Part shown: piece by piece, positions 1-64,000 of the stretch | Position numbering within the stretch: the stretch's first letter is position 1 | Layout: each line of letters begins with the position of its first letter | Assembly (NCBI GenBank): GCA_021234155.1 | Contig: JAJEKV010000092.1 | Coordinates: 2,986,561-3,050,560, forward strand | Source of the DNA: Isoetes taiwanensis | Lineage: Eukaryota > Streptophyta > Lycopodiopsida > Isoetales > Isoetaceae | Length of the DNA stretch: 64,000 nt | Direction of reading: 5' to 3' | Program-made: the position numbers and the translations under genes | Notes under the pieces: generated by a model | Database searches by the model: none | What the model was told of the DNA's origin: nothing | What the model saw: the letters and a program-made list of their open reading frames with translations, nothing else

Positions 1-2345
1 TCTTTCAAAGTTTTCCTCAGTGTTGATTATTCGCTCATTATATATGTTAATGTACAGCACAATTAGACAGCGCAAGGAACTTACTAGTGATTCCACAGTG
101 ATAGCAAGGTCCTTGTTTCCCCATATTTCACGGTTCTTAATCAGCTCAAGCTCCTTTGGAGGGCTCAGGAAAACAGTTTCCAGAGCCCTCAACGTACACT
201 CCCAACTTTCATGCAACATGCAAAAGGAAGCAATGCACCAGCCTTTAAAGTTTAAGCTTATTATACTTCAGCAATCTAATGACATGGAGTAGGAATGGTG
301 ATTCATGGGGATGAATGAGACGTACGTTTAAGTAAAAAATGCAAATTCAGGCCGTTAGGACCAATTCTTCTCAAGAATATGCAGAATAGAAGGTGCAAGG
401 GGGATCAATAGATTGGCTGCAATGGCAGAAAAACGTCGAATTCAATTCGAAACAAACAGGAATCAAGTGACAACAAGCTCAGTATACACATGCCAAGCAA
501 AATGGCAAGGGTTAATGGGCACTAAAATGTCTGCAATGGGAAGACCCTACTTGCTTTGTTGGACTAAGAAGCAGAAGAAGAACTCTGTACCCAAAGACTA
601 AGCAACAAAAATGGGCAGGAAATGAAGAGGAGCTCTATTCAACCATAGCCTCAAATGCCAAGTTGCATGCTCCTGCCGGAGCAAACCGTCTCCAAATATG
701 GGGTGCACCGGAAAAGGAGCACGCCATAGCTTGGCTCCACTCTTTTATGCTCACCTTCCCTATTTTTAGGGTTTTTCTACTATGCCAAAATTTACCAGAG
801 CCGCCGGTAGCTATTGTGTTTCACCTGTTTGATCGGTTTGTTTGTCACGTGAAGACGCGACCATTATTCATTGTGTATGTCATTGACCCAAATGTGTTAT
901 GTTTGACTCGGTCAATCTCAATGACAATGTCTACTAGGGGTCAATCTCAATGGCAATGTCTACCCGGGCATCCACCCAGCTTCAAAGTTGGTTTGGTGTT
1001 CCATTCCCGCGTTCCCTAGAATTCTATGTTCCGGGAATGCCAAGTTCCGATTCCGAATTGTTAACGGGTCCGAACACCATTTTCAGTACGTTCCAAAAAA
1101 AAGGGGAAAACTAATGGTTTATTGTTTATTTTTTTCCTTCTATAAAAAACTAAGCATCTACGGAGTGGTTTAACATGTTTTTATCTATAAAATAGTCTCC
1201 ATGAATCCTTTTTAAATTCTAAATGTTCCACAACGATCATTATGCAAAGACAACACCAAAACTATAATTTGTCGATCCTTGTTCCAATCCATTCCTCTTT
1301 TCCTTCTTAGTTTTAGAACTTTCCCATTTCGGTCCCGTTTCAGGTAACTTCCCTCATTGGTTTAGACTAGATATAGCATCGAACATAAGTATTTTCACTT
1401 CGAAAAGTAAACTATTTGAGAAGTTACATATTTCATGTCTAGCAGAAGTTGTTGAATGTGTCTTCACATCAAATTGGTATTGTTAAACCAAATTGTGTTT
1501 ACTAATTCCTTTAGTTTATTTTTTTGCAGTTCAAGTTGTTCTAAAAGATGGCAGCATTAAGAGTGATCTTTGTCAGAGATAGGTAAAGGAGTATATGGGA
1601 AGCTGGATTACAAGTTGAAAGCAAAAAAAGCATAGAAGCAAGAGACAAGTATTGAAGTTGTGTGCCACAACATTCAAATGATAAGGTATCTATCCACAAG
1701 AAAGGTCCCCCTTTTATTCTAAAGAAAAGGTCTTTTGGCAGGATAAAAGCTTTTTAGTTGCAATTTTGCCATTGTTTAATTAAACTTGTGAACAGGCCTA
1801 GACATTAACCGCCAGTCTATTTATTATTTAATCATAAGTAAACGTTATAGGATGTACATATCTCATCTAGCTGATAAGCACAACAAAAAAAAGCTCCGGA
1901 AACACGAGCCTAGAGCATTATGTGCATAGGAAACTAATGATGATAAGAATTAATTTGTAGATATTGAATCCAAATATGGTCATTCGCTTCTTATCTGAGG
2001 GAGGAAGACTTATAAGCCATTAATATATTAGCCTGGACTACAATAATAACAGTACAAACAGATGAGTAAGTGTCTTGAAAAATGTGCAGCCCACGTGCCT
2101 TCTACTTTGTTGCGGCCCATGCACCTAGATAGGACGCCAAGTGGACAGTTTTGTTATTAGTGTACTGTTAAATAAACCGTGGAGCCAGGACCATGTTGGT
2201 TGGGCAATGCTCAAGTGTTTCGACATCTAAAAGACAAAGCGGGCATATTGCAGAGATATGAGAATCATAGCAATGCCACAAAGGCATTTACACACATACC
2301 TATGCAAAACTTGCCAACAAAGTACATAAACTTTAGGATGGAACA
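1..2345. other. Intergenic DNA, no gene recognised
   Basis: I read both strands and found no protein family, RNA gene or clear element end here. The open frames are short and have no recognisable motif. A short sentence-like repeat (GTCAATCTCAATG...CAATGTCTAC) occurs twice near 915-965. The stretch is ordinary AT-rich plant intergenic sequence as far as I can tell. Confidence 0.5.
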
Positions 2346-2349
2346 ACTT

Positions 2350-4640
2350 ATTGCAAATCTAGCACTATGTATGAGCCTGCATGGGTTTTAAGATCTGCAA
2401 TTGCCATCCATTTGGCAGTGAGAAAGGTCGTGGAGCTAAGAGGAGACGATATATAGAGCGGACAAAGTACTTGCCTTTGTGAATACCCTTGTGAGACCTC
2501 CACGACGGCACCATGACACCAACTTCCACTATGAGAGGCAGGTTCTCTGCTATCTTCTCCCATATAGTACATCCCAAGATGAGAGTAGAAATTTTGTTTA
2601 AAATGCAAGCCATGATAAGAGGTAGCCTTCTTGTTCCTACTATGCTTTAATAGAGACGACACCTGTTAGATCCATCGTCTTAGTATGAATTGATGCAGCA
2701 AGTGGAGGTGCTAAGAGGTGTAGAGGTAATGGATCCCACCACCACAAAATATGTAGGAGAGTATGGATAGAAGGACACAACCTAAATAGATGTCTGACCG
2801 CATCCCATGCTGCTAATATCCTCGTAGGAAAGGTGATGCATTTGATAAGGGCTCAAGAGGGTGAAATATAGCCCAAGGAAAAGCTAGTTTGATTGCATTC
2901 TTGTTTAGAGGAATACAATCACCAAGAGATTGTTTAAGAAGTCGCAGACCAAGAGAGTCATCTTCACTATTCAAGAGCCTCCAAATAAATTTTGAGATGA
3001 GGACCTTACTCTACAGTAAGAAATCCATCATAACCAAGCCATCTGCCCACTTGGGGAGATGCATTTAGATCGGGCTACCTTAACTACAACACCCTTCTCA
3101 GTGCCAGTCCATATGAGATTTCGGACTATTGCATGAGCTCATGCACTACCATGTGGGGTTAACAACAAGAAAGCCATATAAACATGAGTACTGCAAAACT
3201 AATTTGGCCACTGTAATGCGACCAGTGAGAGATAACTTTTGCAGTTGGCCACCAAAATTGTTGTTTCTCCAAATCCTAGTAATTTTTTTCTATGCTGCTC
3301 CTGCACTAACATAAATGCCAACGGGAATTTCAAATAGCTTTGTGGCCTGTCCGAGAAGTTTCCATGGATAATCATGAAAACATGTCGGACCCAGAGTGTC
3401 TAAAGTCCATAAGGCCATATAGTTCTGCCAACTCACCAACATAGCGGAAGCCAACGAGAATGTTTATAAGAGCAGTTTTGCAACTTCAAGATTCTTGAAT
3501 TAGCAACCAGAAAGAGGAACATATCATATGCATATTGATTGTAAACTTCTTGCATACCATCCTCCATAGCGAGATCCTAAAGGACTCCCTCCGTTGTTGT
3601 AACATCAAATAACAGCGACAATGCCTCCGCAACAATTGTGGTGGTGCTAAACGGCATTCCTGATGAATATCACGACCAAGTGGGAAAATCTCTAATGGAT
3701 CACCATGAAAGAGAACAACGGCTCAAGCAGAGACATGCAGCTTCATGACATCTGATGTGAATTGCTGCTTGAATCCCAATCTAAGCATACACAAGCGGTA
3801 AAGTCCGAGCTGACACTGTCATATGCCTTTGCGAAATCAAGTTTAAGATACACCACAGGATGATTTCATCGACATGCCCAATAGACCCCCTCATATGCAA
3901 CCATCACACTATTCAAAATGCATCTTCTCATAAGAAATCCTAATTGAGTTGTAGAATTAAACTCAGCTAAAATATTTTTCACCCTCTCTACAAATGCCTT
4001 GAAAAATGTTTTATATACCAATGATAAGGTAATTGGTCGTTGATCTGAAATAGTTTGGGGATCTTTGATCTTGGGGATCAGCGAAATGGCAACTGTATTC
4101 AAAATTTTGTTCAAGGCAGTAGACCGGCGAAGTCACAAAAAATACATCTGACTGTAACCAACTGGGCATTTCCCCCTTTTAAGTTCAAAAACTATCGAAC
4201 AAAGATTGACGGGAGTTATAGCAGCCTCTACTAATAGACATATCCTCAATAGAACTTTGTCTCACATCTTTTACTGAAAAGCAGATGTCTCTCAATAAAA
4301 AATGCCTAAAAGTGATTATGTGGATACTGCTTGAGATCTGCCGACTATGAGAGTATTGAGCCATCTGAGAGACGCAATGATGACATGGCTGACATCATGC
4401 ATCGCTGCTTAGCTACACGAAAGAAGAAGCCAGTATAACAGTCTCCATCATGGAACCACTGTAAACTTGCGTTAGTCTTTGCTTGTTGGGTCTGTTCTTC
4501 CTCCATGAACACCTGGAAGAAGACCCTGCCGAGAGGAGAAGATTTTGATATTAGATATCCAGAGCGAAGCACAAGATACTGCTGCAAATAGTCGGCCCCA
4601 CTGTTTTGCAAAAGATTTGACCACTGTGAGTACGTCCACT
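2350..4640 (-). mobile_element. Decayed L1-type LINE, reverse transcriptase region
   Basis: Reading on the minus strand from 4,611 down, translated pieces follow the order of a plant L1-type LINE. First comes the linker before the RT (about 4,345-4,611, with WFHDGDCYTGFFFR, cf. the usual 'W..EGD.NT.FFH'). Then RT motifs resembling 'IPK...P....D.RPI.L' and a GxxxGR-like box (3,866-4,114). Motif A appears as LDFAKAYDSV near 3,812-3,850. The catalytic YADD box is changed to YAYD near 3,522-3,540. Further down, about 2,880-3,060, there is a C-terminal stretch ending in a SKFIWRLLNSED-like segment. Many stops and frameshifts separate the pieces and the second catalytic Asp is lost, so it cannot be active. 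No endonuclease domain was seen upstream, so it is probably 5'-truncated. Confidence 0.8.
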
Positions 4641-6130
4641 ATGCCAACCATCCCTTAACATCAGTTAAAGACAGGTATTCAAATGTCATTTCAAGATTCT
4701 TTCAGAATTCCTCTAGATTTTGTAAATGCCCTATACAATTCAAACCTCATATCTATTCTAATTTAAATCCAATATCTATATTATTTTTTGTACTTACACC
4801 TGATGAAAAGCCCAGCAACGCTGGGCACTTTTTCTAATAATGCTATAGATAAATAAATAAATTATCTGAACAATTTTTTCAAGTCAATCCAACACGCACG
4901 CACGCACGCCGCACGCGCACACACACGAAACAAAATTTATTAACTTTACTTACTTTGCGTATATCAATTATAATACATGTGTTATAGACGTAATTTATAT
5001 GATATTGCTGTTTGTGCATGAACACCGCATATAACGCCACATGTGGCTTTATCTCTCCGCTTGCGAGATATTTTGAATTTGGAGCTCGATGTGATAATTT
5101 GAACAACATTCTCTCTGCACGTGTGGGATATTTTGAATTTAGTGTTCGATGTCATTGAATTTTCAAGTCTTGCTTTTAGAAGCAATAGAGCAGACACGCC
5201 ATAGCCACTTCATAAATATGCAGGATAAGCCAGTTGGAAATTTGGGAGTTCAGCCCGGTAGCTTTAGCACATCTTGCCCTTCTATGTTTTGTTTCATGTC
5301 TTTGATGCCTCCATGCTCATTTTGAACATATGCTACAATCATGGCAGAGCAACATAGAATATGAGAACACACTATTTAATAGATTGAACAACAACCACGT
5401 GTGAATAGGACAAAGAGAGATTTGAATAGGATGGTTGCAGGTGCTATAGGGTGAGGGTTATTTTAGATATATATTTTAAATAAAATTTATTATTATAAAA
5501 GGATCTAAAACATATCTAAAATGATCGATTTTTCGATCTGTAGGATCTGAAGCATCTATCTTATGACCATTTTGGACATTGAAATGTCTATTTCTTAAGA
5601 CACAACCATGGCTATTTCATGATAAGTTTTGCAAAGTGGATATAGTTGTGGCTTAAACCATGGCTTCTCTTTATGGTAGATATGGTTTGAAACCGGATTT
5701 GTGGGTTCAAGACCTACATTTTAATTATTTGTTGGAGTGTAGACTTCTCTCACAAACAAAATGATATGCATATTATGCATATTGGGTGTGTTATTGGGGA
5801 TCTTGTGTTTTTGGTTGGACATATAAACGACATATAAACCATTAAAAATAACACAAGTTTCATAACACTCCAAAACAAAGATTAAAAAAAAAATAATGTT
5901 CTGCATACAAAATGTGGCCATGTTTAAGAGAAAATGTGGCTTACCAAATGAACTGGAAAATCTAAAAACTATGAAAAAAGCAAGAATAGACAAGAGTCTA
6001 ATAAAATTTCTGCATTTTCTATTGATCTTTGAAGCAAGGGAGCAAAGATTTTGCAAAGGACTTAACAACAAAATGAACAAGGCTCCCATTCTGTACAAAA
6101 TGGAGAAATGGCTAAAATGAAGATAAAACC
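4641..6130. other. Intergenic DNA with simple and short direct repeats
   Basis: No gene recognised. It holds a CA/ACGC microsatellite at 4,892-4,927. A pair of direct repeats (core GATATTTTGAATTT) lies near 5,064-5,100 and 5,119-5,155. The rest is AT-rich sequence with short uninformative frames. Confidence 0.5.
4892..4927. repeat. ACGC/CA microsatellite
   Basis: Tandem ACGC units pass into CACA units over about 36 bp. It is seen directly and has no further inferred role. Confidence 0.9.
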
Positions 6131-7262
6131 TCACCTCTGGCCCCGGGCGCCTACCTGAGGTGCTGGGAACTCATGTGTATATGTATATTTGTACAGCTGC
6201 CATCAGGCTTGTTGCTGCGACGGTTTTTCCCTCCTAGGGGGGGTTTTTTAATCCGGGTAGCAACAAGCTTGCTGCACCCATGTAATTTGGGTCCCATAGG
6301 CCGATTGGCCTCCGCGGACGATAAAAGAACCTTCCTTCCTTCCTTCTTAAAACAAGAAAGAACGTTACGATTTTTTATAATCCAAAGAAGGGAAGGGGAT
6401 TTTTCGCCGGAACAAGATGCATGCGAGAAATTTCTCGCCAGACACCCCAGCCACTGGAGTTTCTTGCCAGACACCCCAGCCACCAGAGTAACCTATTAGA
6501 TCCGAAATCTCCTGATCCAACAAAACAAACAATTCTATTGTAACGAATCTCTATAGCTCTGCAAACAATGGGGTCTATGCAAACAATGGCAGTAATAGAT
6601 AGGACAAAGTTTAGGAGAACTTAGGAGCTTGCGGGGAAGGTTCAACTTCATGTATTGACTGGCTTGTATGCGCGAATCTCTTCTCCGTAGCAAGATCCTT
6701 AGTGATGCCAGAGTATCCAAAGTTTTCTAACGGAGTCAAGAGTCAAGCCTTATTCCATGTCGGTCAACTTGGTTTTGTTACTAGAAACACCCAAGAAGCA
6801 TGTGCTTTCTCTTCTGGATTCGTTAGAAGTAGAACCTAAATCAAAGTCTTCGGCCATCACAAATGCCAAGCCATCATTATATCCGGTATTACCCTTCTTG
6901 GAGATGGAAAATATGTGAAAATCCTACAACCCTACAATCCTATAATCCTTGGAGAAAATTAGTGCCTGGACAAATCCTGACAAATGCAGCAAATCTAGCA
7001 TCTCCTGCATCATTTCGACAGGAGCTCTACCCTGCATCATTCCGAGAGCTCTACCCTGCATTATTCCGGCAGTTCTTGTATTCAAAGATTGGCAGTTCTT
7101 GTATTGAAATGGAGGAACCAGTTACATGCAATCAGGATTGAAGCTCCTTTTATGGGCTGGCCTTCAAATCGGCTTGAACGACCGCTGAATAGTCTGTAAT
7201 GCAGAAAGCTTCAGGTCTTAAGTTTCTTCTATGCAATCGGGTGGTGCCACATGGGAGAAACC
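6131..7262. other. Intergenic DNA with short tandem repeats
   Basis: No gene recognised. Two short local repeats are visible. One is a ~29-bp unit with core GCCAGACACCCCAGCCAC, present twice in 6,427-6,487. The other is a ~25-bp unit with core GAGCTCTACCCTGCATNATTCC, repeated in about 7,010-7,070. A GC-richer stretch (6,130-6,320) resembles the end of a mobile element but has no matching partner in the window. Confidence 0.45.
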
Positions 7263-7289
7263 AAAAAAAAAAAAAAAAAAAAAAAAAAA
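7263..7289. repeat. Poly(A) run of 27
   Basis: An uninterrupted A tract lies immediately before the 104-bp segment (7,291-7,394) that recurs at 19,266-19,369. There the segment is also preceded by an A run, shorter. The A tract may be a retroposition scar or simply the edge of the duplicated block. Confidence 0.9.
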
Positions 7290-7290
7290 C

Positions 7291-7394
7291 CAGATCACAC
7301 TAGCCTCGACCTATAGCCATACTAGCATAATCATCCGTATCGGTCAATCCCTCCACGGTATTATCAACCCAAAAATCCAAGTGAGTTCCTTGGA
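7291..7394. repeat. Left segment of duplicated block, copy 1
   Basis: About 104 bp, starting CAGATCACACTAGCCTCGAC, that recur nearly identically at 19,266-19,369. In copy 2 it joins almost directly to the sequence found at 10,025 here. The 2.6 kb between 7,395 and 10,024 is therefore extra in copy 1, or was lost from copy 2. Confidence 0.9.
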
Positions 7395-8335
7395 GGTTGT
7401 GTGCAGTGACTGGACGATCCTCTTTCTTGGCGGTTCCCGAGCAGTCCCTACGTGTTTGGGGGTCGAGTTGGGGTCCTGGATTCGATGGGGCGACGGAAAA
7501 CGATGTTGGTCTGGTGGAGTCGTCGGGGGATTTTGGCAGTCACATATGCTTTGAGATGAGGCAGTTGATGCTTAACTTGGGGTGTTTGGGCTACCTAGGA
7601 TGTTCTTCTGATTGTTATATTGTTACTCACTCATTTGGGGTTATTTGTAAACTCCTATGATTCATTGTACTCATTTCATTCAGCTCAATGAAAACACCAC
7701 TTCACTCCCCTTTATTCCAAGATCTGGACCGTACATAGCGATCCTCGTTTGTGGGATATGCATGTACAAGTTTTTGTATACTGTATATTAAAGTTTGCAA
7801 AATACTATAAGGTTTGAGAGAATGTACTTAATGGTATTAATTTTATACATGCATTGTAAATATGTTTTTGGGGCTCTCGCTGCCCTACGTAACCCCCCGT
7901 GTGAATATGCACCCAAACCAAAGGGGGTTTAAGGGGGATTTTAATTTAAATGTGTTAAATGCAATGGTTTATGTTAATAATGTTAATGGTGTTGTGTGTT
8001 GATTGTTATGTTTAAAAAAAAAATTGGGCTCTTCGGGCCCTAACTAAAGCAAACGTAGGTAAACTTTATGGGCCTAAATATTAATTATTAAAAAGCACAA
8101 TAACAGACAAACAAATTATTTCCCTAATGGTTGTTTCCAGAAGCACATAATGGTTGTTTCCAGAAGCACATAATCTGTAACATCTGGTGCAAGATCTCCA
8201 ACAAATATGGAATGATCCGGACCGGAATCACCACGCAATCACCACGCCTGTCCCATATGCCAAAAGATGTGGCCATTTTGATGGCTTGATATGCCGAGGA
8301 ATTAGTGCGCATCTATCTTTCGATCGCCAAGAACT
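7395..8335. other. Left part of the extra 2.6 kb segment, non-coding
   Basis: No gene recognised. A 23-bp direct repeat with core GGTTGTTTCCAGAAGCACAT occurs twice at about 8,127-8,172. It lies just downstream (in minus-strand sense) of the fused gene fragments. Confidence 0.45.
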
Positions 8336-8339
8336 ACGA

Positions 8340-8868
8340 GATTTTGTATATATTGCTTGGAAATATCACGTCCAGAATAACAATATTGCATAAATCCGAA
8401 TTACAGTCAGAATATTGGACACTCTGGAAGCTGGTATTGCTTCCTTAAAACCAATCCCTTCAAACAAACCAGCCCATATTACTGCAAAGACTATGAACAT
8501 ATATGTTACCACTCCACCAACAGATAAATATGAAAACAATTGCAGGTCGCGGATAAGAACTGTTGGTAAGATAAAAAGAATTGCTATAATAGACAACAGT
8601 TGGGAAGGCCCAAGATTTATCCATGATGTATTGAGAGCAGCTGCAGGAAATAGCTTGGCTAAATTATCTCCCATAGATATCGTGTAACCAACAAGGACTG
8701 CACAAATTTCCACGTACAAGAAGCATGTAACTGTAGCTCGACCCTTCCAAGTTTATATGCTGTGTAGCAAAACGTTAATGCAAAAAATAAGAGAATGCCG
8801 AGGCCAAGCCAGCCACCCTGTTGGAGTGCAAAAGGGGCTGAGAGCATCCCAATACCCCTTGATACCAC
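8340..8868 (-). pseudogene. AVT1-type vacuolar amino-acid transporter fragment
   Basis: On the minus strand, 8,868 to about 8,366, two frames read as consecutive pieces of an amino acid/auxin permease family member of the AVT1 (vacuolar amino-acid transporter) group. The first contains GIGMLSAPFALQQGGW, the family's first transmembrane signature. The second contains VEICAVLVGYTISMGDNLA and further hydrophobic segments. Between them the frame changes after TAYKLGR and the usual loop is missing, so part of the gene has been deleted. Near 8,371 a degraded version of the family's CYSGHAVFP motif is visible in a third frame (YCYSG). About 150 of the usual 400-plus residues remain. It sits in the same orientation beside fragments of a plastid E2 and of beta-tubulin. 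It is a pseudogene fragment, most likely transposed with them. Confidence 0.8.
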
Positions 8869-9107
8869 GGCGATTAACCATGGTCAGGCAACATGGAACC
8901 ATGGTTGGCAACATGGACGGATCTTGCTTTGTATTTTTACATTGCCAGTTTCAAGTCCAGAAAAGTAGCATCTTTTGCTTCTGCACGACAGACCAAATGC
9001 TTCCAAACAAAGATTTCATCCTACATTTCCCCGGGTAAAATGAAACCAGTAAGTTGCACAATCAGATGACAATCTAACAAGCATCAAGGTTAGAAGAGAA
9101 GCATACC

Positions 9108-9234
9108 CGTTTGTAAAGTGCATCCAATGCTTTAGTATTGATAGCGTACCCAACCCTGAATGTGGGAACTGAAAGGCTTTCCACCATATTTCGAGCCACT
9201 GCAGCTTGCATGGCAGTGAAAGGGAAGTTGGGGT
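9108..9234 (-). pseudogene. Plastid pyruvate dehydrogenase E2 (LTA-type) exon fragment
   Basis: The minus-strand frame reads PFTAMQAAVARNMVESLSV then PTFRVGYAINTKALDALYKR. This is the start of the acyltransferase catalytic domain of dihydrolipoamide acetyltransferase, closest in my knowledge to the plastid (LTA2/LTA3) form. The coding match stops at a good GT splice donor (GTATGC) just after LYKR, as if a true exon end plus some intron was copied. Upstream it is fused, in a different frame, to the beta-tubulin fragment at about 9,232. Only about 40 residues of a protein of more than 450 are present. It has no lipoyl domain and no catalytic His motif, so it cannot function. Confidence 0.8.
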
Positions 9235-9652
9235 AACAAGTTTCAGGGTTCTGAAGCAGATGTCGTAAAGGGCACCATGCACTCGTCTGCATTCTCGACC
9301 AGCTGGTGAACACAAAGAGTGGCATTGTATGACTCTACCACTGTGTCGGAGACTTTAGGTGATGGAAACACAGAAAATGTAAGCATCATTCTGTCAGGGT
9401 ATTCTTCACGGATCTTTGAAATAAGCAGTGTTCCCATGCCAGAGCCTGTTCCACCGCCAAGAGAATGGCAAACTTGAAAACCTTGCAAGCAATCGCAATT
9501 TTCGGCTTCCTTTCGTACCACATGAAGAACAGAATCAATTAACTCAGCGCCCCTTCCGTATAATGCCCTTTGCCCAGTACTGGGCTCCAAATCCATAAGA
9601 ACAGCACCATATCTACCACCACTGGCTCATCGTATACAACCTCTCAAAACTT
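9235..9652 (-). pseudogene. Beta-tubulin fragment
   Basis: The minus-strand translation includes [20 protein letters not shown], the tubulin GTP-binding signature [20 protein letters not shown], and [20 protein letters not shown]. These are unmistakably beta-tubulin. Before this, [12 protein letters not shown] is joined to GAELIDSV with about 35 residues missing (the segment running from just after LEP to before the GAEL block). After NADECMV the frame shifts and continues as [12 protein letters not shown], with the LDNE residues lost. It then runs into the plastid E2 fragment. About 120 of roughly 445 residues remain. The internal deletion and frameshift make it non-functional. It is part of the three-gene mosaic. 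Confidence 0.9.
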
Positions 9653-9775
9653 GGCATCGATTTGATTACCGCACTGGCTGCCCTGGATATGAAGGATCGG
9701 GCACCGCTATGCATGTCTCCAAGGGCCTGCCATCATCGATTCTACAAACCCTAAACGTGCCCTAATTAGAATTTC

Positions 9776-9866
9776 ATGAGAATAAGGGCTTTCATTATAA
9801 GCCCTTGGATAATTTTGAATTAAAAGAGGGTTTTATTTGTAAGCCCTCTGATCTTAACCATTGAGG
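9776..9866. repeat. Two adjacent hairpins
   Basis: AAGGGCTT and AAGCCCTT form an 8-bp perfect stem with a 7-base loop near 9,780-9,805. A second, looser stem (AGAGGG...CCCTCT) follows at about 9,826-9,863. They lie between the gene-fragment mosaic and the right edge of the extra 2.6 kb segment. Their role is unknown; hairpins occur near Helitron 3' ends, but I could not find the accompanying CTRR terminus. Confidence 0.6.
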
Positions 9867-10024
9867 AGGATGAAACAAAAATTGCACAAATTGCATGCAA
9901 AAATTTGGTGCACTCTAGATGTACTGATTAGTATGCCTCGTGCAATACGCCCATGAAATCATATGAAAACCATGCCAAAAAGCGTATAAAATCACAAAAA
10001 AACCCCCTGTTATAATGCTACATA

Positions 10025-11373
10025 TTTGGTATTAGACTATCCTGGCTCTAGAAATCATCCCTTAAATAGTAAATGCATCATTAGAAAGAATGTACAGTAC
10101 ATGTCTTTTTAGACAAGTAGAAAACTAATTCATAATGACTCGGTAACAAACAAATTACCAGTTTAAAAGACATTTTAGGGTAACTTCCAGACTTATTCCA
10201 TCATAGAAGATACTAATTCTTTGTTTCGCTTTGTATTTCAGAACTTAAGCTACTTGTATCATGCTTTAGAACAAAGAGTTGTTTAAATCAATAGTACCAG
10301 TCATAGGCCACTTCGTATGTACAGTAGATTACATGTGTTACTACCCATATTTTGTTTATTTCAAAAACAGAATTTTCCAGAATGTAAGGATAATGTTGAC
10401 ACAATTCTGCAAAAATGTCACCATCTGATAATAGAAGTAGAGCAGAGATACATTTTCTACCAGAGTTATCTTAGAAGTACTACTAACATAGACTTAAGGT
10501 CTTAGGACATGATTTAAGTTTAAACCTGCCTCCTTTTTTAAGTTTTCAGAAGTAGCTAGATTTGTCCAATATGAAATAGAACATGATAGTAACTACAGCA
10601 CTGATCCAGGAACTGAGTTATGCTATACTTAGACCCGCCATAAAACGTTAAGTGTTTCGTATACAAAAATAACCCTGACTTAAAGCATCTTGTCCAGGTT
10701 AACTAGAAAAGGATTGAAGATGTATCCCTGATAACAGCCATATTTTGCTTGTCCAGCTCCATGTATATACCAATTTCAAAACTTCCATATTGCAACTACC
10801 AAGCAAAAAGCATCACATCGAGAGGGAAAAACCCGTACCTGCAGCCAATCAACATAGAATTAGCATAAGAATGGTAAATCTATGAGGGCCAAAAGGTACA
10901 TTGGGTTTTTCCGGCTTATCGCCCTTCCCAATGTAACACTTTTGCCCGCAGTATTGCTAAGGAGGATTTACATTTAAGCAACAATAATAAAGTAGAAAGA
11001 AGCCTAAGAAACATATTGCAAAAGAAACAGCAGAACAAAATACCATCTCTTGACCAAATATTTGGTGTTGATCTTGAACATAAAGGAGCTTAGCAAGCCA
11101 TGTACAAGGAAGCAATTGCTTCATGCAGGTCATTTACGATTTGTACAGCTAAAAAAGGTTTAATATCTCAGGCCTTAGATATAATAGTTATCTTGAAAGT
11201 ACCTGATCAAACTCTGGGTCGGAGTTATACTCATCCTCCTGTTGTGTTTCAGGAATGAAAGACCTTTCATTCTCGGTCTGATTGAAGCTACCATGCCCAT
11301 AACCTCCACCTCTTTTGGGGAATCTAGGTCCTTGATAGTTACCATGACTTCTTTTGGAATCGGATCCACTTCC
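10025..11373. repeat. Duplicated block, copy 1, left part
   Basis: This matches 19,372-20,756 at roughly 99% identity by eye, introns included, so the duplication was of DNA, not of a processed transcript. Copy 2 has an extra GAATA microsatellite near 19,617-19,640 and small indels near 20,305. On the minus strand the block carries an exon ending EYNSDPEFDQ followed by a GT donor (11,203 region). Copy 1 is interrupted inside that exon by the 3 kb element at 11,374-14,420. Confidence 0.93.
11200..11373 (-). pseudogene. Gly/Arg-rich protein exon, interrupted copy (3' half)
   Basis: The minus-strand frame reads SDSKRSHGNYQGPRFPKRGG and continues through an RG-rich stretch to DEYNSDPEFDQ, where a GT donor follows. 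The 5' half of the same exon lies at 14,421-14,572, beyond the inserted element. The uninterrupted paralogue is at 20,582-20,893. I do not recognise the host gene. The acidic tail after a glycine/arginine stretch is compatible with an RNA-binding protein, but that is only a guess. The insertion should inactivate it. Confidence 0.6.
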
Positions 11374-14300
11374 CGGGGATTTCACCATTAAAAAACCGTA
11401 TAATACATGTGCGTGACTGGTTAGGGGTTTTTTTTTTTTTCTAATCCGTCCGCATACGGTCGAAGGAGAATACGGCTGCACCACCAGTTTTTCGTAGGTG
11501 GTCGTGAAGGGGAGGTCTGGGCGGGAACTCTTCACCAGTTTCATACGTTAGGGGTTCTTCAAGATCCGAGGCTCTGAATCATAGGGGTTCTTGTAGTTCA
11601 TCTGCTCCTGTCTACTTCAAAACTAGCACAGTAATTTCGATTTAGGGCAAGACTATGTTCCTGCACTTTGAAATCTCTTTTCATGCTCTACACTGGCTGG
11701 AAAGCTTCGAACATGAATCCAGGCCTGTCAAAAACAGGTTTGCTTGATCTACTTTGTTTTTACATATGCATTCAAGATCGATGCAGGCTTTAAAGATCTC
11801 AAAGGGTTTTTCCCATACAGGTTATAAATTCGAAACCTGTCCAGGCTTTGTTTGTGAAGTAGCTGCTGAAGCAACTCATAATTTCGTTGATGGTCTGTGC
11901 CTACCCAAAAATAGTCTGGTTGGAGCAACTTCGATTTACTCCAGTGCCTAAGACTGCCGATGCAGTCGAGCCAGTCTTATTGATGAAGGCCATTGCCTGT
12001 TTGTAAAAGTCAGTGACACCGATTGCATATTTGCAATCTAGCTTCTAACAGATTTTGCCAGCCAGTACTAAATATGTTTTATGCAGTGCTTTCCAAGTCT
12101 CCCTAAAAAACCGTTTACTCAAGGTATGTGATATGCGTTGATATAATGTTTTTCTATTTTTCTGATTGTTTATGGAGATGAACTCTGATTTGGCAATACC
12201 AGATTAAGGGCGTTGATGAGGATGAGGGCCTGCACACCTTCTGTTCATATTTATCAGGAAATGTTGTGATATCCAAGGTATATAACAAGATCAGCGCATT
12301 TTGTAGGCTTTGGCTTTTGATAACATTAAATTTTGTGTTTAATTCATAGGGAACAATAATTGACTTCTATTGGCACCCTAGTGGAAAGCTGATAACAGTA
12401 GGCAAGTTATATTACTGAATTCTGCTGTTTTTCTTCAGATCCTGAAGTTTGACTCCTTTTGTTGTTTTACACAGTAGATGGGCAGGAACTTGGAACCATT
12501 TCTAGCCAAGACCTATGCAGTAAGTATATCCTTGGAAATGTTGGATTTATGATGTATGTGAATTTCACGTGGTTGCAAATTCCTTCCTATGTCTATCAGG
12601 GGCATTCTTTAATCTCTATATAGGAGGCCCACCAGCGTCAAGAGAAATCAAGTCACGGAGATACAACATATATAAATAAACCTAAGGGACATGGTGTAGA
12701 AAGGCTGTATTCATACGCTCGTTCTTTTTGAAGCAAAGCTGTGTCCATCCCTGAGATGAGACTGTAGGGCATTTTTACTACCATCGCATCAAGTGCTGGA
12801 TTGAGATCCGAATATGGGGGCTCCTTTATAACCTTGGGATTTAAGACTGCAGACCTTGCAACCACCACCCTGGATCATACCGTAATGCCATACATGTCCA
12901 GTCTTTAATTATATACCATGAAGCAGTTTGTTGTCCAGTATTTAATTATATGCCATGGAGCATTCCGCTGGACCTGATGAATGAATACGATTTTTGTATC
13001 ATGTCTTGCCTACCATTTTCTATTCACTCAGTAAAACTTTTGCAGTTGATGTTCCATTATTAGCTGAATAGAAATGGAAGCAGGTGTCATGGAGTGACTC
13101 TCACTATAGCTTTGTGTTACAAAGATTTAGCTTCTCTACTATTGGGAGCATTTGGGATGTCCTTTTAAGTGAAGAATCATTATGCGTATATCTGACAGGT
13201 TTGTATCCGTGCTAAGTGGGCAATTAAATCTATATTTTTGGATTGGTGAAATGATGCTTATGCTTGAGAAACATTTGACTAGTAATATCAGGATATTCAC
13301 AAGGGAATATCAGAGGTCTTGCCTATGCAAGTGACCACATTTTGCATGCATGTCCAACACTTCCAACAAAGACATTGATTTTGTAACCATTTTTGCTGGC
13401 CACATTATGAATATGTCTGCCGCACTCCATATCTTTTGTCATGGCACAAGCTCTTAGCACTGCCGCTATTGTATATGTACTAGAGGATGCACATTATCAT
13501 TTTCCATTTTCTGATACAGTCCAAGGCCATGTTGTGGTCGGCCACATTCATTATACCCTAACATTAAAGATGTCCAGGAATGCACATTCTGATGATTTGA
13601 CCTGTTGAAATTCTGCTGAGCATCAAATACTTTGATGATTCAACCTGTTGAAATCTGATGAACACATTTTGATGAGCATAAAACATTCTGATAATAGAAC
13701 ATTTTGATGAGCCGGCTGAACATAAAACATTACGGTGATTTAACATGAATCATCGAGTTTTGGTCCACCTCCAACAAAGCAACCTTCAAAGAGAAGATGG
13801 TATGCAATAGTATGGATCTGGTTACTCTCTTTTTAGACCATAATTCTTATTCCATAATCCATTTAGACATTCCTAAACCCATATGCACCATGTTTTCAAG
13901 CTTGAAGTATCCCTAGTACTTTACTATTAAACTACAATTTGAAAACAATCCACTAGTTTAGCCTTCAAATAGTTTACAACCCCGTCTACAACCCTATACA
14001 TTCTTACAACTACAATGATCTCGGCAATGTTCATTATTTATTCAACGTAAGGGACACATGCAATGAAAATTCTTGCATCTTAAGAGATAGATGCAATAGA
14101 GTCTTAACCAACGAGACTAGTTTAGACGAGAATGAAGATGCGAGAAATGTCGTTTAAACACATTGTGAAATTTTTTTCCTTCTCCACAAACCATTTTTTC
14201 TCTGAATAAGGCTACGGCACAAACTCAAGTACAAGATCGGGTAGGGGTATGTAAAACGTAACATAGTCCGGGCGTATATCTACGGTAGGGGGCAGGGAAA

Positions 14301-14420
14301 CTGGGTTTTCCTATTTACGTATGTAGGGGTTTTCGACCTCCAAAAGTCGTATACAAGGGGTTTTCTGGTGACCCCTTGCACGCACATGAGGTATCCCCAT
14401 GTGCCTAGGTGAAATCCCCG
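11374..14420. mobile_element. 3.05 kb TIR transposon with captured gene exons (Pack-type)
   Basis: The ends are perfect inverted repeats: CGGGGATTTCACC at 11,374-11,386 and its complement at 14,408-14,420. They are flanked by a direct repeat of up to 12 bp (GGATCCACTTCC at 11,362-11,373 and 14,421-14,432). The paralogous block at about 20,745 contains this target sequence once and uninterrupted, which proves insertion. Because GGATCC is partly palindromic, the TIR/TSD split is ambiguous: the TIR could be 13-16 bp and the TSD 6-12 bp. A 9-10 bp TSD would suit a Mutator-like element, but no superfamily is certain. No transposase is visible, so it is non-autonomous. It carries exons of a chalcone-isomerase-fold gene (12,203-12,680). 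An internal AT-rich stretch with GATGA-type short repeats lies at about 13,570-13,745. Confidence 0.9.
12203..12680 (+). pseudogene. Captured chalcone-isomerase-fold gene fragment (FAP/CHI-like)
   Basis: Four exon-like pieces with splice sites line up on the plus strand. 12,203-12,277 reads KGVDEDEGLHTFCSYLSGNV, then a GT donor. 12,350-12,397 reads GTIIDFYWHPSGKLIT. 12,475-12,519 reads DGQELGTISSQDLC. From 12,600 it reads RAFFNLYIGGPPASREIK, with a stop near 12,677. The DG.ELG.I.S..LCRA.F.LYIG pattern is typical of the C-terminal part of plastid fatty-acid-binding/chalcone-isomerase-like proteins (FAP family). The junction between the second and third pieces is out of frame by one base. No N-terminal exons were identified with confidence, although an open stretch at 11,754-11,951 might be related. 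It lies wholly inside the TIR element, so it was presumably captured with its introns. Confidence 0.72.
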
Positions 14421-14885
14421 GGATCCACTTCCTTTACCATATTTATCCATTTCTTCAGATTCAATGCTGAGTCTACAAAATTCTAGTTCCCTTTCAAGAG
14501 CTAAATCGTTCAGAACTTTCCCTTTGGCGCTCAAATGTTTAGCCCTTTGCACCATTATATGTGCTATCAATGCTATGGGTTAAATCAGAACATTATCCGA
14601 TACCTTTTCTCGAAGTCAAGCAGCCGGCCATAACTGCGCTCTCCTTTTAGACCTAATTTCGATGCAAATACTGAAATATTTCCAGAGTGGTCTTAACTCA
14701 AGGTAGCCGGAAATAAAAAACTATTAATATATTATTATCTTCCACTTAAATGTTTATAGCCATGTGCTTTACCAGTCCAGGAGCAATGGAAACATTCCCT
14801 TAGGAATTTTCTATCATTCGTTTTATTAAAGAAAATTAACTGAATGTAGAATTATGAAGGGAATAAAGTATATTTAGAAAAAAAA
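14421..14885. repeat. Duplicated block, copy 1, right part
   Basis: It matches 20,746-21,200 closely. On the minus strand it carries the 5' half of the interrupted exon (14,421-14,572; LNDLALERELEFCRLSIESE), with an upstream AG acceptor. It ends at an A run: in copy 1 the run is short and followed by unrelated sequence, while in copy 2 it is followed by about 22 A. Confidence 0.9.
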
Positions 14886-14946
14886 TCCTACCTCCAGCCG
14901 TAGTTTAAGGCAGATCCCTTTGTAAGCATACCAACTGTAAATAAAT

Positions 14947-14990
14947 AGGGAGGGCGTGACCCCACTTATTACAGTAAGGGTCACGTCCTT
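14947..14990. repeat. Hairpin downstream of the reverse transcriptase unit
   Basis: GGGCGTGACCC and GGGTCACGTCC can pair across a ~15-base loop (CACTTATTACAGTAA region). It lies about 70 bp past the end of the reverse-transcriptase reading frame on the minus strand, where a 3'-UTR structure would sit. I looked for hammerhead ribozyme core motifs (CUGANGA, GAAA) here and did not find them. Confidence 0.5.
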
Positions 14991-15060
14991 AACCTATATT
15001 TTGAAATAAACAACCCAAATGCATTCAGAATAAATAAAAGTATTAGAGAATGCTTACCCA

Positions 15061-17030
15061 TTACATTTGCTCTGAGATTTCTTGAAGAAGAATATTTTGT
15101 TCATATTTCAGTCCAGGAAATGAGCCTTCACTGATGTACTTATTGACCCTTTTCATAATCCCCCATTGGTCAAAACCGTTGGCCACGAATATCTTTATTA
15201 TTTCACAAATATCTTTAGCCGCTCCCCTAGGGTCAGAATTAATATACATGTAAGGTAGCAGTTGTGAAATAATCACGTTCCTTGCTTGAAATAGGGTCTG
15301 CACCCACTGGCATGTATATACTTGATAGCATTAAAGGGTAGTTTATCCTTTTTATCATATCTGGCCGTTGTGAATAAACCTTTATCTCTGCTAGTAATTT
15401 CAATCTTCATGTTAAGGAAATTAATCCTATAGCCAAACACAAAGTTTACATCTTCATTACTGGTAAATACTGTTTCCTCTTTGATCACTAGGCTGTTGAA
15501 ATCATAAATATTTATCCCTTTATTTACTGAATTTGTCTCCTTCTGCAAGAAAGACCTGATTTCTGGGCAGTTAATGGATGCCAAGTCATCCACATACCGG
15601 AATGTGTGCTTAAACTTATGGATGATGTCAAATCTGCCTTGCAAAGCCAAATTTTTGATAAAGTTTAACTCATACCAAGCTAGATATAAGTTACACCAGC
15701 AAGGACTGCAGGCAAAGCCCATGGGAATTCCACATGTTTGTTTCCAGACTTTTTTGCCCATTTTTATGTAGCAATTAGTAAGCAGCCATTTGTTCATGCT
15801 ACAGAATTTTTCTTTGCTAATATATGACCAACACTTACCTGTAGGGTCTTGCTTGAACCACTTGACAACAAACTCATCTTTCATGTCTTTCTTTAGCCAA
15901 AGTTTAAATCTTTTGTTTATGGAAACTTTGTAGTTCCATGTAGCTTCAGCAACTAGGTCCATTGTATTGCAGATGCCTTCCTTTCCTTCCAAAGTTATGC
16001 TTTCATAACACTTGGTAATGTCTGCTACAAACAGATCAGTAATTTTTGGGGGAAGATTCAGAGCAAGATCATAAATAGAGCCAATGATCCAGTTAGTGTT
16101 AACCTTCCCAGGCAGTAAAGTGAAAATATTAGCACTTAGGAATCTAGAAATATCTGGCCACATTTCCAGAATCATGATCAAAACAGCATTGATTATTTGT
16201 GAGATTTCCGTATAGATTGAGCCATGAGCATTTGTAATCCAACGATAATCAGCTTTATGTACTTTAAAAATCCCAAGGAGATATGGTAGTTGCATACTTT
16301 GAAAAGAAATGTTCCCAATAACATTTCGGATCCCATTTTCAATGATATTGGAAATACTTTCCATATCTAGCTCAATGACCTTAAAATCATCACGGTCCAA
16401 ACGTTTAAGAGCCATTTCCCGAATGTGTTTAGGGCAAATGAATGATGGATTATTTGAGGCTTTATCAACACCCAATATATACAGATTTTTGATTAGCCAT
16501 TCCAAGTTTGTGATAACTGCAGGCTCATTTAAGGGAAATTTTCTAGTGCTATCCTGTCTGCATGCCTTATGTAACTTATATTTTGTGTCTTCAAGCACTT
16601 TGCTTTTTATGCTTTCAACTGTCTCAATCTCCATGTTTGGAGCTTTGAATCTGTGCATATCGAACAGATTATCAATTATGGTCTCAATTTCTTTCTTGAG
16701 TTCCCCCCATTCCAAACATCTGTCTGGTATATGACTCAGCCCTTTACTGAAAAGATTCCGAAGTAATCTGTTATGAACAATCTTTATATCCGTAGATCGG
16801 ATATGCCCAATACTTGGGTCTAAAAACTGTTTTAAGTTAGGATTTGCACATGGGCAAACTGGTTCTTGTTCCTGTGAGAAGATAGGGAATGGTTTGTAGC
16901 AAAGGTCTTTAAGACTTTCCACATATCTCCATGAGAACATAGTGTCCATCATGATGTCTTCCCCTAGTTCACCTAATTCCTCCCCTATGACTTTGCTTAC
17001 AATTTTAGGTAGACATATTTTATCCAACAC
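15061..17030 (-). pseudogene. Penelope/telomerase-like reverse transcriptase, frameshifted
   Basis: A 585-codon minus-strand frame (17,030 to 15,273) plus an overlapping second frame (15,303 to 15,061) encode a reverse transcriptase. Visible motifs, residues approximate: VDKASNNPSFIC (190), FKVHKADYRWITNA (255), motif A FVADITKCYESI (334-345), motif B GIPMGFACSPCWCNLYLAWY (434-453), motif C FRYVDDLASI (477-486), then INFLNMKIE and YIHASGCRP. The KVHK..YR block before motif A, RYVDD, and a post-RT 'Y.......RP' thumb-like region resemble Penelope-like elements and TERT, not LINE, copia or gypsy. About 85 residues separate motifs A and B, longer than in most retroelements. The frame breaks at about 15,273-15,303 (KQG versus RNVIISQLLPY), a one-base indel or an unusual frameshift. 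No GIY-YIG endonuclease was seen. The first codon is uncertain; the frame is open upstream to at least 17,090, next to a possible AG acceptor. It may belong to a less described RT lineage of algae and seed-free plants. Confidence 0.7.
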
Positions 17031-17110
17031 CTTGGATAAAAAAGAACAATGTATTTTTTTTTTCTTGTTCTTCTCTCTGTCATCTTTCAGGTGTATTCTC
17101 CCTTGACAGT

Positions 17111-17175
17111 CCTTGAATAAGCTCCTGCTACACTGCTCCTTGACACTGCTCCTTGAATAAGCTCCTGCTACACTG
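17111..17175. repeat. 25-bp tandem repeat between the two retroelement frames
   Basis: The unit CCTTGAATAAGCTCCTGCTA plus CACTG occurs at 17,111-17,135 and 17,151-17,175, with TGCTCCTTGACA-type spacers. It sits in the 480-bp gap between the reverse transcriptase and the upstream ORF. No other feature was recognised in 17,031-17,510 apart from A/T runs. Confidence 0.85.
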
Positions 17176-17510
17176 TGTCCTTGACAGTCTATATTTTTTA
17201 CAAAAAAAAACCAGTTACATATATAAGATTAAAAAAAGAAAAAGGAAAGTCAAGTATTTTCACTCTTATAGAGGTGAAATGGTAATGTGTTGGAAGCATA
17301 ATAAGCAATCCCAACATCAAGGTAGCCCTTAGGCAAGCTTTTTTTTAAAAAAAAAATTGATCAATGATCACTGTCCAGTAAGGACATAAAATATGGTAAT
17401 ATCCAGAAGTCCACACACTTCAGGACATTACAAACTATCATTGCATGTTATATCTATGCACAGAATAGAACAATAGATATCATTTTGTAAAAGAGATTTT
17501 ACCAAGTAGT

Positions 17511-19079
17511 TCAGAAAAGTTGCTGTGCAGTACCATCCAGGTTGTCGATATTGCTCTTTCCACTACCTTTGGTGATCGAATTATCAGTATCATTGCCCAC
17601 AGCCAATGCTTTGGTGGTCGAATGACCAACGTTACTTGGAGTACCTAAGCACTCAATAGAAGAGTTATCAGCTGAATTCAAAATGCCTAACCTCGGTGGA
17701 GCAGTAATACGAGGTGGGGCCAAAACCATAGTACGAGTATTGTTGGACCCTTTGGATTTATTCTTCCTGTTATTGTCCCCAGTACTATTACTGGCTGAAG
17801 CCTCAGTTTTTTTGTTATCCTTTGCCGGCTTAATGGTTCTTTCACACAGTTCAGCCATTTTACATCTTGGGAAGTTAACCTTTAAATCTGCCCAAGGGTC
17901 AACTGCACATGCCATAGTCATATCTATCAATATTTGTCTGATGTGTAGATAAGAAAGGTAAGCAATAATGCTGGATTTTAAAGTGGTTTTCATGCATGTT
18001 CTCATTGCCACCATTTGACCAGCCACAGGAAGTTCCGGATAGATCTTGTCCAAGTTGTTAAACATGAACCAGACAGCATGGTCCAGCCAAGTCATATTAT
18101 CTTTGCACGTGTTTCCTTTGTCACGAGGGTCACAAGGACATTTGAAGTAGGGACACATGGTCCTCCACATCTTTTTGAGGAAAAAGTCAGTCCTGCGTTC
18201 AGCCGAGAAAGCCATGTGCCCTTTTTGGCTTATATAAATATGCTCGTCCTTACTGCATCTTTTGTCAAAAAATCTGTTATCAATTCTGAGCTTGATTTTC
18301 TGTCTATTGAATATTCTTTCCATAGAGTGGGCAGCTTTTTCAGCAGCAATCTCTTGTTCAGGGGTAATCCCCCCGAGTAAAATCCACTTCTCTCTACTAA
18401 TGGGGGCCAAAGCCCCAAAGTTCTTGGTTCTCCAAATCCCATGGTTGCATAATGCTGCATAACCTTCAACCAGTCGTTCAGGTATAATAGGAAAGGTATG
18501 GCAATTGTGTAAAGTGAAACCAAAGTTCTCCTTGTCAGTGGGGCAAGAACTTGAAGCTTTCTTTTGTAGGACTTCCTTATCTTTTTCTGTCAACAGACAT
18601 TCACCGAAAGGATCATCTCCATCAATCAAATCAGAAGTACATACCTCATCTTTCTTAACTTTGGAGGTATTGATTTTGTTTATTTCTTCAAGTCCAGCAA
18701 AGAACATGTTTTTGCATTTGTCCTCCTCCATAGTGAATTCATATACCTTCATTGGGAGATCCTCATACATTTGGTCCACAACCTTAGAGGTAGCAGCCCA
18801 CTCATCATCAAATTTGTTAAGTATGGGGACCATTTTCATCCAGCCATTAAACCCCATATTGGAAACAGCCGATAACTCGTCAACTTTTTTGGTGGCTTCT
18901 TTATCCAATATCAGTGCATGAACTTTAGGCTTCTTAATACAGCATAACAGTGTTTGGACTGCATAATTTGGACATTCAATTTTGCTTGTTCCCTTTCCAT
19001 ATCCAATATCATCAAGTTCTTTGTTCCATGTAGGAGGTTTGTACTCAATCTCAGCATCAGCTGAGTTAGTATTATACTC
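17511..19079 (-). CDS. Unrecognised 522-codon ORF upstream of the reverse transcriptase
   Basis: A long uninterrupted minus-strand frame ends at 17,511. It is usually started at a non-ATG codon at 18,908, but the same frame stays open further upstream. A good splice acceptor (TTACAG) precedes codon GAG at 19,079, so I take that as the exon start; the initiating ATG must be in an exon I could not place. I recognise no family. Features: a Cys cluster CPYFKCPCDPRDKGNTC at mid-length, which could bind metal; an aromatic stretch TWLDHAVWFMFNNLDKIYPE after it; and a low-complexity tail rich in Asn, Ser, Lys and Thr with APPRITAPPRLGILN. Same strand and 480 bp spacing make it a candidate first ORF (nucleic-acid-binding/Gag-like) of the reverse-transcriptase element, but it could equally be a host or captured exon. 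Unlike the RT, it has no frame breaks. Confidence 0.5.
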   Translation of the reverse strand, partial: EYNTNSADAEIEYKPPTWNKELDDIGYGKGTSKIECPNYAVQTLLCCIKKPKVHALILDKEATKKVDELSAVSNMGFNGWMKMVPILNKFDDEWAATSKVVDQMYEDLPMKVYEFTMEEDKCKNMFFAGLEEINKINTSKVKKDEVCTSDLIDGDDPFGECLLTEKDKEVLQKKASSSCPTDKENFGFTLHNCHTFPIIPERLVEGYAALCNHGIWRTKNFGALAPISREKWILLGGITPEQEIAAEKAAHSMERIFNRQKIKLRIDNRFFDKRCSKDEHIYISQKGHMAFSAERRTDFFLKKMWRTMCPYFKCPCDPRDKGNTCKDNMTWLDHAVWFMFNNLDKIYPELPVAGQMVAMRTCMKTTLKSSIIAYLSYLHIRQILIDMTMACAVDPWADLKVNFPRCKMAELCERTIKPAKDNKKTEASASNSTGDNNRKNKSKGSNNTRTMVLAPPRITAPPRLGILNSADNSSIECLGTPSNVGHSTTKALAVGNDTDNSITKGSGKSNIDNLDGTAQQLF

Positions 19080-19265
19080 CTGTAAGTCATAAACATAGAA
19101 CTGGTTAAAACAGAATAAAGCTGCATAACAAATATTTCATATATGATGTGGAACTAAAGGCCCACCCTCAATACGTTTTATTTATGAAAAGTTTACTTAT
19201 AAAATCAGCCAAGGATAGTTAATAACAGAGGTATAACCACTGAGTTGAAGTGTCTAAAAAAAACC

Positions 19266-19369
19266 CAGATCACACTAGCCTCGACCTATAGCCATACTAG
19301 CATAATCATCCGTATCGGTCAATCCCTCCACGGTATTATCAACCCAAAAATCCAAGTGAGTTCCTTGGA
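19266..19369. repeat. Left segment of duplicated block, copy 2
   Basis: Near-identical to 7,291-7,394, preceded by eight A. It runs straight into the 19,372 block with only about two bases between, so this copy lacks the 2.6 kb containing the tubulin/E2/AVT1 mosaic. Confidence 0.9.
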
Positions 19370-19616
19370 TCTTTGGTATTAGACTATCCTGGCTCTAGAA
19401 ATCATCCCTTAAATAGTAAATGCATCATTAGAAAGAATGTACAGTACATGTCTTTTTAGACAAGTAGAAAACTAATTCATAATGACTCGGTAACAAACAA
19501 ATTACTAGTTTAAAAGACATTTTAGGGTAACTTCCAGACTTATTCCATCATAGAAGATACTAATTCTTTGTTTCGCTTTGTATTTCAGAACTTAAGCTAC
19601 TTGTATCATGCTTTAG

Positions 19617-19641
19617 AATAGAATAGAATAGAATAGAATAG
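19617..19641. repeat. (GAATA)n microsatellite private to copy 2
   Basis: About five GAATA units follow CTTTA; copy 1 at the same place (about 10,267) has a single unit. This gives a simple marker of divergence after duplication. Confidence 0.9.
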
Positions 19642-20581
19642 GTTTTTAGCACAAAGAGTTGTTTAAATCAATAGTACCAGTCATAGGCCACTTCGTATGT
19701 ACAGTAGATTACATGTGTTACTACCCATATTTTGTTTATTTCAAAAACAGAATTTTCCAGAATGTAAGGATAATGTTGACACAATTCTGCAAAAATGTCA
19801 CCATCTGATAATAGAAGTAGAGCAGAGATACATTTTCTACCAGAGTTATCTTAGAAGTACTACTAACATAGACTTAAGGTCTTAGGACAGGATTTAAGTT
19901 TAAACCTGCCTCCTTTTTTAAGTTTTCAGAAGTAGTTAGATTTGTCCAATATGAAATAGAACATGATAGTAACTACAGCACTGATCCAGGAACTGAGTTA
20001 TGCTATACTTAGACCCGCCATAAAACGTTAAGTGTTTCGTATACAAAAATAACCCTGACTTAAAGCATCTTGTCCAGGTTAACTAGAAAAGGATTGAAGA
20101 TGTATCCCTGATAACAGCCATATTTTGCTTGTCCAGCTCCATGTATATACCAATTTCAAAACTTCCATATTGCAACTACCAAGCAAAAAGCATCACATCG
20201 AGAGGGAAAAACCCGTACCTGCAGCCAATCAACATAGAATTAGCATAAGAATGGTAAATCTATGAGGGCCAAAAGGTACATTGGGTTTTTCCGGCTTATC
20301 GCCCTTCACCCAATGTAACACTTTTGGCCGCAGTATTGCTAAGGAGGATTTACATTTAAGCAACAATAATAAAGTAGAAAGAAGCCTAAGAAACATATTG
20401 CAAAAGAAACAGCAGAACAAAATACCATCTCTTGACCAAATATTTGGTGTTGATCTTGAACATAAAGGAGCTTAGCAAGCCATGTACAAGGAAGCAATTG
20501 CTTCATGCGGGGTCATTTACGATTTGTCAAACTAAAAAGGTTTAATATCTCAGGCCTTAGATATAATAGTTATCTTGAAAG

Positions 20582-20893
20582 TACCTGATCAAACTCTGGG
20601 TCGGAGTTATACTCATCCTCTTGTTGTGTTTCAGGAATGAAAGACCTTTCATTCTCGGTCTGATTGAAGCTACCACGCCCATAACCTCCACCTCTTTTGG
20701 GGAATCTAGGTCCTTGATAGTTACCATGACTTCTTTTGGAATCGGATCCACTTCCTTTACCATATTTATCCATTTCTTCAGATTCAATGCTGAGTCTACA
20801 AAATTCTAGCTCCCTTTCAAGAGCTAAATCGTTCAGAGCTTTCCCTTTGGCGCTCAAATGTTTAGCCCTTTGCACCATTATATGTGCTATCAA
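20582..20893 (-). CDS. Exon of a Gly/Arg-rich protein of unknown function (uninterrupted copy)
   Basis: The minus-strand frame begins after an AG acceptor (CCCATAG) and runs through LNDLALERELEFCRLSIESE, a MDKYGKGSGSDSKRSHGNYQ segment, a KRGGGYGRGSF glycine/arginine stretch, and an acidic NSDPEFDQ end with a GT donor (GTACTT). It is therefore an internal exon of about 100 residues. A second possible exon lies downstream at about 20,230-20,345 (HWVKGDKPEKPNVPFGPHR). I do not recognise the gene. The helical charged N-terminal half and RG-rich half are compatible with an RNA-associated protein, but this is a guess. The block is duplicated, so this may be a gene fragment rather than a live gene. 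Confidence 0.45.
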
Positions 20894-21222
20894 TGCTATG
20901 GGTTAAATCAGAACATTATCCGATACCTTTTCTCGAAGTCAAGCAGCCGGCCATAACTGCGCTCTCCTTTTAGACCTAATTTCGATGCAAATACTGAAAT
21001 ATTTCCAGAGTGGTCTTAACTCAAGGTAGCTGGAAATAAAAAACTATTAATATATTATTATCTTCCACTTAAATGTTTATAGCCATGTGCTTTACCAGTC
21101 CAGGAGCAATGGAAACATTCCCTTAGGAATTTTCTATCATTCGTTTTATTAAAGAAAATTAACTGAATGTAGAATTATGAAGGGAATAAAGTATATTTAG
21201 AAAAAAAAAAAAAAAAAAAAAC

Positions 21223-22540
21223 CAGTGGTTCACTCACAAAAAGCCATTATTTTTAATTAAAACCTTTTTCCCCAAAAAAAAAAAATTTTGAAAAAAAACA
21301 TTTGCCAACATAACTATAGTGGCTGCTTGGAGTATGCTTCTTATTTGTTTATGTTCATTATTACTCACGTGTATTAGTTGCTGAGGAAATGAGCTTTTCA
21401 CACTAATGTTTGAAAAATCTATTAATCGCAAACAGGAGTCTGTTGCGATCAACTTATATTCGGAGCAATTTTTATCATTGACAATACTGCATTATATTTT
21501 CGAGAGCATTGAGGACTAATCCCTTCATTCTAAACAATTTTACCATTGACACTACTTCTTGTTTGTTTAAGTTCATTATTCAAGTGTCGTTAGTTGTTGA
21601 GAAAATGAGCTTTTCCATTAATGTTTGAGAAAAACTAGTTAATCGCAAACATGAGTCTGCTGGGATCAACTTATATTCTGAACAATTTTTATTGTTGACA
21701 ACACTGCTTCATGTTTTAGAAAGCATAGAGGACTCAACTCCTATAATCTTGTAAAATTGTAGAATTGCCCAAATCTTCAATTGTTTGAGTTGTATAATTT
21801 GATAGGGTTGCTATTTTGGGACAAGTTTGTGGTATGTTCTCTACTACACTACCCTTTCATATTTTGGTTTTTGAGATAAACCTGATGAAACATGAGGGAC
21901 AAAATCTCTTACTATTGTTTCAGTTTTAGGATGGAAGAATCTTAAGACCAATTGCCATCCATATCCTCTGCTACATTTTGAAGAGAGATGTAAAAAGTAT
22001 CTGCATTTGATTTCATCTCGTTCTTGGTCATCGAACACTGCTCCATCATAAAAAAGGGATTTTCCATATCAAGATGCTATAAAAAATGCTATATGTATGC
22101 TTCATTTCCTCAAATATATTTGCTATATAACATACAATGAGAACTAGAAAATGTCACATCACATAACAAATATGCTCTTCCAATGAATCCAAGCCATGCC
22201 CAAAACATTCACTCATCTACTCACATTGCACACCTTTTCTATCTATATTGAGTTTGCTAGGTCATAGACAGATATATACTACTGCAAGAGGGAATTTGAA
22301 CTCATCCCCATTACTAATGATCTAGGTATTAAACTATGAGGTGGCAGCCTTCATGATGTTGACAAGCTTCTCTGTTTACTGTGGCCAGGTCAGACTTGTA
22401 TTTTAGTCTAATATCTCAGCTTTAAGAAGTATTTGCATCACTTTCGTATCTTTGACAACATAGGCTTGTGACTTTACTTTAGAAGGAAAGAAGGGAGGAA
22501 ATTTATTCATGCCTACTGAAAAAGACATGCCAATGAACAG
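21223..22540. other. Intergenic DNA with a ~216-bp direct duplication
   Basis: No gene recognised. Two diverged copies of a ~185-bp sequence lie at about 21,335-21,520 and 21,552-21,740. Both contain GAAATGAGCTTTTC/GAAAATGAGCTTTTC, AATCGCAAAC, and TCAACTTATATTC followed by GCATTGAGGACT/GCATAGAGGACT. The rest is AT-rich with short meaningless frames. Confidence 0.6.
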
Positions 22541-22545
22541 AGCAG

Positions 22546-22618
22546 AATAATAATAATGATGACGATAATGATGATGATGACGACGACAATGATGATGATG
22601 ATGATGATGATGATAATT
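22546..22618. repeat. GAT/AAT trinucleotide microsatellite
   Basis: AATAATAAT passes into GATGAT/GACGAC units over about 70 bp. It lies about 110 bp past the 3' end of the LINE coding region on the minus strand. Confidence 0.95.
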
Positions 22619-22734
22619 CTATTATCACGCCCCTTAGGATCTTGAGATCATGGAGCGACCGTTCCATTTGCATGTTCACTTGTATTTGAGCCAACAACAG
22701 TCTATGTGACTCCACTTTTTTGAAGTAACATCCT

Positions 22735-24765
22735 AGTTTTTTAGGATCTATGTCCAAAATTACTATAAAAATTACGACAATTATTATTATATGACTCGCG
22801 GAGTTCCACATATGCTGTACGTACTAAAAATACATGCTCTTCATCCTCTATGTCTCCATTTGTGCACATGAAACAAATTCGTTCCTGCTTTGGGATACCA
22901 ACCCATTTGCCCATCTCGATCTGAAGCTTATGTGAGCTCGTGCGATACCGTGCTATGGTTTGCTTCAAACTTCGTGAAGTCCCACCCCAATTGATCCAAA
23001 TATACCAACATCGGATTCACCACCTTCATGTAATATGCCATTTTAGTACCAGGCTCGTCCCAAATCCGCATCAATGCTAGTGATTGCCCGTACACCTATC
23101 TCTGAATCTGGCCAACTTGTTCTACATATTCCCCAGCTTTCAGCCCAGTTCAATACATCATTATACCAGCCCACGGATTGACACCTCCATTCCTTTCTTT
23201 GGAAGTCGGTTTTTTGTCCAATGCGGATAACCTATTTACAAAGATAATAGTCTGGATCAGTGCCTCACCTTCCAAAGGTAATAACCCTGCTTTTGCCAAC
23301 ATTATGGGATAAGATATTTGCTACTTAATCCCAAACTCCTTCTGCAAAAATATTTTTTTAATACCCTCAATCTGTTTCCATAATCCTTTCGATAAGGTTG
23401 GCACCCAAATCGAAGCACCATATTGTAGGACTGTTTGAACTAGAGTTTTGAATAGCATTCTTTTCAGTCCCCAATCCTGTAACGATGCCTCTGTGCACTT
23501 CTGGAGCATACCATATAGGGCCTTTTTCCCTCCTGCTAACCGTTTCTTAGTACATTCTTTCCATTTGTAATCTGCACTAAACTCAATTCCAATGTACTTA
23601 TAGTGATTCACAATCTCCAATGCTTCTCCATTGTGAGTAAAACTTGGCTTGTTAACTGTGCCGCATACCATAACCTTAGATTTAGACAGATTTACCTTCA
23701 TCTTCTTTGCTTTGCAAAACTCGCTCAAAGTCTGCAGGTGTTTCTGAAGTACGGTCGGTGTGGCTGCCAATAGTACCATGTCATCCGCATAGAGTAGCAG
23801 TTGGATCACATAGTCTCCTAGTTGAGTTCCTGTAAGCTCGTTTTGCTCCATCCACAATTGCAATTCATCTATGTACAACCCGAAAAGTGTAGGCGACATT
23901 GGACAACCTTATCTCACACCTATTATGCTATGAATCTCGGTTGAGTTATCTGCTAGTCGTGCAATAACTTCCTTGTACATTCTAGATACTGCACCCATGA
24001 ATGAAGTCGGAACTCCAAGCTCTTTCATTCTATTACACAACCCATCCCTTGGTACTGTATCGAAGGCCTTAGAGCAGTCAATAAATGCAAGAAACAATGC
24101 CCTCCCTGGTTTCTTAGCCTTTTCAATGAGCACCCTCAATGTGAGGGAATGATCTAGAGTATTGTGCATCCTTCTGAATCCTGCTTGACATGTAGCTCTT
24201 TTCCCATGTATATCTGTCCATGTGCTCAATTTCCTTTCCAGTAAGCAGCCCAATAATTTGGAGTATACACTTCCCACTATAATTGTCTGGTAGTTACAAA
24301 CATCCGCCTTATCACCTGATTTATGCACGGGACTACTTTGTTCAGTTGCCATGGTCTTGGCAAGCTCTCTTTAATTGGGCATTTAGCTGATTGACTAGTG
24401 TCTACAAGAGTACTTTATCACCCCATTTTAACAATTCTGCACTCATCCCTTCAAAATCAGCGGCCTTACCATTCTTTAATTGCTTCAAAGCCATACCTAC
24501 TTCCTTAACCGCGAATAAATTCTCATTCACATCCATTTCCTCCATCCCTGGTGCATCTCTACAGTAATATATGGACTGTACCAGCCGCAAAAAATCTTCC
24601 TCCTTTAGCCGTTGGTGCTCTATATGCCCACGAAGCTTATTCCAAAAAGTTTTTGGATGCTCGGATAACCAACTCCATAGTTCTTCTTGCCTTTTGGACT
24701 CGTAGGCTCTTTTCTTACCTCTTATGATTGCAATACGACATGGGAAAGGACACTGTTAATATTAC
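22735..24765 (-). mobile_element. LINE-type retrotransposon, 5'-truncated and degenerate
   Basis: Minus-strand pieces in order: 24,720-24,590 (pre-RT, WNKLRGHIEHQRLKEEDFL), 24,590-24,402 (ALKQLKNGKAADFEGMSAEL, the 'LK.GKA.G.D' RT box), 24,352-23,909 (motif A FIDCSKAFDTVPRDGL), and 23,899-23,321 (SPTLFGLYIDEL, catalytic LLLYADDMVLLA, then GYKYIGIEFS-like KYIGIEF). At 22,968-22,741 there is a C-terminal stretch with RYRTSSHKLQIEMGKWVG and a Cys/His knuckle (CFMCTNGDIEDEEH). YADD is intact, but a stop replaces a codon between 23,909 and 23,899 and further stops split the domain. No endonuclease was found upstream of 24,765. Clade not assigned; the layout is unlike the L1-type remnant at 2.4-4.6 kb. 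Confidence 0.85.
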
Positions 24766-24949
24766 TTGAATGAAGAAATTGACAAATACACCTTGTAAAT
24801 ATATCCCTTATATTCTTGAAATAGTCCTCATGTTTCTCTGCATAATGGTGACCACTATAAGTATCCACCATTTAAAGAACATATTCCTACCAATTACATA
24901 TCTATGACAAGGAATATGATTCCAATCTAATCTTAGGATTTACGACGTT

Positions 24950-25625
24950 GAATTCGTACCCGTCGTATAATCCTAAAGTTGAATCGAGACAGCCTGCCAA
25001 GATGCACTTCTTATCATTTGAGAGTGAAATACTATTCACAGAATGACCCAACGCATCTCCATTTTGTCCGAGAAATAAACTACTTTGTTCAGAAAGGCAA
25101 CTATATGACTAAAGATTTTTCACATATTACATAAACTATAAACTGTTCATATAGGAAAATAAAAGAGTGGATTCACCTTCCTACAAGATTATCAAATGCA
25201 CGTATCGACCTGCTAACATTGTCGGCAATTATTTCAAACTTTATTACGACTACAAATGTGACACTGTATGTGAAGGCTTCCATTATCTGTATAAAATCCA
25301 TCCACTCCTTAGGATGTCATTCACGGGCCAAACAAAATCATAGTTCTACTTTAACGACAATATCATAACTAACAGATAATAAATATTTTTGCTGATAAGA
25401 GATATACCTGAATGGGCTCCATGTTATGGAGTCGGCAATCCCACACATGCACAGACCTGCCATATTCGCCTGAAATAATAGATGGAAAGAGCTCGTTGAA
25501 TTTTACAGAATTCACATGCCAAATTTCCAGTGTAAGAATCTCACACAATTCAAAAAAGACCCAGTTAAAGAAGCTAGAAGAGGAGAACTCATTATCATGG
25601 CCTCTGAATTTACGAATCACATGGC
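24950..25625 (-). pseudogene. WDR83/MORG1-type WD40 gene fragment
   Basis: Four exon-like pieces on the minus strand match, in order, consecutive WD repeats of plant WDR83 (MORG1) proteins. About 25,592-25,620 reads VIRKFRGHDNE. 25,408-25,516 reads VNSVKFNELFPSIISGEYGR, then SVHVWDCRLHNMEPIQ, with a GT donor. About 25,190-25,290 reads ADNVSRSIRAFDNLVGR. About 24,955-25,095 reads LGHSVNSISLSNDKKCILAG followed by CLDSTLRLYD. Spacing and splice sites suggest a genomic rather than a retroposed copy. Erosion is clear: the third piece has lost the start of its repeat, and the first and last repeats of the beta-propeller are absent. The 5' end of the minus-strand LINE lies just beyond its 3' side. 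Confidence 0.72.
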
Positions 25626-25639
25626 CTTATAAGAGAATT

Positions 25640-28157
25640 TGAATTACGATAGGATTCAAAAAGAAACAAAAAACAGGAATTTGTGATGCCATCTAAGTAA
25701 ATGCATGACCAGTTCATAGGGATCTTAGAATAAAATAAGCTCCCTCCATGTATTTTTTCAAAGCTGTTTTGCTATAGAACATCACACTTAGGGTATTTTG
25801 CCGGTTTATGTGACCGGAACAATAAAAACTAGAGTTGGCCGAAAGATATGAGATGTGTTCGAAAATAATTGCCCTAAATGAACAAGTGCGACGTGGTACA
25901 CACAATTCGAGCAATCCTGTAGGCAGGTAAATAAACGGAAGCTGAACCTTGTAAGACGCAACATGCCGTGGTGATGTCCTTCCGCATCTCCGTATGAATT
26001 TTTGGTTAATTTCTAATTTTCTTAACTCTCGATTTGTAAACTATAAATCTAATGGTGAAATATCATGCCACATCAGATTTTGCTGGCATGGAGATGATAC
26101 GTGGTAGGCTAGAATTCGAGAAAAGGCTGTAGGCTCGGTAGAGCTCTAGCATGAAGACGATACGTGGATAGGCTAGAATTTGAGAAAAGACTGTAGGCTC
26201 GGTAGGGTTGGTGTGGTGATAAGGTTCCCAAATTATCTCTTTACTATGATTGGTGGAGCGAGAAAATGGGATTTGAATTTTTGTCTTTATTTCCTAGTGC
26301 TTTGTAATTAGAAATGGCGTGCCTTCCTTTCTAGGTCAGACGATGAATTTGGATGGAGTTGCTTCACAAAATTTGCTCTGGTGCAGATAATTTGCACGGA
26401 GTTGCTCTGGTGTAGATAATTTTCTTCGGATAGTTAAATTTCAGTTGTTTCCTTGTTTGCTCGCTGATTGAAGCAAGCAGACAGTGCGTATGAAGGAATC
26501 GGCTTCCTGTTTGTCAAGGCCCTCATGTCTGAGTTGCAAATCATTTTCATGGCTCAGGATTGTGCTCAAAAGGAAACGACGGTAGGAAACAACAGAGATA
26601 GTAGAACCGCTGCTCTAGATTTTGTGGATCTTGGGTTGATCTGGAAATTGATCTAGACTGCAATTGCAGCTCTGCTTATAGAATTCGATGTTGTGCTGGT
26701 TATGCCGATACGTCTATCTCTGTTTACGATAGGTTCATGGCATCGCCTCTCTGTGCTCTTCAAAGTCGCCATGGTTTTCAGTGTGTATTTTTTGTTATTT
26801 GGATGTATTAGTGCATGTACAAATACACGTACATGGAGCTTTTGTTTGTACATGGGTGTGATGTGTAAATATCATATCTCTTGATTTAGAATATTCTTGG
26901 CATTATCTTGGGATCCAATGATCACAAGTGAGCGATAATGTGTTCCCAATCAAACCATATATTTCGAACTTATGATTGTTGAAGGTTATGTGGTGTAGTC
27001 GTATTAAAATAAGTAGAATGCTGATGCTGGCATCTCAGTTTTGCTAAGAAACAGTATAAAGATTTTCACAATTGTTGAGGGCTGGATAGGAGCGCACGTG
27101 AGCCCTGGCAGATGCTGACCTGTGATCGCCATTCTAATTTGGTTCGTTGCAGCTGTTGGGGTCGACATACCAATGAGATGAGGATGCCGCCTTTGGTTCT
27201 TGTTTGCTTCATCTGCAGGGACGGCGTACAGATGAGCGATTGCTTTGTGTGTTTTTGTTTTGTTGCCTTTGTTTTTCATCATGTCCATGAGGAGAGCAGC
27301 GATAAAGGGCAAGGCTCATGCTGCCCATGTGCCCATGCCCCCTGTTGGTTCCATGCCTGTGGAACATCGGTAGCTCTGCAATGATGTCCTAGCATTAATT
27401 CGTGGGACAGGACTTAGAGCAATTGCTGGAGCGGTTCTTTCTGTAGTAATCAATCTCTATTTTTCTTGTTTTGCATTGAATCTGACTGTTTTAGCTCACA
27501 CCCATATCAAATTTTAAATGTATAGTTTTCATGGCATTGGCGTTGCTCGGAGGGAGTTTTTCCAGGAAATATTAAGCGGCCCATTTATGCAAGAGCAAGT
27601 TGAGCATGCAATTCCATGAAGCCATAACTGGCGGGTTTGTGTTACTGCTCAAAATTCGTGTGGATGATGCAATTTAATCCGGGCTCTATGCTGCATGTAT
27701 CATGGGAATTAAACTGGATTGTGAAGCTTCAGATAAGGTAGTTGGAGATTCCCCAGGCTCATGTCATATTGGAATGCTGCTGCTATGTTTGAGTTGTGCA
27801 GTACTACATTGTATTAGTATGACAACTGTATTGTATAGATACCAGTATGCTTCTATACTATCTTAACCCATGGTGTATGATCTTCAAGCGCCCCCTTTAA
27901 AATCGGGTCAACAGGGGCCAGTTTGACCCAGAAAGACTTCACAAGGGTGGACATGATGTGTGGAGAGGGAATATCCCATGAATTATGCCACGATCCAAAG
28001 CCCAAACAAAATAATACAGAGTGAGCTATAAACAAAACATTTTTCCTAAAAAATTTTCCATCTCAACAGGACATTGTCTCATGTTTGGGGAATAATAGAA
28101 AATAGAAACCACCCTAATACCCTACTCCTCTCCGGCGGCTCCATCTCCGTTTCAATT
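25640..28157. other. Intergenic DNA upstream of OLA1
   Basis: No gene recognised between the WD40 fragment and OLA1. A ~62-bp tandem pair lies at about 26,085-26,209 (core TACGTGGATAGGCTAGAATT). Its flanks (TTTCTAATTTTCTT ... GCCACATCAG) have a diverged relative at about 35,957-36,060, so it is probably an old dispersed element. The last 100 bp before the OLA1 start are the likely 5' UTR and core promoter (CCACCCTAATACCC and CTCCTCTCC stretches; no clear TATA box). Confidence 0.55.
26085..26209. repeat. ~62-bp direct repeat, two units
   Basis: Two adjacent units share GATACGTGG-TAGGCTAGAATT-GAGAAAAG-CTGTAGGCTCGGTAG. A related sequence with CACGTGGATAGCTAGAATTG occurs near 36,045. Confidence 0.85.
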
Positions 28158-31134
28158 ATGCCTCCTAAAGCTGCCAAAGGCAAGGATGCCCCAGTGGAGC
28201 GTCCCATTCTGGGACGTTTTTCATCACATCTGAAGATTGGTATAGTAAGCATTCTCTGCTCTCCCAATTTTTATTTCAGTTGAAGCATGAATTCCTATGT
28301 CGCTTCCATTTCTTATCATACCTTCTTGCCGGATTGCAGGTGGGGCTTCCAAATGTTGGAAAGTCTACACTCTTTAATACACTGACGAAGCTATCTATTC
28401 CTGCTGAGAATTTTCCGTTTTGTACCATTGAACCAAATGAGGCCCGAGTGTTTGTTCCAGATGATCGTTTTGATTGGCTTTTACAGCTTTACAAGCCTAA
28501 GAGTGAGGTAATATTTGAATTAATCTTAAAGACCTAAGGACATATTTGGACATGGGAATGTTGAAGACGGGACATTACTCCCATTTATTCGCAAAACATG
28601 ATTATCTAACGAAATTATCAAGATCTTTATGGACCTAACAACTAAAGCAAAGCAAGCATTCGACAATGTCTATCAAGATACATTAGGATTAGCATAGAAA
28701 GGGAGGGATTTAATAGCACTTGTATTGTTTGTGGGCCAATGCTTAGAGGAATCTTTACATCGTTTTAGACTCACTTAATGTAATCTACTGGATAAAATAA
28801 TAAGCATTGAGGAAAGCAACAGCTTCTTCCCCACCATTTGGACGCCATTAGTGATTTCTATTTCCATTGCCTCATGGAAAGGCAGAACCAGTTTCTCGCT
28901 TTCGTAATGTATTTGGAGACTGTCTTTGATAATTAACTTCCATGTCACCCCAATCAACATATCTCTCACTGTTTATTGATATTGATTGGATAGGTATCCG
29001 CCTTCTTAGAAGTGCATGACATAGCAGGGCTTGTTCGTGGAGCACATCAAGGACAGGGTCTTGGGAATAACTTCCTTTCGCATATCCGGGCAGTGGATGG
29101 AGTTTTCCATGTTCTAAGTGAGCACTAGCCTTTTACAATTTGGTAGGAAGTTTATTCGTTTAGTCTAAGAATACGTTGCCTTCGGGCACGAGCAAATAAT
29201 CCTAAACTAGAGTTATACAAAAGATTATCACAGCTTATAGCCTCCCTGGTGGATAGCACATACTTATTCTACAAAAGCTTGCTAAATCATGTCCTTCTCT
29301 AAAGCAGTTCAAGATTCCTATTGAATGCTAATGCGCCTTATTTTTAACAGGCATATACTTGAGTTTTGGTAGGAAAATAATTTGCTATTTTGAATGTGCT
29401 TTCAGGGATTTGAACTGTTTAGCAACAATATGTCCTTACATTTTTTTCTTATCATTTGTGATATAAATTCTGTTAAATAGGAGCATTTGATGATCCGGAA
29501 GTTATTCATGTCGAAGACACTGTTGATCCCATTAGAGACTTGGAAGTCATTACGGAGGAATTACGTCTCAAGGTAACAACACTGCTATTATATAACCAGT
29601 GTGGTGTTATTAATCACGCTGATAAATTTGCCTTAGGATTTGGAGTTTATGGAGAGAAAGATTGAAGATTTAGAGAAGGTTTTGAAACGTAGCAATGATA
29701 AGCAAGTCAAGCTGGAGCATGAGTGTTCCCTTAAGGTACCGTCTTTCAGGCTTGTTGTGACCACCCAACAAACCCTTTCTGTACTAACTGGAACTCTCTT
29801 GTCTGAATCAGGTGCAAGAATGGCTGAAGGATGGTAAAGATGTTAGGCTTGGTGATTGGAAATCAGCAGAGATAGAATTTCTAAATACTTTCCAGCTGCT
29901 AACTGCAAAACCTGTTGTCTACCTGGTAAACTTTTTAAACTATTATCAAAGCACACATATGACAATTGTGGAACTTGGCTTTATGTTAATGCAAGAACGC
30001 ATGTTTAGGATTTCTGATCTATGAGATCATGATTTGGGTTGATTGTTTGACAGGTCAATATGACAGAAAGGGACTATCAAAGGAAGAAGAATAAGTGGCT
30101 GCCGAAGATACATGCATGGTATCAAATTGTAGCTTGATTCTTTTCATTAGCATATAGGAAGCTTTTAAGTACAATCCACTAATTATGAAGTCTATTTTAG
30201 GGTTAAAGACCATGGTGGTGAAAGTATTATTCCCTTCAGTGCTGCATTGGAACAAAAGCTGTCTGACATGCCATCAGATGAAGCGTCAGTTTACTGCAAG
30301 GAGAATGATATCCAAAGGTACGAGCATCTTTATTATAAGTTCTACTTTTTGCTAGAATTGAATATATGTTTTGCATTTGCAGTGCATTGCCAAAAATAAT
30401 CAAAACAGGTTTTGCTGCAATCAATCTCATTTACTTTTTTACAGCAGGTCCAGATGAGGTAGAAACTCAAGCATGTTATCTTCACCTTAGTTCTTTTTCG
30501 AAAGTACTCGTGTACGTCGTATTCAATATAACCATTAACTAGCGACATGAATATTTATGTTCTAGCATTTCATGGGGAAAACATACAATTAATGGGTTTG
30601 CATATTTTGCAGGTCAAATGTTGGCAAATAAGGAAACAAACTAAAGCACCTCAAGCAGCAGGGACTATTCATACTGATTTTGAAAGAGGGTTTATATGTG
30701 CTGAGGTATAATTTAGCATTTTCTATAGTCAGCTCATATTGGATATAGATACAGACTCAGCAATAATTAAATGCAGGTTATGAAGTTTGAGGATCTTAAA
30801 GAACTTGGTTCTGAAGCTGCTGTCAAGGTGCAATCTAAATTTCTCTAGATGCCTTTGTGTTTCGTTTTGATATAGTCATTGACATTGTCATAGTCCTTGT
30901 CAGTCATTACATGGAAATAGCAAGCTCCTGCCATTAATAATACCTTTCAAAGCTATATTGCTTCGTTTGTGTATTGTTCAAACTTGAGCTATTGCATAAC
31001 TAATCTTGGTAAGGTTTTTTCTTTCTTTTCTTTTGTAGGCTGCAGGAAAATATAAACAAGAGGGCAAGAACTATGTTGTTCAAGATGGAGATATTATACT
31101 ATTCAAGTTTAATGTAACAAGTGGGAAAAAGTGA
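28158..31134 (+). CDS. OLA1: Obg-like ATPase 1 (OLA1/YchF), 12 exons, intact
   Basis: Exons: 28,158-28,244; 28,340-28,507; 28,994-29,117; 29,481-29,572; 29,637-29,735; 29,812-29,925; 30,054-30,118; 30,201-30,317; 30,383-30,458; 30,613-30,705; 30,777-30,827; 31,039-31,134. All introns are GT-AG and the joined frame is 1,182 nt, giving 393 aa; plant OLA1/YchF proteins are about 394 aa. The start [10 protein letters not shown] is the family's usual N-terminus. Visible motifs: P-loop [10 protein letters not shown]3 DIAGL, and the altered G4 box NMTE in place of NKxD, which in this family shifts preference from GTP to ATP. The C-terminal TGS domain ends in VKAAGKYKQ-type residues and KFNV. The protein is a cytosolic P-loop NTPase that associates with ribosomes and stress responses in known members. 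No stop or frameshift is seen, so it is probably a live single-copy host gene. Confidence 0.96.
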
Positions 31135-32083
31135 TAGAATCGGCTGAGGTGTTGCACAGAGATTGTAATATTTGGTAATTTTTCATCCCTCTGGTCCTGC
31201 TGAGCACTCCAACCATACTTAGGCTGGAATAAACGTTTACCCTGGGAGTAACTGAAAATCAGCGCTGGAGATGAGTTTTCAGGTGTTAGTGCCATCTGAG
31301 AGCAGGCAGGGATAACGTTAAATGTAATTTTAAGGTGAGCTTTGGAAATATTTATCAAGAGCGAGGACTCTTCGATTTTGCCCCATGCATCATTATTATA
31401 TTCTGATATATTTCATATAATAGGAATAGACGTCTGAATTTCTTGGCATTGACAAATACTGATACAGATATCATGGCAATTATTTCTATACCAGCTCATG
31501 TTATCTACCAAAACATTTATTTATTTATTTATTTTTAAATACTGGCTCATGCTGGCTACCAAGACATTTAATGTATGTACCGTGGCATTCATTTTGGAGC
31601 TCACTTTTTGGCATTCAGTAAGGTTGCTTGAGAACCTTAGGCTCACGTAGGATGTTCCCTAAGCTACACATTGAGCCCACATGGTGTGGGTTTGAAAAAC
31701 ACTCAATATAAAAACGAGGGATTGGAAACTCATACTGTAAAAATGAATCAACCTCAAAAGAATACATTCTCTACGATGCGTTGAAGGATGTGAGAGTTGA
31801 TGTAACCGGCCAGGATAATCCATTGGTGTTGCCTTTTGCTCCTTTTATTCAAAAGTATGCATCAGGAATTAAAAATTAAGGGAGAACTAGCAGTTGGCAA
31901 GCTTGGGGCAAAGGCTAGAAAGATTGGACATGTATAATGAAGTATGCAGTTAAAGAAAAATAGTGGTAAAGAAAAATCAAGAGGCATTATGTAATAGGTA
32001 AAGGCCGTTGAGGCCATTTTTCTGGCGGAAAAGGCTTGGCAGCAACGAGACGAGCTGGCAGCGCCGCTCGCGGCACCTTACAT
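31135..32083. other. OLA1 3' flank and intergenic DNA
   Basis: This contains the likely OLA1 3' UTR (first few hundred bases after 31,134; no decisive polyadenylation signal seen). It is followed by AT-rich sequence without a recognised gene. A short (TTTA)n run lies near 31,517-31,535. Confidence 0.5.
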
Positions 32084-33115
32084 AAAGGTAAAGGGAGCCA
32101 CATTTTGGCCAGCTCGATGCCACGTCAGCAAAGTATATAAAGTTTTATTTTTTTTAATATTTTTTTTCCTCCTTTCTTCCAGCAATACTTTTGTCACCAT
32201 AGCCGTGCACAGAGCTATGGCGATATCTGTTTTGGCATGGGCGCTTGCCTTTTTTCCTGTTGCCATAGCATTTGTGCATGGTTTACCAGTTGCCATAGCA
32301 GATTTTTTTGCGGATCGCCATACTTTTGGTGTTGTTCTTTCTGTTCTTGTGGATTTTGCATTCCGGCAGTCGGCTTTCAGGGTTTTTTTTGGAGTTTGTG
32401 TCGTTGAAGCTCAGGTAAGGAAGCAAATCTGTTAATCTTTTACTAACAGAGTCGTGAGATTTTACTTTAACTGGTTTTTCGTAGATTTGGAAGGATCTTT
32501 TGTCATTTCTAGGCCAGTTTGTGGAGACATTGTTGCAGCTAGTGCAGGTTCTAGGGTGGTGACAGCAACAACCAACTTGAATGGAGATCCTGGGTTCTAT
32601 AAGGGGAAGAACGGTGAAGAGGTGAAGCTTTAATATCTTGAATAGTGCGATTGATGCATGGCCTGAGGCTGCCAAAGCTTTACTGTGTGCTATTATCATG
32701 AATAACACTGTTACTACTTCAGGTGGTTTCTCGTTTATGGCTCCAGTTGCTAATTGCGTGTTCATAACATGTGCGGATGGTCGTTCTGTTGGAGAAGCTC
32801 TGGAATCATGGAAGAAAAAGACATGATCTGTCCTACTTGTTCAGTGGAAGTTGTGTAATACCTTTTTTTTAGAATCATTGGAATTTTCTTAATCAGTACT
32901 CTATTACTGTTTTTGATCAGTGTAATCCTGAATTTCATAAATACAATCAATATGATCTTGAACTTCTGTGCTATTTCTATGTTATGGAATAACGAAAATC
33001 AAGTGATCAATGGATAAATCAACTGACCCGAAATCAACTCACCAGACCATAACAAGAACTATGACTGGATATAAAATAAGCTGAAAACAGCCGAAATGTG
33101 GCCCCCTTTACCTTT
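32084..33115. mobile_element. 1.03 kb non-autonomous TIR element
   Basis: Inverted ends of about 26 bp with two mismatches: AAAGGTAAAGGGAGCCACAT at 32,084 onward and the complement of AAAGGTAAAGGGGGCCACAT ending at 33,115. No convincing target duplication is visible, so the insertion may be old or the edges eroded. Just inside the left end is GCCACGTCAGCA followed by TATATAAAG and a T-run, a promoter-like layout. The same layout (GCCACGTCGGCA, GTATAAAG, T-run, then CCGGCAGTCG) recurs at 36,555-36,640, so the two loci hold related elements. A short open frame (32,205-32,435) follows the TATA-like site but has no recognised domain. Confidence 0.72.
32141..32149 (+). promoter_or_regulatory. TATA-like box in the 1 kb TIR element
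   Basis: TATATAAAG lies about 60 bp inside the left end and about 60 bp before the first ATG of the small frame at 32,205. A matching TATAAAG occurs at the related element near 36,572. Promoter activity is inferred from position and conservation only. Confidence 0.35.
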
Positions 33116-36000
33116 ACGAATATGGTTGAACAAATTGAAGAAAAGTTTTTTTCATTATATAGTAGAATTGTATCTGAAGCCCTTGCTTTCTTATTCTATG
33201 ATTTATATCCTATGCAACCTAGGATCAAACACAACAGTAACAAGGTGATGTACCACTAGGGGTTGCCCTTATAAGGAATTTGTTTATGCATGTGTTGTAA
33301 GATAAAAGAGATGGGATGAACAAGGACAACGTGCATTTTTTATAGAAGAGAAAGATCTGGAAAGTACTTAGGCTATTTATTGTAATTTTTGGTAGCATAT
33401 ATTTTTGAGGGATCTTGTGGGTAAAAAGTTGGAAAAATCACCACAAGAATGCTGTTTCTATCTTGTAAAAGTTGTCGATTAGTGCTGCAACCTTGCGTTT
33501 ATACAATCAGGAATCAATGCCCATGCAGAGCGTGAAAGTCTCCATATCGGCTAAAGTGATGCAAGTACAAACCATTTTAGTCACAACTATCTGGATACAA
33601 CAAATATAATCCATTTGCCACAGAATCAGGATCATCTCATAATCTTATTGTGCTTTACACTTGCTAAATTCAATTGTGGTTCATGAGCCAATCCTGCCTG
33701 TTGAGAATGATGTGGCTAAGACTAATGTTAAAAGTTATGAAACTGTCACTCTAACTCTTCCTTTAATATTAGTCTAGATGCACTGCAGATGGTTTTGGGG
33801 CAGACATATACCCTGATTTAATATTATGATGACTAGTCTAGATGCCCTACAGATGGTTTTGGGGCAGACATATACCCTGATGTATATCGTGGGTTTGAGG
33901 TGCAAGATATAGTTGAAGGATGCTCAGAACTTGTTCCTCCAATCATAGTGCTATAGGGTAAGCCCTTAGATCTCTTCAAGCGTGGCTCGTAGTAGTGCTC
34001 CTATTGAGGCAAGGATATTAGAGCTCGCATGCCTTAATATTTAGGATATGACGCTGTTGGCGTGAAATAATTGCTTAAAACTAAGTATCAGTTTGATGGC
34101 ACAAACCTCTAAACACAAGGCTCAAATCTCATAATAACGACTTTCTCTCAATATCTTGCATTCCATGGATAAAACTTTTTTCAATAGGCAAAGCATATTG
34201 CAGCAATTCATAAATGTTTATATTCAACCTATGCAATTTTGTATGCTCACAAACCATGAGGAGACTTTAAAATATATATTTTTAGCTTTGATCCAAGCTA
34301 CTGCCAGATTTTCATCCAAGTGATATTGCAAAATATCAAATGAGTCAATGACAGAATATGGGTGTCACAATTTAGAATTGGGCCAGATGCCTCATAACAA
34401 AGTATGAGCATCACCTTTTTAAAATTGGACTATGTAGACTTGCCTGCTTTCCCCACCAGGGAGGAAATAGCAAAGTGGACTATTTGTTTGGAAACCCCAT
34501 TTTCATAGTCATCACTTGGCTTATAGCTTCGTTGTACTGAAACAACATCATGCAATAATAATTCATAAGAAAGCAATGCATTCTGAAGTTTTACGCATTA
34601 AAGGACATTTCCATACAGATATAAGCCTTACATTATTTTCATTGCAAAAATTGTTTAAACAAACCTCCACACGTGGTTGAATATCAGAACGTTTGTGGTG
34701 ATCCATTATTCTTAAGTAAAGTATCTTTCTAGCACTTTTCTAGCACTTTCCAAACTGATACAGATAATATAAGATAAGAAATTATACAAACACGACTAAT
34801 ATGCAACCAAAGCATGCTATTAAGAGATAATTGGTAGTTGGAAACGACAAATACATGATATGTCCAATATCATTTACCTAGATAAAGCGTCTTTTAATAC
34901 GCGATGGTTTCAGAAATCAATGAAGGGCAGTTCACTGTTGTATCCTCTTGCCAATAAGCACCTTTTGAAGAGTTTGGAAGTGATAGAATCGCATCTAGGC
35001 AACACCACTTGCAATATTATAAGTCTTAAAGCCATTTTGTGAATTTTCGTCTTGTACAAAATTGCAATTGTAGACAAGCCTCACTGCAATGTGACACAAT
35101 CCAGTGAAGCTAAGCAACATTTGCAGATTGCATAGTAGCCAAAGACTAAGGCAACTTGCAAATTCAACAAGATCTCTCGTGCATTTTGCATTAAACCAAG
35201 CAGTAATATAAAGATCTTTGCCTGCTCTTTCTTTGGTGCAATCCCTCTTGAATCCACGCTTCTGTTTAAGCATATTTTACCACTATATCTAAGCAAGTCA
35301 AGTAACATGCTGCAGACAGAACTTACTTACAATTCTTCTTATGTTTGCATCATCAGCTTGGCTTGCCTGGAAACGAGATGTCAAATACCAGAAGTATAAT
35401 TTACCTTCTCTACATAAAATATAAAGTAGCTTCTCTAGCCCGATGATGGTAAAATCCAAGGCTTTCATCAAGCACGAAAAAGCCAAATGATCCCTACATA
35501 ACAGCAAAGAATCTTACATCCATTACCTGCACCATTTTCAGACAGACAGTTTAACTGCATCTTTGGTCGTTGCACAAGCTTCAGCTGGTGCCAATAAAAT
35601 GAGGGTCTAACATCTCCCCAACTTGCTTGAAACTCTTCTTTATACTGCCAGTTCTGCTTTTCCTGCCCATGTTCTTGTGAAGATCCATGCAGATCTTCGT
35701 TATATCTTCCAGTTTGTTGCAGATATTGGTCTTTTGCCTAAATTGTTGACCAAACAAGCTCGAATCTAAGGAAGGCTTTAGAAAAATAAAATGTCTCAAT
35801 ATGTAAAAAAGGAATTGATAGGGGAAGAATGGATCCGGCACCCAGGGATGCAGAAAACTCACTGATTCTTTCCTCCAATCGTCGCCTAAAACCCACATAC
35901 ACAGCTTCAGATGCTCCACCACAAATCAAATGCTCCACCAGATGCTCCAGATGCATTTTCTAATTTTCTTGCCCGTAGGATTGGAAAATAAGAAATCAAT
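33116..36000. other. Intergenic DNA; no gene recognised
   Basis: It contains one clear tandem repeat (33,770-33,882). On the minus strand between about 35,000 and 35,960 several overlapping frames with hydrophobic stretches are open (for example LNRSVDSRGIAPKKEQAK), which might be decayed exons of a membrane protein. I could not identify a family, so I do not call a gene. Confidence 0.45.
33770..33882. repeat. ~68-bp tandem repeat, two units
   Basis: CTGCAGATGGTTTTGGGGCA / CTACAGATGGTTTTGGGGCA, each followed by GACATATACCCTGAT, preceded by AGTCTAGATGC in both units. Confidence 0.9.
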
Positions 36001-36424
36001 GGATAAAAGAATGCCACGTCATATTTGCACGCCGTGGCAGACACGTGGATAGCTAGAATTGCAGCATTTGTTATAGCAGGGGTTAGGCAGTGGTTGGGAA
36101 TATGATTCCCGTGTTATATTGTATGCAAGACTGTACATTTTGTGGGGCTTGAGCAGCTTAGTTGCCATGTTGCTTTTTTGGGTTTTTGGATGGCATTCTT
36201 GGCAATGGTTCTAAAAAGAGAAAGATAGCCTGCCTTTCGTAGGGACTGGATAAGGCCAGACAGGTGCGTTTGCATGTCGAAACTCCAGTGCCCTGCTCCA
36301 ACGCCGAAACTCTGCTCCTAGTGCAGATGCGATTAGGGAGGTGGGGCCTGATTGTGTCTGATTGTATGGTCTTTGGCAAAAAATGGTCTGTGAAGTCGCT
36401 ATAGGCCTCTGCGTTATTGTAGGG

Positions 36425-36523
36425 GGTAACCTTCGCCACCTGGCGGTTTCCGGGTGGAACCCGGCTCGCGGCGGCGCCACCTGCGGATTTCCACCCGGAA
36501 ACCACCAGGTGGCGGAGGTTACC
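36425..36523. repeat. Large GC-rich inverted repeat (33-bp arms)
   Basis: The left arm (36,425-36,457) starts GGTAACCTTCGCCACCTGG. The right arm (36,491-36,523) is its complement with two differences, separated by about 33 bp containing GGCTCGCGGCGGCGCC. It can fold into a long hairpin or mark the head-to-head ends of two TIR elements. The sequence to its right shares the promoter-like layout of the 32 kb element. It is much GC-richer than the surroundings. Confidence 0.9.
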
Positions 36524-37123
36524 CTACGTGGCCTACGCCACCTGCAAATTCCCCCTGCCACGTCGGCAGGGGTATAAAGTAGATTTTTTTTATTGTTATT
36601 ATTCCTTTTTTTTTGTGCCGACGTGTATTCCGGCAGTCGAGCTCCGGAGGTGTTTCGTCGGCGGTAGGGCGCCGGAGTGGCGTCAATCGAGGCGCTGGGA
36701 TCTCAGCTTCAATTTGAAGTAGTTTTTTCTTTAGTATTCTGTGTTTTTTTGTGTTTTCTTGATTACTTATATGATTTTGTGATGTTTTTGTAGGTTTTCG
36801 TGTAGATCTGCTCCTGTGTAGTTCTGTTTGGCGGTAATCGGATTTAGTGTAGTGGAGTCGCTGAATTTAGTCTATTGGAGTGTATTGGTAGTCAGAGATG
36901 TTTCTTCAGTTACTTGCAGTTGCATGCAACTCTTGTTGAAATGTGAAACTTTTTCAACTTGAAATGTGAAGTTGTTGATCTTCAATATGAAGGATTTTAA
37001 CTCTCGAATTTAAGCTGTATTAAAAAATTAAGTTGTATTATAATGTTATTGTATATTGTGGTGGCGGCGCCACCAGAGCGCCGCCTGAAATTTAACACTC
37101 AAAAAACACTCAAAAACACTTAA

Positions 37124-37180
37124 AGCAAGGTGCTGCGCACGGAGGGTTGCCCTCCAATGGCCCGAGAGTGTGTTTTCATA
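37124..37180. repeat. Dispersed repeat related to 43,741-43,795
   Basis: CAAGGTGCTGCGCACGG...GGCCCGAGAGTGTGTTTTCAT here, against AAGGTGCCGCGCACGATGG...GGCCCGCGAATGTGTTTTCAT there. Confidence 0.8.
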
Positions 37181-38099
37181 TTTCTTGTTGTTATTTTGTT
37201 TTCATGGTTCTTGTTGGGTCATTTCATGTGTCAGGGCTTATTAATGGTTTGAATGGGGGTTTTGTTTTGTGTTGTTTTCTTTTCTTTTGTTTATGAATTT
37301 TTTTATATATAGCAAAAAAGGGTTTTTGCCTTTTTCGAACATAAAGGCAACTTTTTGTGAAAATAGTATTGGTTATTTAAAGAACTGGGATAGCGAAGTA
37401 TTCATTTATAGAAGGGTCTGCAAAAGCGTTTGTGCATCGGGGATCTTACATGTTCTTTAAGTATCCACAGACACAGACAGAGGCTCAGGAACACCAATGG
37501 CATAGGAAACCTGCACAATGCAGTGGCGAGCAAGTTTAGCTGCTACCACACTCTTTGCAGCCTGCCGAACGATGTATGCCCTTATTCATAGACTCAGAGG
37601 TAAACAAGTACATGGCATTGACAATGCTCATTCAGAACCTTGCTTATTAACTAAATATCAAAATACATAAGGTTAGATGTTCAAAGAGACAACAAGGAAT
37701 ATGCATTTTCTTATGAAAAGATTAATAACCTAACTATGTTGTTACCCCTTTCTCACTTAATAGTTAGGTTTAGTTCCTAACGAAGTTAAGTGTAGTTCCT
37801 AGCGGAGTTAAGTGTGTCAACTATTACGAGCTGGAATTTTAGCTTCCAATGAAGTTTGTAAGCATAATGCAATTTGGTTATGTTGTTTAAATTCTTTGTG
37901 TTTGCAATTCAATCAAGTCCACTTTGGTTCATATAACAAATTAATTCTTATAAGACATGATATCAGTCCTTAAATCACGATTCTTGCAATTTGTCACGAG
38001 TTAACGTTTTGCCTTAAATCATGAGGCTTGCAATTTATTACGAGCTGACCGTTTACAGCTGTTGGATCAAAGATAAGTTATAATGTGGAACTTGGGGTA

Positions 38100-38320
38100 G
38101 CTCGCCACCATCGCAGCCACCATCGCCAGAACACCGATTAGCCGGTTTGCAGAGTGGCTACCTAGCAACAGAAATGAGCGCCAGTTTACAGCCAACAATG
38201 TTTAGAGCAGTTATTGGCATATTCTGGGCATATACTGGCATATACCTGGAATATGCCACAAACCCACATGGACGAAGGTTTGCCCCCTTAGGGGCAACCC
38301 AAAAAGGAAATGCAATATCA
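38100..38320. repeat. Dispersed ~200-bp repeat, copy 1
   Basis: It shares with 42,720-42,921 a long similar stretch, including GCCACCATCG, GCAACAGAAATGA, and GCATATTCTGGGCATATACT, and ends in GGGGCAACCCAAAAAG. Identity is roughly 80-85% by eye. It is probably a fragment of a transposon family. Confidence 0.88.
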
Positions 38321-38789
38321 ATTCATTAATGCTGATATTTTATATTAATTTTCACATTTATGTTGGAGACAAAAATCAATTTGGTATCACAAGAATTGGA
38401 ATTTCATTGAAATAAAGAAATAAAGAATGAGAATGATTTTTATCGTCCATTGAGACAACTATGAAGATAAATAATAGCATGGAAGGTGAGGTACATGTAT
38501 CACTTTATTGCCCCATATCTATTCTAGCATTAAGGAAAATCATATTGTTGTGTTTGAGTTGTTTAATACCTTGACAGGCATGAGGTCTTGGTACAAATGA
38601 CAGAAATAACTACAAATAATGTATAGGAATCCAATACAATCTTATTGTTCACCAAGACCATCTATTAATAAATAAACACGGTAAGCTTACTATTATGTGC
38701 GAAGGAGGCTTTTAAAGAGAAACCTTGATAATGATAAATTTCTTGAAATGTCAATATGTCTCACCTTTACGTAGTTGTGCGGCTCGACC

Positions 38790-39095
38790 ACCTCTACAAC
38801 ATAAGATGCTAGTACACCAAGATGTCTATGAAAGTTAATACTTTACTTTGGTGCTATTTCACCTGTAGAACATAATATGCTTGTGCACCCAGCCAGATGC
38901 CTACAAAAGTGGATACTTTACTTTGGTAGTCATATATGTTGGATAAATTTGACATGTAGCGTGGTTCATAGGTCTTATTTAGCAAAACTCATACATGCTA
39001 AATTTTTACTTTGGTGGTCGTATATATTGGACAAATTTGACATGTAGCATGGTTCATAGGTCTTATTTAGCGAAACTCATACATCCTAAATTCTC
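38790..39095. repeat. Tandem array with ~88-bp units
   Basis: At least two strong units (38,919-39,007 and 39,008-39,095) share AAATTTGACATGTAGC and GGTTCATAGGTCTTATTTAG. Weaker related units sharing ACTTTACTTTGG and CTAGTACACC/CTTGTGCACC precede them. Confidence 0.88.
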
Positions 39096-39914
39096 GAGGC
39101 TCATAGTCCACCTTCTGAGCTCGTGCATCTTTTCATAAGCAAATTAAGATTCAATGTGCATGCAAGCATCCTTCATATTCAATACTTACTTTATGGACAT
39201 TTTCTAGGAACTGCTTCCAATCTTGCTAGCTATACACTTTTACACTCTACAACATGTTTGAAGCACAACCACAACTTTGTCAACTTATTTAAAAACTACT
39301 TCCAATGTGACCACCTCCTTGCTAGCTATGCTTTTACAACCTATCTGCAGCAAAACCACTGTAAGTTTACTTATTTAGACATATATACTTTGTCGCCAAT
39401 CGAATGTCCAGGTCTAACAATTACGATTGCAAATCCTGGATTAACAAATTGTGTAATTTAAGGGTGGAAGGTATCACATCTGCTATTGCTTGGCATGGCA
39501 TTGACCTTGGGTGGCTAACAATTTGTGATTTCCGTAAATATAACATGATTCAAATTCTGGCCACGGAAACAAATTGTGTGTCCCCATTTTGGAATAATTT
39601 TAAGTGCAGCCCATCTTCAAGTTCCATAACATACAATAACCAGAAAGTGTTAGAAAGGGACTTCTCAAAAATGACCTTTGACTGCAAGTTTAGCCCACTT
39701 TCCTAAGACATATAACTGATTTTTCACAACCTATATTTTAAATTCAGCATCTTCAGCCAAAAAAGGATATTCATTCACCATAATAGATTACTAGACAATA
39801 CTTGGATAACCTTATACAAATCAACAACTGCCAATTGCTTGGTATCTATATACAGATGTGTATGTGGCTCCAAAAATACGAGAACTGTAGAAGTATAGAT
39901 GACCAAAAAATCAA

Positions 39915-42395
<2,481 letters not shown>

Positions 42396-42600
42396 TTGTA
42401 GCTCCCACAAAAGCAAGCAAAATATAGAACCCAAATAATGTGAGCTTTGGAGCAGTTCCCGACTTCATGAGATGATACAAGAATCCCAAGTAAGAAAACA
42501 AAGCAGCAAAGATTGCGGAAGCCACACTCTGCGAGTCTAAGAAGGAACCAGGAGCCCATGGATCCACAACAAGGATCCCAGCCACTATGGCATTACCGGA
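42396..42600 (-). pseudogene. Exon of a plastid-type small membrane protein (unrecognised)
   Basis: The minus-strand frame reads GNAIVAGILVVDPWAPGSFL, then SVASAIFAALFSYLGFLYHL and APKLTLFGFYILLAFVGAT. It ends at a strong GTAAGT donor near 42,395. Two hydrophobic segments are clear. The wording (DPWAPGSFLDS, PYLGFLYFL-like, AFVGAT) is familiar from a cyanobacterial/plastid membrane protein family of unknown function, possibly DUF3593, but I cannot confirm this. The 5' side runs into a dispersed repeat, so it is a single-exon fragment. Confidence 0.5.
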
Positions 42601-42719
42601 TTCTAACTCCCAAGCTTGAAGTCGGTTGAACTTTCTCAATTGGGTCCATGAAGGACTAAAATTAGACCTTTGCCACAGGCTGGGCGAGACTTTTGATTGG
42701 GGCAAAGGTAAAAAAATGC

Positions 42720-42921
42720 AGGAGGCCATCGCCAGAGCACCATCGCAGCCACCATCTCCGGTTAGCCGGTTTTCCGAGTGGCTGCCCAGCAACAGAAATG
42801 ACCGCGAGTTTACAGGTAGTAATGGGTTTGGAGCAGTTATTGGCATATTCTGGGCATATACTGGCATATACCTAGAATATGCCACAAACCCACATTTAGG
42901 GGCAACCCAAAAAGACATGAA
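42720..42921. repeat. Dispersed ~200-bp repeat, copy 2
   Basis: Partner of 38,100-38,320 (see there). It ends with GGGGCAACCCAAAAAG. Confidence 0.88.
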
Positions 42922-44328
42922 AAAAACTTAGGAGATAATCTTAAGGAATTTGCAGGTGGTGTATGTGTGTGGCTTGCAGGCAGGGCATCCAGACGAGGCT
43001 TCCAACGAAAGCTAAGAGGCGCAGATTCTGAGGGTGTGCTTGGACTGGATAGTGTTAAATCTAAAGACGCCGCATTGTCCTGGTGTTTGTGGCTCTGGTG
43101 AGGCCATTGCGGCCTGGAGGTTCGAATCCTCCGGCCCAACGAGAAGGATTTATTTCCTTTGCGCCTTTGGTTCTTTGCTTCGTTTTCCTTGCTTTGTTTC
43201 TCGGATGGAGGCAATGTGGATCTGGTGCAGAATGTGAAAGGCAACTGGAGATTCTTTCCGGCTTTGCGGCCATTGCGCTTTGGAGATGCAAAACAGATGC
43301 CAGGGAAAATATTTACCTGTCTGTTTGATTCAGAAGTTCTTGCCTCCTCAAATGCTCCAAATAAGGTTTAATGTAGTTATCTTTAGGACCCAAAATGCGA
43401 GCTGGGCATTTATTTTGTAAGGAAAACATGGGTAAGACATTGCAGCTGTGCTCAAATTAGTCTTTTCGGCAAGAGCCAGCATCATATCTACATATGCATC
43501 TCTCAATTGGAGATTCTAATTGGTCTGGCTGGGATTCTTTTTGGCAGTCTGCAGTGCTTGATGCCGAGCTTTGCTACCATTGGGTTCCATATTTTTTTCC
43601 CTCAATGTTTTTCAACGGTGCATAGACCATTGTGCACTTTTGCACAATTGAAAGTTGCATAGGGAAGAAAATCGAGGGTCGTTGTTCTGGCACAATGGAG
43701 GACATATTCACCAGATCAATGGTCCACAAACAATATAAATAAGGTGCCGCGCACGATGGCTCGCCCTTCGATGGCCCGCGAATGTGTTTTCATGGTTATG
43801 ATTAACAATGAAAACATCATTTGTTATGAAGTGAGGTCATGATTAACATACAATGGAGTGCCCTTTAGCTTTGCCCTCTGGCATAATATAGCATCTCTCA
43901 TCAGTGCATCCGCAGCTTGAAAAAACCTTAAAAAAAATATAGCGTATCTAAAAAAAATGTAACGTACTTCGATTTTTTTTTTTTTTTTTAATCACAGAAC
44001 GCATAAACTCATTTCGTACGTCCTGTCCAGTACAGTAAGTACCTAGAAGGTACCGTACACGTACGTAACCTACACTGCATCCGCTACTGTGAATTCGACA
44101 ATCTGTGGGCGGTCGGGGCATTAAACACCATGACGAGTAGCCCTGGCAATGTGTACTTGAACATGGAACTTCATGTGAGAGGAGACCTATGTCTTGAGTC
44201 GCTCAACAAGGAATTGTGTGTTTGAACGTGGTATATGTAGCAAAATAACAGGGGGTTCCAGGGGGATTTGATATGGATGTAAAAATAACAATTCCTGAAA
44301 CCATAGACTATCTTAACATATATAAGGC
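42922..44328. other. Intergenic DNA before the large transposon
   Basis: No gene recognised. It includes a dispersed repeat (43,741-43,795; partner 37,124-37,180) and a T-run near 43,973-43,989. A T-arm-like string GGAGGTTCGAATCCTCC lies near 43,117; I rejected it as a tRNA because no acceptor or anticodon arm fits. Confidence 0.5.
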
Positions 44329-44884
44329 AGTTAACAAAGTTTAAAATGAAACGCACTTATTTGCTGGAAACGCACTTCAAAAGGAATCTTTGAAAGATTC
44401 CCTAAAATTCCCTTAAAAAAGTCCATTTTTAAGATTTTTTTGTGACAGGTGTGACAATTTAAGTAATTTAGGTACCATTTTTGAGGGGTTGATTGAACAT
44501 AACTTTCGTGCAAAAATTTTAAATAGCAATTTTCATCCTCCTAAACTAGAACAAAAAATAGTTACTTTTATAAAGTGTAGCAAAAAAGGGGCAATAAAAA
44601 AAATAGCAAGGGTAGTAGAGTGACAAAGAAGTGATATATTCAAGGTTGTGAAAATTGTACAAAATTATGAACAAAATTGTCAAAAATATAGGATATTTTG
44701 ACGCACAATCATCACCGCACTTTCTCGTTCTTTATATGTTCGAAGTCATCGGACAAACTTACATTTTGCAAAGAAGATCGGGATGCATCTCATCCTCGAC
44801 TCATTTATTCCCGATCACTCGAGCCTTCATCCTCGGCTTCACTCTCAAGACTGGATGTACTCGAGCGATCTTCTTCCTCACCGC

Positions 44885-47880
44885 CTACAAGTGAGTCTTC
44901 ATCATCATCTTTTTGGCCACCTTTTTGGCTTGTTTGTCTAATCCACATGCCGACCTTATTAAAGTTTGAGTGACCATACGTAACTTATTAGCAAAGCAAT
45001 GTCGAACAAAGTCATATGCAAGAACCTTTACTTCGGTTAGATCTATGATGCCAGTGCTTGCTTTGGACTTAGCTCTCTTTCCCACTCTGTTTTTACCATC
45101 TCCAAAGTATAACTCCCAATCGAAAGCATTGGCGGCCGATCGTTCTCATCCAAAGGCACTTTTAATTGAGTGGGAATTCCATCCTCTCTTGTTACCTCCA
45201 ATTACTTTAGCTAGCGAAATGGCCTCCCAGATTCATCATTATCAGCTGGGACAGCTATGAGCATTCCTTTCTGAATCTCAGAGACTGAACCATATACTCG
45301 AGCAACTTGTTGTGCTGTGCGTCTAGGGCCAGTGTACATGACTCTGTCATCTTCATCTGAGCTAGCCAATATCTCTACATGTTCCTCTTGATTCTCAACT
45401 TGCACAGGGAGGGTTTGCCTAGATGGCCAGTTGAATGTAACTGGTCTTCGACCTTGTAATGAAGCTTGCAACATGTCACGTTGCCGAGAAAAAAATTGAG
45501 GCCACCATAAAGCATCTGCCTCCCCAAAGTGGTTAGAGCAGGACTGAATACTTGTCTCAATACAATCCAATGATTTATTTGAGTCAAATGCTCTTCCCTC
45601 CTTTTTACTCTTTGTGATTTCTTTCAAGCTTTTTAGAGGCATTTGCTCTGCAGAGAGCATGGAACTAGTATTGGGGATGTTGCGAATGAATTGAATACTG
45701 GCTGGCGGGTCGCCAATTTTGCAAGGATGTGGCATATTTCTTTCCTTGTAAGATGGCCTTGCCATCTACAAGTGAAATTTTGATCCGATCTTTGAAATGT
45801 AATGTTTCTCAAGGGCTCAATAGCACAGTGACCTAGTTGATCTCTCCGAAAAATCCATTCCTTGAAATCATAAGTTTCTTCCAATAACTCGATGTCTGGA
45901 CGAGGATTGTAGGAATCTTGGATGACCTCAATCATGGTCGGGGGCTTAGAGCTTTTTTTTTCGCAAGACGTTTAGAGAACCTCATGAACATCCGATCAAT
46001 TTGGTCGTGTATGACCAACAAGCAGAAACCAATCTTCACCTTCTTGAAGATTTGTTTCTCTACTAGCATAGCACGATAGCAAACAACGCCTGATTCTTAT
46101 TTTCCCTTGTCGTGTTATCTAGTGAAGATACGAGCCGGCAGTATATGTTCTAGATTGGAAAGAAGCTTATTCAATATTGTGATAGTGAGATTTGGATCAG
46201 CATGAATGTTTGGATAATTCAAAAATGCCTTGCAAGATAGTTTTCCATTAAATACCATAGCACCAACAACATGCGGATGTATGAAATCTTCTTCAAAGAA
46301 GATCCTTAGGCACATTGACAAAATGTGGTAGGGTGGTCTTCTTCCGTCCATTCCATCAATAACAACCGATATGTAGTTGAGTGGTTGTTCCAAAGCTTTC
46401 TTCCTATGTTTTGTCAATTTTCTCCTTTCCAAAGATTGTTGTTCTCTGTGGCTTGTTCGGTTTCTCCTTCAATGCATCCGAAAGGAAAATATGTTTAGGA
46501 AAGAACCTACTTTTAAGTAGAACTAGGCAAGAACACGCCCGGAAGCTTACTTTTAGTGTGAAGTGTCCTTGCATTTTGTCTCGAGCTTTTAATTCGTGAG
46601 CATGTAGCACAAACAGACATCCTATGCTTTCTAGGAATGGACACGCCGAGAAAACTCTTTTTTCGAGAGCACGAGAAAGTAAGAGTAGCGGATAAAGCGT
46701 TCTCCACCTCAACACACATCTCCTTATAATTATCGTGAGACTTCTTGTTTCGTGGAAATTGTCACTCAAGTGGTACATAGGGCTATTAGGGAGTTTCTCA
46801 CAAGACTCCTTAAAGAAACCTTCCATCCAGGAAACACATTGAAGGGCATGAATTCTGGCTATGCCTCCTGAATGGCAGTAGTCATTGATGCCTGGATTCT
46901 TGTCAAGCCTTTTCTTCAGGCGGTCAAGTCGTCTGCTGCCTAAAGCATGAATCAATTTGAAGGCCGTTTGATTGATGTGATTGGCCACCACCAAATGTGT
47001 AAGTAAACTTCTCACCATCATCCGCCTAATATTGAAGGCTAAGTAGCCCCTTTGGTCTAGCAGAGTCATTGAACTGTAACTATCACGAATCAACCTCAAT
47101 TCCTTTAGTCCAATCTTAAGCAAACAACGTTGAGAACAACAGTGCTTTGTATGTGTTGCCCGCAAGTGAGCCTCGTCCATGAGTTTCTTTCTTCTAACAG
47201 TTGTACATGCTTTCTTGTGTAAGTTACGTTTAAGATTCTTACTTGCGGGGGGCTTTGAATTCAACAAGGAGTCTTGTGGCTTTGGTAGGTCCTCGTCCCG
47301 AGAGATCAACATGAGGTGTTTCTTCGTCCGAGAGATCAACTTGAGGTGTACTTGTAGATGCCGATAGGTTTGGTTGTGTGCAAGTCCTGGGGAGGTGCTT
47401 TCCCTCTCTCTCGGGAAAAAAGTAATCGAGGTTGGTGGCGTAGTTGACCAGCTCCCGGCGTCGTAGAACACAGAGGGAGTTGCGTGTCCGACCGCTTCCA
47501 CTTGTTGTAGTATCATTTAGCTAAATTGATGGAGTTGGCGTGATTTGCCTCCCGAGGATTTAGCCTTTACCGGTGGACTAAGGGCTTACGTGCTAAACCG
47601 AAGTGGAGGAGGTAGTCCGACCTCTCTAGCCCGAGGTGGGGTAAAACGCATTGGTGGGGGGCACACGCTCAAGAGCGGGTGTGGTGGAGTAAGTTGAACC
47701 GGTGGTGGAAGCCGAGGTGGTCGTGGCCGGAGTAAACTCAACAGTAGCCGGGGTTTGAATATCGAGGCGAATTTCCGAGGCTACTTTTCGGTGTCGGTTG
47801 AGGGGTGTGAATGTCATTGCGGGGAGGAAGCTTCGCGAAACAGACTTGGAGGCTCTGCAGTTCTTTTTTTCTCGAGCCAT
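44885..47880 (-). pseudogene. DUF7869-type transposon protein, multiply frameshifted
   Basis: The minus-strand start is at 47,880 (MAREKKNCRASKSVSRSFLP, then a Thr/Ser/Pro-rich tail), followed by a probable short intron and the main region from 47,516. Landmarks: CSQRCLLKIGLKELRLIRDS, RRLDRLKKRLDKNPGINDYC, ARIHALQCVSWMEGFF, PRKHRMSVCATCSRIKSSRQ, VVIDGMDG, and DPNLTITILNKLL. Then come DNTTRENKNQ, a degraded GHTHDQID-like stretch near 46,010, IQDSYNPRPDIELLEETYDF, and a C-terminal region with ENQEEHVEI and GPRRTAQQVARVYGSVSEI. I know this arrangement (DGMD, LDN..ENKN, HTH..ID) from proteins annotated DUF7869, found in many plant and animal mobile elements. The conserved Asp/Asn/His boxes fit an RNase-H-like transposase, but that is inference. 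At least three frameshifts or stops (near 46,720, 46,440, 46,090) break the frame. Confidence 0.72.
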
Positions 47881-47904
47881 ACTGGAAAGGTAGCGTCACA
47901 CCGT

Positions 47905-48028
47905 GTATAAATTTATACTGACGAAGAGCGGATGGTAAAAGTTTACATAGGATGGTATAAATTTATACGAGAAGGCAAACTTGTAGCCGATTGTATAAAT
48001 TTATACGAGAGATGGTATAAATTTATAC
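47905..48028. repeat. Palindrome cluster 1 in the divergent promoter region
   Basis: Four exact copies of the self-complementary 14-mer GTATAAATTTATAC start at 47,905, 47,955, 47,993 and 48,015. The first lies 25-38 bp upstream of the minus-strand gene's ATG (47,880). Because the palindrome contains TATAAA on both strands, it could double as a TATA box or act as a protein-binding site. These functions are inferred. Confidence 0.9.
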
Positions 48029-48201
48029 GGAGGAGGAAGACACACAAATTTATAACGAAAACTCACGCACACTTGTATTGGAATCTTTATGGAGAAACGC
48101 TTATAATAAACGGCACTTAGCGGGGGTACTTAAGCCCTGGCCGGGCCAATCCCTATTTTTCATATACGCAGCCGAGTCGGGCTAGGCGCCAAGGGTCCGC
48201 C

Positions 48202-48209
48202 TTTATATA
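48202..48209 (+). promoter_or_regulatory. TATA box of the plus-strand transposon gene
   Basis: TTTATATA sits about 50 bp before the ATG at 48,258 and is followed by a pyrimidine-rich CCCCCTCTTATTTGCTCTCC leader. Spacing suits a plant core promoter with a very short 5' UTR. Confidence 0.5.
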
Positions 48210-48329
48210 CCCCCTCTTATTTGCTCTCCCAACCTCTATACGCCAGTCCATACGGTCATGGCCACGTAAGTCTACTTTCCGCATTGTTTTAGTTTCTCTT
48301 TGGTTTTAATTTATAGGAGTGTAAGCCCC

Positions 48330-48480
48330 ACGGTAAATTTATACCGAGATGGCTCTAGATCGGTATAAATTTATATCGCCCGTGCTTTCGAACGGTATAA
48401 ATTTATATAAATTTATACCGCGAGCACTTATAAATTTATACCGCGGTACCCGCAAGTGCTCGAGCCGTATAAATTTATAC
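48330..48480. repeat. Palindrome cluster 2 in intron 1
   Basis: Exact or one-mismatch copies of GTATAAATTTATAC lie near 48,363, 48,395 (overlapping a second at 48,405), 48,428 and 48,467, plus a partial at 48,331. Several extend to CGGTATAAATTTATACCG. They lie in the first intron of the methyltransferase gene. One more isolated copy is at 49,099-49,112 in the next intron. Confidence 0.9.
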
Positions 48481-50171
48481 CGTTCGAGAACCATTTTAAA
48501 TTCTTGACGTCTAGTGCTCAACGAATGGTCCCGAACCTTAATATTTTGGTAATATTGTTGTGTTTTCAGCTTAAATGACACAAATGAAGTGTTAATTTAG
48601 TGTGGATTTTATGCCCTTTCATCCTCTTTTTCTACTGTTTTTGTGTTTCAAAAATTCGAAAAAGGTACAGTTTCTTTTGTAAAAATGGTTTTTTTTGCGC
48701 ATTACAGTGGCCCTAAGATCAAGTTTGTACTCGGAGGGTCATCATCAAAGGGTGCACCACCAGAGCCACAGACTTATGAACTAAAGGATCAGACTTGGTA
48801 CGTCCACAGGGGCGCAAGAGAGAGCAAACCCACTGAGGCGTACCTTTACTTGTGCAAACAATCAGGGAAGGGCAAGTTCAAGTCCGATGATTATTACCCT
48901 GCTGGCGAAATTATAAGCCTTGTTGCTACAGAGAACGATGATGAAGTTCTAATGCAGTGCAACCATGACAAGGGTCCCGTCCACTATGTTCTGAATACTA
49001 GAATGCTTAGAATTAGCATGTGCAAGCCTAAAGACGTACACGATTACATTGCGGACAATTACAAGAGCGGCTTCGTAAGTTATTCTTACATGCTTTCCGT
49101 ATAAATTTATACCGTCATTCTCTTAACTTAACCCCTCGCATTACAGGGGACGTAGTAGAAATTTTGATGTCAGTAGTGCTGTGCGACGAAAAAGTGTTGG
49201 TCAAGGGTCTATGGTACCCCCGTACTATCGAAGAGGAAGTAGTAGAGGAAGAGGAAGAGGAAGAGGAAGAGGAGGAACCAGTCGTCACAAAGGGAAAGGG
49301 TAGGAAGTATTCCCTGGTAGAAGATACACAGCCTCCTACCAAGAAAAAGTCTAGAATCACAAAGTCCTTGACTATAGAGGAGTCAGCAGAAGCTCTTCAG
49401 AAGGCTCCAGGAGCAGATATCGTTGTGAAGCCCGCAGATAAGTCGAGTGCTATTCTCAAGCGGGTTAATGAAACCAAACTGCTCAAGCAGACCATTTCTT
49501 TGACACTAAGCACTATTAAGAGGCCACCAAAAAATGAAGATGGGGTCAGAGTGCTTCAGGTCCGAAAGTTGTACGCGGCACATGTGGCTATCCTTAAGCA
49601 AAGAATGAGAAGGAATCCTCATGCCCATGTGTCGCCACTAGTTGTGATGGTGGACAGAAGTCAGTGCAACCAATTAAAAGACTACAAAAAGGCAGATTTT
49701 GAAGATTACACCTATTATGTTCTTGGAGGCACACATAGCTATAAAGCAAGAAAAGAACTTTCAAAAGAAGAAAGCCGTAATGAAGTCTGGAAGAGCGTGG
49801 AAGCACATATCTATGTGGGGGTGACAGACGAAGAGGCAAAAGTCATTGCCGTGAGTCACAATCTCGACAATGACTTCAGACTAAAGATGAGCCTAATAGA
49901 CAAGATTCGCTTCATGCACCGAGAGTACGTGGATTTCAAACAAGTGCATGGAGACGACTTCAAAAAACAAAAGAACAAGCTTCAAGAGCTTCGAGAAGCC
50001 TGTGTGACAGAGTGCTGCCTCAGTTATGATTCGGATAAGAAACCCATTATGGCTGTCAAACAATACGATAACTACTTTCAGCTAGCTTTCAGAGATGGTC
50101 AAGTAAGTAAAAGCTTCAATTCAATCTTTTGTAGTATGTTTAAGCGTGGTTAGAAGCTTGTAATAGCCTAG

Positions 50172-50371
50172 TGATTATAAATTTATACCGCAGTGCGGAC
50201 AGGTATAAATTTATACCGTGCACGGTCATGGATAAATTTATACCGTATAAATTTATATCACACCAGCACGGTATAAATTTATATCATGCCGAGACGGTAT
50301 AAATTTATACCACGGCGCCGTGCACAGTATAAATTTATACCATGGCCGCACTTGTATAAATTTATACCGTG
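50172..50371. repeat. Palindrome cluster 3 in intron 3
   Basis: About eight copies of TATAAATTTATA-centred palindromes lie in 200 bp between exons 3 and 4. Most are flanked by CGG/CCG or other G/C triplets. Spacing is 20-35 bp. Confidence 0.9.
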
Positions 50372-51422
50372 TTGAGTCGCCGTGCCCATCCTCTTACGCC
50401 ATTCAACACTAAACTTCGTTTGAACATTTACAGGTGTGGGATCTTCAAGAGAGAATTTTTTGTATGTTCGAAGATGGGGAGCTCAAAGAACAAGCTAGGG
50501 ACGCAGGAAAGAAACCAAAGAAAGGTGGTGAATCAAAACAAAAAAATATGAGCATTGTACCCTCGACGCCTTGCTTCTGTGGTCTTAAAAGCAAAGAAAA
50601 TATTTGTTCACTTTGTTGGAAAAAGTAGTTGCCAAAGAATTCACATTAGACGAGATGGCCAAGGAAGCTAAAACGTAAGCCTCACTTGCTATGCCAAGTT
50701 TTTTTCTACCTTTTTTTGTCTTACAATACTTTTCCCTCTGCAGTCAGAAAGACATTGTCACTTGCCAGGCCGAGTTAATGAAGCAGCTCAACCTAGAAGA
50801 CTGGGAGGAGTGCAAACTTTTGTACCCAAGTTGCACCACAGACAGTATCATCAGAGAGCACGCAGTTAACTTCAGTGGCTGGGTAAGTTTTGCAAACAAT
50901 ATGTTATGTGTTTGTGCCTTTGTCTTACATTACTCTTACAGAACAAGAAGAAGGGGCTACCAACTGGATTTTTAAACCTGGTTCGTAGGGCCAAAGAAGA
51001 GAGGCAAAGGCTTAAGGCAATTGAACAGGGTAGAGAGGTCGCCACTTCCAGTTTTGACTGTACATATGAGAGATTTACCACATTTGGTCAGGACGTCCAG
51101 TACAGGGTTGTTGAGGGTGATTGTACAAGGCTGGGGACTCTTTTAGACAAGCAAAATTTTACATTATGCATTGCAGATATTCCTTATGGATTTAAAATAA
51201 AGGATAGCGCTTTTGATGAGGAGGCTTTCACTCACGTGCAAGTCCGGGTCTTTCTGGATGGCCTAAAAGAAGTCACGACATCCCGAAAACCGAGGGTCAT
51301 CATTTTTCATTCCGACCTTCGAGACGATGTCGGTGCTTAAACCTATGGGAGCGGCCTCATACGCCCGGTTTAAAGCGTTTGGTAAGCTTCACAATTAACG
51401 CTTTTTGTTTTACGGTAACTCC

Positions 51423-51585
51423 ACTGTATAAATTTATACCACATCTGTCTTAAGGTTTAAATTTTAAAGGCTGGAACAACCGCGGTATAAATTTATACAG
51501 CAAGGCAATGTCTGTTCAAATTTATACGGCTTGCCGCCGTGGTATAAATTTATACAGCAAGGCAACCGTCGTATAAGTTTATACC
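51423..51585. repeat. Palindrome cluster 4 in intron 6
   Basis: Five copies (some with one mismatch, such as GTATAAGTTTATAC) lie between the exon with DIPY and the exon with the SAM loop. Confidence 0.9.
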
Positions 51586-52429
51586 GCCACACTACCGGGC
51601 TAACTTATTTTCCTTGTTTTCTTTTTACTAATTTCTAATTGCTGTTTTGCTTGGCAGGCTTAAAACAAACGTCAAAGGTCATGGTGGTGGTCCGCGCTTA
51701 GTGAGCTGTTTCGAGCATTTTCATATAGGTTTTTACAGCGCGGACACCAAAAAAACCATGATTCATTTTAACACGCAGAATGAGAAGACTCCTCCCTGCA
51801 ATGCATTTCAGTTCCCAAATTGTTCTGCGAAATTAAAGAGACCCACAAATGGCGACAAAGCGCCGTGGTGTCCCATTATCGGGGCCACGCCGCTTATTAA
51901 TAATTTGGTACGGTGGTTTTCTTGCCACGAGATCGGATCTTAGATGCCTTTTGGATCGGGCACCACGGCCAGTTTTGCCCTTAAAGCGCGGGCGCAATGT
52001 CGCCTCGGTCGACATAGACCCGGATAAAGTAAGTTTCATCGGGACCGGATAAGCTCTTGTGAATCCTTTCCCGATGAAAATGAGGAACTGGAGCAAAGAA
52101 CGGTGCTAGCGATGCTAAGGGCACTTACACGTAACATCGCTTCAAGAGTCGAACATGAACCTCCTTCTCGATCATGCCGTTTGCTTTCAATGCGGAAAAA
52201 GCGGCCGATGGCGCCGTTTTGGCGCGCCAGCTTGGTCGGCTAGGGTAGCGGCCATACCGCCCTCAGAGATCAACACGCCCAATGCAGCGGTGGATCGTGA
52301 AGACACAATCGAACTCCCCGAACGGCTAGCGGGGCCATGTATAATCGCTTCATCGAAAACGAGAGAAAAAGATCTGGCTGGTTTGGGGCAAATGGTTTTC
52401 TTTTTTTAGGTGGCGAGTCTTGTAGCATT

Positions 52430-53354
52430 TTCCTCTAACGAGGTAAGTTCTTTGGTGCTTTTTGCGCTATGTCATACGACATGCTTGAAATGGTAGATCC
52501 ATCCGAAGATAGATCCATTTGGAAGCTGGCCTATAAGGCTAAGAACGAGACTACAGGACTAGATAAAGATTATTATTTGCATTTCATATTCAATAGGGAT
52601 ATCACAATCTGGCTTTGATGGAAGAATTTTAGATATGGCTCCTTTTTTCCGCTCTTCCTTGCTAGCGGGAAGATCTGATTATACAAATGATAAATCGGAA
52701 GATATATTTTGTCTCAGCATGGATTTGCGTGTTTGTCCGGGGTTATTAATTTATGTTGAAGCGGCGAGACAATACATGGTATGATAGTTTGATATATTGA
52801 TGGAATTTATTAGCATCTTCATTATTTTTCAAGTAATCGTTGCGGCTTGAAGAAAAACCACCAAGTTGAAGCTTGAGTATAATTTGGTAATCGATGCCAA
52901 ATTTACCTTACCAATTTATTGGATAAGGTTTGCTCAAATGTAATTTGGTGCACCGATGCCAAATTCACATTATCATCTCCAATTCATTGGACTTAGTTTG
53001 CTCAAATATCGCAACGTTTGAGTGAATGCTAAATCAGTCTTGATATGCCCGAATTTCTTCCTAATTGTCTACTTTCATACATATATGAGTCCGGGCCTTT
53101 CTTCCTACTTCGGTTCTTACACCACCGCACTTTCCTCGAATAAGATTTATCATTTCCAGTGCCTTATGGCTACTTCGGATTATCTTGTATAAGTTGGTTA
53201 CTATGCGGATGGATTCAATAAGTTTTCTGCATGTAGAGGATGAAGATGTTTGAGATTACTCCTGTAGTAATCCTCTGCAAGCAGCAAGACATTGTAATTT
53301 TTATTTATTATATATAAAATATAAAAATCGTTCTCTCAAAAAAAAAAAAAAAAA
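52430..53354 (+). mobile_element. Probable poly(A)-ended retroposon inside the methyltransferase gene
   Basis: The sequence between about 52,430 and 53,336 has no coding match to the flanking methyltransferase gene. It ends ...TATATAAAATATAAAAATCG TTCTCTC followed by 18 A (53,337-53,354), typical of a non-LTR retrotransposon 3' end. The gene resumes at a CAG acceptor at 53,361. A degenerate ~65-bp repeat (GATGCCAAATT... GTTTGCTCAAAT) lies at about 52,890-53,010. The 5' edge is a guess, and no target duplication could be fixed. Confidence 0.5.
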
Positions 53355-54044
53355 CTTACACAGAAATCCAGCCTCCACTTACAGGAAGAAGAGATGAGGA
53401 GGTGGAGTTTGTCGACTTAGAGCCTGTGGTGCCCGAGCTAGAGAAACAGCCTGTACCTGTGCCATTGGAATCAGAAGCAGGCGTCTCTGCTATCATACCC
53501 TCACAAGAGTCAGATCCTAAGGGGTACGAGAGTCCTGTGGACTGGGAAGAACCACCTCCTCCACCAGTTGTAGTCAAGATTACAAACTAACTTTCATTGT
53601 AAACTATGTGCTAAGAAATATAACATATTTTGATGATGATTTTTAATCTGAAAGCTTTGTCTCTTCAACAGTGCTTAATTAGAGCAACTCTTTCTTGCTC
53701 CATGATTTCACACTCTTTGTCTTCCCTATGTTTAATTTTCTTAGTACTTATATTAAGCTTGCAAAAAGACAAACTGTATTTCCTTCTATTTTCAGCAATA
53801 AATACTTATTCAGCTTTTAAATTTAATGTCACCCTCCTCAAAACAAGCTTTTTTTTTTTGCCCTCTTTAAAACATGAAAAGGCTTCAAAAATGTTGCTTT
53901 TTTGGGGGTATTTCGAATGCTAATTGCTTAACAATCTATTTTGCTCCCTATTTTGTCTGTTTTTTTCAAGTTTCCAATTTTTATAAAGGAATCTTTCAAA
54001 CGCACTTCTTAAATAAGTGCGTTTCATTTTAAACCTTGTTAGTT

Positions 54045-54268
54045 GTAATTTTTGTTTGATCCTAATATTTTTTCCCCAGCAATAAGAAGTTTGGGGGCGA
54101 CACGTGCAGCAAAAAAATTGGGGGCGACACGTGTCTTTAAAAAATAATAATGAAAAAAAAAAGAAGTGACGTCCTTTTCTTGCTCTGCAAGGAATCCGGC
54201 CCTGCAGAGCAAGCAATCCAGCCCTGCTCAGTTCTGGCCCTGCTCAATATGCGGAATTATGTGATAGA
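54045..54268. other. Short spacer between the large transposon and the copia element
   Basis: It contains two copies of TTGGGGGCGACACGTG (about 54,090 and 54,118) and inverted TGCTCTGCA/CTGCAGAGCA motifs. No gene. Confidence 0.6.
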
Positions 54269-54492
54269 TGTTGATCAAATGAAGTCATCTTGACACGTGG
54301 CACCCACAAAACCGTCACCTTCTCGGTGCAACAATCTTAGGAGAAACTCTAGGAGAAACTCTAGGAGAAACTCTTGCATGTTACTGTTTTCAGTATTGCT
54401 GTTTTGGTATTAAAGGATCCTTTCGATCCTCTCTTTGTACTCAGTTCTGGCATTCAATAGAATCTGTCGCCTTGCTATTCACCTGGGTTACA
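54269..54492 (+). repeat. Copia 5' LTR
   Basis: It starts TGTTGATCAAATGAAGTC and ends CTGGGTTACA. It contains three AGGAGAAACTCT-type units where the 3' LTR has one. Confidence 0.97.
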
Positions 54493-54504
54493 TGGTATCA
54501 GAGC
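54493..54504 (+). promoter_or_regulatory. Primer binding site (initiator tRNA-Met)
   Basis: TGGTATCAGAGC, complementary to the 3' end of plant tRNA-iMet, lies directly after the 5' LTR as in most plant copia elements. Confidence 0.95.
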
Positions 54505-54535
54505 ACAGGTGATATCTTCAAGATCTATAGGTAAG

Positions 54536-57500
54536 ATGGATTCTAGCTCTTCCTCTACAATCGCCCCTGCCGCTGTCCAAACCCCTGCATCGCCTGATCT
54601 CCTTGACCCCATCAAAGGCTTGGAGAAATTTGGAATCGAGAGGTTCAAAGGGGATGATTTTCGCATGTGGAAATATCAAATCTCCACTTATTTCATGGCA
54701 GCAGGCTTATGGGAGGTGATAAACGGCACTGCTGCACGACCTGGCGGTGAAAATATGAGCCCTGATGCATTACGAAAATGGATTGCCAAAGACTCTAGAG
54801 CACACTCAGTTCTGATCAGCAGCATCCATCCCTCTATCTTGCACAGGCTCAAGGTTTCCAACTCTGCTCATGAGTGCTGGAGCAAATTACTCCGCATGTG
54901 CGAAGAGAAATCTGTAGCCGCTCAAGTGATGCTAAGGCACAAACTCTATGCCACCAGGCTTGGTGATGGAGAATCCATGAGTGCCCATATTGCTAAAATG
55001 CGCAGCATCATGGACCAACTTGATGAGTCTGGTCCAATCAAACTTTGTGGAAACTGCTCTGCCTATGCTGAGCAGCACAATTATCTTGCCCTTTTGTCCA
55101 GCCTTCCTCCAGCATACGAAAATTTGGTTGTGGTTCTTTCAAACCACCAAGGCACTCTGGTTTGGGAGGAGGTTAGTGCCCGGCTGCTGCAAGAAGAGGC
55201 CCGGATTCAGCAAAATGGAGCCACTGAAACTCAGATGGCTCTCTTCTCTGGCATGCGTCCCAAAGCCGAGAACAAGACAAATGATGGACACAAACCCAAT
55301 GCGGGAAAAGTCAGGCCCAAATGTGATTATTGCAAACGCAAAGGGCATCTCAAGGAGGGATGCTGGAAGCTGATTGCTGATCAAGCAAATGGGAAACTGC
55401 CCACTGCAAATTGCACCACTGATGAAGTTCAGCCTGTTCAGCCAGCTCATGCCTTCATGACCATTCACACCTCCTATTCTGATCTAGATGTATGGTGGTT
55501 GGACACTGCTGCATCCAACCATATGACTGGATGCAAAAATTTCTTTGTCAAGATGCAAGCATTACCCCAGTTGCATATTGTCACCACCAGCAATGGAAGC
55601 AAGTTGCAGTCTCAATATGGTGATGTAAGTATCAAGATTGCTCCTCAGAAATTTCTTACCCTTTCAAATGTTCTTTATGTTCCAGGACTGGACCATAACC
55701 TTGTTTGCATTGGGCAAATTGCTGATCTTGGTTTATCCATCACATTTGATCGCACTCAGGCCATTATTACCAAAGAAGCTGAAACCATTGCTTTTGGGAT
55801 GCGGTTTGGCAATATTTACAAGTTGCATACATCATCTAATGAGCTAGCTCTTCATACTCAAGCAACATCCATGGGCTCTCTTTGGCATCAGCGCCTTGGG
55901 CATGCTGGCTTTGATTGCCTTCAACATACAACATCTCTCAATGCTGCCACTGGCCTCCCTGCTACATTTCAGCAGGAGCCTTGTGAAATTTGTCACCTTG
56001 GCAAGCAACACAAGCTCCCTTTTCCGCTCTCTGAAAATCGGGCATCATCCCCAGCATTGCGCATTCATTCTGATGTTTCTGGTCTTCATCGTCCCACAAA
56101 AAGTGGCTTCACCTATTTTCTGACATTTATTGATGATTATTCGCGGTTTGTCACAGTCTACTTCCTCAAACACAAAAGTGAGGTATTTGGTTTTTTCCAG
56201 CAATTTGTTGCTTTGGTCCGCACTCAACTTGACAAACCAGTCAAAGCTCTTATGAGCGACAATGGTGGAGAATACTGCTCCAATGCCTTCAAACTCTTTT
56301 GTGCAAGTCAAGGCATTGAACATCGGACTATCATTCCTGGAGACTCTGAGCAAAATGGACTTGCTGAACGCATGAACCGGACACTCAAGGATATGGCTCG
56401 CTGTCTCTTAATTCAAGCCCAACTTCCATTGCAATTTTGGCTGAAGCCCTTAGTACAACAGTGTATCTCAGAAATCGCATTGCATCTCGCAAAGCTCAAA
56501 AGACTCCTCTTGAGATGTGGAATGGAACTCGCCCTAACCTCGCTCATGTTCGAGTTTTTGGATGTTTGGCCTTTGCTCTTCAGCGCCATCGAGCAGGAAC
56601 TTTTGCACCACGCAGCTTACGCACCATTTTCGTTGGTTATTCCATCACTCAGAAGGGATATAAGCTCTTGGACCCGTGCACTGGCAAATTCTTCTTTAGC
56701 AGGCATGTTCATTTCATGGAAGATCGCTTGGGATCTGCTCTCCTTTCTCCTGCACTTTTACCTGCAGACCTCATTAGTCTTCCAACAATCATCTCCTCTG
56801 ATGACATTGATCAAATTCCTGCTGCTGCCACTGCCTCCACTCCTGCAGACGTTGCCCTTGGATCATCTCCTTCTGCCACATCAGCCTCACCTGGCCTGCT
56901 CCTTCTCTGGTTCCACTTGTGGATTCTTCCCAGCCTCGGAGATCTGCTCGCACTTGGAAGCCCACAGCCAAGATGCTCACGTATCACCAAGCTGCCTTCA
57001 ATGTGCATGATCCCACTGTTCCTGCCACTTACAAGCAAGCTTGTTCTGATGTTCATGCAGCCCAATGGCATGCCGCAATGGATGAGGAAATGGCAGCTCT
57101 CCGCCGTAATCACGTGTGGTCCCTTTGTGCACTTCCTGCAGGACGGCAGCCTGTTACTTCGAAATGGCTTTACAAGATCAAGATGCGTGCTGATGGATCC
57201 CTTGATCGATTCAAAGCTCGCCTGGTTGCTCGCGGCTTCTCTCAGGTTGAAGGTGTTGATTTCCATGAGACCTTCTCTCCCGTGGTGAAAATGACTTCCA
57301 TTCGGATCCTTCTTGCTTTAGCAGCAGCTCATGATATGGAGATCCATCAAATGGACGTGCAAGCTGCATTCTTGTATGGTGATCTTTCAGAGGAAGTTTA
57401 CTTGCAGCAGCCTGAAGGCTACATTCAGCCCGGCGAGGAGCATTTGGTCTGGAGACTTCACAAGGCCCTGTATGGCTTGCGACAGGCACCCCGAGCTTGG

Positions 57501-58655
57501 TATGAAAAAATGCACAACTTCTTACTTCAATTGGGCTTCAGCAGTGGTTTTGCAGACACCAACCTTTATGTCCTCAAGCAGGATGCTGCCTTCACTCTTT
57601 TGGGCCTTTACATTGATGATACTATCATCGTCACTAACTCTCTTGCAGTGCTCTCTCGCATCAAGCAATCTTTGGCTGCACACTTCATGATGCATGACCT
57701 CCAAGAAATTCGGAGTTGCCTTGGCCTGCGCATCACACGAGATCGCTCTTAGCGCATCCTCTGGCTTGATCAAGAGAAATATAGCTTGGCTATTCTCCAC
57801 AAGTTCAATATGCATGACTGTCATGGCATCTCCACTCCCATGGACGTTGGTCTAAAACTGTCTACTGCTGATTCCCCACAGACCCCAGCTGACCATGCTG
57901 CTATGGCTCCCATCCCATATCGCAATGCATTAGGTTGCCTCAATTATCTCATGATCTGCACTCGTCCTGACCTTGGCTTTGTCGTCAGTCTCTTGAGCCG
58001 CTTCATGGCCAATCCTGGTCTCCCTCATTGGCATGCTCTCAAACGTGTTTTGCGTTATCTTCGAGCCACTGCCCACTTTGGCCTTCAGTTTGGACCTCCT
58101 TCCTCTACCCAGGATCTCTTTCTTGGTTACACTGATGCTGACTATGCCGGTGAAGAGGAGGCTAAATCAACCTCTGGTTATTATTTTTTTCTTCAATGAG
58201 GGTATCATCAGCTGGAGCTCCAAGAAGCAACATGTCACTGCTCAATCCACTATGGAAGCGGAGTATATTGCTGCCTGCGAGGCAGCCAAAGAAGCTGCTT
58301 GGCTTCAGAAAATTGCCCTGGACCTTCACCTTCAGCAGGAGCTGCCTCTCACTCTTTACTGTGACAGCCAAAGTGCAATTGCCTTGGCTAAAGATCCCAG
58401 GTTTCATCCCAAGTCCAAGCATCTGAAAGTGCGGTTTTATTATCTGAAAGAACAAGTTCATGATGGTCACCTGGTTATGCCTTACTGTAACACTCATGAC
58501 ATGGTGGCAGATCTTCTCACTAAGCCTCTGCATACTTCCAAATTTCAGCACCATCGCACTCAACTTCGTGTTCTTCCTCGAGGTTCAGCTCAAGCAGGAG
58601 GTACAGAAGATCTTGTGAGCACCACCTCTTCAGACTCCTTCAAGCAGGAGTGTTG
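54536..58655 (+). pseudogene. Copia gag-pol polyprotein with frameshifts and a stop
   Basis: Start MDSSSSSTIAPAA at 54,536. Domains: Gag (UBN2-type, FKGDDFRMWKYQISTYFMAA), zinc knuckle CDYCKRKGHLKEGC, protease WWLDTAASNHMTG, and the GAG-pre-integrase box LWHQRLGHAGF...CEICHLGKQH. Integrase carries its D,D,E residues in HSDVSG, SDNGGEY and NGLAERMNRT. Reverse transcriptase has MDVQAAFLYGDL and LYIDDTII, and RNase H has DADYAG and TAQSTMEAEYIAACEAAKEA. Defects: a one-base loss near 56,440 (after LPLQFW), a shift near 56,905, an in-frame TAG near 57,750 and a shift in a T-run near 58,190. An active-site set is present for every domain, but no continuous polyprotein can be made. The tail ends just inside the 3' LTR. 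Confidence 0.95.
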
Positions 58656-58850
58656 ATCAAATGAAGTCGTCTTGACACGTGGCACCCACAAAACCGTCAC
58701 CTTCTCGGTGCAACAATCTTAGGAGAAACTCTTGCATATTACTGTTTTCAGTATTGCTGTTTTGGTATTAAAGGATCCTTTCGATCCTCTCTTTGTACTC
58801 AGTTCTGGCATTCAATAGAATCTGTCGCCTTGCTATTCACCTGGGTTACA
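58651..58850 (+). repeat. Copia 3' LTR
   Basis: Partner of the 5' LTR, 200 bp, followed by the ATAGA target duplication. Confidence 0.97.
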
Positions 58851-58855
58851 ATAGA

Positions 58856-59778
58856 TCTTTGGTAAAGGTCCTGGCTGGACAACGCTGCTGGCTATGGAGA
58901 GTCGGAGCTGGGAAGGCCTCTGTAATTTCTCTGCTACATGGAATCTCCGTTTTCAGGTAAGAAGAGATTACAGAAGTCTAAAATAGCATTTCTATGAATA
59001 TATGGGCTTTTGACCTTAATTTTTTGGCAATCTTCTCTTTATCAGCATTGGTTGGAAATAGATAAAGTTGCATGATCGCATTGCACGATCGCATCAGCAC
59101 TCTGATTTCGCAGCTTCTTCATGCATTGAAGCAGAGTCACGAAGCTCTCCAGGTAACCCGAGTGTCCCACAAAGCAGAAAACGAAGAGAGGAAAAAATGT
59201 TCTGTTATGGACTAGACTCGTCTATTATGTCTCTCATCTAGCCAACCTATCTCGCTTTTTTCTTCCAATATTGAGCCTGGCCGAACCATTTCTTCTTCTG
59301 TCATTGCCATTCATGCTTCCTGGCTTTGCCTTCTATCTATATCTCTGTATTAATGCATCAATCAGTGGGTCTGTCCTTATTTGTAGTTAAAATTGTTAGC
59401 AAGGCACCGGTTTCGAGTTTGAATCATTTGGCAAATGACAAGCAAAACGCATTTTCCCGGCAGAGAGCAACAGGTAAGGAAAAACCAACTCTCCGCTGTT
59501 TTGTACAGTGAAATAGTACCCTTTTCTGCTTCTGATTCTGCTGGCTCTGGTGGGCTCCAAGCCCAAAGGCCTTAGACCTAAATACGTAGAAATATGGTGT
59601 AGCAGTGTTCATCATGATTTGCCTTCTTTTTACTGTGTTTTCTTTGTAGAACCACTGGACGTTGAATACAGTATCGTTATATGCATGTAAGTGGTAGAGC
59701 CGTCTGTTAACTTCTTCTTCTAATGTAAAGCTTTTGTTTTCTTCCTTTCTTGGGTTTTTCCAGGTCCATCTGGGACCG
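58856..59778. other. Intergenic DNA with one possible lone exon
   Basis: No gene recognised apart from a possible short coding exon at 59,072-59,152, listed separately. Confidence 0.45.
59072..59152 (+). other. Possible 27-codon exon ending at a GT donor
   Basis: An ATG opens a frame reading MIALHDRISTLISQLLHALK and then QSHEALQ, which stops exactly at CAG|GTAACC. It looks like an amphipathic helix, but no family is recognised and no partner exon was found. It may be chance. Confidence 0.2.
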
Positions 59779-59780
59779 CC

Positions 59781-60223
59781 GTATTTAGAGTCCGGGATGT
59801 GGTATTTCCGGACTTTGTTTGTGGTATTTCCAGCCACCCGTTATCAGCCACTGTAACTTCACAGTTTCAAGCCCAGAATCAACTGTTTTGGGGCATTTTT
59901 GGATCAATCCGGCTCTATCTGGGCTCAAATCGCTTCCTCTCTTCATCAAACTAACATTAAAGAGGCAGACAAAGTGATTAGAAGGGCTTTTGAAGCAGTT
60001 CAAGCCGTCCACGGAGCTGCAAGAACGATCCGACCAAAGATTTCAGCTCCGCCGCGCAGTTTCGCGCTTGGTTTTTGGCCAGAAATACCACTTTTTGGCT
60101 GGAAATACCACCTTTTGGCGGAAATACCACCTTTTTTGGCCGGAAATACCAATTGGCTGATAACGGATGTCCAAAAATACCACCAAGAAAGTCCGAAAAT
60201 ACCACATCCCGGACTCTAAATAC
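59781..60223. mobile_element. ~445-bp MITE-like inverted-repeat element
   Basis: The arms of about 70-80 bp start GTATTTAGAGTCCGGGATGT on the left (59,781) and the complement on the right (ending 60,223). They continue with GGTATTT.CGGACTTT and GTTATCAGCCA in both arms. The flanks GGACCGCC (left) and GGACGCCC (right) may be an eroded 8-bp target duplication. The middle holds three or four repeats of GGAAATACCACCTTTTTGGC type. No coding capacity, so a non-autonomous element, perhaps of the hAT or Mutator type. Confidence 0.85.
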
Positions 60224-60229
60224 GGACGC

Positions 60230-63200
60230 CCACGTCTGGTGCTGAGGCGACAGTAGGTGGAGCTTTGCCATGTTTATTCAAATCTTAAAGCCCCATCACT
60301 TTTGGCCTCCGTTTTTTCCAAAGTGGGTACTGGCCTTATCCTTTTGCAAGATGATAGACCTACCGCTCATCGCATGGAGTTTTACTGCTGGATTTGAGCT
60401 TCTTCGTAGTACCCACTTGGTGGTATGAAGACTCATCCTTTTGCTTTCTTTCAGTTTGGTTTCAAAGCAGATGGTCACGTTTTTCCGCTGGTTTACAATT
60501 GGAATCAGATTGTGGCAAAGAAGAGAGATAAACAGTCCAATCAGCGCCAAATAGAACACAAGAAAGCGTTCTCTACATCAACACAGTTTGGACTGAGAAG
60601 TTTAACTTGGCAGATGCAGAGATTCTCATACCTTTGAAATAAGGTTATATTAGTTGGTGTCATAGTACAAGACTCTGAAATGGGCTGCACTGGATTTAAG
60701 ATACAAGATGAAGAGGCAGTTCATAGATGCAAGCAAAGGAAGTGCTTTGTTAAGCAAGCACTTTCTGCAAGGACGAACTTTGCAACTGCACATGTTAACT
60801 ATCTGCAGGCACTCAGGAACAGGTGCTGCCTTTAAGCAATTTGCCAGAGGCAGAGTTTAAACATCAACAGCAAGAGCTTCCTGATACTCCTATAACAGCT
60901 TTGGAAATGAGATAGAACTGGAGGAAAGGGCTGAGGATGATGATTCAACTGAAGGTCCCACTTCTAATGGCGAACAAGCCTCATGCCCACTTTATCAGCT
61001 CTTCAAGCTCAACTGATATTTCTCTTTGATTTTCACATCAATTTTGTACCTTAATAGGGTTTGAAACATATGTAACTAGGAAATTAGTAAATAATGACGT
61101 AAATATAATGGCGAGATCTCAAGTTTTACTGACAGAGAAAAGTTCATTACCTTCCATTCGGCGGTCTTGGACTACTTCAGATAGAGCACGATCTCTTTCC
61201 AAATACGAGCATTTTGAAATCTAAATTAAATTAGTCTGTTTAAATTGTGGGGCAAGCTAAACACTAGTGCCCCAGTATGTGTTCTAATGGTAAACGTATT
61301 TTTTGGGGCAGAGCATATAAAGCTGATGCAATGCTAGAGGTGGGCGGTTTGTTCTGAATTATTTTCAACACAACATTCATAAGGGGAAATAACTACGAGT
61401 CACAAAATCTTGTTGCAAAGGGAATGAATTTTATTTGTCCAAATGGGAAACATGTATATGAAAAAATTAATTATTCATATTACGTGCCTATTTTCGAAGC
61501 GTAAGAAACTGACAATGTATTCCATTTCAGCTGGGGTATCTGGGGCTTTTGCTTTTGCACTTGAGCGTCTACAGAAGACATGGTCGTTCTCTAACTGTAG
61601 TCTGTTGTTTCCTTTCCTTTATTCAAATGGATGATGTTGAGTCTTTTGCTTCCAAGCTTCAAAAAATTGCTTCCAAACAGGGTTCTTCAAGCCGTTTAGG
61701 GTTATCTTAGGCTATCTCCTCACAAACGATGCTAAACAATGCCATGGCGGCAGGCACTTCTGGGTTATTCTGGGTTCTTCTTCAACTCGCAGTTCTGCCA
61801 TCATAGACATCTGGCCATAGAATTCAAGCCCTTCCCTGGCCTCTGCCATAGCCAGAAGCTCTCAGTACTAAGTTCTTTCTAAGCTATTATTCTGAGTATG
61901 TTGTGAATCAGATTTACTGTTGTCTAGAGCAGGAAGAAGCAAGGCGGTCGGCTCCATGTCTCTTCTAGAAAATGCGGCATCTCCATGTTTCTGAAGGCAA
62001 CATCATTATATCACAAACTAGCCGGTAATAAGAGTCTTTGTGTTGCTTCTCTTATGTCGGATGCAGGTAGTATGTCAGGGCTTGGGACCCTTGGCCAACG
62101 GAGGATCTGTAATTGGTGATTTGAAGGTACTATAATTTGTTAAAATCTCTTTTTGCTGATATTTGAAGTATAAGCATAAATTTTCTTAGGTGATATCTGA
62201 AGCTAATGTCTGCTGTTGCTTATTGAACTTCTCCTGTAGGGTAGAGGTTATTCTGTCATTCTGTCCGATATGACAATAAGATAGCAGGATGACAATAAGA
62301 TAGAACTTGTGAACATCAATATTCATGTATTTTTGATAGTTGCCAAAATGCCCTAGCGCCCAGCAGTGGACACGAAGAGAATTACACCGTTGTGTCCCCT
62401 TCAGAATCAATTCTTTTGAAGTGAAACACCACTTAGTCTATTATACAAAACATGAAGGCTCTTTCAATGAGAAAATCTGGTATTGCTCCTATGGCACGCA
62501 CTTTGTTAATCTCGAAATTGCTTTTGAATGGTCTTGAAAATTGTCTATTGAACTGCAAGCTCAACAGTGCCTTCATTCGGACATCTAAATCATCTCCAGG
62601 GTAAAGCGCCGAGCCAGAATCCATCTTTGTAGTGCAAACATTACTTAATTTGATCTCAAAAAATGCGATTTCGAAGAAAAATTTGTAACTTTTTCACCTT
62701 GGTAGAATAGCAGGGATGTTGCACACTAGGCCATTTGTTATGGGCAACGTTATTGGATTATATATCAAATGATCCGAATAAGGTTATGAGTGTATACAAC
62801 AGGTTGGGAAAGAGAAACGTTCGCGGCGGCAGTTTCTTGTATCCCTAAATAAAGTAGACTTATTAGGACATTGAGTTATTTTGGTAGAGGTTCGAACCCC
62901 CCGTATTTCATATTCTATAATCTTAGGCAAAACCGTATAGAGGTTCGATATTCCCTGAAAACCTTAGGCGAAATCGTATTTCATATTTCAAAATCATAGA
63001 TGCCTCCAATCATAAATGACTATAAGCGAAACGAGAGGTGCCCAGAGGCCCCAACATACGATCTGGGTCGTAGGATCGATGAATCCGACGACTGTGGTAG
63101 TCCAAAGTACACATCGTTTAGAAAAATGATAGAAATATGCATATGGAACATATATTATTTGTACTATATTCCTGCAGATGTCGACATCCACAACATGATG

Positions 63201-64000
63201 CATCAATTATTAACTGAGCAAAAATACTAGTGATATTCAAATAGAAGTATGATAGTCTCATCTCCAAAGTGATTCTGCGAATACCAAGGTCTCATTTTTT
63301 GATGGAGCGCAGAAGCTGATTAGTGCCTGTGGCTCCAAGGAAATGAAGGTCGCCGCGACTATAATCAAGAGGTGTTTTTGTCGTGGAAACCCCGATAAAA
63401 ATCATTGCTTTCATATGGTTCTCCTGGTTTTCACACCAGCTTTTTCTGTGTCATGGGTGGCTCACATAAAAATGATCCGAAGCAGCCCTTTAATGGTTCA
63501 AAACACTTTTCTAGGATTACACCTTTGATGATATATTAAGTGCAAGACTAGAGTGCTTATGTAATGGCCGTCTTTTTTAAATTTAAAGAATAGAAAATAT
63601 GATAAACACTTCAGTTGCAGGTGATAGATACATTCAACTTCATACAGGTTCTACATAGTACGTATGTAAAGGACAGTTAGGCACCATTCTGCCTTGGGCT
63701 CCAATGAGATGCTGCCACATGCCACTTTTTAACACGCTTTCTTTTTTGGGAAGTACATTGGACTCTAATGAGATGCAGTCACATGGCACTTTTTAGCACG
63801 CTTTCTTTTTTGGAAAGTACAATTACAAACATTCTGTTTTTCTATTTGACTTCTCTGCTTCAATCGTCGAAATGGCAACATGGAGCACAAAATCTAACTT
63901 TCTTCCACATTACAAGGAAGATCACTTACGTGACCTTTCCTGTATACAAACAATTATTTAACTATAATGTGGATTTAGCTATAATACGAATATCAGTTTC
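60230..64000. other. Intergenic DNA to the window end
   Basis: No gene, RNA or mobile element recognised. A ~67-bp tandem pair lies at 63,690-63,822. Short partial repeats with GAGGTTCGA and CTTAGGC.AAA.CGTAT lie at about 62,885-62,985. Confidence 0.5.
63690..63822. repeat. ~67-bp tandem repeat, two units
   Basis: Both units contain CTCYAATGAGATGC...CACATG-CACTTTTTA-CACGCTTTCTTTTTTGG-AAGTACA. Confidence 0.9.

Follow-up and report, generated by a model that had tools for sequence, protein, structure and literature searches.

Described ParB-methyltransferases and motif-array systems

One of the closest described counterparts of the gene analysed here belongs to the Sola1 transposon of Ectocarpus. 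In the excerpted parts of that report, a single protein joins a ParB-like domain to an N4C/N6A methyltransferase, as here, on the strand opposite the transposase; self-modification was already proposed, and such proteins are cited from algae, both green and red (PMC12477816). Proteins of bacteria and phages that combine ParB with a methyltransferase (PF02195 plus PF01555) share the domain order found here, ParB followed by N6_N4_Mtase. Both domains scored over the cut-off in one of them (L058) and ParB_N fell just under it in another (L072), with no ParB_N match in the 4 other proteins scanned. These two proteins carry DPPY, whereas the Isoetes copies carry D[IL]PY, and only short methyltransferase segments match bacterial and phage relatives, at 31-57% identity.

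Clustered palindromic sites beside a gene for a ParB-fold protein are also a feature of plasmid centromeres such as sopC/parS, and GERRxRA is the usual ParB CTPase motif. In comparison, no ParA partner is seen here, the methyltransferase is fused, and GERRxRA is absent. VANDALs are Mutator-like transposons whose VANC proteins are not known to contain a methyltransferase. VANC21 and VANC6 of Arabidopsis are described, in the excerpts considered, as binding short motifs, specific to each family, that form arrays in introns and in non-coding DNA upstream (PMC5735166). These arrays diverge between related families, and the VANC21 motif, YAGTATTAY, is not palindromic (PMC5735166, PMC10398659, in part).

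In the window, the whole 64,000-nucleotide stretch of Isoetes taiwanensis DNA analysed, we identified a DNA transposon that encodes a ParB-methyltransferase opposite a transposase-like gene. Like VANDALs, it combines an element-encoded protein with family-specific, mainly non-coding arrays of short motifs that differ between related families. It is distinguished from them by a 4-bp TSD, palindromic cores and an accessory ParB-methyltransferase. No VANC-like family occurs among the Pfam matches obtained. Relative to Ectocarpus Sola1, it resides in a lycophyte, is present in high copy, and falls into three subfamilies, each with its own palindrome array, whereas the excerpted Sola1 account mentions no arrays (PMC12477816). 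A sequence-only reading of the locus had noted that such fusions are known from phages and bacterial mobile elements, and took one in an intron-bearing eukaryotic transposon to suggest capture and reuse. The protein class is not new, because Ectocarpus provides a published case and further ones are cited from green and red algae in the portions of that report considered (PMC12477816); the palindrome arrays are the main new finding. A limited search of the open-licence literature revealed no earlier report of such palindromes.

The transposon and its ParB-methyltransferase gene

The sequence-only reading placed a TIR-bounded element at 48258-53590. This range spans the gene and the TIRs were borne out, but the element is larger (Table 1). 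Homology to two other copies (L014/L015 and L016/L017) starts at 44332-44333 and ends at 54041, and the TIR pair is 97% complementary. A 4-bp TSD was identified in eight of nine complete elements (the window copy, L014/15, L016/17, L039, L046, L110, L115 and L117); in the ninth, L048, the TSD is mismatched. Sola transposons have TSDs of this length, according to the excerpt considered (PMC10741241). Pfam scans of the element named no Sola transposase, only pieces of DUF7869 (PF25273), and we refer to the family as Sola-like DNA transposons. In the window these pieces score E 5.9e-5 (46115-46468) and 0.0094 (45633-45971), both below the curated cut-off; in other copies of the element the values are 1e-7 (L016) and 7.4e-20 (L021).

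Table 1. Features of the transposon copy in the window
Feature	Position	Strand	Remarks
Whole DNA transposon	44333-54040	.	TIR and TSD read; homology to copies L014/L015, L016/L017
TSD AGTT, 4 bp, both flanks	44329-44332 and 54041-54044
Left TIR, 31 nt as aligned	44332-44362	+	first base perhaps flank
Degenerate divergent transposase-like gene, DUF7869 (PF25273) pieces	44500-47895	-	outer limits approximate
Palindrome array between divergent genes and in intron 1	47905-48480	.	9 sites GTATAAATTTATAC, <=1 mismatch
Exon 1 (ATGGCCAC)	48258-48265	+	ATG, GT donor
Exon 2, N-terminal domain	48708-49074	+	AG/GT borders
Palindrome site in intron 2	49099-49112	.
Exon 3, predicted ParB/sulfiredoxin-like domain, loop GGTHSYKAR	49147-50102	+	open frame; predicted fold
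Palindrome array in intron 3	50175-50367	.	8 sites
Exon 4, early stop in window copy	50434-50674	+	position matches exon 4 of L033, L020
Exon 5	50744-50882	+
Exon 6, predicted methyltransferase first half, catalytic ADIPYGF	50942-51381	+	premature stop near 51340
Palindrome array in intron 6	51426-51584	.	4 sites
Exon 7 first part, SAM-loop half of predicted methyltransferase	51658-52130	+	frame broken here; L033 open as DAFSGSGTT...DIDPDK
Poly(A)-ended insertion within exon 7, ~1.2 kb	about 52131-53353	.	8-bp TSD ACTTACAC; absent from L015, L017
Exon 7 rest, acidic proline-rich C-terminal tail up to stop codon	53354-53590	+	collinear with L015, L017; ORF 53318-53590
Right TIR, 31 nt as aligned	54011-54041	-	last base perhaps flank

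Exon borders of the ParB-methyltransferase gene were placed by GT/AG signals. The motifs quoted in the sequence-only reading lie where it put them: GGTHSYKARKEL and TDEEAKVIAVSHNLDND share one 373-aa open frame (49032-50153), exon 6 holds ADIPYGF, and exon 7 holds the GTT loop and VDIDPDK. The window copy is damaged by early stops in exons 4 and 6 and by frame breaks and an insertion in exon 7. Exons 2-3 and 6-7 most likely form one predicted gene and not, as that reading had considered, parts of different transcripts, because copy L033 repeats the exon order, with open frames in exons 2, 3, 5 and 6 and in the beginning of exon 7 (exon 4 is disturbed). The exon 2 product is predicted to be mostly beta, at low confidence (model pLDDT 59). 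It was considered as a known reader domain and is left unnamed, because the Pfam scan gave no match and the top structural match reached only Z 4.9.

Sequence profiles match the ParB-like domain weakly (PHROG, 0.021 and 0.13; DUF6551, 0.016; NCBIfam ICE parB against L028, 0.0014), and the window exon scores 0.00068 against an unrelated YfcE model; its identity was therefore decided by predicted fold. The model containing exon 3 (mean pLDDT 61, highest in the core) has the ParB/sulfiredoxin alpha+beta fold, and its residues 115-245 best match Myxococcus xanthus ParB (M. xanthus, 7bnk; Z 11.0, 93 residues aligned, 2.1 A), followed by Noc, KorB and sulfiredoxin. In place of GERRxRA, 14 of 16 aligned rows have GG[TN]HS[YF]KAR; L012 and L040 each depart from it by a single substitution. 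This loop resembles the GGCHR loop of sulfiredoxin. The protein yielded no separate domain for target recognition and no HTH domain.

The methyltransferase assignment rests on relatives because the window copy is broken: PF01555 matches exceed the curated cut-off in L003 (E 5.7e-19) and L001 (2.1e-17), and a Pfam scan of the window's own exons 6 and 7 gave no methyltransferase match. Profile searches thus upheld one half of the proposed fusion, in relatives, and left the ParB half to the fold. From its sequence, the enzyme is predicted to be a CcrM-like, beta-class N6-adenine/N4-cytosine DNA methyltransferase; the nearest solved chains are MboIIA, CcrM and RsrI. Motif IV, (D/N/S)PP(Y/F), precedes the FxGxG loop here with I or L as its second residue instead of P, and the order D[IL]PY, then DAFSGSGTT, is kept in L033, L022, L001 and L020. 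Calling DIPY a notable active-site variant was an overstatement, because only the D and the P-Y are constant and the residue after D is variable: other copies have DLPY, and retrieved bacterial relatives have D-A-P-Y and D-V-P-Y as pattern matches ahead of the SAM loop.

Across the assembly the ParB exon gave 127 matches from 125 scored candidates, and 150 scored candidates exceeded the PF01555 cut-off among the matches listed for the genome. Contamination or a lone stray bacterial gene is ruled out by the introns, the TIRs and the 127 ParB-exon matches. Among viral contigs, 46 stretches matched a pattern and none was confirmed as a relative; with regard to a giant-virus origin, the element shows TIRs, TSDs and transposase pieces.

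In subfamily 1 the ParB exon is under purifying selection, with dN/dS of 0.03-0.11 in 14 of 15 pairs, values lowered by the choice of open copies. Many copies are broken, including that in the window, and gene-poor copies are common in our samples, as might be expected if the gene were passively captured cargo with no role for the element. Given the low dN/dS, even from chosen copies, and retention of the gene in three divergent subfamilies, we give this explanation only a very slim chance. What had been proposed at the outset, an intron-bearing fusion of a ParB-like domain and a bacterial-type amino-methyltransferase in a TIR-bounded DNA transposon, is thus sustained by multiple copies, purifying selection and the predicted ParB fold.

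Palindrome arrays

The arrays consist of GTAT-AAATTT-ATAC in subfamily 1, GTAT-TCCGGA-ATAC in subfamily 2 and GTAT-GAATTC-ATAC in subfamily 3, so that the outer GTAT/ATAC is common and the centres differ. The window contains 22 subfamily-1 sites (<=1 mismatch) against 0.02 expected, all inside the element at 47905-51584. Genome-wide, GGTATAAATTTATACC occurs 7218 times and GTGTATTCCGGAATACAC 2585 times, and each pattern backwards is absent; the subfamily-3 16-mer occurs 3 times, versus 1 for its backward control. In 56 loci, exons hold none of the 98 in-gene sites though they fill 71% of the span from first to last exon.

In the window, 18 of 22 sites are intronic, and the core sequence is perfectly palindromic, raising the idea of RNA hairpins acting in splicing or small-RNA production. 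This we consider very unlikely, since the other 4 precede the start codon and complete gene-poor copies retain arrays.

Spacing is regular, at 28-32 bp in 62 of 122 subfamily-1 gaps (gaps up to 110 bp) and 41-43 bp in 15 of 20 subfamily-2 gaps. Helical phasing is not claimed because R for subfamily 1, 0.40 at 10.5 bp, is nearly flat (0.38-0.40) over 10.0-11 bp. Site-specific arm symmetry extends outside the core, clearly in subfamily 2 (value attained in 0 of 500 shuffles) and slightly in subfamily 1 (3 of 500), and the sites of L022 lie within a ~115-bp tandem repeat. The spacing, the symmetry and this repeat could all reflect selfish mini-repeats, or tandem repeats prone to hairpins, spreading through non-coding DNA of the element and serving no protein. 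However, three subfamilies keep the outer GTAT/ATAC around different centres. Cores are also less diverged than the remaining non-exon DNA in all four comparisons made (0.019-0.072 versus 0.132-0.231), although the definition of sites in the window copy reduces the core value, by as much as about one half, and the comparison with L033 has gaps at 78 core positions. On balance we regard selfish repeats as rather improbable.

Palindrome type, protein subfamily and possible self-recognition

Protein subfamily and palindrome type are linked nearly one-to-one. Typing covered 66 units, each a locus or a set of neighbouring pieces joined together. Core 1 was found in 23/23 subfamily-1 units; core 2 in 22/25 subfamily-2 units, the other three (L001, L002, L032) having no exact core in the stretch examined; and core 3 in 6/8 subfamily-3 units, with core 2 in one and no exact core in the stretch examined of another (L054). 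Where both exon and core were typed, 51 of 52 units have their own subfamily's core, and none has two cores. Common descent within each subfamily, without selection, could also link the two types.

We favour, by a modest degree of confidence, a reading in which the accessory ParB-methyltransferase recognises its own element via the arrays and probably methylates it. The protein would bind clustered GTAT-N6-ATAC palindromes in the promoter region and introns, which the sequence evidence makes likely; the subfamily-specific N6 centre would direct it to its own element. It may also methylate these palindromes, which we hold slightly more probable than not. Evidence for this reading includes the absence of sites from exons, the match between core and protein subfamily, the persistence of arrays in gene-poor copies with matching TIRs, and the VANC precedent. 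The arrays thereby lend indirect support to the self-marking suggested by the sequence-only reading. By analogy with VANC on VANDAL elements, the element could in this way evade silencing by the host or have its transposition licensed, although we hold this as a tentative proposal.

Alternatively, the palindromes may be binding sites of the transposase or a host transcription factor, for transposition or promoter control, with the ParB-methyltransferase acting elsewhere or without sequence specificity. Spm, for example, has TnpA-type subterminal sites. Consistent with this, the divergent genes have arrays in the promoter region that separates them, and the arrays persist in gene-poor copies whose TIRs match: exact sites occur in 10/10 TIR-selected loci, three complete copies of which have perfect TSDs, no ParB or methyltransferase exons, and 5, 8 and 4 exact sites, and four loci (L109, L112, L113, L114) have a single site about 470-505 nt inward of the right TIR. 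Against it, sites concentrate in the introns and 5' region of the ParB-methyltransferase gene, with none in the transposase half of the window copy (44333-47904), and core type tracks the ParB-methyltransferase subfamily, though it may track the transposase subfamily equally well. We consider this explanation rather unlikely.

Extending self-recognition by the ParB-methyltransferase further, a ParB-clamp-like methyltransferase might load at parS-like arrays, its N6 target switching together with the protein between subfamilies, such that each subfamily and its parasitic gene-poor copies mark only their own DNA. This would be an independently arisen 6mA/4mC counterpart of VANC anti-silencing, a possibility that we advance with reservation. 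If true, it would illustrate how bacterial-type self-marking can be carried on a transposon, and motif arrays would have evolved in the VANC manner a second time, independently. Specific use of 6mA or 4mC by plants is disputed; here a single family brings together an enzyme, the sites it probably targets and naturally occurring variants in specificity, so the question becomes testable.

In a cluster-selected sample, 10/10 subfamily-1 clusters among those listed belong to this transposon family. Two loci (L104 and L106) have core-2 sites and no matching exon. The single mismatched unit, L035, combines a subfamily-3-type methyltransferase piece with a core-2 site, possibly as a result of nested insertion.

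The spliced gene and its element

The spliced gene that the sequence-only reading had proposed, a ParB-like segment followed by a DNA methyltransferase, exists in the window, with seven exons whose borders, where checked, are GT/AG. The exon order is the same in another copy, L033, in which exons 2, 3, 5 and 6 and the initial part of exon 7 have open frames and exon 4 is disturbed. In the window copy exons 4, 6 and 7 are disrupted, and a retroposon-like insertion, probably retroposed sequence, also interrupts exon 7.

Homology between the window and copies L014/L015 and L016/L017 spans 44332-44333 to 54041, and the flanks beyond differ. The element ends are 31-nt inverted repeats. With the ends taken as AACAAAG...CTTGTT, a 4-bp target site duplication (TSD) flanks 8 of 9 complete elements: the window copy, L014/L015 (AAGT), L016/L017 (ATAC), L039 (AAAT), L046 (ATAG), L110 (GATT), L115 (GGAA) and L117 (TGTC). 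L048 is the ninth. A degenerate minus-strand gene of the element carries DUF7869 pieces. In a subfamily-2 copy (L020/L021), the ParB-methyltransferase gene and the DUF7869 gene (E 7.4e-20) face each other; they are divergent in the window copy.

Positions of features in the window and in other copies
Locus	Feature	Positions	Remark
Window	Transposon	44333-54040	TSD AGTT
Window	GTATAAATTTATAC sites	47905-51584	22 at <=1 mismatch; shuffles 0.02
Window	ParB-methyltransferase gene	48258-53590	start codon to stop
Window	Exon-2 domain	48708-49074	
Window	Exon 7 insertion	52131-53353	~1.2 kb; poly(A) end; flanks ACTTACAC; missing from two sister copies
Window	Open frame just beyond right TIR	54461-57010	849 aa; by eye resembles Copia-type retrotransposon gag, protease, integrase
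L022	Subfamily-3 palindromes	2267-2510	within three tandem units, ~115 bp each
L035	Core-2 site	1637	exon type 3
L048	Gene-poor element	188-2387	TIRs intact; flanking tetranucleotides do not match

Genome-wide searches ran on an assembly of 1,658,258,908 bases in 1110 contigs. They gave at least 150 matches for PF01555 (150 of 1444 candidates scored), at least 127 for the window ParB exon (125 of 4131 candidates scored) and at least 116 for the L022 exon. Among six open subfamily-1 ParB exons, dN/dS was 0.03-0.11 in 14 of 15 pairs and 0.23, at dS 0.07, in the fifteenth; comparisons between subfamilies were saturated.

The methyltransferase and ParB-like domains

The methyltransferase assignment proved clear in relatives, with PF01555 matches of 5.7e-19 and 2.1e-17 and a match of L033 to the NCBIfam CcrM model (1.1e-11), but the window copy alone gave no methyltransferase match in the profile scan. 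The nearest solved chains are MboIIA, CcrM and RsrI, and D[IL]PY followed by DAFSGSGTT is present in L033, L022, L001 and L020. ParB_N lies ahead of N6_N4_Mtase in two of six scanned proteins from bacterial or viral contigs; both domains are over the cut-off in L058, and ParB_N is just under it in L072.

For the ParB claim, profile matches to exon 3 were weak (PHROGs 0.021 and 0.13 for the window exon, an NCBIfam ParB model 0.0014 for L028, DUF6551 0.016 for L001; a stray match to YfcE reached 0.00068), whereas the predicted fold matches ParB. The structure, predicted from 16 aligned copies, has a mean pLDDT of 61, with core blocks at 80-91. Its top second-look match is Myxococcus xanthus ParB with CDP (Z 11.0, 93 residues, 2.1 A), followed by Noc, Caulobacter ParB and KorB, and then sulfiredoxin; the Foldseek ranking puts Noc first (2e-4). 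The loop GG[TN]HS[YF]KAR, found in 14 of 16 aligned rows, is nearer the sulfiredoxin type than GERRxRA. The exon-2 domain of the window and relatives has no match to a known family, diverges strongly between subfamilies (15-26% identity) and is predicted, with low confidence, to be mostly beta.

Palindrome arrays and protein subfamilies

The perfect palindrome GTATAAATTTATAC occurs in the window copy at 4 sites upstream of the start codon and in introns 1 (5), 2 (1), 3 (8) and 6 (4). Introns of subfamily 2 (the DLPY type) carry GTATTCCGGAATAC and those of subfamily 3 (L022) carry GTATGAATTCATAC; the palindromes of all three share the frame GTAT-N6-ATAC. Exact long palindromes number 7218 and 2585 genome-wide, and the backward controls 0. 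The subfamily-3 16-mer has three matches genome-wide versus one for its backward control. Because L051 also holds a subfamily-3 ParB match, all three adjoin subfamily-3 genes. Six of seven subfamily-3 loci have 1-3 exact sites, the exception being L054; in this set L051 had been picked by its palindrome, and the L050 locus was already in the palindrome listing. Protein identity to L022 among subfamily-3 matches falls as low as 62% (L050).

Sixty-six loci or joined neighbour pieces were typed by their best-scoring ParB, methyltransferase or exon-2 match. Core 1 (AAATTT) is present in 23/23 subfamily-1 units, and core 2 (TCCGGA) in 22 subfamily-2 units, with three (L001, L002, L032) having no core. 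Six subfamily-3 units have core 3 (GAATTC), L054 none and L035 core 2. Ten further units without a typed exon have core 1 (6) or core 2 (4), and no unit of the 66 has two cores. Exon votes were unanimous apart from L050 and L053 (one vote each for subfamilies 1 and 3). The discordant L035 holds only a methyltransferase piece, and the subfamily-3 ParB exon of L049 lies ~7 kb away on the same contig; a nested insertion, perhaps splitting these pieces, possibly explains the mismatch.

None of 98 sites between first and last exon falls in an exon, though exons make up 71% of the span (48 loci used from an earlier set of 56, eight having no exon match). Gaps between sites are regular, at 28-32 bp in 62/122 cases for subfamily 1 and 41-43 bp in 15/20 for subfamily 2, near three and four helical turns, a similarity in length with no claim of phasing. 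Outside the core the arms exceed mismatched pairs in symmetry in subfamily 2 (0.575 vs 0.478; reached by 0/500 shuffles) and slightly so in subfamily 1 (0.329 vs 0.300; 3/500). In 4/4 comparisons the cores show lower divergence than the remaining non-exon DNA, with a bias in that sites were defined in one copy per pair. The subfamily-3 14-mer is identical in 14/14 units, which were chosen by the exact 14-mer, and the flanks are 89% identical. A lone subterminal site lies about 470-505 nt inward of the right TIR in L109, L112, L113 and L114; the palindrome listing for the window copy (<=1 mismatch) has none near the right TIR.

Proposed recognition of the element, and its gene-poor copies

This class of transposon protein is already known, since Dinatale et al. 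2025 (PMC12477816) describe a ParB-methyltransferase gene in an Ectocarpus Sola1 element, refer to cases in green and red algae, and put forward self-modification. In open-licence literature we found no report of palindrome arrays or a core switch between subfamilies.

Most simply, the ParB-methyltransferase would recognise its own element via the palindrome arrays and modify it. The main rival has the palindromes bound by the transposase instead; the transposase half of the window element holds none of the 22 GTATAAATTTATAC sites. For recognition by the ParB-methyltransferase, anti-silencing would be the most likely outcome, ranked so because the array layout is that of the VANC system: a family-specific motif in regular repeats, with arrays upstream and in introns and none in exons. 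Binding of VANC to family-specific motifs so arranged lifts silencing, according to PMC5735166 and PMC10398659. Transposition licensing and autoregulation are possible outcomes.

If the protein acts in this way, gene-poor copies with the same TIRs and arrays would profit in trans. In a palindrome-selected sample, all ten of the subfamily-1 clusters listed lie inside the transposon family. ParB and methyltransferase exons occur in L040 and L047; L044 contains a piece of the transposase gene and exon 2, and L045 a piece of the transposase gene. The other six (L039, L041, L042, L043, L046 and L048) show homology to the element ends, with ParB and methyltransferase exons absent. In subfamily 2, where the sample took 10 of the first 11 listed clusters, 8/10 border subfamily-2 exons, the exceptions being L104 and L106. 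A sample selected by TIR to guard against circularity (10 of the 14 places listed first, the other four already examined) has exact palindrome sites in 10/10 loci. Three of these are complete ~2.2-kb elements; their TSDs are perfect, and they hold 5, 8 and 4 exact sites. Remnants resembling exon 2 persist in some gene-poor copies.
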